Assembly (NCBI GenBank): GCA_913009635.1
Contig: CAJVXI010000008.1
Coordinates: 1-38,298, forward strand
Reading direction: 5' to 3'
Source: an uncultured bacterium
Lineage (GTDB): Bacteria > Patescibacteriota > Minisyncoccia > UBA6257 > UBA9933
DNA: 38,298 nt
Positions 1-38,298 of this stretch are shown one piece after another. The position numbers and the translations under genes are program-made. The notes under the pieces are model-generated. The model was given only the letters and a program-made list of their open reading frames with translations. It had not been told where the DNA came from and made no database searches. Numbering within the stretch: position 1 is the first letter of the stretch; each line of letters begins with the position of its first letter.

Positions 1-2
1 CG

Positions 3-1688
3 ATTGCGTGGACGACTACTACTGGTTCGACTACCTTCACATGGGATGGTTCAGTTTCAACAAGTTGGGATGATGGTTCAAATTGGGATCAAGGGACAGT
101 ACCGGGAATAACTGACAATGCAATAATTCCTGATGTTGTTAATGACCCGGTTCTTGCTTCGGCTACAACTATAAACGATTTAACAATTCAATCAGCCGGG
201 GCGCTTAATTTAGCCGGCTATGGTTTTACGGTTTCCGGAACTTTTTCAAATGATGGGACTTTGAAACTTTATGGAAGTGAAGCAGTTTCTCTGACAATGG
301 ATACAGATTCAGGACTAGTTAAATATACCGGCAGTGGAACTTATACAAGTTTGGCTGCGGGAAACTCTTACTCTACTGTTGAATTTAGCGGTTCAGGTAC
401 TTGGACCCTTAATAATAATTTAAGCGCTACTGATAATTTTCTGGTTAGCGGCGGAACAATCAATACCAACGACTACAACATTACAGCTAACGGAAATTTT
501 ACAGTATCTTCAAGCACCTTAAACGCGGGCGCGACAATAATTACCGTAGGGGGAAGCTGGGACTCTTCTCTTGGGACATTTGAACAAGACACAAGCACAG
601 TAATAATGACGGGAACAAATAAAACAATCACCCCTGTTGCCGCTACCGGGTGGAGTAGCACCCAATTTTATAATTTAACTATCGCATCAGGCGCAACTAT
701 AACTACTGATACGACATTTAACATAGGAACATTTACTGGTGGAGCTACCACTATTTCAGGCACACTTACTATTTCTAACGGAACACGAGTGAATACTCAT
801 AATGCTGTCGCGTCTAATATTATAACTATAAATTCCAGTGGAGAAATAGCAGGCCTGGGAACATTTAATATATACGATTTTAATGGAGGATTTCATCTGA
901 CTAATAACGGCGTTATTTCAGTCAGCACATTTAAATACACTTTCGCCTGGGCAACGTCGGGTATAATTACTGCCACTACTTATGGAGGTAATTTGATTAT
1001 CACGCAACAGGTGAGCGATTGGACTGATACCGCGATTGTAACTCGCGCGTCCGGAGACACTACCAGCAATCTTGTGGTTAACGGAACTTTAACCATACTG
1101 CCTCTCGCAACCGACGCCAACTTACTTACCGTGGATAACTCCACAAATAATATTGATGTTGTCGCGCAGAACCTGTTAGTGGGAGATTCTTCCGACAATA
1201 CCAGGTATGGAAAATTAATCTGCGGGTCAGCCAATTATGACATAAACGGCGACACAATTATATATAATGGTTCCAGCAATAATGAAATTAACGCCGATAC
1301 TTCAAACTGGACCGTCTCTGGCAACTGGACCAATAATGATACTTTTACCGCGGATTCATCCGTAATCACATTCGACGGCGCTGGAACTTCAGTAATTACC
1401 GGAAACACTACATTTAATAACTTAACCAATATAACAGCGGGTAAACAATTAACATTTACGGCGGGAAGTAACCAAACAATAGGTGGGACATTAACATTAA
1501 CCGGCACATCCGGCAATGAAATAAATTTAAGATCATCCAGCGCGTCAACCTACAATCTAACTTTCCCAAACGGACCTCAAACAGTAAATTACGTAGACGT
1601 TCAATATTCTAACGCGCTAACTAATACAATAACAGCCAATAATTCCATAGATGGAGGAAATAATAACGCAAACTGGTTATTCCCATAA
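3..1688 (+). CDS. Surface/adhesin-like repeat protein, 3' part
   Basis: The frame is open from the left edge, so the real start lies outside the window; internal TTG or ATG codons are not convincing starts. About 561 residues are visible, very rich in Thr, Ser, Asn and Gly, with recurring pieces such as SGTWTLNNN, GTLTI and VSGNWTNND. These look like short beta strands of a beta-helix or a stack of beta-sandwich modules. Two WDGS/NWD-type segments occur near the visible beginning. The protein ends in DGGNNNANWLFP with no sortase motif or C-terminal membrane helix, so its mode of attachment is unknown. By composition it is a secreted or surface protein, perhaps for contact with a host cell. 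This is inference; I recognise no named family. Confidence 0.75.
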   Translation: MAWTTTTGSTTFTWDGSVSTSWDDGSNWDQGTVPGITDNAIIPDVVNDPVLASATTINDLTIQSAGALNLAGYGFTVSGTFSNDGTLKLYGSEAVSLTMDTDSGLVKYTGSGTYTSLAAGNSYSTVEFSGSGTWTLNNNLSATDNFLVSGGTINTNDYNITANGNFTVSSSTLNAGATIITVGGSWDSSLGTFEQDTSTVIMTGTNKTITPVAATGWSSTQFYNLTIASGATITTDTTFNIGTFTGGATTISGTLTISNGTRVNTHNAVASNIITINSSGEIAGLGTFNIYDFNGGFHLTNNGVISVSTFKYTFAWATSGIITATTYGGNLIITQQVSDWTDTAIVTRASGDTTSNLVVNGTLTILPLATDANLLTVDNSTNNIDVVAQNLLVGDSSDNTRYGKLICGSANYDINGDTIIYNGSSNNEINADTSNWTVSGNWTNNDTFTADSSVITFDGAGTSVITGNTTFNNLTNITAGKQLTFTAGSNQTIGGTLTLTGTSGNEINLRSSSASTYNLTFPNGPQTVNYVDVQYSNALTNTITANNSIDGGNNNANWLFP

Positions 1689-1701
1689 TTAAATAATTCT
1701 A

Positions 1702-2772
1702 ATGTTTTCTTTATTGAAAAAAACCGACTGGCAACTTAATATAGCAGTTTTATTTTTAGCTGCAGCCAGCCTAACCAGCTTGATAAGCACCAAACCAAAT
1801 TTATTTTGGAAACAGCTGCTTTGGTATGGAATCGGTTTTTTATTCATTTTTTTAATAATCCGATTTGACTGGCGGGCTTTTATTAACTATCGCGGCGCGA
1901 TATGGGGAATTTACTTTTTGGCTATCCTTCTTTTAATACTTACCTATTTCTTCGCGCCTGCTGTCAGAGGAGCTAAAAGCTGGCTAATAATAGGATCTTT
2001 TCAATTTCAAACAGCTGAATTCGCCAAGTTGGCTTTAATTATTGTTTTGGCAAGCTTTTTTAGCCGAAGGCACATCAGTATTGCCAGAGTTTCTAATCTG
2101 TTAATTTCCTTTATTTATTTAGCAATCCCAGCCGGTTTAATCGCGATTCAGCCGGATTTTGGCTCTGCATTAATTATGTTTTTTATATGGTTCGGCTTCC
2201 TTTTAATTTCCGGCATTCGCTGGCGGCACCTTGTAATCGCAATGATTATTTTTTCAATTTTAGGAACAGTAATGTGGCAAAGTGTTCTGCAAGATTATCA
2301 AAAAGAAAGAATTGTTGGTGTATTCTTTTCAGAACGTGATGTTTTAGGAATTAATTACAGCGTTATTCAATCTAAAATAGCCATTGGTTCAGCAGGCTTT
2401 TTTGGTAAAGGATTTAATCAGGGAACTCAAATTCAGTTGGGATTTTTGCCGGAAGCCCAAACGGATTTTATTTTCGCCGCTTTAATTGAAGAATGGGGTA
2501 TTTTTGGCGGCATGCTTATAATAGCCGCTTTTATGTTTTTAATTCTAAGAATAATTACGATTGGTATGGAAACGGATAATAATTTCAATCGATTTTTATG
2601 TCTTGGAACAGTTGTTCTTTTTGGAGTTCAATTTGTTTTAAATGTCGGGTCTAATTTAGGGCTAACTCCGGTTATTGGCGTTACTTTTCCTTTTTTAAGC
2701 TATGGAGGATCCAGTATTTTGATTAATTTAATTTTAATTGGGATAATACAATCTATTGCGACAAGAAAATAA
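1702..2772 (+). CDS. rodA: RodA/FtsW/SpoVE (SEDS) peptidoglycan polymerase
   Basis: A 356-residue polytopic membrane protein of the SEDS family, the glycosyltransferases that polymerise lipid II into glycan strands with a partner penicillin-binding protein. Family signatures are visible: WLIIGSFQFQTAEFAKLALI near residues 95-115, IQPDFGSALIM near 148-158, LPEAQTDFIFAALIEEWG near 253-270, and FPFLSYGGSSIL near 330-342. IQPDFGSAL and the short length favour RodA (elongation) over FtsW (division). The ATG follows the upstream stop by 13 bases without a clear SD. It is followed by mltG, another wall enzyme, so the pair fits an envelope group. No PBP2 partner is visible in the window. Confidence 0.92.
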   Translation: MFSLLKKTDWQLNIAVLFLAAASLTSLISTKPNLFWKQLLWYGIGFLFIFLIIRFDWRAFINYRGAIWGIYFLAILLLILTYFFAPAVRGAKSWLIIGSFQFQTAEFAKLALIIVLASFFSRRHISIARVSNLLISFIYLAIPAGLIAIQPDFGSALIMFFIWFGFLLISGIRWRHLVIAMIIFSILGTVMWQSVLQDYQKERIVGVFFSERDVLGINYSVIQSKIAIGSAGFFGKGFNQGTQIQLGFLPEAQTDFIFAALIEEWGIFGGMLIIAAFMFLILRIITIGMETDNNFNRFLCLGTVVLFGVQFVLNVGSNLGLTPVIGVTFPFLSYGGSSILINLILIGIIQSIATRK

Positions 2773-2893
2773 TGTCTAATTTTCATTAAATTTTTAATGA
2801 CTTAATTTTTAATGACTAAACTTAACTACGTTTGAAAATTATTAAATTGAAAATTCAATAAAAATTGAAAATTAGAAATTAAAAATTTTAATT
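2773..2893. repeat. A/T-rich imperfect foldback between rodA and mltG
   Basis: The gap is made of reiterated short words: TTTTTAATGACT occurs twice about 15 bases apart, and words like ATTGAAAATT recur on the right side. The left part (CTAATTTTCATT) is roughly complementary to the right part (AATTGAAAATTAG), so the gap can form a long weak hairpin. It resembles the gaps around ssb and parB. It may act as a terminator or be a decayed repeat; its function is unknown. Confidence 0.5.
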
Positions 2894-3901
2894 ATGCGTC
2901 TATCTACTATTTCTATAATTTCTTCTTTGATTATTACGGGCACAATTACTGCTATTTTTATTTACCAACTCCAGCCGCCTTTAGCTGATCAACGAGCCGA
3001 AATATCTATTGATGTACCTCAAAAATTAAGTTTTACTGAAATATCCGAAAAGCTTGACCAATTTGGATTAATCCGGTCAAAAATGGCTTTTAAAATATAC
3101 AGCTTAATTACTGGTCGTGCTCACCGTTTCAAACCTGGCAAGTATTTTTTCCCGCCAGCTGACAAATCTGAATTATCAACACCAAAACTAACCAAAATTC
3201 TAGTTAGGGGACCAAAAGAAATTCCAATAATAATTTATCCAGGAATGACTTTAAAAGAAATTGATGAAAGATTAACAAATTCAGGAATTATTCAAAAAAA
3301 TGAATTAATAAATATTAGCAATGATAAATTAAACTCTTTAAAAGATGAATATTCATTTCTTGGAAGAGCGAATTTGCTGGAAGGATTTCTTTTTCCCGAT
3401 ACTTATTACTTTTTCCCTGTTACTAATCCTAATTTGGTGGTAAAAAAGATTTTGGATAATTTTGAGCTAAAGGCCTTGCCTTTTTTAAAAAACAATGATA
3501 ATATTTTAAATACTCTTATTTTAGCTTCACTTCTGGAAAAAGAAATACCGGATAACGATGAAATGAAAATTGTTGCCGGAATACTGGAAAAAAGATTATC
3601 AGCAGGAATGCCATTGCAAATTGACGCTACAATAGTTTATATAAAATGTAATGGACGATTTTCAAATTGTCCGGCTCTTTCAAAAAAAGATTACAAAATA
3701 GATTCTCCTTATAATACTTATTTTTATCCTGGGATGCCTATTGCTCCAATAAGTAATCCGTCTTTGGAAACGATTCGGGCAGTAATGGAGCCGATAAAAA
3801 CTGACTATTGGTATTATCTCTCTGATCCAGAAACCAAAAAAACCATATTTAGCAAAACGTTAGAAGAACACAATAAAAATCGCGTTTTGTATTTACAATA
3901 A
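2894..3901 (+). CDS. mltG: Endolytic murein transglycosylase MltG (YceG-like)
   Basis: A 335-residue protein with one N-terminal membrane anchor (about residues 6-26) and an extracytoplasmic YceG domain. MltG cleaves nascent glycan strands and is thought to set the end of polymerisation. Visible signatures are LEGFLFPDTYYF (162-173), LASLLEKEIPDNDEM, with Glu215 matching the family's catalytic glutamate, GMPLQIDATIVY (about 238-249), and SPYNTYFYPGMPIAPISNPS. The C-terminal segment with YYLSDPETKKTIFSKT and HN is also typical. Length is normal for the family. It lies downstream of rodA and probably works on the same strands. The ATG start is preceded by an A/T-only leader with no SD. Confidence 0.93.
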   Translation: MRLSTISIISSLIITGTITAIFIYQLQPPLADQRAEISIDVPQKLSFTEISEKLDQFGLIRSKMAFKIYSLITGRAHRFKPGKYFFPPADKSELSTPKLTKILVRGPKEIPIIIYPGMTLKEIDERLTNSGIIQKNELINISNDKLNSLKDEYSFLGRANLLEGFLFPDTYYFFPVTNPNLVVKKILDNFELKALPFLKNNDNILNTLILASLLEKEIPDNDEMKIVAGILEKRLSAGMPLQIDATIVYIKCNGRFSNCPALSKKDYKIDSPYNTYFYPGMPIAPISNPSLETIRAVMEPIKTDYWYYLSDPETKKTIFSKTLEEHNKNRVLYLQ

Positions 3902-3982
3902 AAACACTTGAATACCACGCGCAAAAAGGACAAATTTTAAAATTTCCGAAAAGCGAAATTTCTATTCCTTTTTATGTGGGGG

Positions 3983-4012
3983 TTGACAAACATAACACAA
4001 ATAGAGTTAAAT
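3983..4012 (+). promoter_or_regulatory. Predicted sigma70-type promoter for rpoBC
   Basis: A perfect -35 hexamer TTGACA (3983-3988) is followed after 18 bases by TTAAAT (4007-4012, 4 of 6 matches to TATAAT). It lies about 265 bases before the rpoB start, so rpoBC would have a long 5' leader. The leader holds a small stem, CCGC/GCGG, at 4040-4053 and an SD-like AGAGGTGA at 4055-4062 followed by a 12-codon ORF (4070-4105). Predicted only. Confidence 0.5.
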
Positions 4013-4152
4013 ATTTAAATAAGCAAATTGTTTCATAAACCGCCATTTAGCGGGAGAGGTGATTTTTTTATGCCTCATAATAACAGTATTAAAAGAAATA
4101 ATTAAATTATTCACTATTAAATAAAGCGTTACAATCTGGCGCTAAATTTTTT

Positions 4153-4251
4153 GTGAATATAATAAACGCCAATTAACGAATACCTGTGAATATAACTAAT
4201 TCGTCATATTCACCCGCCTGCTATCGCTATGCTTAAGCATTGCGGACAGGC
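4153..4251. repeat. Two palindromes directly upstream of rpoB
   Basis: GTGAATAT at 4186-4193 pairs with ATATTCAC at 4206-4213; another GTGAATAT copy lies at 4153-4160. The second palindrome, 4216-4251, has arms GCCTG/CAGGC around a perfect core ATGCTTAAGCAT. The CAGGC words recur in the palindromes at 19283-19330 and 23046-23193. The structure ends about 27 bases before the rpoB ATG and could affect translation or be a mobile palindrome. This 3902-4277 gap holds no convincing gene. Confidence 0.55.
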
Positions 4252-4277
4252 AAGATTTGTAATTTGTGAACACTTTT

Positions 4278-7200
4278 ATGTTGCCAACAAAAACTTTTTC
4301 TTCTCACCCAAAATCATTTATTGAGCAGCCTCACTTAGCTGAAACTCAAATTACTTCATGGAACTGGCTTATTAAAAAAGGACTCAAAGAGCTTCTTAAA
4401 GAAATTTCTCCCATTAAAGACCATTCTGGGAAAGAACTGGAACTTTATTTTACTGATTACTATCTTGATGAACCGAAGCACGACGAAGAAACTGCCAGAT
4501 TTAAAGATTTAACTTTTGAAGCCCCTTTAAGAGCTAAAATTAAATTAGTAAATAATAGAACTAAAAAAGTCAATGAACAAGAGGTTTACTTAGGAGACTT
4601 CCCTATAATGACAGAACGAGGCACATTTATTATTAATGGCGTTGAAAGAGTAATAGTTTCTCAGCTTATTCGTTCTTCCGGGGTTTATTTTACAGCGGAA
4701 GTTTCTCATGGTAAAAAACTTTTTGGAGCTAAAATAATTCCTAATCGTGGAGCTTGGCTAGAATTTGAAACTGATTCCGACGGATTTATTGGTGTAAAAA
4801 TTGATCGGCATCGTAAAGCTCCGATAACCGATCTTTTAAGAATTTTTTCGAATTCGAAAGGCCAACAAACAATGGGAGATACCAAAGAAATATTAAAAAT
4901 CTTCAAAGATGTTGATACGGGACCGATTAAATTTATTGAAGCCACTCTCAAAAAAGATCCGGCAAATGATATTTCTTCTTCTTATATTGAAATTTATAAA
5001 CGACTTCGACCAGGTGATTTAGCTACTCCAGAAAACGCTAAAAGTTTAATTGATGCGATGTTTCAACGCCGAGATCGTTATGATCTTTCGGAAGTTGGCC
5101 GCTTTAAGATTAATCAACGTTTAGATATTAAAAATAAAGACAAACGGCTGCTTGATCTTGAAGATCTAATTTTAATAATTAAAGAAATTATCAGGTTAAA
5201 TAATACTCCTTTGGCTGAACCTGACGATATTGACCATTTAGGTAATCGACGAATTAGGGCTGTAGGTGAATTACTTCAAAACAGACTTCATGTCGGTTTT
5301 GCCCGATTAAGAAGAATTATTCAAGACAGAATGTCTACTTTAGATATTGAAACATTAATTCCAACTCAATTAATTAATGCAAGGCCTTTAATAGGCGTAA
5401 TAAAAGAATTTTTTGCTTCTTCCCAACTTTCTCAATTTATGGACCAGATTAATCCGCTGGCAGAATTAGAACATAAACGCCGACTCTCTTCTATGGGTCC
5501 AGGCGGACTAACAAGAGAAAGAGCTAAATTTGAAGTACGCGACGTTCATAGCTCTCACTACGGAAGAATTTGTCCAATAGAAACACCAGAAGGCCCTAAT
5601 ATCGGACTAATTAACCATTTAGCAAACTTTGCACGACTTAATGAATTAGGATTCTTAGAAACTCCTTATGCAAAAGTAAAAAAAGGTAAAATTACTTCAG
5701 AAATTGTATGGCTTAATGCCTTAGACGAAGAAAAATATAAAATTGCTCAAGGCAGCACTAAAATTGATAAACAAGGAAAAATTGAAGAAGAAACAGTTGA
5801 GGCAAGAATCGGCTCTGAGCCGGGAACTTGCTTAAAAAATGAAGTTGATTTAATAGATGTAGCGCCTCATCAACTAATTAGTGTAGCCACGTCTTTAATT
5901 CCTTTTCTTAAACATGATGATGCAAATCGCGCGTTAATGGGCTCTAATATGCAACGTCAAGCTGTGCCCCTAATTAAACCTCAAGCGCCATACGTAGGAA
6001 CTGGCGCTGAAGAACGAGCAGCTCTAGATTCAGGAAGATTAGTAATTGCTGAAAACGATGGAGAGGTTGTGGAGGTAGATGCCAGTCATATTAGCGTTAA
6101 ATCAAACAAAGAAATTAAGCACTACCCAATCTATAAATTCAGAAGATCTAACTATTACACTTGTATTTCTCAAAAACCTCTTGTTAAAAAAGGGGATAAA
6201 GTTAAAAAAGGCAGTATTTTAGCTGATGGACCGTCTATTGATAAAGGGGTGTTGGCTTTAGGACAAAATCTTTTAGTAGCTTTCATTTCTTGGGAAGGAG
6301 CAAATTTTGAAGACGCGATTATTCTTTCTGAAAAAGTTGTTAAAAATGATGTCTTTACGTCTATTCATATTGAAGATTTTTATTGTGATGTCCGCGATAC
6401 TAAATTAGGTCCAGAAATTACTACTCCAGATATTCCAAACGTTTCCGAAGAAAAACTTAAAAATCTTGATGAAGACGGAGTTATTAGAATCGGCGCCAAT
6501 ATAAAAGCAGGCGATATTTTAGTTGGCAAAATCTCTCCTAAGGGTGAAGTTGAATTAACGTCAGAAGAAAAATTACTCCGCTCAATCTTTGGAGAAAAAG
6601 CCCGTGATATTAAAGATTCTTCTCTTACATTACCTCATGGTAAATCTGGATGGATTATAGGAATAAAAATCTTTTCTCGTGACCGTGGAGATAAACTTGA
6701 TCCAGGGGTAATTAAAAGAATTCAAATTGAAGTAGCAGAAATACGAAAAATTCGGGCTGGCGATAAATTAGCCGGACGCCATGGCAATAAAGGAGTAATT
6801 TCTCAAATTCGACCAATTGAAGACATGCCACACCTTGAAGATGGCACTCCGATTGATGTTCTTCTTAATCCATTAGGAGTTGCTTCCAGAATGAACTTAG
6901 GACAAATTCTAGAAACACATTTAGGATTAGCTAGTCAAAAATTAAACTATCGGGCTGTTTCCCCCGCTCTTAGTGGAGCTAACGAAGATGATATTAAAAC
7001 CGAGCTTAAAAAAGCCGGCTTTCCAGAAAGCGGTAAATTAACTCTTTACGACGGACGAACCGGCAAACCGTTTCCTAATCCAATTACTGTCGGTTATATG
7101 TATATACTAAAACTAAACCACTTAGTAGAAGATAAAATTCATATGCGCTCTATTGGACCTTACTCATTAATCACTCAACAGCCATTGGGAGGCAAAGCGC

Positions 7201-7451
7201 AATTTGGCGGCCAGCGATTTGGAGAAATGGAAGTTTGGGCTCTTGAAGGACACGGAGCCAGCCACACTCTTCAAGAAATGCTAACAATAAAATCCGATGA
7301 CGTTCTTGGCAGGTCAGCGACTTTTGAATCAATAATCAAAGGAGAAGAAATAAAAGGTCCAAGCACACCTTCAGCTTTTAATGTCTTAGTTAGTGAATTA
7401 AAATCGTTGGGGTTGAATGTGGAGATAATAGAGAAAAAAGAAAAAGCATAA
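4278..7451 (+). CDS. rpoB: DNA-directed RNA polymerase subunit beta
   Basis: The beta subunit forms one jaw of the core polymerase and part of the active site. Diagnostic blocks appear in order: the rifampicin-region segment SSQLSQFMDQINPLAELEHK (about residues 382-402), GRICPIETPEGPNIGLINHL (about 428), MGSNMQRQAVPL (about 556), SWEGANFEDAIILSEK (about 672), GDKLAGRHGNKGVIS (about 829), and GQRFGEMEVWALEGHGASHT near the C-terminus. At about 1,057 aa it is shorter than the usual 1,150-1,350, so lineage-specific insertions are absent. The rifampicin-contact Asp, His and Ser positions are kept; the usual NN pair is IN. A GTG at 4266 is in frame; ATG 4278 is preferred because MLPTKTF begins a typical N-terminus, but no SD decides. 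It is cotranscribed with rpoC. Confidence 0.97.
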   Translation: MLPTKTFSSHPKSFIEQPHLAETQITSWNWLIKKGLKELLKEISPIKDHSGKELELYFTDYYLDEPKHDEETARFKDLTFEAPLRAKIKLVNNRTKKVNEQEVYLGDFPIMTERGTFIINGVERVIVSQLIRSSGVYFTAEVSHGKKLFGAKIIPNRGAWLEFETDSDGFIGVKIDRHRKAPITDLLRIFSNSKGQQTMGDTKEILKIFKDVDTGPIKFIEATLKKDPANDISSSYIEIYKRLRPGDLATPENAKSLIDAMFQRRDRYDLSEVGRFKINQRLDIKNKDKRLLDLEDLILIIKEIIRLNNTPLAEPDDIDHLGNRRIRAVGELLQNRLHVGFARLRRIIQDRMSTLDIETLIPTQLINARPLIGVIKEFFASSQLSQFMDQINPLAELEHKRRLSSMGPGGLTRERAKFEVRDVHSSHYGRICPIETPEGPNIGLINHLANFARLNELGFLETPYAKVKKGKITSEIVWLNALDEEKYKIAQGSTKIDKQGKIEEETVEARIGSEPGTCLKNEVDLIDVAPHQLISVATSLIPFLKHDDANRALMGSNMQRQAVPLIKPQAPYVGTGAEERAALDSGRLVIAENDGEVVEVDASHISVKSNKEIKHYPIYKFRRSNYYTCISQKPLVKKGDKVKKGSILADGPSIDKGVLALGQNLLVAFISWEGANFEDAIILSEKVVKNDVFTSIHIEDFYCDVRDTKLGPEITTPDIPNVSEEKLKNLDEDGVIRIGANIKAGDILVGKISPKGEVELTSEEKLLRSIFGEKARDIKDSSLTLPHGKSGWIIGIKIFSRDRGDKLDPGVIKRIQIEVAEIRKIRAGDKLAGRHGNKGVISQIRPIEDMPHLEDGTPIDVLLNPLGVASRMNLGQILETHLGLASQKLNYRAVSPALSGANEDDIKTELKKAGFPESGKLTLYDGRTGKPFPNPITVGYMYILKLNHLVEDKIHMRSIGPYSLITQQPLGGKAQFGGQRFGEMEVWALEGHGASHTLQEMLTIKSDDVLGRSATFESIIKGEEIKGPSTPSAFNVLVSELKSLGLNVEIIEKKEKA

Positions 7452-7549
7452 TGCCAATATACGAATGCGTACTAATGATACGAATAAATACTAATTCGTA
7501 TTCATTAGTATGATTAGAATGAATTAGTATATTAGCATTTCATTTATTT
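7452..7549. repeat. Imperfect palindrome between rpoB and rpoC
   Basis: The 98-base gap repeats the words TACTAATG, CGAATA and ATTAGTAT in both orientations. AATATAC near its left end pairs with GTATATT near its right end, with ATACTAAT/ATTAGTAT at the centre, so the whole spacer can fold back. It separates two genes that must be co-expressed, so it is unlikely to be a strong terminator; it may be an RNA processing or stability hairpin, or an inserted repeat. Confidence 0.6.
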
Positions 7550-10500
7550 ATGAATTTTGACGCTCTAAGACTTAAAATTGCCTCGCCAGAAGATATTGAA
7601 AAATGGTCTTACGGTGAAGTTATTAAACCGGAAACAATAAATTACCGTACTCAACGGCCGGAAAAAGACGGACTTTTTTCTGAACGAATTTTTGGCCCTA
7701 TAAAAGATTACGAATGCTACTGCGGTAAGTACCGCCGAATTCGCTATAAAGGAATCACTTGCGATAAATGTGGAGTTGAAGTTACTCGCTCCTTAGTTCG
7801 GCGAGAACGAATGGGACATATTAAATTAGCGGCACCAGTGTCTCATATTTGGTTTTTACGCACTGTTCCTTCAAAAATTGGTCTTCTTATTGACGCACCG
7901 CTGCAAAAATTGGAAAAAGTTCTTTATTATGCCGCTTATATAGTTACGGAAATTAACGCGGAAAATAAGAAAAAAACTTTAGAAGAATTGAGTCGCGAGC
8001 TTAAATCAAGGAAAAAAATCATACGAAAAACAATTCCTAAAACAACTAAGGGCTCCAAAAAATCCGAATTAGATGTAAAAGAAAAAGAATTAGAAAACGC
8101 TGCTCTTCAAACTAAAGAAATTTTGGCTTCGCTAAAGCCTGGTAAAATTATTAATGAAGTTGAATATCAAAATTTGGCTCGACGTTTTGCCAATGTTTTT
8201 GAAGCCGGCTCAGGCGCTGAAGCAGTTAGAAAAATTTTAGAAAAAACTGATTTAAAAAAATCCATCTCTGACGTTGAATCTGAATTAAAAGAAATCAAAG
8301 ATGCTGGGCGAAAACGACGATTACTTTACCGTCTTAAATTGCTTCGTTCTTTTAAAAAAAATAACATTCGACCCGAATGGATGATTTTAACGTTATTGCC
8401 AGTTCTTCCGCCAGACCTAAGACCTATGGTTGCGTTAGAAGGAGGGCGCTATGCTACTTCTGATTTAAACGATCTTTATCGTCGTGTAATTAACAGAAAT
8501 AATCGTCTTAAAAAACTTTTAGACTTGAAGGCTCCGGAAGTAATTATCACCAATGAAAAAAGAATGCTTCAAGAAGCGGTTGATTCTCTTATTGATAACG
8601 CTGCCCGACTCGGAACGCAGCAACAACTTTCAAGCCAGAGACGACCGTTAAAATCTCTTTCCGACATACTTAAAGGAAAACAAGGAAGGTTTAGGCAAAA
8701 TCTCTTGGGTAAAAGAGTTGATTATTCAGGTCGTTCAGTAATTGTGGTAGGTCCAAAACTCAAACTAAATGAATGCGGTTTACCAAAAAAGATGGCTCTT
8801 GAGCTGTTTAGGCCGTTCGTTATAAATAAAATTATTAAGCGAGAAATGGCACACAATATTCGTAACGCTAATCGGTTAATTGAACAGGCAACTCCTGAAA
8901 TATGGGAAATACTTGAAGAAGTTATCGTTGACCGGTGGGTCCTTCTTAATAGGGCTCCTACTCTTCACCGTTTAGGAATTCAAGCATTTAAGCCAATCTT
9001 AATTGAAGACCTAGCAATCAGAATACCGCCAATGGTCTGCAGCGCTTTTAACGCTGACTTTGACGGTGACCAAATGCCTGTTTATCTGCCATTAGGCAAG
9101 GAAGCCCAAAATGAGGCTAAAACACGAATGGCATCAAATCTTAATATATTAAAACCTTCTACTGGCGATCCGATAATTGTCCCTACGCAAGATATTGTTC
9201 TAGGCTGTTATTATTTAACCAAAATAAAACAAGACGCCAAGGGAAGCGGAAAAATTTATAGCTCTTCGGAAGAAGCAATTTTAGCGTATGATCTTGGTCA
9301 TCTTGAAATAAATGCCTTAATTAAAGTTTCAAACCCAAAACCAAGCTCAAAAACACCGCGAAGCGGAATAACCTCACTACAAGGCGAGAAATACGACTCT
9401 GGGCAAACCGCCAATTTAATTGAAACCACTTGTGGTCGATTAATTTTCAATAAAGTTCTGCCAGAGGACTTTGATTTTATCAACGAATTACTAAATAAAA
9501 AAACTCTTCAAAAAATTGTTGCTAATTTAATAAATAAATACGAAATTGGATCAATCTGGAAAATTTTAGACCAAATTAAAGACCTTGGGTTTGAATACGC
9601 GACTCTTTCCGGAATCACTTGGGGAATGGATGATTTAAAAACTCCGGTCGAAAAAGAAAAAATTCTTGAATCAGCCGAAAAAGAAATGGCTTTAATTAGA
9701 AATCAATACAGACAAGGGCTTCTTACTGAAGCTGAGCGTAAAGCGCGAGCTATTAGTATCTGGGATAAAGCTGGCGAAGAAATCGCTAAAATTGTCCCTA
9801 AAACTATTGACCAAAAAAGTTCTGTTTATTCAATTATTGATTCTGGAGCCAGAGGAACATGGCTGCAACCAACTCAAATGATGGGAATGAAAGGATTGGT
9901 TCAAAGCCCAAAAGGAGAAACTATTGAATTGCCAATTAAATCTTCTTATAAAGAAGGGTTGGGCGTTTTGGAATTCTTTATTAATACGCATGGAGCTAGA
10001 AAAGGCTTAATTGACACGGCGCTTAAAACCGCTCAAGCCGGTTATCTTACCAGAAGGCTAGTTGATGTATCGCAGGATTTAATCATTAAAGAAATTGATT
10101 GCCGAACCACTGAAGGAATTAGAATAAATCGCGCTGACCAAAATGATATTGGCCAATCATTTAGTAAGCGACTTTTCGGCCGCATACCATTAGAAGACGC
10201 GAAAATAGGAAATAAAATAATTATTAAAGCCGGAAAAATAATTGGCGAACTTGAAGCTAAAACTATTGAAAAATCTAAAATTGAAAAAATTAAAGTAAGA
10301 TCACCGATTACATGTAAAACATTGTATGGAATTTGCTCCCGCTGCTATAGTTTAGATTTAGGTAAGAATAAGCCCGTTGAGATTGGTGAAGCAGTCGGCG
10401 TAATAGCCGCTCAATCAATCGGCGAACCAGGAACGCAATTAACCCTTCGAACTTTTCATATGGGTGGAATCGCCGGGGTGGATATTACTCACGGTCTGCC

Positions 10501-11218
10501 GCGAGTAGAAGAACTTTTCGAGGCCAGAACTCCAAAAGGTAAGGCAATTTTAGCTGAAGCTGACGGAAAAATCGAAAACATTGAAGAAAAAAATGGATTA
10601 AAAATCATTAAATTCAAAGCCACCGAAAATATAACAAAAACAAAAAAGAAACCGAAAATTATTGAATACTCGGTGCCACGAACAACCAGTATTTTTGTAA
10701 AATCTAATCAACACGTAGAAAAAGGAGAGCAGCTTTGCGAAGGCAGTATTGACCTTAAAGAGCTTTTTGAATTTAAAAGCAGGGATAAAGTTGAACATTA
10801 TATAATTAATGAAGTTCAAAAAATCTACGCCTCTGAAGGAACGCCTATAAATGAAAAACATATTGAAATAATTATCAGGCAAATATTTTCACGGGTGATG
10901 ATTAAAGAATCCGGTGATACTGACTTTGTTATGGGAGAAATAATAGAAAAATCAAAATTATTAGAAATAAATCAAGAAATTAAAAAGAAAGGTGGCGAAC
11001 CGGCTAAAGTAAAACAACTTTTAATGGGGATTACCAAAGTAGCGCTCTCAACCGAAAGCTTTCTTTCGGCTGCCTCCTTTCAAGAAACCGCGCGCGTCTT
11101 AGTAGCAGCTGCCAGCGAAGGTAAAATCGACAACTTGAAAGGACTTAAAGAAAACGTTATTATTGGTCGGTTAATACCAGCAGGAACAGGATATAAGAAG
11201 AAAGCGATTAATGACTAA
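7550..11218 (+). CDS. rpoC: DNA-directed RNA polymerase subunit beta'
   Basis: The catalytic large subunit, 1,222 residues. The N-terminal zinc site CYCGKYRRIRYKGITCDKC lies near residues 56-75, the Mg-binding loop NADFDGDQM near 500-508, RAPTLHRLGIQAF just before it, and the second zinc site is formed by CRTTEGI (about 851) and CKTLYGICSRCY (about 922-933). The trigger-loop region is recognisable in GLLEFF-like and THGARKGLIDTALKTAQAGY segments. The C-terminal IGEPGTQLTLRTFHMGG and SFLSAASFQETARVL are canonical. Only one C-terminal sandwich-hybrid insertion of modest size is visible. Lys-rich linkers occur around residues 145-185. A 7-base repeat array starts in the last codons. Confidence 0.97.
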   Translation: MNFDALRLKIASPEDIEKWSYGEVIKPETINYRTQRPEKDGLFSERIFGPIKDYECYCGKYRRIRYKGITCDKCGVEVTRSLVRRERMGHIKLAAPVSHIWFLRTVPSKIGLLIDAPLQKLEKVLYYAAYIVTEINAENKKKTLEELSRELKSRKKIIRKTIPKTTKGSKKSELDVKEKELENAALQTKEILASLKPGKIINEVEYQNLARRFANVFEAGSGAEAVRKILEKTDLKKSISDVESELKEIKDAGRKRRLLYRLKLLRSFKKNNIRPEWMILTLLPVLPPDLRPMVALEGGRYATSDLNDLYRRVINRNNRLKKLLDLKAPEVIITNEKRMLQEAVDSLIDNAARLGTQQQLSSQRRPLKSLSDILKGKQGRFRQNLLGKRVDYSGRSVIVVGPKLKLNECGLPKKMALELFRPFVINKIIKREMAHNIRNANRLIEQATPEIWEILEEVIVDRWVLLNRAPTLHRLGIQAFKPILIEDLAIRIPPMVCSAFNADFDGDQMPVYLPLGKEAQNEAKTRMASNLNILKPSTGDPIIVPTQDIVLGCYYLTKIKQDAKGSGKIYSSSEEAILAYDLGHLEINALIKVSNPKPSSKTPRSGITSLQGEKYDSGQTANLIETTCGRLIFNKVLPEDFDFINELLNKKTLQKIVANLINKYEIGSIWKILDQIKDLGFEYATLSGITWGMDDLKTPVEKEKILESAEKEMALIRNQYRQGLLTEAERKARAISIWDKAGEEIAKIVPKTIDQKSSVYSIIDSGARGTWLQPTQMMGMKGLVQSPKGETIELPIKSSYKEGLGVLEFFINTHGARKGLIDTALKTAQAGYLTRRLVDVSQDLIIKEIDCRTTEGIRINRADQNDIGQSFSKRLFGRIPLEDAKIGNKIIIKAGKIIGELEAKTIEKSKIEKIKVRSPITCKTLYGICSRCYSLDLGKNKPVEIGEAVGVIAAQSIGEPGTQLTLRTFHMGGIAGVDITHGLPRVEELFEARTPKGKAILAEADGKIENIEEKNGLKIIKFKATENITKTKKKPKIIEYSVPRTTSIFVKSNQHVEKGEQLCEGSIDLKELFEFKSRDKVEHYIINEVQKIYASEGTPINEKHIEIIIRQIFSRVMIKESGDTDFVMGEIIEKSKLLEINQEIKKKGGEPAKVKQLLMGITKVALSTESFLSAASFQETARVLVAAASEGKIDNLKGLKENVIIGRLIPAGTGYKKKAIND

Positions 11219-11240
11219 CGACCAACGACTGACGACTAAA
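11213..11240. repeat. Heptanucleotide tandem array at the rpoC stop
   Basis: Four 7-base units in a row: GACTAAC, GACCAAC, GACTGAC and GACTAAA. The first unit overlaps the last rpoC sense codon and its stop, so the array has grown into or out of the gene end. Period 7 recurs in other gaps of this window with different words. Confidence 0.7.
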
Positions 11241-11280
11241 ATATTTTGACATTTAAGTTTAATTGACTAAAATATACTTT

Positions 11281-11709
11281 ATGGAAGAAAAAAATATAAA
11301 AACCTACGAAATTGGCTTTTTAGTAAAAGAAGAAAATAATGCCGATGAAATCATTAAAGTTATCAACGACTACAAAGCAAATATAACCAATAAAAGCCAA
11401 GTTAAAAAAATTCAACTGGCTTATCCAATTAAAAAAGAAACGTCGGCTTATTTTGGATATATTCATTTCTCTATATCTCCTGAAAATATAATAAAACTAA
11501 ACGACTCCCTCAAAATTAACTCGAAAATCTTAAGATTTTTAATTACCACTCCCGTAATTACTGAAGTTGCAACATTACCAAGTAAACCAAGTAAAAGAAT
11601 TATTCCAACTAAACCATTTAGACCAATACAGCCGGTTAAAAAAACTGAGCCAGCTCAAGTTTTAAGCAATGAAGCGCTAGAAAAAAAATTAGAGGAAATA
11701 CTAAAATAA
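11281..11709 (+). CDS. rpsF: 30S ribosomal protein bS6
   Basis: A 142-residue bS6. KTYEIGFLVKEENNADEIIK, IQLAYPIKKETSAYFGYIHF and a RFLITTPV-like strand match the beta-alpha-beta-beta-alpha-beta fold of S6, which binds S18 on the 30S platform. The first ATG of the open frame is 18 bases upstream (MTKIYF); ATG 11281 is chosen because MEEKNIKTYEIG is where the homologous fold begins. The C-terminal tail of about 45 residues, rich in Pro and Lys, is longer than in E. coli. It heads the conserved rpsF-ssb-rpsR order, though separated from ssb by a palindromic gap. Confidence 0.92.
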   Translation: MEEKNIKTYEIGFLVKEENNADEIIKVINDYKANITNKSQVKKIQLAYPIKKETSAYFGYIHFSISPENIIKLNDSLKINSKILRFLITTPVITEVATLPSKPSKRIIPTKPFRPIQPVKKTEPAQVLSNEALEKKLEEILK

Positions 11710-11830
11710 TTGAAAATGTAAAAATCAAAATGACAATGTAAAATTAAAAATTATTAAATTTCAAAGTTTGAAATTTTAACATTTTAATCTGTCATTTTAC
11801 AATTTGATATTTACATTTTACATTTTTATC
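11710..11830. repeat. A/T palindromic spacer, copy 1 (rpsF-ssb)
   Basis: The left half contains GTAAAAATCAAAATGACAAT and the right half contains the near complement, GTCATTTTACAATTTGATAT. The gap can thus form a hairpin with arms of about 40 bases around TTTCAAAGTTTGAAA. Very similar spacers occur at 12299-12458 and 15325-15465, in the same orientation before ssb, rpsR and parB. It is a repeated element rather than simple A/T sequence. Confidence 0.7.
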
Positions 11831-12298
11831 ATGAATCTAAATAAAGTATTAATCCTTGGTCGCTTAACCGCTGACCCACAATTACGAAGTACTCAAACTG
11901 GACAACAAGTTGCAAATTTTAGTATTGCCACTAATCGAGTTTGGAAGGATAAAAACGGCGCCAAACAGGAAGAAGTTGAATATCACAACGTAGTTCTTTG
12001 GGGACGACAAGCAGAAATCGCCAGCCAATTTTTAACCAAAGGCAGCTTGGCTTTAATTGAAGGACGATTAAGAACAAGAACTTGGCAGGACAAACAAGGA
12101 CAAAATCGAAAAACCACTGAAATAATCTGCGAACGCCTCCAATTAGGACCACGCTCTACTCAACCAGGCGGAATTCAAGGAACTCAAAATTTCAGCAAAA
12201 AATCGCCAACCACTGAACCTGCCGATAATCAAAAAGAAGAATTACCGGCAATTGATATTGATGAAGAAGATATAAAATCAGAAGACTTACCATTCTAA
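11831..12298 (+). CDS. ssb: Single-stranded DNA-binding protein
   Basis: A 155-residue SSB. The OB-fold core begins MNLNKVLILGRLTADPQLR and continues with GQQVANFSIATNR, EYHNVVLWGRQAE and KGSLALIEGRLRTRTWQDK, all textbook positions. A low-complexity linker (about residues 105-140) leads to an acidic tail ending EDLPF, the tip that recruits partner proteins of replication and repair. The open frame extends 27 bases upstream into the palindromic spacer, but ATG 11831 matches the family N-terminus. It lies between rpsF and rpsR as in many bacteria. Confidence 0.95.
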   Translation: MNLNKVLILGRLTADPQLRSTQTGQQVANFSIATNRVWKDKNGAKQEEVEYHNVVLWGRQAEIASQFLTKGSLALIEGRLRTRTWQDKQGQNRKTTEIICERLQLGPRSTQPGGIQGTQNFSKKSPTTEPADNQKEELPAIDIDEEDIKSEDLPF

Positions 12299-12458
12299 AT
12301 CAAAATGAAAAAATCAAAAATGAAAATGACAAATTAAAATGTTAAAATAACGCAATATATCATTTTATTAAAACTATCGTAAGATAATAATTTCGTTATC
12401 ATTTTGAAATTTTACACTGTCATTTTCCATTTTGATATTTACATTTTCAATTTTTATT
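12299..12458. repeat. A/T palindromic spacer, copy 2 (ssb-rpsR)
   Basis: The left side reads AATGAAAAAATCAAAAATGA and GAAAATGACAAATTAAAATG. The right side has TTTTACACTGTCATTTTCCA and TTTTGATATTTACATTTTCA, roughly complementary. An extra inner hairpin is suggested by CGTAAGATAATAATTTCG. The right arm is nearly identical to those of copies 1 and 3. Confidence 0.7.
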
Positions 12459-12656
12459 ATGCAATGTTTTTTTTGTTCACAAAACTTAAAACAAATTGAT
12501 TATAAAGAAACCGATTTACTTAAAAGGTTTACTTCTGGTCAAGCAAAAATTATTAACCCTAAACACACTGGGACCTGCGCCAAACATCAGCGAATGTTGT
12601 CGCACGCAATAAAAAGAGCTCGGTTAATGGGACTGCTACCATTCGTAAGAAGATAG
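12459..12656 (+). CDS. rpsR: 30S ribosomal protein bS18
   Basis: A 65-residue bS18. The N-terminus MQCFFCSQNLKQIDYKETDL carries a CxxC pair and GTCAKHQ a further Cys, consistent with the zinc-binding form of S18. DLLKRFTSGQAKIINPKHTG and HQRMLSHAIKRARLMGLLPF match the conserved basic core that contacts 16S rRNA and bS6. The frame is open 27 bases upstream, but ATG 12459 gives the correct N-terminus; the upstream part is palindromic spacer. It is the third gene of rpsF-ssb-rpsR. Confidence 0.93.
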   Translation: MQCFFCSQNLKQIDYKETDLLKRFTSGQAKIINPKHTGTCAKHQRMLSHAIKRARLMGLLPFVRR

Positions 12657-12732
12657 AATATAGAATTTAGAATTTAGGGATAGTGATTTATATAAAAATC
12701 CTAAATCCTAAATCCTAAATCCTAAATCCTCA
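12657..12732. repeat. Heptanucleotide array before the PAP2 gene
   Basis: Five perfect or near-perfect CTAAATC units run up to the start codon on the right, and TAGAATT units on the left (two, plus a TAGAATA variant) are roughly complementary. The gap is therefore both a 7-base tandem array and a weak foldback. The same word, ATTTAGGAT, reappears at 18405-18416. Confidence 0.8.
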
Positions 12733-13275
12733 ATGCATGCTTTTGACCTTGTTATTTTTCAATTTATTAACGGCTTAGCTGGCAAATTCAAAATTTTTGA
12801 TTTATTCGGCATTTTCCTAGCCAATTACCTTGGCTATTTTTTAATTTTCTTAGCTGTCTTACTAATCCTTACAAGAAAAAATTGGCAGCAACGTTTCTAT
12901 TTTTTTTCTTTAACCACTCTTTCAATAATTTTAGCCAGAGGGATTATTACTGAAATAATAAGATTTTTTTATTCTCGCCCAAGACCGTTTTCTATTCTGC
13001 AAATTGAGCCATTAATAAGCCATAGCGCTGGCAATTCTTTCCCTTCTGGACATATGACATTTTATTTTGCTTTGGCTTTTGCTGTTTTCTTTATTCATAA
13101 ACGTTGGGGTTGGCGGCTTATAGGAGCAGCTTTTATAATTGGCTTAGCCAGAATTTTTGTTGGTATACATTGGCCTCTTGATATTATCGTTGGAGCAATA
13201 ATCGGAATTATTAGCGTTCTGATAATTAAAAAATTATTGCCATTGCCTTCATTACAAAAAATTAAAAACCCCTAA
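12733..13275 (+). CDS. PAP2-family membrane phosphatase
   Basis: A 180-residue protein with about five membrane helices. The three phosphatase motifs are present: RFFYSRPRP (about residues 77-85), NSFPSGH with His107, and ARIFVGIHWPLD with Arg140, His146 and Asp150. These residues form the acid phosphatase site of the superfamily that includes undecaprenyl-pyrophosphate phosphatases (BcrC/PgpB type) and lipid phosphate phosphatases. No bacA-type uppP is visible here, so recycling of the wall lipid carrier is a reasonable but unproved role. ATG 12733 follows the heptamer array without an SD. The gene ends in a bidirectional terminator. Confidence 0.85.
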   Translation: MHAFDLVIFQFINGLAGKFKIFDLFGIFLANYLGYFLIFLAVLLILTRKNWQQRFYFFSLTTLSIILARGIITEIIRFFYSRPRPFSILQIEPLISHSAGNSFPSGHMTFYFALAFAVFFIHKRWGWRLIGAAFIIGLARIFVGIHWPLDIIVGAIIGIISVLIIKKLLPLPSLQKIKNP

Positions 13276-13301
13276 TATTGATTTCTCAATTAGGGGCTTT
13301 T
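13269..13301. terminator. Bidirectional intrinsic terminator
   Basis: CCCCTAAT/TTAGGGG forms the stem with inner TTG/CAA. On the plus strand it is followed by CTTTTAG, and on the minus strand by GTTTTTAATTTTT. It serves the PAP2 gene (plus strand) and the small gene ending at 13314 (minus strand). Its 5' arm overlaps the PAP2 stop region. Confidence 0.75.
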
Positions 13302-13313
13302 AGCTTTATCTCT

Positions 13314-13496
13314 TCAGTTTTGTCCATTTCCTTCTCCTCTAAAAAGTTGTTCCATAATTCTTTCAACAACTTCTTTTGGCGAAACAATGTTATCGCGCAA
13401 AAGCTCAAACTCTTCACAAAGAATTGGAATTGGATTCAGCTCTCGAGGAAGCTCTTTTATCTTCTGAAGAAATTTTTCAAGAGTTAAACTCTTCAT
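13314..13496 (-). CDS. Small protein of unknown function (60 aa)
   Basis: I recognise no family. The predicted protein, beginning MKSLTLEKFLQKIKELPREL, is mostly helical and charged, with a Pro-containing turn (NPIPILCEEF) and a second helix VSPKEVVERIMEQLF. Support for a real gene comes from its surroundings: a purine-rich SD (AAGGTGGTGAG) just upstream of ATG 13496, a promoter with TTGACA and TATCTT spaced 16 bases, and a terminator just past the stop. An upstream GTG in the same frame overlaps the SD and is less likely. It is probably cytoplasmic. Confidence 0.65.
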   Translation of the reverse strand: MKSLTLEKFLQKIKELPRELNPIPILCEEFELLRDNIVSPKEVVERIMEQLFRGEGNGQN

Positions 13497-13536
13497 TTTT
13501 CTCACCACCTTTCCTTCCTTTAAAGTTTCTACTCAA

Positions 13537-13564
13537 AAGATAGCAAGCCAACATAAAATGTCAA
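13537..13564 (-). promoter_or_regulatory. Predicted promoter of the 60-aa gene
   Basis: On the minus strand TTGACA (13564-13559) and TATCTT (13542-13537) are separated by 16 bases. The start codon is about 40 bases downstream and preceded by a good SD, a consistent expression unit. Confidence 0.6.
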
Positions 13565-13577
13565 TATATATAAATTC

Positions 13578-13604
13578 AACGGCTCGCACGCCATGTGAGC
13601 CGTT
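13578..13604. repeat. GGCTCAC/GTGAGCC palindrome, copy 1
   Basis: AACGGCTCGCA pairs with TGTGAGCCGTT around CGCCA. This is the most diverged of four copies in the window (others at 23362-23399, 26611-26648 and 27952-27987). It lies between the promoter of the 60-aa gene and the DUF2283 gene. The rest of the gap 13605-13705 holds nothing I can identify. Confidence 0.75.
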
Positions 13605-13705
13605 TATTATGTAGATATTTAATTTAATCGTAATCAGGCTACAATTGGTTTTCCCTACATTACTATTCCATAGCTTTATACGAAAGAGAGACGGCAAATT
13701 CTTTT

Positions 13706-13993
13706 TTATCTATTAACCAAAGCAGGCTTCTTAATTGAGATTTTACTTCCCTTTTTCACGAGGTTTTTTGCTCTAGCTAAGAATTTACTGGCTTCTAAAA
13801 CCTCAATTAAAACCGGCACATTATTTTTTGTAAAATGAACAACAACGCTGCCAACCTCTTTGGCAAAATTAATTGACTGAGCAGTAATTTCCCACGTTAA
13901 AACGTCTGCCTCTGGTTCATATGAAATTTTTGCTTTATCCCGCACCTTTTGAACATTCGGTCGAAAGGTGCGGGATTTATTTTTGTTTTTCAT
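13706..13993 (-). CDS. DUF2283-like protein, possible antitoxin partner
   Basis: A 95-residue protein. The core KISYEPEADVLTWEITAQSI, then GSVVVHFTKNNVPVLIEVLE and a following short helix, resembles the DUF2283 fold, in which a Y-x-P/E-E-A-D-x-L strand is typical. The N-terminus (MKNKNKSRTFRPN) and the C-terminus (KKGSKISIKKPALVNR) are basic. It overlaps the upstream DUF4258-like gene by 17 bases, so translation is probably coupled. DUF2283 and DUF4258 genes are often neighbours and have been proposed as toxin-antitoxin-like pairs; nothing in the sequence proves activity. Family assignment is from memory of the motif, not a search. Confidence 0.65.
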   Translation of the reverse strand: MKNKNKSRTFRPNVQKVRDKAKISYEPEADVLTWEITAQSINFAKEVGSVVVHFTKNNVPVLIEVLEASKFLARAKNLVKKGSKISIKKPALVNR

Positions 13994-14240
13994 ATTGTTT
14001 TCTTTTGCCAGGGTAAAATGTGATTATTTTTATAATTCCGAACTCTTTTTTATATACTACTCGCAAAACGCGAATTTTGTCAATTTTTCCCTGAGCAATA
14101 AAAAGTGACAAATGAGATTTATCAATTAAATCCGGTTTTTCTATAGTTTTTAAAACTTGCTTTTCGGTAATTAAAAACTTATGTCTTTTTAAAATTCCAA
14201 ATTTATCTTTGGCATGCTTGGTAAAAATTATCATATGCAT
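13977..14240 (-). CDS. DUF4258-like protein, possible toxin partner
   Basis: About 87 residues starting MHMIIFTKHAKDKF. An early FTKHAxxK segment followed by a helix with KQVLKTIEKPDLID and strands KIRVLRVVYKKEFGIIKIIT resembles DUF4258/BrnT-like small proteins with a RelE-type layout. The frame is open upstream to 14306, but that part is derived from a tRNA relic, so ATG 14240 (or 14234) is chosen. No SD is visible. Its 3' end overlaps the DUF2283-like gene by 17 bases, as expected of a coupled pair. A toxin role is an inference from gene pairing. Confidence 0.6.
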   Translation of the reverse strand: MHMIIFTKHAKDKFGILKRHKFLITEKQVLKTIEKPDLIDKSHLSLFIAQGKIDKIRVLRVVYKKEFGIIKIITFYPGKRKQYEKQK

Positions 14241-14265
14241 TTGATAAAAATGTTTGTAATTTGCG

Positions 14266-14360
14266 TGCCGAGGGTGGGGCTTGAAGCCACAAGGCTTGCG
14301 CCACACGATTTTGTCTGCCCCGCATCGAGCTTTGCTCTAGTGCGGTGAGTCGTACGTGCC
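14266..14360 (-). pseudogene. tRNA-Leu relic split by a palindrome
   Basis: Read on the minus strand, ACGTACGACTC and AAAATCGT match the anticodon arm of the intact tRNA-Leu just upstream. GTGGC-TTCAAGC-CCCAC followed by CCTCGGCA matches its T arm and acceptor 3' strand with changes. Between the two anticodon-arm halves lie about 33 extra bases forming a hairpin (AGAGC/GCTC inside CCGCA/TGCGG). The 5' acceptor and D arm are missing, so this is not functional. It looks like a duplicate of the neighbouring tRNA hit by a palindromic insertion in the anticodon loop. Confidence 0.6.
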
Positions 14361-14380
14361 CCGCACTAAATTTTGTTTAG

Positions 14381-14463
14381 TGGGCGAGGTGGGATTCGAA
14401 CCCACATGGGACAAAGCCCATACGATTTTGAGTCGTACGCGTAAACCGTTCCGCCACTCGCCC
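14381..14463 (-). tRNA. tRNA-Leu (anticodon CAA)
   Basis: The acceptor stem GGGCGAG/CTCGCCC with discriminator A, anticodon stem TACGA/TCGTA with loop CTCAAAA (anticodon CAA), a long variable arm TGGG/CCCA typical of class II tRNAs, and T arm GTGGG-TTCGAAT-CCCAC make an 83-nt tRNA without encoded CCA. It decodes UUG. It sits just upstream of parA on the other strand. Confidence 0.93.
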
Positions 14464-14514
14464 TCAAATTTTCATTGATAATAACACGAAAAAAATATAT
14501 AGTAAATAATAAAT

Positions 14515-15324
14515 ATGGCACGCGTAATCGCAGTTTGCAATGCTAAAGGCGGTGTTGGAAAAACAACTACCGCTGTTAATTTAAGTACATACTTAGCAGT
14601 TCTTGGCAAAAAAGTTCTGCTTATTGATTTTGACCCGCAAGCTAATACAAGCTCCGGCTTAGGTCATCCACCTAGATTGGAAAATGATAGTATTTATCAT
14701 GGTATTTTGGGCTACGCAACTATTGATAATTTACTCAAACAAACAACTATATTTAACCACCATTTAATTCCAGCTAACCAACATTTAGCTGGAGCTTTAG
14801 TAGAATTAGTTAATTTATCAGAACGAGAATACTATTTGCGTAAATTTATTAATAGAATACGTCATCAATACGATTATATTTTTATTGATTTACCGCCCAG
14901 CTTGAATCTTCTAACAGTCAACGGTCTAGTAGCAGCTGACGAAGTTTTAATTCCGATCCAATGCGAATATTACAGCTTGGAAGGATTGGGTCAGCTTTTA
15001 GAAATAATAAATCTTATTAATCAAAATCTTGGCCAGCGAATAAAAGTTGCCGGAGGTCTGCTAACAATGTATGATAAAAGAGAAAAATTATCCCAGGAAG
15101 TTTCCAAAAATGTACGTCGTCATTTCCCGCATCATATTTTTGAAACCGAAATTCCGCGCTGCATCGCTTTGGCCGAAGCCCCAAGTTTTGGAAAACCAAT
15201 TATTCTTCATGACCCAAATTCTTCAGGCGCAAAAGCTTACGAGAGATTAGCGAAAGAAATAATAGGTCAGGAAAATCAATATCCAACACAAATTCAAAAC
15301 TCTAGAAATTTCGATATTCTGTAA
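14515..15324 (+). CDS. parA: Chromosome partitioning ATPase ParA/Soj
   Basis: A 269-residue ParA-type ATPase. The deviant Walker A motif CNAKGGVGKTT (residues 8-18) with the signature Lys, LLIDFDPQANTSSGL (Walker A' region), YIFIDLPPSLNLLTVNGL (Walker B) and ADEVLIPIQCEYYSLEGLGQ are all family hallmarks. There is no N-terminal DNA-binding extension, so this is the short chromosomal Soj type. It works with ParB bound at parS sites to segregate origins. The ATG follows an A/T stretch without an SD. parB follows after a palindromic spacer. Confidence 0.95.
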   Translation: MARVIAVCNAKGGVGKTTTAVNLSTYLAVLGKKVLLIDFDPQANTSSGLGHPPRLENDSIYHGILGYATIDNLLKQTTIFNHHLIPANQHLAGALVELVNLSEREYYLRKFINRIRHQYDYIFIDLPPSLNLLTVNGLVAADEVLIPIQCEYYSLEGLGQLLEIINLINQNLGQRIKVAGGLLTMYDKREKLSQEVSKNVRRHFPHHIFETEIPRCIALAEAPSFGKPIILHDPNSSGAKAYERLAKEIIGQENQYPTQIQNSRNFDIL

Positions 15325-15465
15325 TATTCTATAATTAATATAAAATTGAAAAATCAAAAATCAAAATGACAATGTAAAATTCTAAAATGAATTAAAAGAC
15401 GGAAATAATTTTAACATTTTAATCTGTCATTTTATATTTTAATATTTACATTTTCCATTTTTAAC
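15325..15465. repeat. A/T palindromic spacer, copy 3 (parA-parB)
   Basis: The left half has AAAATTGAAAAATCAAAAAT and CAAAATGACAATGTAAAATT. The right half has ATTTTAACATTTTAATCTGT and CATTTTATATTTTAATATTT. The right arm is almost the same string as that before ssb at 11776-11826, so copies 1 and 3 are clearly related. It separates two cotranscribed genes. Confidence 0.7.
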
Positions 15466-16527
15466 ATGTTAGGAAAAGGACTAGAATCATTAATACCGAA
15501 AAAAAACGAAAATCAAGAATCACGAATAATGAATAATGAATCAACTGCACAAACAAGCGGGGATAATTTTTCTTCTCCGAAACCACCTCAAACAAATGAT
15601 GGCGATTCTTCGCCGCTGGAGCAAAAACATTCTGATTCCAAGAGAAAAGCATTAGGCACCGATGCAATTTTTCTTATTGAAGTTGATATTATTAGCCCGA
15701 ATCCACATCAACCACGCAAAAATTTCAACGAAGAATCCCTCAGGGAACTATCCGCGTCAATACGAGAATTCGGCATCCTCCAACCAATAATAGTTTCAAA
15801 AATAGAAAAAGAAACTGAAACTGGTACAAGTGTTGGATACCAATTAATAGCCGGAGAAAGACGTCTTTTAGCCGCTAAAATGTCAGGACTGGAAAGAATT
15901 CCGGCCATTATTAAAAACATCTCTAATAAATCAGAACATCTGGAAATAGCAATAATTGAAAATCTCCAACGAACCGATCTTAATTCTATTGAAACTGCCA
16001 GAGCGTATGCCAAACTTCAAGACGAATTTGGTCTTACCCAAAGAGAAATAGCCGTCCGCTTAAGTAAAAGCCGTGAAACAATAGCTAATGCCTTACGATT
16101 ACTGAACTTACCAACAGAAATACAGGATGCTTTAATTCAAAATAAAATCAATGAAAGCCAAGCACGATTGCTTTTATCTGTTTCTAATTTAATGGAACAA
16201 AAAAATCTTTTTAATGGAATACTTAATAATAGCATAAGCGTTCGTGAGCTTCGTAATCGCATTCGTAAACCGCAATCAATTAACCAACCAACAAACCAAT
16301 CAACTAATATTGTTGACCCAGAAACCAATTACCTTCAAGAACAACTTACTGAACTTCTAAGCGCTCAAGTAAAAATATACCCACCTCGCCTCGATGGCCC
16401 GCTTCGCTCTCGCGATAGCGAAGCGAGCGAATCAAGTCCGGGAAAATCGGTCCAAGGAGGCAAAATAGTTATTACATTTTATTCTCCAGAGGAGATTAGG
16501 GGAATCATAGACAAATTGACTAGTTAA
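15466..16527 (+). CDS. parB: Chromosome partitioning protein ParB/Spo0J
   Basis: A 353-residue ParB. An N-terminal MLGKGLESLIPKK ParA-interaction segment is followed by a variable linker, then the CTPase/ParB core: IISPNPHQPRKNF, LRELSASIREFGILQPIIV, YQLIAGERRLLAAKMSGLER (about residues 124-143, with the GERR nucleotide motif) and EIAIIENLQRTDLNSIETA. The HTH segment LTQREIAVRLSKSRETIANAL recognises parS. The dimerisation domain ends GGKIVITFYSPEEIRGIIDK. A GC-rich palindrome at 16386-16440 is translated in frame as RLDGPLRSRDSEASESS, between two strands of the C-terminal domain. The linker near residue 12 contains a repeated GAATAAT word. Confidence 0.93.
   Translation: MLGKGLESLIPKKNENQESRIMNNESTAQTSGDNFSSPKPPQTNDGDSSPLEQKHSDSKRKALGTDAIFLIEVDIISPNPHQPRKNFNEESLRELSASIREFGILQPIIVSKIEKETETGTSVGYQLIAGERRLLAAKMSGLERIPAIIKNISNKSEHLEIAIIENLQRTDLNSIETARAYAKLQDEFGLTQREIAVRLSKSRETIANALRLLNLPTEIQDALIQNKINESQARLLLSVSNLMEQKNLFNGILNNSISVRELRNRIRKPQSINQPTNQSTNIVDPETNYLQEQLTELLSAQVKIYPPRLDGPLRSRDSEASESSPGKSVQGGKIVITFYSPEEIRGIIDKLTS
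16386..16440. repeat. In-frame palindrome inside parB
   Basis: CCCGCTTCGCT pairs with AGCGAAGCGAGC around CTCGCGAT, in a gene that is otherwise A/T-rich. It adds no stop codon or frameshift. It lies in the loop between strands of the C-terminal dimer domain, where most ParB proteins have only a few residues. Confidence 0.7.
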
Positions 16528-16557
16528 GCTACAAACTAGTTAACTAGTTTGTAGCTT
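16526..16557. terminator. Perfect 32-nt palindrome between parB and rsh
   Basis: AAGCTACAAACTAGTT and its exact reverse complement meet without a loop. It begins in the parB stop codon and covers the last codons and stop of rsh on the other strand. It sits exactly between convergent genes, so a bidirectional terminator is likely, although T tails are short (TTATTTCC on the plus strand). Confidence 0.65.
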
Positions 16558-18263
16558 ATTTCCTTGACTCCTTTTACTCCCTTTAATTTAAGAATTAGTT
16601 TATCAATTTTTTCTTTATTATCTATTTCGCAGCGAATTTTAATAATTGGAAAACGTCCGCGATTTTTTTCTTCAAAATTAGCTGTTGTTTTAGTTATATT
16701 TATACGAGACCGCGAAAAAATAACTGATATATCTTTTAGAAGTCCGGTTCTATCTTCTGCTATTATTTTAAATTCTACTTGACTAGGCCCTTTTCTTATT
16801 AATCTTGTTGATTTGCCTTTTATTGCTAAGCGAATTCTTCTCTTGGCAATAGATGTTTTCACAAAACTAAGCCACGATTCAGATGGTTTTTTGTTTTTCT
16901 GAACTAAAATCTCTACAACATCTCCTGAACGAAGATTATAATCCAATGTAGCTATTTTATCGTTTACTTTTGCGCCAACACATTGATCGCCTATTTCTGA
17001 ATGAATATTATAAGCGAAATCAACTGGAGTAGCGCCGACCGGCAAATCAACCACCTCGCCATGAGGCGTTATGGCAAAAATTCTATCTTTAAAAAAATCA
17101 ACCTTTAAAGAACTGATAAATCCCTCTGAATCAAGATGTTCTTTCTGCCAACTTCTTAATTGTTGAACCCACGCCAATTCTTTTTTTTCAGCAAAAACCG
17201 TTGGAGATTTATCTTTAAGAAAAGTTCTACTTGTTTTAGCTTGATGATAAGCCCAATGAGCTGCAATACCGTTTTCAGCCTCCTCATGCATTTCCATAGT
17301 TCTGATTTGAATTTCAGTCGGCCTGTCATTTAAACAAAATACAACCGTGTGTAAACTACGATAGCCATTCGGCTTTGGTAAAGCAATATAGTCTTTAATT
17401 CGACCGGGTAAAGGAGGCCAGAGATTATGTATAATCCCTAAAACCGCGTAACAATCTTCTATTGTTCTAACAATAATCCTTAAAGCAACTAAGTCGTATA
17501 CCTGGTTTATATCCATATCATGCCTAAGAAGTTTTTTATATAAACTACTCCAGCGCTTGGCTCGAGAATCAATTTTTATTGGCTTAATGCCACCTTCTTC
17601 TATGGCTTTTTTAATTATTGGCTTTACTTTCTCAGCGTATTGATGACGCTCTTCATATTTCTCTTTAATATTCTGAATCAACCACTTGTACTCCTGAGGA
17701 TGAATATAAGGAAAAGCCAAATCTTCAAGTTCTCCGGCGACCACCTGCATCCCCAAACGATAAGCTAGAGGCGCATAAATTTCCGTTGTTTCCAGCGCAA
17801 TTCGTTTTTGTTTATTGGGCAAAATAGCTGACAGCGTCTTCATGTTATGCAACCTGTCAGCCAACTTAATAATAATCACCCGTATGTCTTGGCTTATCGC
17901 TAAAATCATTTTACGAAGATTTTCCGCTTTTTGTTGAGCGCCTCTGTATTTAAAACGGCCTAATTTTGTAACGCCGTCAACCAAAAAAGCGACTTCTTCA
18001 CCAAATTCTTTTTTAATATCGTCAATAGTATACTTGGTGTCTTCTACAACGTCATGAAGTAAAGCAGCAACAACACTTAAAGCATCTAATTTCCATTGCG
18101 CAACTTTTTTAGCTGCTTCAAAAGGATGAACAAAATATGGCTCGCCGGACATTCTTTTTTGACCCTTGTGAGCTTTTTGATTAAAATTATAAGCCCTATT
18201 AATAAGGTCTATATTATTCTTTGAGGAAAACTTTAGTATGTTGGTAATTTCCTTGACATTCAT
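16536..18263 (-). CDS. rsh: Bifunctional (p)ppGpp synthetase/hydrolase (Rsh)
   Basis: A RelA/SpoT homologue of 575 residues with the full long-form layout. The HD hydrolase domain has His46, His70-Asp71 (LLHDVVEDT) and Asp136 (LADRLHN). The synthetase domain has RAKRWSSLYKKL, DLVALRIIV and RIKDYIALPKPNGYRSLHT, then EIQIRT. TGS is ITPHGEVVDLPVGATPVDFA, and a C-terminal ACT domain is FKIIAEDRTGLLKDISVIFS. Both catalytic centres look intact, so it can probably make and degrade the alarmone. ATG 18263 (MNVKEITNIL) is chosen; the frame opens 26 codons earlier, but that piece overlaps the promoter. The DksA-like gene at 28941 could be a functional partner. Confidence 0.95.
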   Translation of the reverse strand: MNVKEITNILKFSSKNNIDLINRAYNFNQKAHKGQKRMSGEPYFVHPFEAAKKVAQWKLDALSVVAALLHDVVEDTKYTIDDIKKEFGEEVAFLVDGVTKLGRFKYRGAQQKAENLRKMILAISQDIRVIIIKLADRLHNMKTLSAILPNKQKRIALETTEIYAPLAYRLGMQVVAGELEDLAFPYIHPQEYKWLIQNIKEKYEERHQYAEKVKPIIKKAIEEGGIKPIKIDSRAKRWSSLYKKLLRHDMDINQVYDLVALRIIVRTIEDCYAVLGIIHNLWPPLPGRIKDYIALPKPNGYRSLHTVVFCLNDRPTEIQIRTMEMHEEAENGIAAHWAYHQAKTSRTFLKDKSPTVFAEKKELAWVQQLRSWQKEHLDSEGFISSLKVDFFKDRIFAITPHGEVVDLPVGATPVDFAYNIHSEIGDQCVGAKVNDKIATLDYNLRSGDVVEILVQKNKKPSESWLSFVKTSIAKRRIRLAIKGKSTRLIRKGPSQVEFKIIAEDRTGLLKDISVIFSRSRINITKTTANFEEKNRGRFPIIKIRCEIDNKEKIDKLILKLKGVKGVKEISYKLVN

Positions 18264-18273
18264 AGTATTACAT

Positions 18274-18279
18274 ATTATA
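18274..18279 (-). promoter_or_regulatory. Predicted -10 box of rsh
   Basis: A perfect TATAAT on the minus strand ends only about 10 bases before the rsh ATG, so the mRNA would have a very short or no leader. A -35 hexamer is weak (TTTAAC at 17 bases). Confidence 0.4.
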
Positions 18280-18312
18280 CTATAATTTATTGAAAAGTTA
18301 AATTTTTGGCTT

Positions 18313-18390
18313 GGGGAACGTAACTCAATTGACCAGAGCACATGATTACGGTCTTGAGATTGAAGGTTTGAGCCCTTCCGTTCCCCGCCA
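18313..18390 (+). tRNA. tRNA-Arg-like (ACG), atypical or degenerate
   Basis: Arms GGGGAACG/CGTTCCCC close a cloverleaf. The T arm is GAAGG-TTTGAGC-CCTTC, close to common tRNA-Arg forms, and the D loop is AATTGACCA. The anticodon stem CATGA/TCTTG has a T-T mismatch and leaves a 6-base loop TTACGG, one base short of a normal loop containing ACG. D-stem pair 10-25 is A-C. The acceptor is effectively 8 bp and is followed by GCCA. It may be a pseudogene or an unusual functional tRNA; the ACG reading is by analogy with tRNA-Arg. Confidence 0.5.
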
Positions 18391-18416
18391 AAAATTCAAT
18401 TCTAAGATTTAGGATT

Positions 18417-18494
18417 GGGGAGGTAGAATTCTAATTCGTTCTGTAAGCTATATTTCACTCTAAACACCCACGCGAACTCACTACCTCTCCACCA
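18417..18494 (+). other. 78-nt segment with acceptor-like arms and ACCA end
   Basis: A 10-bp stem GGGGAGGTAG/CTACCTCTCC (one G-T pair) encloses 54 bases and is followed directly by ACCA. Inside, GAAT/GTTC can form a D-like hairpin, but I find no T arm with a TTCRA loop on either strand. Its length and spacing match the two flanking tRNA-like segments. A decayed tRNA or a tRNA mimic are both possible. Confidence 0.4.
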
Positions 18495-18523
18495 ATCAAT
18501 CAAAAGCACCTTAAAAATAAATT

Positions 18524-18601
18524 CGAGGCGAAGTGTAATTGGTTGCACACTCTATTCTAACCAATAGAGAAGATTCGGTTGCCAACCGAGCGCCTCGACC
18601 A
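18524..18601 (+). tRNA. tRNA-like cloverleaf ending ACCA, identity unclear
   Basis: The stem CGAGGCG/CGCCTCG is followed by ACCA and encloses three hairpins: GTGT/ACAC with D-type loop AATTGGTTGC, CTCTATT/AATAGAG with the 6-base loop CTAACC, and TTCGG/CCGAG with loop TTGCCAA. The last loop is not a T loop; it equals the anticodon loop of common tRNA-Gly(GCC). So the shape is tRNA-like but the parts are in the wrong places. It could be a scrambled tRNA or a tRNA mimic ahead of the small gene at 18633. Confidence 0.35.
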
Positions 18602-18632
18602 ACTTTTGAAAAAAATTTAAAAGGAGGAAAAA

Positions 18633-18866
18633 ATGAAACAAAAAATGGAGTTAGAATTAACGCAGAAGCCTGCTCTTATAATTGATATTATTGATTTACA
18701 GGATACTTCGCTTGGAGCAGCCAGAACAGCTGAAAAACTTATTAAAAAATTCCACAATTTGAAAGAAATCAAGAAAGTAGTAAGCGAACTTGATCTCCCA
18801 ACAGAAATAAAAAATGAAATCATCTGGGCAACAAATTGGATGCTTTCGCCTCCGCCATCAACTTAA
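18633..18866 (+). CDS. Small helical protein of unknown function (77 aa)
   Basis: I recognise no family. A strong SD (AAAAGGAGG, 18620-18628) precedes ATG 18633, and an intrinsic terminator follows the stop, so this is very probably a real gene. The sequence starts MKQKMELELTQKPALIIDII, then a helix GAARTAEKLIKKFHNLKEIK, and ends with WATNWMLSPPPST. There is no signal peptide or membrane helix. It lies after three tRNA-like segments and could share their transcript. Confidence 0.7.
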   Translation: MKQKMELELTQKPALIIDIIDLQDTSLGAARTAEKLIKKFHNLKEIKKVVSELDLPTEIKNEIIWATNWMLSPPPST

Positions 18867-18880
18867 AGCTTCTTTTATAA

Positions 18881-18922
18881 ATCGGGCTGCGCATTTCACG
18901 CAACCCGATTTTTTATTTTTTT
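18881..18922. terminator. Intrinsic terminator after the 77-aa gene
   Basis: ATCGGGCTGCG pairs with CGCAACCCGAT around CATTTCA, followed by TTTTTTATTTTTTT. The T tract runs into the 3' end of topA on the opposite strand; on the minus strand the tail is A/T-rich but lacks a clean T run. Confidence 0.8.
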
Positions 18923-21225
18923 AATTTATGCGGATTATGTTTTAAGCAAGATTTATTTGAACATCTTTTAGGTATAGTTTTAGTGCCTTCCATTAATAAC
19001 GAACCACAAATGTCACAAATTTCCCCTGTTGGTCTTGCTTTTATCGCGAAAACACATTTAGGATAATTTGAGCAGCTGAAAAACGGACCAAATTTACCGC
19101 GACGTTCAACAATTTCTCCATGTTTATCTCCCTTCGGAAGATCTCCCGCAGAGAGACATTCTGGGCAAGCAACGCCGGTTTTTGCCTTGGCCTCTTCTTC
19201 CGCGGTTTTTTTGATAAATTTACACTTAGGGTAATTACTGCAAAAGATAAATTTTCCAAAACGGCCTTCACGCTCTAGAAGCTTGCCTGCCTGCCGGCCA
19301 GGCAGACCTGTTTGACCCGCCGTTGACAAAGCTACGCATTGGGGACAAATTTCGCCGATTTCTTTTGGTCCCTCTATTTCTGAACCGTCCATTTTTCTGG
19401 AGCCGGCGCATTTCGGAAATTCTTTGCAGCTTAAAAATTTTCCAGTTTTTGATAATTTAATAATCATCGGTCCACCGCATTTTGGACATTTAAACTCTTC
19501 TCCGGCTTCCCCAAGATTTGTTATTTTTTCTATTTTCTCTTTTGACTTGACTGCTTTGGCAAACGGAATATAAAAATTTTTCAGCATCTCTTCATATTTT
19601 CTTTTACCCTCAGCAATTTCATCAAGCTCATTCTCCATTTCCGCGGTAAAAGAATCGCTGATATATTGGCTAAAATTAGTTTCAAGAAACGTACTTACTA
19701 CTTCACCGGTATCAGTTGGAAAAAGAGTTCTTCCGTTTTTCTCAACATAACCTCGATCAATAATTGTTTTTATTATTGAAGCATATGTGCTCGGCCTTCC
19801 AATTTCACGTTTTTCCAGCTCTTTCACTAAGCTGGCTTCTGTATATCTTGCGGACGGTTCAGTTTGCTTGCCATGGCTTTCAATATTATTTAATTTTATT
19901 GTTTCTCCTTCTGATAATTTGGGAATTTGAACCTCATTTCCTTGCGCTCCAACATCAGCCAAAAGCCATCCTGGAAAAACAGTTATACTGCCGACTGTTG
20001 AAAAATTCGGCATCACCACAGACTTATGCGGACTAAACACTGACTTATACGGACTGTTTTCTGTATTAGTCCGCGTTTTGTCTGTATTTGTCCGCGTAAT
20101 GATGTTAGCGGACACTTTTGTTTTTAACATTCTGGCATCAGCCATTTGAGAAGCGATAGCGCGCGCCCAAATCAATTTATAAAGTTTTTTCTGTTCATCA
20201 GTCGCGCCCGCTGTTTTTTTACCGGCACTAGTAGGACGTATCGCTTCATGCGCTTCCTGCGCGCTTTTGCTTTTTGTTTTATACACTCGCGGCTCCAAAT
20301 ATTCTTTACCGTAGCTTTTTTCTATTTCTTTATAAATCATAGATAGCGCCTCTTTGCTTATATTTACGCTGTCAGTTCTCGTATAAGTAATAAGTCCTTG
20401 CTCATATAGTTTTTGGGCGACTGACATTGTTCTTGAAGGAGAAAAACCCAGCCGTGAGCTTGCGGTTTGTTGAAGAGTGGAAGTGATAAAAGGAGCGTAA
20501 GGCAATCTTTTTGCTTTGCTTTGTTTTATATTAATTATTTTCCATGAATTAGCTCTCCCTGCTTCAATAATTCGCTGTGTTTCTTTTTCGTCTTTTGGCT
20601 GAACACCGCAAGTCAAAATAATTTTATCTTTTCTTTCGGTTTCAAATTCTCCGGAAATTACCCAGTAATTTTCCGGTATAAAATTCTTTATTTCCCGTTC
20701 GCGCTCCATTATTATACGGAGCGCCGGAGATTGTACGCGTCCGGCTGACAATCCGTAGCGGACTTTTTTCCAAATAAGCCCGCTTAAATCATAGCCAACA
20801 AGACGATCAAGAACGCGCCTGGATTCCTGAGCTTTACGCAGATTTTCATCAATATTCCTAGGATGTTCTATGGCATCTTTTATGGCAGTTTCCGTTATCT
20901 CATGGAAAACAACTCTCTTCGGTTTTTTGAGACCGCATGCTTCTTTTATGTGCCATGCAATCGCTTCACCTTCACGGTCAGGGTCGGTCGCAAGTATAAC
21001 TTCATCGGCTTTTTGAGACAACTTTTTTATTTCCGCAACCACCTTTTCTTTTCCTTTTGATATTTCGTAATAAGGAATAAATCCTCCGGGGATATCAATG
21101 GCTTTTTTATTACTTTTCGGCAAATCACGTACGTGGCCAACCGTTGCAAAAATCTCATACTTTTTTCCAAGAAATTTTTTTATGGTTTTTGCTTTTGTTG
21201 GGCTCTCCACTAGAATTAATTTCAT
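18913..21225 (-). CDS. topA: DNA topoisomerase I (type IA)
   Basis: A 770-residue enzyme that relaxes negative supercoils. The TOPRIM domain begins MKLILVESPTKAKTIKKFLG and contains the acidic DPDREGEAIAWHI. The active-site segment GLITYTRTDS has the catalytic Tyr near residue 281. Other marks are SAGRVQSPALRIIMERE and EIGRPSTYASIIKTI. Four C-terminal zinc-ribbon modules follow (FKCPKCGGPM...CKEFPKC, CPQC...CSNYPKC, CPECL...CSNYPKC and CDICG...CSNKSC). Two palindromes are translated in frame: one at about residues 377-403 in a strand loop, one in the second zinc ribbon. It lies directly behind dprA, a common order. Confidence 0.95.
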   Translation of the reverse strand: MKLILVESPTKAKTIKKFLGKKYEIFATVGHVRDLPKSNKKAIDIPGGFIPYYEISKGKEKVVAEIKKLSQKADEVILATDPDREGEAIAWHIKEACGLKKPKRVVFHEITETAIKDAIEHPRNIDENLRKAQESRRVLDRLVGYDLSGLIWKKVRYGLSAGRVQSPALRIIMEREREIKNFIPENYWVISGEFETERKDKIILTCGVQPKDEKETQRIIEAGRANSWKIINIKQSKAKRLPYAPFITSTLQQTASSRLGFSPSRTMSVAQKLYEQGLITYTRTDSVNISKEALSMIYKEIEKSYGKEYLEPRVYKTKSKSAQEAHEAIRPTSAGKKTAGATDEQKKLYKLIWARAIASQMADARMLKTKVSANIITRTNTDKTRTNTENSPYKSVFSPHKSVVMPNFSTVGSITVFPGWLLADVGAQGNEVQIPKLSEGETIKLNNIESHGKQTEPSARYTEASLVKELEKREIGRPSTYASIIKTIIDRGYVEKNGRTLFPTDTGEVVSTFLETNFSQYISDSFTAEMENELDEIAEGKRKYEEMLKNFYIPFAKAVKSKEKIEKITNLGEAGEEFKCPKCGGPMIIKLSKTGKFLSCKEFPKCAGSRKMDGSEIEGPKEIGEICPQCVALSTAGQTGLPGRQAGKLLEREGRFGKFIFCSNYPKCKFIKKTAEEEAKAKTGVACPECLSAGDLPKGDKHGEIVERRGKFGPFFSCSNYPKCVFAIKARPTGEICDICGSLLMEGTKTIPKRCSNKSCLKHNPHKLKK
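19283..19330. repeat. In-frame palindrome in a topA zinc ribbon
   Basis: CTGCCTGCCGG and CCAGGCAG form a GC-rich palindrome coding for AGQTGLPGRQAG, between the CPQC and CSNYPKC halves of the second zinc ribbon. The neighbouring ribbons have far shorter connections. The CAGGCAG word is shared with palindromes at 4216-4251 and 23046-23193. Confidence 0.65.
20018..20097. repeat. In-frame double palindrome in topA
   Basis: Two units CAGACTTATGCGGACT and CTGACTTATACGGACT are followed by two reverse-complement units TCTGTATTAGTCCGCG and TCTGTATTTGTCCGCG, so a tandem dimer faces its inverted copy. The minus strand encodes RTNTDKTRTNTENSPYKSV and a little beyond. Similar words occur between yraN and the 66-aa gene near 27494-27512. 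Confidence 0.75.
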
Positions 21226-21264
21226 GATAATTTATTTAGAAATTAAAAATTAGAAATTAGAAAT
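21226..21264. repeat. Heptamer array between dprA and topA
   Basis: AAATTAG units at a 7-base period fill most of this short spacer. A related 8-base array (GTTTTTCA twice, GTTTTTAA twice) lies inside dprA at about 21459-21491, translated as part of its Lys/Leu-rich linker. Confidence 0.6.
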
Positions 21265-22221
21265 TTATATTGTATATCCTCTCTCTGTTTCTTTAATAAT
21301 ATTATTGATAACCAATAATGCAATTGATTGATTAACTATTTGCGGTTCAAGTTTAGTCAGTTTAATAATTTTGTCAACATCAAGAGCTATACCCGCTTCT
21401 TGAATCACTTTATGAATAATTAATTGATTTTCATCTGTAATGTTTAATTTTTTATTGTTTTTCAGTTTTTCAGTTTTTAAGTTTTTAAGTTCTAACCCTA
21501 GGTCTTCCAAAATATCTTCTATCGAAGAAACCAACCGCGCGCCATCTCTAATTAATTGATGAGAGCCACGAAAATTTGGATGACCAACTGGTCCTGGAAT
21601 TACAAAAACTTCCCGACCCTGTTCAGCTGCTAAACGAGCAGTTACTAAAGCGCCTGAGCGTTCCGGTGCTTCAATAACAATCGTGGCGATACTCAAACCG
21701 CTGACAATTCTATTACGCTCCAAAAACCGATAAGGCAAGCTCTGAGTTTTTGGCGGATATTCTGAAATAATTGCCCCATTAAATTCTAGAATTTTCTTAG
21801 CTAAATTCTCATTTTGGCGTGGATAAATTTCGTCAATCCCATTGCCCAAAACCGCGATAGTTTGACTATTAGCTGCCACAGCGCCTTCGTGAGCAGCCGT
21901 ATCAATTCCCATAGCCAAACCGCTAACAATAATTACGCCAGCTTCACAAAGCGACTTTGCTAATTGTTTTGCAATTAAACAGCCACTACTAGTGGCTTTT
22001 CTGGTGCCAACAATAGCAATTTTAGGTCCACCAGTTGACTGCCCTTGGCAAGGTGAATCATCAGGTAAGTTTCCTAAAGTATAAATTTCTGCTGGCGCTG
22101 AAGATATTTCTTTTAATAGAAAAGGAAATTTTGGATTATCATGTGAAAGCAATTCAATGGTTCGACCTTGCTCACCATTAGTCCTGAGCCAAGCCGAAAG
22201 ATTGATGTCTTTAGATTTCAT
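21265..22221 (-). CDS. dprA: DNA processing protein DprA
   Basis: A 318-residue DprA, which loads RecA on incoming single-stranded DNA during transformation. The Rossmann-like domain shows KIAIVGTRKATSSGCLIAKQ, VSGLAMGIDTAAHEGAV, TIAVLGNGIDEIYPRQN, ISEYPP, PYRFLERNRIVSGLS and GREVFVIPGPVGHPNFRGSH, all typical. A C-terminal winged-helix domain follows a Lys/Leu-rich linker. The N-terminal SAM-like domain is very short or missing. A 12-residue stretch, DDSPCQGQSTGG, just before KIAIVG is unusual, and its DNA has a small CCTTGCCAAGG palindrome. DprA, with YifB/ComM at 29424, hints at natural competence. Confidence 0.92.
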   Translation of the reverse strand: MKSKDINLSAWLRTNGEQGRTIELLSHDNPKFPFLLKEISSAPAEIYTLGNLPDDSPCQGQSTGGPKIAIVGTRKATSSGCLIAKQLAKSLCEAGVIIVSGLAMGIDTAAHEGAVAANSQTIAVLGNGIDEIYPRQNENLAKKILEFNGAIISEYPPKTQSLPYRFLERNRIVSGLSIATIVIEAPERSGALVTARLAAEQGREVFVIPGPVGHPNFRGSHQLIRDGARLVSSIEDILEDLGLELKNLKTEKLKNNKKLNITDENQLIIHKVIQEAGIALDVDKIIKLTKLEPQIVNQSIALLVINNIIKETERGYTI

Positions 22222-22294
22222 AATAGTTATTATATAATAATATTAACAAATCGCTAATTGCGGAATGCAAATTGATTATTAAATTTTTTTATTT

Positions 22295-22810
22295 ATGACG
22301 TTCAGAAAAAAAATATTGCTTAATATTGGAATTAGTTTCGGTATTGTTGTGCTTTTGGGTGTGGCTTTATTTTTTTTAAGCTCAATAGTTGAAGATAAAG
22401 CAGAACAAATTAGAAAAGCAAAAGAAGAATTAAGTTTTCGCAGCCAAGTGTCAGAATCCATAGCATTACTACGTAATGAATCAGGACAAGTTGAACCATA
22501 TTTAGACGACTTAGAAAATATACTAATCACCAAAGATAACTTAGTAAACTTTTCTCAAGACCTAAAAACAATTGCCCAACAAAATCAAATTAGCTTAAAT
22601 CTTTCTTTTGGCACTGAAACCCCTAAAACAGAGAATGAATTAGGCAAAATAAATTTTACAATAACAATTGACGGAGATTTTGATAATTTAATAAAATTCC
22701 TCAAAGACCTTGAAAATAGTAAATATTTTGTTAAATTAGATAAATTAGACCTAACCAAGAAAGGTGGTGGTTTAAAAATTATATTAAAAGGAGTAATTTT
22801 TTACTTTTAA
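22295..22810 (+). CDS. PilO-like type IV pilus assembly protein
   Basis: A 171-residue protein with one N-terminal membrane helix (about residues 9-30), a short coiled coil (EDKAEQIRKAKEELSFRSQV) and a C-terminal ferredoxin-like part with NLSFGTETPK and KINFTITIDGDFDNLIKFLK. This layout, helix-coiled coil-ferredoxin fold, matches PilO/PilN-type inner-membrane proteins that align the type IV pilus motor. The phrase DGDFDNLIKFLKDLENS is characteristic of PilO. Pilus ATPase and pilin genes are not in the window. It is divergent from dprA and followed after 21 bases by a small membrane protein. Confidence 0.7.
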   Translation: MTFRKKILLNIGISFGIVVLLGVALFFLSSIVEDKAEQIRKAKEELSFRSQVSESIALLRNESGQVEPYLDDLENILITKDNLVNFSQDLKTIAQQNQISLNLSFGTETPKTENELGKINFTITIDGDFDNLIKFLKDLENSKYFVKLDKLDLTKKGGGLKIILKGVIFYF

Positions 22811-22831
22811 AGGAATTGATCTAAATTTTGT

Positions 22832-23038
22832 ATGCATATTAATTTCAAAAAAAAGCAGGAGTGGATATTTATAATAAGTGGAGTTTTAGTGCTACTGGCA
22901 ATTATCGCCTTTTTTATGTATTCTATTAACTTCCTTGTTAGAAATCTCAATTCAGCCCTTAGCGCTGACTCCATAAAAAAAACGCCTATTACCAGATTTA
23001 ACATAGAAGGACTGAAGAAATTAGGAATAATGGAGTGA
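22832..23038 (+). CDS. Small single-span membrane protein (68 aa)
   Basis: One strong membrane helix (about residues 11-33, FIISGVLVLLAIIAFFMYSI) after a basic N-terminus, MHINFKKKQEW, and a 35-residue extracytoplasmic tail ending NIEGLKKLGIME. It starts 21 bases after the PilO-like gene in the same direction and probably shares its transcript, so a role in the same pilus-type apparatus is possible. No SD is seen. I do not recognise a family. Confidence 0.6.
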   Translation: MHINFKKKQEWIFIISGVLVLLAIIAFFMYSINFLVRNLNSALSADSIKKTPITRFNIEGLKKLGIME

Positions 23039-23045
23039 AAAATAA

Positions 23046-23193
23046 GGCTCTACCTACCTGTCTGACGGAACCGGCTGTCCGCCGACTCCAGCGGTCGACG
23101 GCAGCCTTGACTCTCGCTCCGACGGCTCTCGCTTTACTCAAGACCAAGCCCGTCGAAGCTCCGAGACATTCCGCACGATAGGCAGGTAGAGCC
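23046..23193. repeat. GC-rich long palindrome before tRNA-Ile
   Basis: GGCTCTACCTACCTGTC at the left end pairs with GATAGGCAGGTAGAGCC at the right end (about 15 of 17). The interior is much richer in G+C than the surroundings and holds further inverted words, such as CTGTCCGCCGA/TCGACGGCAG. No coding frame in it looks real. It could be a mobile palindrome or a terminator for the pilus genes. Confidence 0.65.
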
Positions 23194-23215
23194 AATAAAA
23201 TAAAAGGTTAAATAT

Positions 23216-23287
23216 GGGTGTGTAGCTCAGTGGCAGAGCACAGTCCTGATAAGACTGGGGTCGGAGGTTCGATCCCTCCCACACCCA
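23216..23287 (+). tRNA. tRNA-Ile (anticodon GAT)
   Basis: The acceptor is GGGTGTG/CACACCC with discriminator A, the D arm GCTC/GAGC, the anticodon stem CAGTC/GACTG with loop CTGATAA (anticodon GAT), and the T arm GGAGG-TTCGATC-CCTCC. It is 72 nt with no encoded CCA. It sits right at the left edge of the repeat-bounded cassette. Confidence 0.93.
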
Positions 23288-23400
23288 CTCATAAAGGCGA
23301 AGTAAGACACGGTAAGATAGAGGTTGTAAGTTCGATTCCTACCGCACGCACACTGTAAAGTAAATAAACGGCTCACATGCCGTGTGAGCCGTTTATTTTA
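23286..23400 (+). repeat. Left 115-bp direct repeat with a tRNA 3' end
   Basis: It starts with the last bases of tRNA-Ile (CACTC), then AAGGCGAAGT, then a tRNA T arm and acceptor 3' strand (TTCGATTCCTACCGCACGCA), then copy 2 of the AACGGCTCAC/GTGAGCCGTT palindrome (23362-23399). The copy at 26535-26649 differs at about ten positions. No matching 5' acceptor strand exists upstream, so it is a tRNA fragment, not a gene. Confidence 0.85.
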
Positions 23401-23620
23401 CTGGTGGAATTATATAATCTTGCTCGAACTTATTTTATCAAAAATGCGAACTGATGTCTTACGCACCACGCACGTGGTGGTTCGAAACGAAATCGTACGC
23501 TCTCGCCCCGTCGCCCGCCTCCCTGCCTGCGCCGAGACTTCGGTAGGTAGGCACTAACGCTACGGAGGTAACCTCGCAGGCAAAAAGTTTCCTCCCCTCA
23601 AACTCCCATCCACTTTTTGC

Positions 23621-23659
23621 CCGCTCGCCAAGAGGAAAAATCAAATAGATTGACGGGAT
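23621..23659 (+). repeat. Left 39-bp inverted repeat
   Basis: It begins CCGCTCGCCAAGAGG and ends AGATTGACGGGAT, and is an exact reverse complement of 26381-26419. It contains TTGACG (23650-23655), pointing inward toward the S51-like gene, but no good -10 box follows at 16-18 bases. Confidence 0.9.
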
Positions 23660-23699
23660 AATTTACAGTAACTTTCAATAATAATATTGTAACGTTATA

Positions 23700-24416
23700 A
23701 TGAAATCTAATAAAAATAATAAATCAAATATAGAATGCAAAATTATCCCTATCGGCGGAGGTTTGTTACGTTTGGGCGAAACGATTTCTATAGATAAATT
23801 CGTCATTCAAGAAAGCGGTAAAAAACATCCTAAGATTTTATTTGTACCAACCGCAAGCAAAGATTTACCAGCGTATTCTACCGCTTTTCGGCGCGTGTAC
23901 GAAAAATTAGGGGGCCAAGTAAAAATCTTGCGTTTGCTTGGTAAAAGAAAACTATCCCAAATATCATTAGAAAAACTCACCACAAGCGCCGATATTATTT
24001 ATGTTGGCGGAGGTGATTACGATGTTTTACTTTCAATATGGAAGAAACACAAAATTATTCCTCTTATACAGTCAGCATATCAACAAGGAACTATTCTTAC
24101 TGGCTTAAGTGCGGGGTGTGCCGTCTGGTACGAGTATCTTATAGACAGTGATAAGAATAAAAAACCCCGTCTCAAAAAAGGACTTGGCATACTTAGGGGC
24201 GCTGTAATTCCTCACTATAAATCTGATAATCCATTTCCATCTGAAATTCGCAAGGCAAAGCATCTTGTTACTGCCGTTGAGGACAGGTGTGCCCTGATAT
24301 ACATCAATGAAAAACTAAAAGGTTCTATACCAGCCACTAAACAAAAATCCTTTACAATTCGCCCTCCTTATGCTAAAAAAAGGCAAATAACTTTGTATTT
24401 TTACAAACATCACTAA
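23700..24416 (+). CDS. S51-family (peptidase E/cyanophycinase-like) protein
   Basis: A 238-residue class-I-glutamine-amidotransferase-like hydrolase. ILFVPTAS (residues 46-53), IIYVGGGDYDVLLSIW (99-114), TGLSAGCAVWYE with nucleophile Ser137, and IPHYKSD with His172 match the S51 family, whose members cut Asp-X dipeptides or cyanophycin-type chains. The start is taken at ATG 23700, following a TATAATG string without SD. The C-terminus (FTIRPPYAKKRQITLYFY) is basic. It is the first gene inside the inverted repeats, 20 bases ahead of the S66 gene, which suggests a shared transcript and a shared task on peptide substrates. The substrate is unknown. Confidence 0.8.
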   Translation: MKSNKNNKSNIECKIIPIGGGLLRLGETISIDKFVIQESGKKHPKILFVPTASKDLPAYSTAFRRVYEKLGGQVKILRLLGKRKLSQISLEKLTTSADIIYVGGGDYDVLLSIWKKHKIIPLIQSAYQQGTILTGLSAGCAVWYEYLIDSDKNKKPRLKKGLGILRGAVIPHYKSDNPFPSEIRKAKHLVTAVEDRCALIYINEKLKGSIPATKQKSFTIRPPYAKKRQITLYFYKHH

Positions 24417-24436
24417 ATCAAAAAAGGAGGTGACCA

Positions 24437-25504
24437 GTGATCACGAAAATTTTGCGTCCCCTCCAACTTGGAGATGGGATAGCCTTGGTTAATCCGGCTG
24501 GCGTACTACCGGAGCGATTCAAAAACCAACACAGATACGTCAAAGCGCATCTTAAAGAACTTGGATTTCTGGTCAAAGACTTCGTAATTGAAAGTGGCTG
24601 GGAGGACGCACAAAGGCGTAGTGAAATGTTGATGGCTGCATTCACTGATCCGCAAGTAAGAGCGATTCTGCCTCTCTGTGGTGGCGCAAAAATCTACGAT
24701 GTTCTTCCGTTGATTAACTATGATGTATTAGCCAATCATCCAAAGATCATTTGTGGTTCAAGCGAACTCTCGATTCTTGTGATGACGATTGCCGAGAAAG
24801 CGGACATGATAACGTTCTTCGGTCCACATCTCAACTTTCTTAACCCGAAGGCATCGAAACTCGAGAATAGGTTTACGGTGAGGAGCTTTTGGAATATGCT
24901 CCAATGGGACTGGCATGGAAGAAATGGCTTGAGTAGGAACGAGGCCTATCACTTCTTTGCTGTTCCTCGAGAGCAAATATCTCCAGTGACAATTCGCAAC
25001 ATTTACCGTGACCCAACGCGCATCGTGAATGTCCGCTATAGAGATAACTTCTACTACACTACTAATCCGGAACAAAGCGTGATTGGGAAGCTTTTGATCG
25101 GATCTCTTGAGGCGTTGGTGAGGCTCTGTGAGGAAGGATTGGCGCCCGATATTACGGGGAAGATTGTCATGTTGGATTCGCTGGATATGTCTCTTGCAAC
25201 AGTTGCAAAACTATTTCAGCGCTTCAATGTTCACTGTAATCTTTCTCGTGCTGAAGCAATCGTCTTTTCCTCGTTGACCGAAAGAACAGATCGAGATTCG
25301 CTTTTGTATCCGGAACTACGAGATCAGGGTCAAGTCAAGAATTTCCTTCGAGAAATTTCGGAGTTACTCGGAGGGAAACCGCCCCTCTTCCATGGTTTTC
25401 CTGTCGGACACTGTGCATACAAACTCACTTTGCCGATTGGAATTACCGCCTCCATCATTGCCGAAACTGGTGATTTACTTCTTATGGAGTCTCCGTACCA
25501 ATAA
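24437..25504 (+). CDS. S66-family peptidase (LdcA/MccF-like)
   Basis: A 355-residue S66 serine peptidase. LQLGDGIALVNPAGVLPERF opens the family fold. LPLCGGAKIYDVLPLINYD matches the RGGYG/LLPLIDYD region. ICGSSELSIL carries the probable nucleophile Ser109, and GFPVGHCAYKLTLPIG carries the probable His325. The usual catalytic Glu of the LE-E segment appears replaced by Asp247 in VMLDSLD. Family members cut L,D-tetrapeptides of peptidoglycan or inactivate microcin C. GTG 24437 is the start because a strong SD (AAAGGAGGTGA) sits just before it. Its codons are visibly richer in G+C than rpoB or topA, suggesting transfer. Confidence 0.85.
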   Translation: MITKILRPLQLGDGIALVNPAGVLPERFKNQHRYVKAHLKELGFLVKDFVIESGWEDAQRRSEMLMAAFTDPQVRAILPLCGGAKIYDVLPLINYDVLANHPKIICGSSELSILVMTIAEKADMITFFGPHLNFLNPKASKLENRFTVRSFWNMLQWDWHGRNGLSRNEAYHFFAVPREQISPVTIRNIYRDPTRIVNVRYRDNFYYTTNPEQSVIGKLLIGSLEALVRLCEEGLAPDITGKIVMLDSLDMSLATVAKLFQRFNVHCNLSRAEAIVFSSLTERTDRDSLLYPELRDQGQVKNFLREISELLGGKPPLFHGFPVGHCAYKLTLPIGITASIIAETGDLLLMESPYQ

Positions 25505-25505
25505 T

Positions 25506-25540
25506 AAAGGGCGAATAGAACATGTTCTATTCGCCCTTTT
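25506..25540. terminator. Bidirectional terminator in the cassette
   Basis: AAAGGGCGAATAGAACA pairs with its exact complement and is followed by a T run. It ends the S66 gene and overlaps the last codons of the convergent GGDEF-like gene. Confidence 0.85.
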
Positions 25541-26312
25541 TCTCTGCAAGGAGTTCGTTGATAAATCGGGCATCATCGTCTGTTATGCCATATTCGGAAT
25601 TCAACGCCATGGCCCGAAGACGTTCTCGAAACTCAACATCGCGACTCGCCCGACCGGCAAGCGTTACAAGCGATCCTCTTGCTTCTTTCTTGTAATCCTG
25701 GAGTTTAGTGTACACCACGTTCCGGAAGAACGTAACAAGGTCAAGGTCAGAGGCGTTAAGAGAGTCAAACTTTGCTCGGTCAAGTTCGTAGGCGAGTTCA
25801 CGACGCATAGTAAGCATAAGTTCAAGATATGCCGATGAGGCCTCTTGAACTCGTTGCGCCCTTACCAACCCAACGAAACGTGATGCAGTGTTGCTAATTA
25901 TATCTCCCGAGAAGATTTTACAGCCGAACGACACGGTAACATCCTCATCCACGATGTGAGCATTCTCTTGGATAAAGTTATTTATTCCACTTCCCAACAG
26001 TGAGAAAAACTCGTTTACGACCGACTGATCAATCGCTGCTCCAGTAGCAGAGACTTCTTCTCCCGAAGGAATCATACAAAATGCCGGAATCGCTTTCGGG
26101 TGTTTCTTGATAAATCTGTACATGAACGTACCGATTAGACGATTGTAAATGTCTACAAGATTTTCTGCCAATGGACGTCCATACCGCGACACAAAGATCC
26201 CAAGATTATCGATATCTCCAGTAACACCGAATAGAAACAGCTCCCGATTTCGGTCGTAAGTTTCAACAACTTTCAAAACTTTTCTGCTCCAGATACGCTG
26301 GCACTTTTTCAT
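25527..26312 (-). CDS. GGDEF-like (palm-domain) protein, degenerate
   Basis: A 261-residue protein. LFGVTGDIDNLGIFVSRYGR (residues 28-46) with Asp33/Asp35 looks like the first metal-binding strand of a GGDEF/palm nucleotidyl cyclase. IPSGEEVSATG (81-91) sits where GGDEF/GGEEF is expected but reads SGEEV, and DVTVSFGCKI resembles the next strand. The C-terminal 110 residues are helical and charged with no recognised output domain. The first Gly and the Phe of the signature are lost, so activity as a diguanylate cyclase is doubtful; a related cyclase or a sensor is possible. An SD (GAAAGGAGA) precedes ATG 26312, and its -35 box lies in the inverted repeat. Confidence 0.6.
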   Translation of the reverse strand: MKKCQRIWSRKVLKVVETYDRNRELFLFGVTGDIDNLGIFVSRYGRPLAENLVDIYNRLIGTFMYRFIKKHPKAIPAFCMIPSGEEVSATGAAIDQSVVNEFFSLLGSGINNFIQENAHIVDEDVTVSFGCKIFSGDIISNTASRFVGLVRAQRVQEASSAYLELMLTMRRELAYELDRAKFDSLNASDLDLVTFFRNVVYTKLQDYKKEARGSLVTLAGRASRDVEFRERLRAMALNSEYGITDDDARFINELLAEKKGE

Positions 26313-26361
26313 AACTTGTCTCCTTTCTATGTTTTGTGAATGTACTTTATGAGCTGAAACT

Positions 26362-26390
26362 ACGATACATTATTTTTTTAATCCCGTCAA
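26362..26390 (-). promoter_or_regulatory. Promoter of the GGDEF-like gene, partly in the inverted repeat
   Basis: TTGACG (26390-26385) lies inside the right 39-bp inverted repeat, and TATCGT (26367-26362) follows after exactly 17 bases. The start codon is about 50 bases downstream. The repeat therefore provides a promoter element that reads inward. Confidence 0.55.
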
Positions 26391-26419
26391 TCTATTTGAT
26401 TTTTCCTCTTGGCGAGCGG
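26381..26419 (-). repeat. Right 39-bp inverted repeat
   Basis: Exact reverse complement of 23621-23659 over 39 bases, with mismatches immediately on both sides, which defines the ends sharply. Both copies are perfect while the outer repeats have diverged. Confidence 0.9.
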
Positions 26420-26429
26420 AGGGCGAGGC

Positions 26430-26469
26430 GACAAAATGTCAGCCCCGCCGAAGACGGGGCTACTTTGTC
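26430..26469. repeat. GC hairpin outside the right inverted repeat
   Basis: GACAAA pairs with TTTGTC, and AGCCCCG with CGGGGCT, in one hairpin. It has no clean T tail, so it looks more like a REP-type palindrome than a terminator. It lies between the inner and outer inverted repeats. Confidence 0.6.
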
Positions 26470-26534
26470 AAAACAAACATTGGCGATTTTTAAGAATTTT
26501 TGATAAAATGAGTTCGAGCGGAATTGTATAAAGA

Positions 26535-26649
26535 CACTCGTCAAGGCGAAGTCGAGCGCGGTAAGATAGAGGTTGTAGGTTCGATTCCTACCGCACGCAC
26601 ATTATAAAGTAAATAAACGGCTCACATGCCGTGTGAGCCGTTTATTTTA
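26535..26649 (+). repeat. Right 115-bp direct repeat with a tRNA 3' end
   Basis: The second copy of the 23286-23400 repeat, offset by 3,249 bases. Here the T arm is fully paired (GTAGG-TTCGATT-CCTAC), followed by CGCACGCA and palindrome copy 3 (26611-26648). No 5' half of a tRNA is present. Confidence 0.85.
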
Positions 26650-26650
26650 T

Positions 26651-26984
26651 AATAAAAATAATATTGATAATATCGATAAACCCAATCGGAAGGCCATTGC
26701 TTGCTTTTTTAAAAGTCAAGGTTTTATCTTCCGATCCAATCGTAAGACCATTACTACACTTTTTCGCCTCCTGTCGCACAATATTGTTTCACAACCAACA
26801 CTTGCCACAATTTTAGTGCCATTTTAATAATTTTTATACAAATTTCGGCAAATTTTTGCCAAAAATGCCAAAATTTTTGTATTTCGTGTAAAACGTGAAA
26901 CATCTGATACAAAATTTACGTATTAGAAAAAATACTTTATACTTTATACTATATACTTTATACATAATACTTTATACTTACCTT
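26651..26984. repeat. Gene-poor gap with a foldback and ATACTTT array
   Basis: After the right direct repeat come about 160 bases without recognisable content, then an A/T hairpin (CGGCAAATTTTTGCC and GCCAAAAATGCC, 26847-26874). Next is a 7-base array with the word ATACTTT repeated four or more times with breaks (about 26930-26976), ending just before the yraN ATG. No gene or RNA is supported here. Confidence 0.65.
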
Positions 26985-27467
26985 ATGACCCATAAATCTC
27001 AACTCGGCAATTTAGGCGAAAACATAGCCTGCCAATACCTTATTAAAAAAGGTTATAGAATCTTGGAACGGAATTTCCGCAAACCCTGGGGTGAATTGGA
27101 TATTATAGCCAAAGCTCCGGATAAAACTCTTGTTTTTGTGGAGGTGAAAACCGTAACTGGAGTAAACGGCAATGTAAACGGCAATTCGGGTGATAATTGC
27201 CGTTTACCCAGCACAAGAGCCCTTGGCTCTGTGCTGGACGTGCAGCCAGAAGAGCAATTAACCAGAGCCAAACTTCAAAAACTCAAAAGAACCTCTTCTC
27301 TATACGCCGGACATTTCCAGGAAAAAATTGACGATGAAAAAGGTTGGAGAATAGACCTCCTCGCCTTAACCCTTCAAAAAACTTCAGGGTCAATCTTGAG
27401 TAAATCTAATAGGTTGACAATATCCCCAAAAGATTGTCTTATAAACCACTATGAAAACATCCATTAA
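26985..27467 (+). CDS. yraN: UPF0102/YraN-family nuclease-like protein
   Basis: A 160-residue member of the YraN family, a restriction-endonuclease-like fold of uncertain cellular role. LGNLGENIACQYLIKKGYRI, FRKPWGELDIIAKAPDKTLV (E-x-D motif) and VFVEVKTV (E-x-K) give the PD-(D/E)xK signature. After VEVKT most family members continue directly to a PEEAV...KxxxL helix; here about 27 extra residues (GVNGNVNGN... to GSVLD) come from two palindromes at 27162-27236 before QPEEQLTRAKLQKLKR resumes. The frame is intact. ATG 26985 is chosen; the upstream extension is only the heptamer array. Confidence 0.85.
   Translation: MTHKSQLGNLGENIACQYLIKKGYRILERNFRKPWGELDIIAKAPDKTLVFVEVKTVTGVNGNVNGNSGDNCRLPSTRALGSVLDVQPEEQLTRAKLQKLKRTSSLYAGHFQEKIDDEKGWRIDLLALTLQKTSGSILSKSNRLTISPKDCLINHYENIH
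27162..27236. repeat. Two in-frame palindromes inside yraN
   Basis: A direct copy GTAAACGGCAAT (27162-27173) is followed by GTAAACGGCAATT...AATTGCCGTTTAC (27174-27207, 13-bp perfect arms) and then CAGCAC-GAGCC/GGCTC-GTGCTG (27209-27236). Together they are translated without a stop and lie between two conserved motifs of the protein. Confidence 0.85.
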
Positions 27468-27528
27468 GCACAGACCTATGTTGACTAAACACGGACTTAT
27501 ACAGACACAATGCGAGTTGGACAAACTA

Positions 27529-27557
27529 TTGACTTTTGTGGTGTAATATAATATACT
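27529..27557 (+). promoter_or_regulatory. Promoter of the 66-aa gene
   Basis: TTGACT (27529-27534) and TATACT (27552-27557) are spaced 17 bases apart. The start codon lies about 50 bases downstream after a strong SD, making this one of the clearest promoters in the window. The bases before it (27468-27528) carry the palindrome word GGACTTATACAGAC also found in topA. Confidence 0.7.
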
Positions 27558-27607
27558 TATATAAGTACATTAACCTATAAATCTAATATAGAAAGGAGGT
27601 GAAAAAA

Positions 27608-27808
27608 ATGACTCTAACAAAAGAAAGAAGAGGAGAGATTGCCTATACTGTGCTAAAAAACTTATTCGACCACAAAGGGGTAAAACTAAATCGACATCTA
27701 AAACGAGAAATAAGCAATAAAGCAAAAGAGATAGGCGTCCCAGTTAACGAGCTTTGGGAATTCGTCAAAATTCTCATTGATGATCTCTACAAAGAAACAT
27801 TTGGCTAG
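27608..27808 (+). CDS. Small basic protein of unknown function (66 aa)
   Basis: A perfect SD (AAAGGAGGTG, 27592-27601) precedes ATG 27608; the in-frame GTG at 27599 overlaps the SD and is less likely. The protein, starting MTLTKERRGEIAYTVLKNLF, looks like a compact helical domain: a helix, then KLNRHLKREISNKAKEIGVP, then a third helix VNELWEFVKILIDDLYKE. This could be a small DNA- or protein-binding helical bundle, but I name no family. The gene has its own promoter and terminator, as does the 60-aa gene at 13314. Confidence 0.7.
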   Translation: MTLTKERRGEIAYTVLKNLFDHKGVKLNRHLKREISNKAKEIGVPVNELWEFVKILIDDLYKETFG

Positions 27809-27913
27809 AATATTCAAGGCAAGGTTGTCGCCAAAAGCGACTTAAAAGGGTAATTGTTCCTCTCCGCCGCAAGCGGACATTGGACAGAATAAGAACCTCT
27901 CCTCCCTTAAACC

Positions 27914-27946
27914 AAAGGCGGACAATCCAATGTCCGCCTTTTTTAT
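27914..27946 (+). terminator. Intrinsic terminator after the 66-aa gene
   Basis: AAGGCGGACA pairs with TGTCCGCCTT around ATCCAA, followed by TTTTT. A partial second copy of the stem words (CCGCAAGCGGACATTGGACA) lies about 50 bases upstream and could form an alternative pairing. Confidence 0.8.
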
Positions 27947-27951
27947 TTATA

Positions 27952-27987
27952 AAATAAACGGCTCACACGACGTGTGAGCCGTTTATT
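27952..27987. repeat. GGCTCAC/GTGAGCC palindrome, copy 4
   Basis: AATAAACGGCTCACAC pairs with GTGTGAGCCGTTTATT around a two-base centre. It sits just behind a working-looking terminator, so it is not needed as a terminator here. Confidence 0.85.
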
Positions 27988-28015
27988 GCACCCTTACCAA
28001 CCACAAATAAAGCTA

Positions 28016-28241
28016 AAAATCTTTTCTGTAGCCAGCCCGTTAACTAACTAAGTAAAAATCTTTTCGCAGAGAGTATTGCGGAACCGAATAGAAAATCTCT
28101 GAGCGAATAGAAAAAATACCGGGTACCCGCGTAGCAGGGTGGTATTTTCTCGTTATGAACGAAGTAAGATTTTCATTTGGTGGAGCACCTACGAACGAGA
28201 AAAGATTTTTACTTAGTTAGTTTGGCTGACGAGAAAAGATT
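28016..28241. repeat. Long foldback upstream of the proline-rich gene
   Basis: A 24-base exact inverted pair (28042-28065 and 28199-28222, words AACTAACTAAG and GTAAAAATCTTTTC) is flanked by further near matches (AATCTTTTCT at both ends, with AGCCAG/TTGGCT). The inside holds another hairpin (AAATACC/GGTATTTT around GGGTACCCGC). It is non-coding; the open frame crossing its right arm is not a gene. The whole looks like a small non-autonomous element or a structured RNA. Confidence 0.6.
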
Positions 28242-28317
28242 CTCGGCTTTAACTTCCCCTAAGTTATCCACAACACCAGCCACACCAACATATCTATATT
28301 ATGCTAAAATAAAAACA

Positions 28318-28860
28318 ATGGATGAAAACATCAAACAGCAAAATTTTTCCGCCAACGAAAATAAGCCAAAACCAGCATCTCCTCCTCCACCGCCTCCACC
28401 GGAAATCGGCATCCGAACAATGCAATCAGACGTTGAATCGATTAAACAAAGCGGGGGAGAAGCTCCAACGCCTCAAACTTTTGTTCCGCAAGAATTAAAA
28501 CCAGAAACACCTAAACCACCAGCTAAAGAGCCAAAAATTGAAGCACCTCTTAATATCCCTGGTTATACCGGACCGGAAAAACCAATTTTTACACCACAGC
28601 CAAGCGTCCCAGCTAGCCAGCCAGCATCGCCACCTCCGCCAGTCCAACCTCCTATTCAACCAACGCCTCCGCCAGCACAAACACCTGCACCTCAATCAAT
28701 TCCAACAATATCAGAGCAAACGGCGCCCTCTAAACAACCGCAACAGCCAGCTAAAGAATCTTCTACTCTAAAAACTATTATTTTAATAATTGGAATTGTT
28801 GCAGCTGTTATCGGATTAGGACTTTTGGGTTATTACGTGATTTCCCCATTGCTTTTTTAA
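28318..28860 (+). CDS. Proline-rich protein with C-terminal membrane anchor
   Basis: 180 residues. Residues 1-145 are disordered and rich in Pro, Gln and Ala (runs such as PPPPPPPE and many PAP/PQP pieces). Residues about 152-180 form one membrane helix (IILIIGIVAAVIGLGLLGYY) at the very C-terminus. This is a tail-anchored layout with the Pro-rich part probably in the cytoplasm. ATG 28318 is chosen; the frame extends upstream, but that part lies in the foldback. I recognise no family, and function is unknown. It ends in an intrinsic terminator. Confidence 0.7.
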   Translation: MDENIKQQNFSANENKPKPASPPPPPPPEIGIRTMQSDVESIKQSGGEAPTPQTFVPQELKPETPKPPAKEPKIEAPLNIPGYTGPEKPIFTPQPSVPASQPASPPPPVQPPIQPTPPPAQTPAPQSIPTISEQTAPSKQPQQPAKESSTLKTIILIIGIVAAVIGLGLLGYYVISPLLF

Positions 28861-28896
28861 CTTAAAAATCTAAAAATGTGATAAAAAGATTTGACG

Positions 28897-28922
28897 GATA
28901 ACGCGCCATGCGTTATCTTTTT
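28897..28922 (+). terminator. Intrinsic terminator after the proline-rich gene
   Basis: GATAACGC pairs with GCGTTATC around GCCAT, followed by TTTTTAA. Confidence 0.75.
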
Positions 28923-28940
28923 AATATAAGAAAAAATAAT

Positions 28941-29312
28941 ATGATTACTCAACAAAATTTAGAAAAATTCAAAAATAAACTTGAAGAAGAAAAACGTGGT
29001 CTTATTTCTGAAATAGAAAGATTGAAAAAAATTGCTGATTTCGGAGACGATATTGATTCTCTTGATGAAGAAGCTGATGAAACAGAAGAATATGGCAACC
29101 AACTTGCCGTTGCCCAAGATCTTAAAAATCGTTTGGCAGATATTGATTCTGCTTTGTTAAAAATTAATCCGCCATCTGGCAAAGGAGAATATGGAATTTG
29201 TGAAAAATGTAAAAAAGGCATCTCTTTAGAATTATTAGAAGTAGATCCAGAGTCAAGATTGTGTAAAAACTGTAAAAGGCTTTCTATAAATTCTAAAGCC
29301 GCAGGCAAATAG
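28941..29312 (+). CDS. DksA/TraR-family zinc-finger protein
   Basis: A 123-residue protein. A long N-terminal coiled coil (residues 4-35 and 45-75) leads into a zinc finger with Cys87, Cys90, Cys108 and Cys111 (YGICEKC and RLCKNC), the DksA/TraR C4 pattern. The acidic loop DFGDDIDSLDEEADETEEYG lies where DksA proteins carry the residues that enter the RNA polymerase secondary channel. It may adjust transcription with the alarmone made by Rsh. The open frame begins 33 bases upstream, but ATG 28941 fits the family. No SD. Confidence 0.85.
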   Translation: MITQQNLEKFKNKLEEEKRGLISEIERLKKIADFGDDIDSLDEEADETEEYGNQLAVAQDLKNRLADIDSALLKINPPSGKGEYGICEKCKKGISLELLEVDPESRLCKNCKRLSINSKAAGK

Positions 29313-29332
29313 AATTTATCTAGAAAACTTTT

Positions 29333-29368
29333 ACCCCATTAGATGAGCGAAGCTCTATCTAACGGGGT
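29333..29368. repeat. Palindrome after the DksA-like gene
   Basis: ACCCC-TTAGAT-GAGC pairs with GCTC-ATCTAA-GGGGT around GAA. There is no T run, so termination is uncertain. Outer words TTTATCTAGA and TAGATAAA extend the foldback. Confidence 0.6.
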
Positions 29369-29423
29369 GCTCATAATTTTAGATAAATTTAACTTCGCTT
29401 CCGGCTTGTAAATTTATAAAATT

Positions 29424-30971
29424 ATGGCAAAAAACTTTTCTAAAATTTTCTCTGCCGAGCTTAATGGTATTAACGCTAAATTAATTGAAGTGGAGGTTGA
29501 TATTAATGTCGGCCTCCACTCTTTTAATATCGTTGGCTTGGCTGATAAAGCTCTTTCAGAAGCAAAAGAACGCGTAAGTTCAGCGCTCAAAAACAGCGGT
29601 GTTAAACCACCAACAAAAGAAAACAGAAAAATTACCGTTAATCTGGCGCCAGCGGATATTAAAAAAACCGGCTCGCAATACGACTTAGCAATTGCTATCG
29701 GCTATCTTTTGGCAACCAAACAAATAAAAGAATTTGAAACAAAAGATAAAATTTTTATAGGTGAATTATCTTTAGATGGAACGCTTCGTCCGATTAATGG
29801 ATGTTTAAGTATTGCTCAGCTGGCAAAAAAATTAGGTTTTAAGTATTTATTTTTACCAAAACAAAACGCGGTTGAAGCAGCTATTATAAAAAATATTAAA
29901 ATTATTCCAATAGCTAACCTGGAAGAATTAATCGATCATTTAGAAAATCGGAAATTAATTTTTTCTCAGCCGCCAACTAAATTTCAGCCAAATCAAGAAT
30001 CTATATTGGTTGATATATCAGAAATTAAAGGCCAGGAAAACGCCAAAAGAGCTTTAATGGTGGCAGCTGCTGGCAACCACAATATTTTAATGACTGGCCC
30101 GCCTGGCTCAGGTAAAACAATGCTGGCCCAAGCGCTAATATCAATTCTTCCTTTACCATCCCTTGAAGAAGCTATTGAAGCAACTCAGATATACAGCGCT
30201 GCCGGACAGCTTGGAGAAAACACTTTTTTTGATTGTAGGCCATTTCGTTCACCGCACCATACTGCTTCACTAGTAGCAATTATTGGCGGCGGTACTAATC
30301 CAAAACCCGGAGAAATCAGCTTAGCTCATCGCGGTATTTTGTTTTTGGATGAACTTCCGGAATTTCGCCGAGACCTTTTAGAGTCGCTCCGACAGCCACT
30401 TGAAAGCGGCAAAGTTTTTATTTCTCGCGCCAAAAACACTATTGCCTTTCCCGCGAAATTTTCTCTGGTGGCCGCCATGAATCCATGCCCATGCGGTTAT
30501 TTTGGCAATTCAGAAAAAGAATGCCGCTGTACTGCTAATGAAGTTTTTCGTTATCAAAAGAAAATATCCGGACCGCTTTTAGATAGAATTGACATTCAAA
30601 TTGAGGTGCCGCAAGTAAAAATAGAACAATTAAGAAGTCAAAAAAATTCTGCCAACGACAGTAATAACCAAAAAATTAAAGAAAAAATTAAAAAAGCAAG
30701 AGAGATTCAATTGGAACGGCTCAAAAAAATCAAACCAAGAATTTATACAAACTCTGAAATGAGCTCAAAGCAAATTGATGAATTTATAAATCTTGATAAT
30801 TCAGCTGATAGCTTTCTTAAAAATATTTTGGAAAATTCTTTTGTTTCAGCGCGCGGATATTATCGCATTCTCAAAACCGCTCAAACCATTGCCGATTTGG
30901 AAAAATCAGAAAAAGTAGGAGGTAATCATTTAGCCGAGGCCTTCCAATACCGACTAAGAGAAAAAAACTAA
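29424..30971 (+). CDS. comM: YifB/ComM-family Mg-chelatase-like AAA+ ATPase
   Basis: A 515-residue AAA+ protein. The N-terminal Lon-S5-like domain (LNGINAKLIEVEVDINVGLH, VNLAPADIKKTGSQYDLAIA) precedes the ATPase core: Walker A GPPGSGKT near residues 224-231, FRSPHHTAS, GEISLAHRGILFLDELPEFR (Walker B) and AAMNPCPCGYFGN with a Cys-rich loop. The C-terminal Mg-chelatase segment (SARGYYRILKTAQTIADL) is standard. In competent bacteria ComM/YifB acts as a branch-migration helicase during integration of foreign DNA, which fits with dprA in this window. Length is typical (about 500). Confidence 0.93.
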   Translation: MAKNFSKIFSAELNGINAKLIEVEVDINVGLHSFNIVGLADKALSEAKERVSSALKNSGVKPPTKENRKITVNLAPADIKKTGSQYDLAIAIGYLLATKQIKEFETKDKIFIGELSLDGTLRPINGCLSIAQLAKKLGFKYLFLPKQNAVEAAIIKNIKIIPIANLEELIDHLENRKLIFSQPPTKFQPNQESILVDISEIKGQENAKRALMVAAAGNHNILMTGPPGSGKTMLAQALISILPLPSLEEAIEATQIYSAAGQLGENTFFDCRPFRSPHHTASLVAIIGGGTNPKPGEISLAHRGILFLDELPEFRRDLLESLRQPLESGKVFISRAKNTIAFPAKFSLVAAMNPCPCGYFGNSEKECRCTANEVFRYQKKISGPLLDRIDIQIEVPQVKIEQLRSQKNSANDSNNQKIKEKIKKAREIQLERLKKIKPRIYTNSEMSSKQIDEFINLDNSADSFLKNILENSFVSARGYYRILKTAQTIADLEKSEKVGGNHLAEAFQYRLREKN

Positions 30972-30981
30972 AATACAATAT

Positions 30982-31000
30982 AAGGACATCGAACGTCCTT
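30982..31000. repeat. RAYT-associated palindrome, upstream copy
   Basis: AAGGAC/GTCCTT arms with a slightly imperfect centre (ATCGAAC). It lies between yifB and the RAYT start, preceded by ACAATAT as in the internal copy. Confidence 0.8.
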
Positions 31001-31013
31001 AGATGTTAAATTT

Positions 31014-31736
31014 ATGAGAGAAAAAATTATAGCGGGAAATATCTATCATATACTTAATCGTGGAGTTGATAAAAGAAAAATATTTCTAGACGATGAAGAT
31101 CGTCTTCGATTTATTCATGATTTATTTGAATTTAATGACATAGAGTCAATAAATAATCTAACTTATTATTTCCGCAGAACACAATATAAGGACATTGAAT
31201 GTCCTTATATTGTGAAAACAAAAGAAAAGAGACAAAGAAAATTGTTAGTGCATATTTTAGCTTTTTGCCTAATGCCAAATCATTATCACTTACTTATTAA
31301 ACCGTTATCTAACGACGGAATATCTAAATTTATGAAAAAACTTAATATGGGATATTCAAAATACTTTAATGAAAAATATCAAAGAAACGGCACATTATTT
31401 GAGGGAAGATATAAATCTGTTGTTATTAAACACGATTCTCATTTTATTCATATTCCATATTATATTCACCTAAATCCTTTAGATTTATCAATGCCAAATT
31501 GGAGAAAAAAAGAAGCTGGGAATTACAAAAAAGCAATTAAATTCCTAGAAAATTATCGTTGGAGTAGTTTCCAGGATTATATTGGCAAGAAAAATTTTCC
31601 TTCCTTAACTCAACGAGAGCTTTTATTAAATTCTTTTGAGGGGTCAACTAACTATAAAAAAGAAACAATGAAATGGCTTGAAGAAAGAAACATAGAAGAA
31701 ATAAAAGATGTTATTTTAGAAAGAATAATAGAATAA
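31014..31736 (+). CDS. REP-associated tyrosine transposase (RAYT, Y1 family)
   Basis: A 240-residue IS200-like HUH single-strand transposase of the RAYT type. The HUH motif is MPNHYHLLIKP (His90 and His92). The YSKYFNEKYQRNGTLFEGRY segment (114-133) holds the likely catalytic Tyr114 (or Tyr117) and the family's R-x-G-x-LF-x-GR string. The C-terminal LENYRWSSFQDYIG is also typical. RAYTs are linked to spreading REP palindromes. Palindromes with one core flank it on both sides, and a longer perfect version lies inside its gene, coding for residues 56-67 without breaking the frame. That region (50-72) is an insertion relative to most RAYTs. Confidence 0.9.
   Translation: MREKIIAGNIYHILNRGVDKRKIFLDDEDRLRFIHDLFEFNDIESINNLTYYFRRTQYKDIECPYIVKTKEKRQRKLLVHILAFCLMPNHYHLLIKPLSNDGISKFMKKLNMGYSKYFNEKYQRNGTLFEGRYKSVVIKHDSHFIHIPYYIHLNPLDLSMPNWRKKEAGNYKKAIKFLENYRWSSFQDYIGKKNFPSLTQRELLLNSFEGSTNYKKETMKWLEERNIEEIKDVILERIIE
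31181..31213. repeat. RAYT-associated palindrome inside the RAYT gene
   Basis: A 33-nt perfect palindrome, ACAATATAAGGACATT facing its complement with one central base. It shares the AAGGACAT/ATGTCCTT core with the flanking copies and extends further, so it is the best-preserved copy. It encodes QYKDIECPYIV. Confidence 0.9.
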
Positions 31737-31752
31737 TTATAAAATATAATAT

Positions 31753-31771
31753 AAGGACATTCGATGTCCTT
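31753..31771. repeat. RAYT-associated palindrome, downstream copy
   Basis: AAGGACAT/ATGTCCTT with TCG centre, preceded by ATAATAT. It ends 8 bases before the rsmA start codon, so it would lie in the rsmA leader. Confidence 0.85.
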
Positions 31772-31779
31772 AGATTAAA

Positions 31780-32586
31780 ATGAAAAAATTGGGACAACAT
31801 TTTTTAATAAATAAAAACAAAATTAAAAAAATTGTTGATGCTTTAGAATTAAAATCAAGTGATACAGTAATTGAAATTGGACCGGGACATGGGGAAATTA
31901 CTAAATTGTTAATTGATAAATTGTTAAATGGCCAAATCGCGAAATTGATTGCCATTGAAAAAGACAAAAATCTTATTAAAGGATTAATAAAAAAATTTCA
32001 ATCAACAACCAACGCTCAACACTCATCAATTGAGTTTATTGAGGGAGACGCGCTAAAAATTCTGCCAGAGTTAACTAAAAACTTAAAACTAAAAACTATA
32101 AACTATAAACTTGTCGGTAACATTCCTTATTATATTACCGGTTATCTTTTAAGAATTATTGGCGAACAGAAACACAAACCGTCGTTAATTATTTTAACTA
32201 TTCAAAAAGAAGTAGCTAAGCGGATTTGCGCTACGCCACCGAAAATGAACCTACTGGCAGCCAGCGTCCAGTTTTGGGCAGAGCCAAAAATTATCGGATA
32301 TATTCCGAAAAAAGATTTCAAACCAATGCCAAAAGTAGATTCCGCTATAATTAAATTAACCCCTAAAACCCAAAACCTAAAATCTAAAAACTATTATTCT
32401 TTAATTAAAATTCTTTTTAAACAGCCGAGAAAAACTATATTAAACAACTTAGGGGCTAGCATAAAACATCAGGCATTGGATATTAAAAACAAAGAAAAAA
32501 TTGTTGAAAAATTACAAAAATTAAAGATTAATCCTTCTGACCGACCGCAAAATTTAAGCATTGAACAAATTAGAGAATTGTCATAA
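31780..32586 (+). CDS. rsmA: 16S rRNA dimethyladenosine transferase RsmA (KsgA)
   Basis: A 268-residue SAM-dependent methyltransferase that dimethylates two adjacent adenines in the 3' hairpin of 16S rRNA. KKLGQHFLINKNKIKKIV, the SAM loop VIEIGPGHGEIT (residues 30-41), IAIEKDKNL and the NIPYY catalytic motif (114-118) are clear. The C-terminal domain is shorter and basic. Two stretches look repeat-derived: LKLKTINYK (from tandem AAACTAT-type heptamers near 32085-32112) and KTQNLKSKNYY (near 32365-32395). The frame stays open through both. The start ATG follows a RAYT palindrome without SD. Confidence 0.93.
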   Translation: MKKLGQHFLINKNKIKKIVDALELKSSDTVIEIGPGHGEITKLLIDKLLNGQIAKLIAIEKDKNLIKGLIKKFQSTTNAQHSSIEFIEGDALKILPELTKNLKLKTINYKLVGNIPYYITGYLLRIIGEQKHKPSLIILTIQKEVAKRICATPPKMNLLAASVQFWAEPKIIGYIPKKDFKPMPKVDSAIIKLTPKTQNLKSKNYYSLIKILFKQPRKTILNNLGASIKHQALDIKNKEKIVEKLQKLKINPSDRPQNLSIEQIRELS

Positions 32587-32613
32587 TTGCCTCAGAAAAC
32601 TATACTTAAAATA

Positions 32614-34224
32614 ATGATATCAAGCTTTATTACTCGGCTTGAGAATATTGATATATCCCTAAAATCATTCTTGCTTATTTTTTTTAGCACTATTTTTGCG
32701 CGAGGTATTTTAGAAACTTTTTCTAATCCGGGATTTCAAGGACCTTTTTTGGGCTGGACATCTATTTTTCTCCATATAACTGTTTGGTTTATATCAATAT
32801 TTATATGGATATCTATTTTAATTAAAATTTTTACTAAAATATCTATTATTAAAATAATCAAAGCTCAGCTTGTATTTCTTCCAATTATTCTATTCGCGCC
32901 TATTTTTGACTTAATAACCAGTGGCGCAGGTAAAAGATTAACATACATCTTCGTTTCCAATACTAAAGAATTGCTCAATTATTTTGGGTCTTTTTTCTTA
33001 GAATATCCAAGTCTGGGACTAAGAATAGAAATTGCCATATTCGTAATTTTAATAAGCATTTATATTTATTCCAAAACCAAAAAACCCCTAAAAGGGATAT
33101 TGGGTGGTTTTTTAGCTTATATAATTATATTTATATATCTGTCATTCCCAAGCTTACCAGTGGTAGTCCAAAATTATCATAACGATACTAATAATATTTC
33201 AACATTTTATATAACAATGCCGCTAAATAAAAATATATTAATAGGCCAAAATTATATTGCGCAATTAGAAAATTTTAATGAACGAATTGATGTTCTTTTT
33301 GATTTATTAACAATGACAATAACGTTTATTAGTCTTTTTATCGGCTTATTAATAATTTTCTATTTTTGGAACATTAATAAATTTAAAGCGTTTTTCAAAA
33401 ACATACGATTAAACAGACTCCTGCACTACTGGTTAATGTTTTTTATTGGTGTTGGTATTGCTTATATAGTTTTTATGCCTAATTTTAATTTAATATACTG
33501 GAATATATTAGCACTATTATTGATGCTTATAAGTATTGCGTGTTCATGGGCAAAAGCTGTTGGAGAAAATGATATTATTGATAAAAATATTGATTGTATT
33601 TCCAATCCTACTCGCCCACTAATAAAAAATGAAATAACAATAGAAGAGACCAAAAATTTAAATCTAATTCTTTTTATTTTAGCGATTACAGGAGCTTTGA
33701 TTATAAGTTATCATGCTTTTATTTTTATATTATTTTTCCAAATAATTTATTCTTTGTATTCCTCTCCTCCATTAAAATTAAAAAGAATAATGATTTTAAA
33801 TCCTTTTCTAATTGCCCTTGCCTCATTAACTATGATGATGCTTGGTTTTTTTACAATAATTCCTACAGCTCAATTAATACAATTCCCTGGCAAAATTATT
33901 ACTTTAACGCTTATTGCTTTCACGCTTGGTGTTAATTTTAAAGACATAAAAGACATTGAAGGTGATAAAAAATTTAACATTAAAACCATACCGGTGGTTT
34001 TTGGCGAAAAATGGGGAAAATTCATTATAGGAAGCATGTTTTTTGTTGCTTTTATGCTAGTACCAATTATTTTGAAAGAATTAATTTTATTGTTACCAGC
34101 AGTGTTATTCGGCGGGCTTGGTTTTTTATTTATTAATAAAAAACAATATCAAGAAAAATTGGTCTTTTTAGCATATTTTCTTTATATTCTTTCAATAATA
34201 ATCTTTTATGCATTCATAAAATAA
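32614..34224 (+). CDS. UbiA-family prenyltransferase with extra membrane domain
   Basis: About 536 residues. The C-terminal half (from about residue 265) is a UbiA-type polytopic enzyme with both Asp-rich motifs: NDIIDKNIDCISNPTRPL (about 318) and KDIKDIEGDKKFNIKTIPVV (about 442), which bind the Mg-prenyl diphosphate. The first 260 residues add some six hydrophobic helices and an outward loop (NYHNDTNNISTFYITMPLNK) not part of standard UbiA (about 290 aa). The acceptor substrate is unknown. TTG 32587 directly after rsmA is in frame, but ATG 32614 is the more likely start. It may be cotranscribed with rsmA. Confidence 0.8.
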   Translation: MISSFITRLENIDISLKSFLLIFFSTIFARGILETFSNPGFQGPFLGWTSIFLHITVWFISIFIWISILIKIFTKISIIKIIKAQLVFLPIILFAPIFDLITSGAGKRLTYIFVSNTKELLNYFGSFFLEYPSLGLRIEIAIFVILISIYIYSKTKKPLKGILGGFLAYIIIFIYLSFPSLPVVVQNYHNDTNNISTFYITMPLNKNILIGQNYIAQLENFNERIDVLFDLLTMTITFISLFIGLLIIFYFWNINKFKAFFKNIRLNRLLHYWLMFFIGVGIAYIVFMPNFNLIYWNILALLLMLISIACSWAKAVGENDIIDKNIDCISNPTRPLIKNEITIEETKNLNLILFILAITGALIISYHAFIFILFFQIIYSLYSSPPLKLKRIMILNPFLIALASLTMMMLGFFTIIPTAQLIQFPGKIITLTLIAFTLGVNFKDIKDIEGDKKFNIKTIPVVFGEKWGKFIIGSMFFVAFMLVPIILKELILLLPAVLFGGLGFLFINKKQYQEKLVFLAYFLYILSIIIFYAFIK

Positions 34225-34294
34225 TTACCATTATTTAATTAAAAAACAGTTATTCACATTGTTTTAATAAACTACATTATATATAATTAAATCA

Positions 34295-35152
34295 ATGATA
34301 AAGCCCTTAAAAATTGCGGTAATAACTTTAATTATTAGCGGGGGACTTCTTGGCTCTTATTGGATTATTAAAGACGCCAAACAAACCACGGGTGAAACAG
34401 CTGGTTTTTCATTTGAAGAAGCAATTAAGCCGGGTGGCACGCTTTTTAAATACGTAGAAGAAACAGTTCAAGAGATTAAAGAAAATATCGAAAACAAAAC
34501 AACAAACTATTTAGAACTAAACAACCAAATACCAAAAAACTCCTCTGCCAATCTCACAGAAATAATTACCCAAATTGTGGCCGGAAAAATCTTAGAAGAA
34601 AATAAAGGCGGTTTCGCCAAAACCGAGGAAGGTGAACCAAAACTTTCAATGCCTGATGATGAAACATTAATTCAAGAATTAACCGACCAACTTACCAATC
34701 TAGACACCAACTTACTTAATTTAGGTCAGCCAATTAGCGAAACTAATTTGAAAATTTCTCAAAACAATTCACAAGAAGCTCAAATTAAATATATTGAAAA
34801 CATTCAACAAATAACCAAAACTAATTTTGATAAACTTAACGGTAAAAGCGCGCTTGATATTTTATCTGCAACGCCAATAACCGGCAATGTCTCCTCGTTA
34901 GAAAATTTAGTTGATGTTTATAAATCCACAATTAACGATTATTTTAAATTAGAAACTCCTTCAAATTGGTTAAACTTTCATAAACAAGCTATTACTTATT
35001 TTCAAAATGCCTCTACTATTTATCAGACTCTTGCCGATTTCCAAAATGATCCAGTTAAAGCATATTTAGCATTTGGAATGGTTGAACAATTAATAAATAA
35101 TGCCGAATCTATTCAAGACCTGCTTAATCAAAAGATTAAAAAGATTAGATAA
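34295..35152 (+). CDS. Exported protein of unknown function (285 aa)
   Basis: One N-terminal membrane helix or uncleaved signal (residues 6-25, IAVITLIISGGLLGSYWII) and a large extracytoplasmic part that is mostly helical and Asn/Gln/Thr-rich. Two repeated-looking helix pairs are visible (QELTDQLTNLDTNLLNL and FDKLNGKSALDILSATP). I recognise no named family. It ends 14 bases before the next exported gene, and both precede a VirB6/TrbL-like protein, so this looks like one operon for an envelope-spanning or secretion-type machine. No SD is seen. Confidence 0.7.
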   Translation: MIKPLKIAVITLIISGGLLGSYWIIKDAKQTTGETAGFSFEEAIKPGGTLFKYVEETVQEIKENIENKTTNYLELNNQIPKNSSANLTEIITQIVAGKILEENKGGFAKTEEGEPKLSMPDDETLIQELTDQLTNLDTNLLNLGQPISETNLKISQNNSQEAQIKYIENIQQITKTNFDKLNGKSALDILSATPITGNVSSLENLVDVYKSTINDYFKLETPSNWLNFHKQAITYFQNASTIYQTLADFQNDPVKAYLAFGMVEQLINNAESIQDLLNQKIKKIR

Positions 35153-35166
35153 TATTCTAAATAATT

Positions 35167-36642
35167 ATGAAAAAAATTATTTTAATCATTATAATTAGTT
35201 CTATCATTTTTAGCTCTTCAGGAATTCTTAGCCAACCAGCTAAAGCTATTTGGGGGGCAGGCGACGTTGTTTTCGATCCAACTGCAGTTGGTACTTTTCT
35301 GGCAAATGCAGCAAAAGAGGTTTGGCGCTGGGCAAAAGATAATTGGGTAAAAATGATGAGGGATTTAATCGTCCGTCGAATCACAGACGCTATGGTTGAT
35401 GATGTTGTTAATTGGATTCAAGGCGGTGGAGACCCGCGGTTTGTTACTGACTGGGAAGGATTCCTTGGAGATGCTTTCCAAGCCGGCGTTGGCGATGTAG
35501 TCAAAGATCTAGATATGGCCAGGCTTTGTTCTCCTTTTGGAGCGCAAGTCCAACTTTCAATTAATTATTTGCCGGTAGAAAAATTCTCTCAACGAGTTGA
35601 ATGTACTCTTGATGATATTGTCGCTAATATAGAAGATTTTTATGACGATTTTGAAAATGGTGGTTGGATTGCTTATAACGAAATTTGGAAACCACAGAAT
35701 AATTTTTACGGCATAATGTTAATGACGCACGATGAAATGTTGATTCGTGGCGCTCAGAAACAAGAAACTGCTAAAAATGAAGCAATAGCCGGCGCTGGGT
35801 TTCTTTCGCAAAAACAATGTCAAGGAAATACTTTTGGCGCAAAAGAAAACTGTGAATTATACGAAAATGGATCTTGCGCAAAAGACAGCGAAGGTATGTG
35901 GTGTGCTGCAAATAGTGTAAAAATTATTACTCCTGGCGACACAATTGCTGGAATAGTAACTAAAGTAGCAGTAAAAGATTTTGATTATATAGACAATGTT
36001 CAATCTTATTTAGCCGCAATTATAAATGCCACTATTAACCGACTATTCAGCGAAGGGTTGGCTTTAATGAAAGACAGCACAAGTTCCGGCGGCACTTCTT
36101 ATGATTACGGTGATGTCGGCTATGAAGATATCGGCTCACAGGACTTAGAAAACCAAAAACAGCAACTAAAAAGTGAATACGAAAAATTCCTTAACGAAAA
36201 ACAATATATTCTTGACGCTAAAAATAAATCGCTTTCTTCGTCTGAGCAAATTCTCCAGATACTTCAGAGCATAAAAGATAACTGCCCAACATGCCTGCCA
36301 CAAGTTTCTAATGCCGAAATTAATAATGCACAATCCGAAGTTAATCGTCTAAAAAACGATGTAGCTGATTTAGAAGAAATTGTAAATGAGCTCAATGATT
36401 TAATTACTGAGATTAACAATGTCTCACCAGATAATCGCGACCGGGAAATAGCGCTTGTTTTCCAACATTATGAAGAATTTACAAGCAAATATGACGTTGA
36501 CAGTATTTATCAAGATATTATAAATGGCAATAAACGACAAGCAGCTGACAACGAAGCCAGTAATAAACGAGACGAACTTATTAGCACGCAAGCTCGTATA
36601 AATCTTTGTAATGTAATATGGGGCTGTACGGTCAGCCCATAA
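35167..36642 (+). CDS. Secreted protein next to a VirB6-like gene (491 aa)
   Basis: A clear signal peptide (residues 1-26, hydrophobic IILIIIISSIIFSSS, cleavage probably after QPAKA). The mature part has an amphipathic helical N-terminal region (WRWAKDNWVKMMRDLIVRRI), about eight Cys residues (as in CQGNTFGAKENC and CPTC) and a coiled-coil stretch at about 330-430 with EVNRLKNDVADLEEIVNELN. The GGG/GGTSYDYGDVGYE linker separates the two. I recall similar proteins next to VirB6/TrbL-like genes in Parcubacteria, but no formal family name is offered. It probably works outside the membrane with the next gene product. Confidence 0.7.
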   Translation: MKKIILIIIISSIIFSSSGILSQPAKAIWGAGDVVFDPTAVGTFLANAAKEVWRWAKDNWVKMMRDLIVRRITDAMVDDVVNWIQGGGDPRFVTDWEGFLGDAFQAGVGDVVKDLDMARLCSPFGAQVQLSINYLPVEKFSQRVECTLDDIVANIEDFYDDFENGGWIAYNEIWKPQNNFYGIMLMTHDEMLIRGAQKQETAKNEAIAGAGFLSQKQCQGNTFGAKENCELYENGSCAKDSEGMWCAANSVKIITPGDTIAGIVTKVAVKDFDYIDNVQSYLAAIINATINRLFSEGLALMKDSTSSGGTSYDYGDVGYEDIGSQDLENQKQQLKSEYEKFLNEKQYILDAKNKSLSSSEQILQILQSIKDNCPTCLPQVSNAEINNAQSEVNRLKNDVADLEEIVNELNDLITEINNVSPDNRDREIALVFQHYEEFTSKYDVDSIYQDIINGNKRQAADNEASNKRDELISTQARINLCNVIWGCTVSP

Positions 36643-36653
36643 ATTATTAAACT

Positions 36654-38147
36654 ATGAAATCCAAACGAAATAAAATAATTTTCTTAATAGGAATCCCGGT
36701 TTTAGTGATAATTTCAATTTTTGGAGGAATTAAAGTCGCTAATGCTACGATATTTGACATCGGAGACATTACAGCGAGCGCTATTTCTTTTGTTCTTGAA
36801 ACAGTAGGATATGTTTTTGGGTTTATTGGCGGCGTCCTTATGTCAATTGCTGGCTATTTAGTTAAGCTTACTTTAAGTATTAATTTTGAAATCTTAACAA
36901 GTCCTACGGTTACAACTGGCTGGCAAATAGTTCTAAGCTTTGCTAATTTGGGTTTTGTTTTGGCAATTATTGTTATTGCTTTTGCCACAATTTTAAGATT
37001 GGAAACCTACGCAATGAAGCAAATACTTTGGAAATTAATTGTAGCTGCGCTTTTAGTTAATTTCAGCTTAGTTATTGCCGGAGCGCTTATTAATGTATCC
37101 GATACTCTTTCTAATTTTTTCCTGACAGGAGGCGGTGCTATAGGCAACATCACAAATCCACTTGAATGGTCAGATGCTTTTGCTGGAATGTTTAAAGCCC
37201 AAGCACTTTTAAGGGTAAATGAATCTTTTCAAGCCGAAGGAGTGATAGACGCAGCAACAGGCGCAATAAACTCTATTAGCGGAATAGCGCTTCAATCAAT
37301 TGCTTCAATATTTTTCATTGCAATTTTTACTATTCTAGCCTCATTAACACTTTTAGCAACAGCAGTAATGCTGTTAATCCGCTACGTTTTTTTAGGAATT
37401 CTTTTAATTCTATCTCCGATTGTTTGGCTGTTATGGATTTTCCCGGCCACCATAAAGCTTTGGCAAAAATGGTGGAGTCATTTTATAAGATGGACATTTT
37501 TTGCTCCGATAATGTTATTTTTTATGTTCTTGGCGCTTTATACTATGCAAAATCAACCAGAAGCAATTAGACAATTTACTGAGAATCCTGAAGCAATAAA
37601 AGAAATTAGTCTCACTTTTGGCATAGAGATAATTGGGGAAATGATAATTGTTATTGGTTTGGTAGTGGGTGGCTTAATAGCTGCTAATGCTCTTAGTATT
37701 ACTTTTGCTAGTGCCACTTACGGCGCGGCGCAAGGTGGAGGTAAAATGTTCGGCGGTTGGGTTGGAAGAAAAGGCACAAGAGCTGCTGGCTGGGCATTTA
37801 GAGGACAAGAAAAAATAGATTCTGTAACAGGATTGCCAATATACCAAAAAGGACCAAGAGCTATGATACAAAGAAAGCTCAAAAGCTGGGGAACTGCTGG
37901 CGGAGCTAAGGGGCGGATAGCAGAACAAGCAAAAGCCCTTGGCGAGGCATACGGAACACCAGGAGAACCAGACAAAATTAACAAAGGCGTTGTAGCTACT
38001 GTTTTTGGCGGAATGAAATCAGGCTCGGGGATATTTAAGAAAAAGCCGCAAAAATTTAAACTTCCATCTGGCGAAATCATAGAAATGACGCCAGCCGATG
38101 AAGAAAAAAAAGAAGAAAAGAAAGAAGAAGAAAAGAAAACTACTTAA
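36654..38147 (+). CDS. VirB6/TrbL-like polytopic membrane protein
   Basis: A 497-residue protein with a signal-like first helix and about seven further membrane helices up to about residue 350 (for example VLSFANLGFVLAIIVIAFAT and LTLLATAVMLLIRYVFLGIL). A Trp-rich loop, WLLWIFPATIKLWQKWWSHF, precedes the last helices. This layout matches TrbL/VirB6-type inner-membrane channel parts of type IV secretion systems. The C-terminal 140 residues are soluble and charged, ending in a Glu/Lys repeat (EEKKEEKKEEEKK), probably cytoplasmic. It may belong to a T4SS- or competence-like exporter whose ATPase (VirB4) would be expected nearby. Confidence 0.7.
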   Translation: MKSKRNKIIFLIGIPVLVIISIFGGIKVANATIFDIGDITASAISFVLETVGYVFGFIGGVLMSIAGYLVKLTLSINFEILTSPTVTTGWQIVLSFANLGFVLAIIVIAFATILRLETYAMKQILWKLIVAALLVNFSLVIAGALINVSDTLSNFFLTGGGAIGNITNPLEWSDAFAGMFKAQALLRVNESFQAEGVIDAATGAINSISGIALQSIASIFFIAIFTILASLTLLATAVMLLIRYVFLGILLILSPIVWLLWIFPATIKLWQKWWSHFIRWTFFAPIMLFFMFLALYTMQNQPEAIRQFTENPEAIKEISLTFGIEIIGEMIIVIGLVVGGLIAANALSITFASATYGAAQGGGKMFGGWVGRKGTRAAGWAFRGQEKIDSVTGLPIYQKGPRAMIQRKLKSWGTAGGAKGRIAEQAKALGEAYGTPGEPDKINKGVVATVFGGMKSGSGIFKKKPQKFKLPSGEIIEMTPADEEKKEEKKEEEKKTT

Positions 38148-38153
38148 ATTAAT

Positions 38154-38298
38154 ATGAATTACTCATTACTCACTGAACAACAATTTCAAAAAAGATTTAA
38201 TTCTCTGCCTGAAAATATCAAGGATGTTTTAACTTCCGAAAACAATGCCGAAACCATTCGCCGAATCTGTCAATCTCATTACTTAAAAAAGGAGAAAA
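38154..38298 (+). CDS. Start of an unknown protein, cut by the window end
   Basis: ATG 38154, 6 bases after the VirB6-like gene, opens a frame without stop to the end of the window: MNYSLLTEQQFQKRFNSLPE followed by ENIKDVL-type helical sequence. The short spacing suggests it is the next gene of the operon. Only 48 codons are visible; no family can be named. Confidence 0.55.
   Translation, partial: MNYSLLTEQQFQKRFNSLPENIKDVLTSENNAETIRRICQSHYLKKEK

Follow-up and report, generated by a model that had tools for sequence, protein, structure and literature searches.

The SCC and SCCmec elements of staphylococci insert at rlmH by means of large serine recombinases (LSRs) and end in short terminal repeats. 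CIMEs and other non-autonomous integrative elements hold cargo between attachment sites and have no integrase, and integron cassettes are served by a tyrosine integrase, with attC folding and a platform attI. Islander islands, which lie at tRNA and tmRNA genes, have been ascribed mainly to tyrosine integrases (PMC4383910).

Here we analyze a 38,298-nucleotide stretch of DNA from an uncultured patescibacterium (the window), in which three genes next to a tRNA-Ile gene are enclosed by repeats. We consider it very likely that this locus is the cargo module of a family of patescibacterial integrative elements that an LSR inserts at tRNA 3' ends, and that it was kept after the recombinase was lost. 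The family shares with those islands site-specific insertion at a tRNA or tmRNA 3' end, preservation of the target gene and a direct repeat at the ends, but differs in having a serine recombinase and in placing recombinase and cargo in separate inverted-repeat modules (PMC4383910). It resembles SCC/SCCmec in its LSRs, its insertion at a gene 3' end, its LSR-less relatives and its tandem accretion, whereas it targets many tRNAs, has terminal inverted repeats (TIRs) that reach 300 bp and gives the recombinase module inverted repeats of its own. Like CIMEs, it includes integrase-less cargo between attachment sites; unlike them, it carries one and the same half-site at both ends, inverted relative to each other, with DNA from downstream of the tRNA added. 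Integron cassettes, too, are small variable cargo units that lack a recombinase of their own, have inverted-repeat sites and undergo accretion, but the architecture differs, and their tyrosine integrase, attC folding and platform attI were not noticed among the loci read here.

Patescibacteria (CPR) are a very large bacterial group of tiny parasites with small genomes, and gene gain in them is poorly understood. The elements form a large, apparently undescribed family of small mobile elements in this group. In agreement with the earlier note, which knew of no such architecture in CPR genomes, we found no description of it in the open-access literature, subscription papers and preprints lying outside the scope of the search. 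What is new is the unusual two-module layout with inverted attachment sites in tRNA-targeted integrative elements. The family provides a concrete route for gene gain in Patescibacteria, and, with ends and a target that are defined and cargo that varies (restriction systems, enzymes and surface proteins), it makes that question testable.

The probable integrated element beside tRNA-Ile

The earlier note described three nested layers of repeats around the three genes. The repeats themselves were all verified: a perfect 39-bp inverted repeat (23621-23659 and 26381-26419), an outer inverted repeat with 86% identity over 36 bp (23410-23445 and 26496-26531) and a 115-bp direct repeat with 91% identity (23286-23400 and 26535-26649), which contains a tRNA 3' half. 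The exact inverted match of 39 bp compares with longest matches of 15-22 bp in 30 first-order shuffles of the window. The number of layers had to be revised, to one terminal inverted repeat plus duplicated DNA from downstream of tRNA-Ile. Because the window TIR is alike only in its outer 36 bp and its inner 39 bp, the two inverted repeats, outer and inner, represent the ends of a single terminal inverted repeat that has decayed. The direct repeat is no independent layer either: the left copy opens with the final CAC of tRNA-Ile and the right copy with the final CAC of the right outer repeat, so the repeat is the DNA just 3' of tRNA-Ile(GAT), duplicated at both junctions. The features of the locus are listed below; arms were scored with R1, a sequence model built from nine arm copies.

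23216-23288, + strand: intact tRNA-Ile(GAT), the target gene (ARAGORN; Rfam tRNA, 70.4 bits; conserved gene order dprA-gspM-tRNA-Ile in about 25 relatives)
23286-23288: presumed crossover core CAC (C72-A73-C74), the last three bases of tRNA-Ile
23286-23400, + strand: left copy of the 115-bp direct repeat, that is, the core CAC plus D1 (tRNA-Ile downstream sequence), with a tRNA 3' remnant at 23311-23352 and a hairpin at 23362-23398
23289-26537, + strand: inferred integrated element, 3249 bp between two CAC cores (from its junctions and the same plan in L105, L107, L109, L324 and L117/L123)
23403-23447, - strand: left arm, the 45-bp outward-facing end motif and attachment-site half (R1, 48.4 bits, E 6e-13)
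23621-23659, + strand: left inner conserved TIR segment, 39 bp, perfect
23700-24416, + strand: cargo gene 1, S51 (cyanophycinase/PepE-like) peptidase (Pfam PF03575, E 6.6e-34)
24437-25504, + strand: cargo gene 2, S66 peptidase, MccF/LdcA-like (PF02016, E 1.5e-19; PF17676, 3.2e-11)
25527-26312, - strand: cargo gene 3, 261-aa protein with no family assigned by profile and homologue searches
26381-26419, + strand: right inner conserved TIR segment, 39 bp, perfect complement of 23621-23659
26494-26537, + strand: right arm, outward-facing, ending in the core CAC at 26535-26537 (R1, 51 bits, E 9e-14)
26535-26649, + strand: right copy of the 115-bp direct repeat, the core CAC plus D2, regarded as the native sequence downstream of tRNA-Ile

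Read on the - strand, the left arm is ...GTTCGAGC...ATTCCACC, with the core GTG at 23404-23406. D2 is nearer than D1 to the sequence downstream of tRNA-Ile in the genome G025 (56/72 against 49/72), so the right copy is probably the native one. The tRNA 3' half within the two copies (23311-23352 and 26560-26601) looks like the corresponding half of tRNA-Ile-like genes, and none of the other intact tRNAs in the window's genome matches it. We rejected tRNA-Thr(GGT) as its source, since it does not match the tRNA-Thr genes of this genome and tRNA-Ile/Asn-like 3' halves fit better.

The direct repeat also contains a 37-bp terminator-like hairpin with about 20 further copies across the genome, and its reading as an element-specific feature was dropped because it belongs to this genome-wide family. 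The palindrome is nearly constant (AAATAAACGGCTCAC...GTGAGCCGTTTATTT; about 20 copies in the window's genome) and is perhaps a terminator or REP-like family; it lies at 23362-23398, 26611-26647, 27950-27987 and 13571-13608 of the window and at about 15 sites elsewhere in the genome. Separately, an 80% inverted repeat with 25-bp arms, unrelated to the element, occupies 23046-23193 in the gap between gspM and tRNA-Ile.

Cargo and recombinase content of the window's genome

The cargo had been read as an S51-like peptidase, an S66 peptidase and a GGDEF-like gene, and the profile matches listed above bear out the first two. The S51 peptidase retains the GLSAG nucleophile motif and scores below the cut-off of the NCBIfam cyanophycinase model. 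The best solved relatives of the S66 peptidase are MccF-like (PDB 4e5s, MccF), and its relatives within the order are at most 35% identical. The GGDEF-like label was not confirmed, since the third ORF has no Pfam or NCBIfam match; a GGDEF assignment was also not rescued by single-sequence structure prediction, which was too poor (pLDDT 47), and no homologue was detected among the 199 other genomes of the order. Two of the genes are indeed richer in G+C, as had been noticed, the S66 gene at 0.46 and the third ORF at 0.45 against 0.36 for the window, with the S51 gene at 0.37. The three cargo genes are foreign. Elsewhere in the same genome, at G000:C24:4417-4806, there is another S66 peptidase gene, a distant one with 30% identity.

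No match to PF00239 or PF07508, and thus no serine recombinase, was detected in the window's genome (G000, 98% complete), and no LSR module bounded by inverted repeats is part of the window element. We have therefore filed it as a recombinase-less derivative rather than a complete element. The other marks of the family are present: a pair of outward-facing arms with GTTCNNA and a C-N73-C core, and an end at a tRNA 3' end with the matching triplet, tRNA-Ile and both arms having CAC. The view that this is a cargo-carrying element without a recombinase thus stands, the window holding the cargo module alone and relatives supplying an LSR module that uses the same ends; in the window, tRNA-Ile downstream sequence and the hairpin occupy the place of the missing LSR module. 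In a genome of this completeness without a detected serine recombinase, the window copy is probably stranded now, unless an LSR enters.

Arms and modules in relatives

A DNA search of relatives first detected inverted pairs of the window's outer repeat in other genomes. The arm is the outer 45 bp, GTTCGA followed by 17 nt and C-N73-C-C, and all arms look like the 3' end of a tRNA (GTTCNNA, about 17 nt, N72-N73-C-C). Arm copies fall into two main classes, ...GTTGTATAAATACACC and ...GTCGTAAAGATACTCC. The R1 motif was found in 60 of 200 genomes of the order (E <= 0.01) and in 32 of 380 genomes drawn from the phylum as a whole (E <= 1e-6), and the window's genome has exactly two copies, those of the window. 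An exact 22-mer of the arm core occurs in at least 119 stretches of 84,980 GTDB species genomes (257 Gb), about 0.5 being expected by chance if equal base frequencies are assumed. Among the matches listed (80 titles), nearly all carry names of Patescibacteria and some only that of a 'bacterium'; one Spirochaete matches the arm in the 22-mer core only. A viral origin was discarded, with one match, limited to the arm core, in 2.9 million viral contigs. The arm model allows elements, cargo and empty sites to be located directly in assemblies.

A conserved motif of this kind could in principle be an outward promoter (TTGATA...TATAAT-like) and no recombination site, the inverted pair then being regulatory. 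CAC-class arms do contain a TTGTATAAAT-like sequence, and in a few cases (L042, L121, L207 and L292) the arm immediately precedes the 5' end of a tRNA. However, the -10-like box is not kept in CTC-class arms (GTCGTAAAGATACTC) or in other arm types, which nevertheless preserve GTTCNNA and the N73-CC core; we rejected the promoter reading and give it next to no chance.

The related assemblies, where a search for the repeats had been suggested, contain arm pairs at other sites with other cargo between them. There, inverted outward-facing arms enclose 1.3-6.3 kb of unrelated genes, including ApaLI-type and TdeIII-type restriction-modification systems, an OLD-type ATPase, a histone-deacetylase-like protein, GTP cyclohydrolase II and guanylate kinase, ribonucleotide reductase pieces, HAD/NUDIX genes and surface-type proteins. 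In several relatives the cargo is flanked by TIRs of up to 300 bp with 94-100% identity, as it would be in a TIR transposon or MITE-like element moved by a transposase. Yet no transposase gene was recognized in the modules read, and complete relatives carry an LSR. The flanking repeat runs for about 20-115 bp from the tRNA core and is no target duplication of constant length, the targets are tRNA and tmRNA 3' ends, and the ends join LSR modules at the same core, all of which makes transposition extremely unlikely. Contigs often end at the elements, which the long inverted repeats may explain in many cases.

In intact relatives the plan is tRNA-N73-CC, then an LSR module between inverted repeats (IR-LSR-IR), then arm-cargo-arm, then NCC and flank. 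The LSR gene starts about 220-380 bp outside one arm in nine loci (L040, L088, L108, L201, L210, L223, L281, L286 and L298), where the module is bounded by its own inverted repeat of 66-147 bp. The far end of that repeat runs directly into a tRNA 3' end, at CTCC or CACC, in these loci except L108, in which no tRNA was detected at the far end. The wider set comprises 28 LSR genes from 36 loci chosen by the searches that found them, and is no random sample. Within it, inverted repeats bound 27 of the 28 genes, 20 of the 28 modules abut a tRNA 3' end, and a TIR-bounded cargo module, with arms of several sequence types, stands beside the LSR in 13 of the 17 cases with enough flank. The LSRs have Resolvase, Recombinase and zinc-ribbon domains. 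One LSR element uses tmRNA as its target. At L243:4516-6804 an LSR module lies beside a tmRNA 3' end, with a piece of a ribonucleotide reductase gene in the cargo.

These modules bear on the view that the window holds the remnant of a tyrosine-integrase island at tRNA-Ile, its inverted repeats being incidental or arm-type sites. Such islands are classically recognized by their position at a tRNA 3' end together with a direct repeat of the 3' side (PMC4383910). We nonetheless hold this origin to be unlikely, since the window arms match arms that are joined to LSR modules, no tyrosine integrase was seen among the relatives' modules read, where a serine recombinase adjoins the site, and long TIRs around cargo are not part of the pattern.

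In three cases an LSR module is joined to the arm of another element in the position of the tRNA (L039:3764-5365, L325:4104-5706 and L335:13618-15370). To judge from these junctions, this looks like accretion, as if arms were taken for tRNA 3' ends. At L043:2009-2104 and, in L091, outside the arm at 5871, the stretch separating arm from tRNA holds short leftovers of LSR-module ends, suggestive of a deleted recombinase. Two further stretches, L330 (G015:C1) and L341 (G018:C44), are 99% identical in genomes assigned to different genera, so one bin is probably contaminated.

Mechanism, target choice and site occupancy

From the architecture, the target, the shared ends, the LSR linkage and the insertion or absence seen in the genomes, we infer a course of recombination, excision and mobilization in trans. 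The LSR would bind the arm and the tRNA 3' end as equivalent half-sites and recombine within C-N73-C, between an arm-core-IR site and a tRNA-core-downstream site. With the crossover placed there, exchange between a circle (arm-core-D) and tRNA-core-D would preserve the tRNA and place downstream DNA at either side, as in the 115-bp repeat, and excision would proceed through the two outer direct sites. The window module would have arrived with, or been mobilized by, an LSR encoded elsewhere and been retained after the recombinase was lost; recombinase-less modules in general may be mobilized in trans. Serine integrases in general need identical central bases, and by analogy the match at N73 between arm and target fits such an enzyme. 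The LSRs appear to target universal tRNA features (the T-loop and the discriminator-CC), which is of practical interest for genome engineering.

Target choice across the family was read from the arm copies. Of the 150 copies with enough flank, 20 have an intact tRNA no more than 60 bp outside the arm, where 0.9% would be expected; the other 130 include some far ends, some copies cut by contig ends and some that are unaccounted for. Where a tRNA 3' end faces the arm (14 copies), the core triplet equals that of the tRNA in nearly all, and L085 shows a clear mismatch. The equivalence of the two half-sites is approximate, given that GTTCGA and the core are separated by 17 nt in the arm and by about 14 nt in the tRNA. 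Direct repeats of the flank start at the tRNA core at both ends in L105, L107, L109, L324 and the contig pair L117/L123, and near-perfect palindromes lie between tRNA core and arm in several relatives. One simple crossover does not account for D on both sides of an LSR-less module together with these palindromes.

Two inverted arms per cargo module, and the complete arm-core-IR site that intact elements retain between the modules, could also belong to an invertible, phase-variable cassette in which a recombinase flips the cargo between the arms. This is very unlikely: the two outer junctions are unlike, one being formed with tRNA or IR and the other with flank, relatives show insertion or absence and not inversion, and serine integrases normally recombine no pairing other than attP x attB (PMC3783163). 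The retained site also enters a two-module version of LSR-mediated insertion, which we put forward tentatively and hold to be somewhat less probable than an even chance. The excised circle would carry two inverted arm-core-IR sites flanking the recombinase module; one would insert at a tRNA 3' end while the other stayed intact. Because arms mimic tRNA 3' ends, they might serve as landing sites (as in L039, L325 and L335), and cargo modules could be exchanged, accreted or left behind independently. If true, this would be a natural counterpart of recombinase-mediated cassette exchange.

The earlier note had set against its reading the case in which all relatives have the same three genes here. 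We found the reverse: about 25 relatives keep dprA-gspM-tRNA-Ile and none has the cargo, as read over about 1.5 kb beyond tRNA-Ile in most of them. The search for an empty site, also proposed there, succeeded in part. None was found for the window's exact locus among the genomes compared, one of them from its genus, and G017 was set aside as a source because its LSR loci lack the family plan. At another tRNA, a near-empty site was found: the sequence that comes after tRNA-Ala in G009 is the flank present in G015 on the far side of a 6.8-kb element, with the junction not resolved to the base because a small gene of 0.3 kb separates the two versions. At tRNA-Ile itself, tRNA-like 3' halves stand directly after the intact gene in L011, L023, L033, L048 and L049, and these are likely scars of past insertions at a hot spot.
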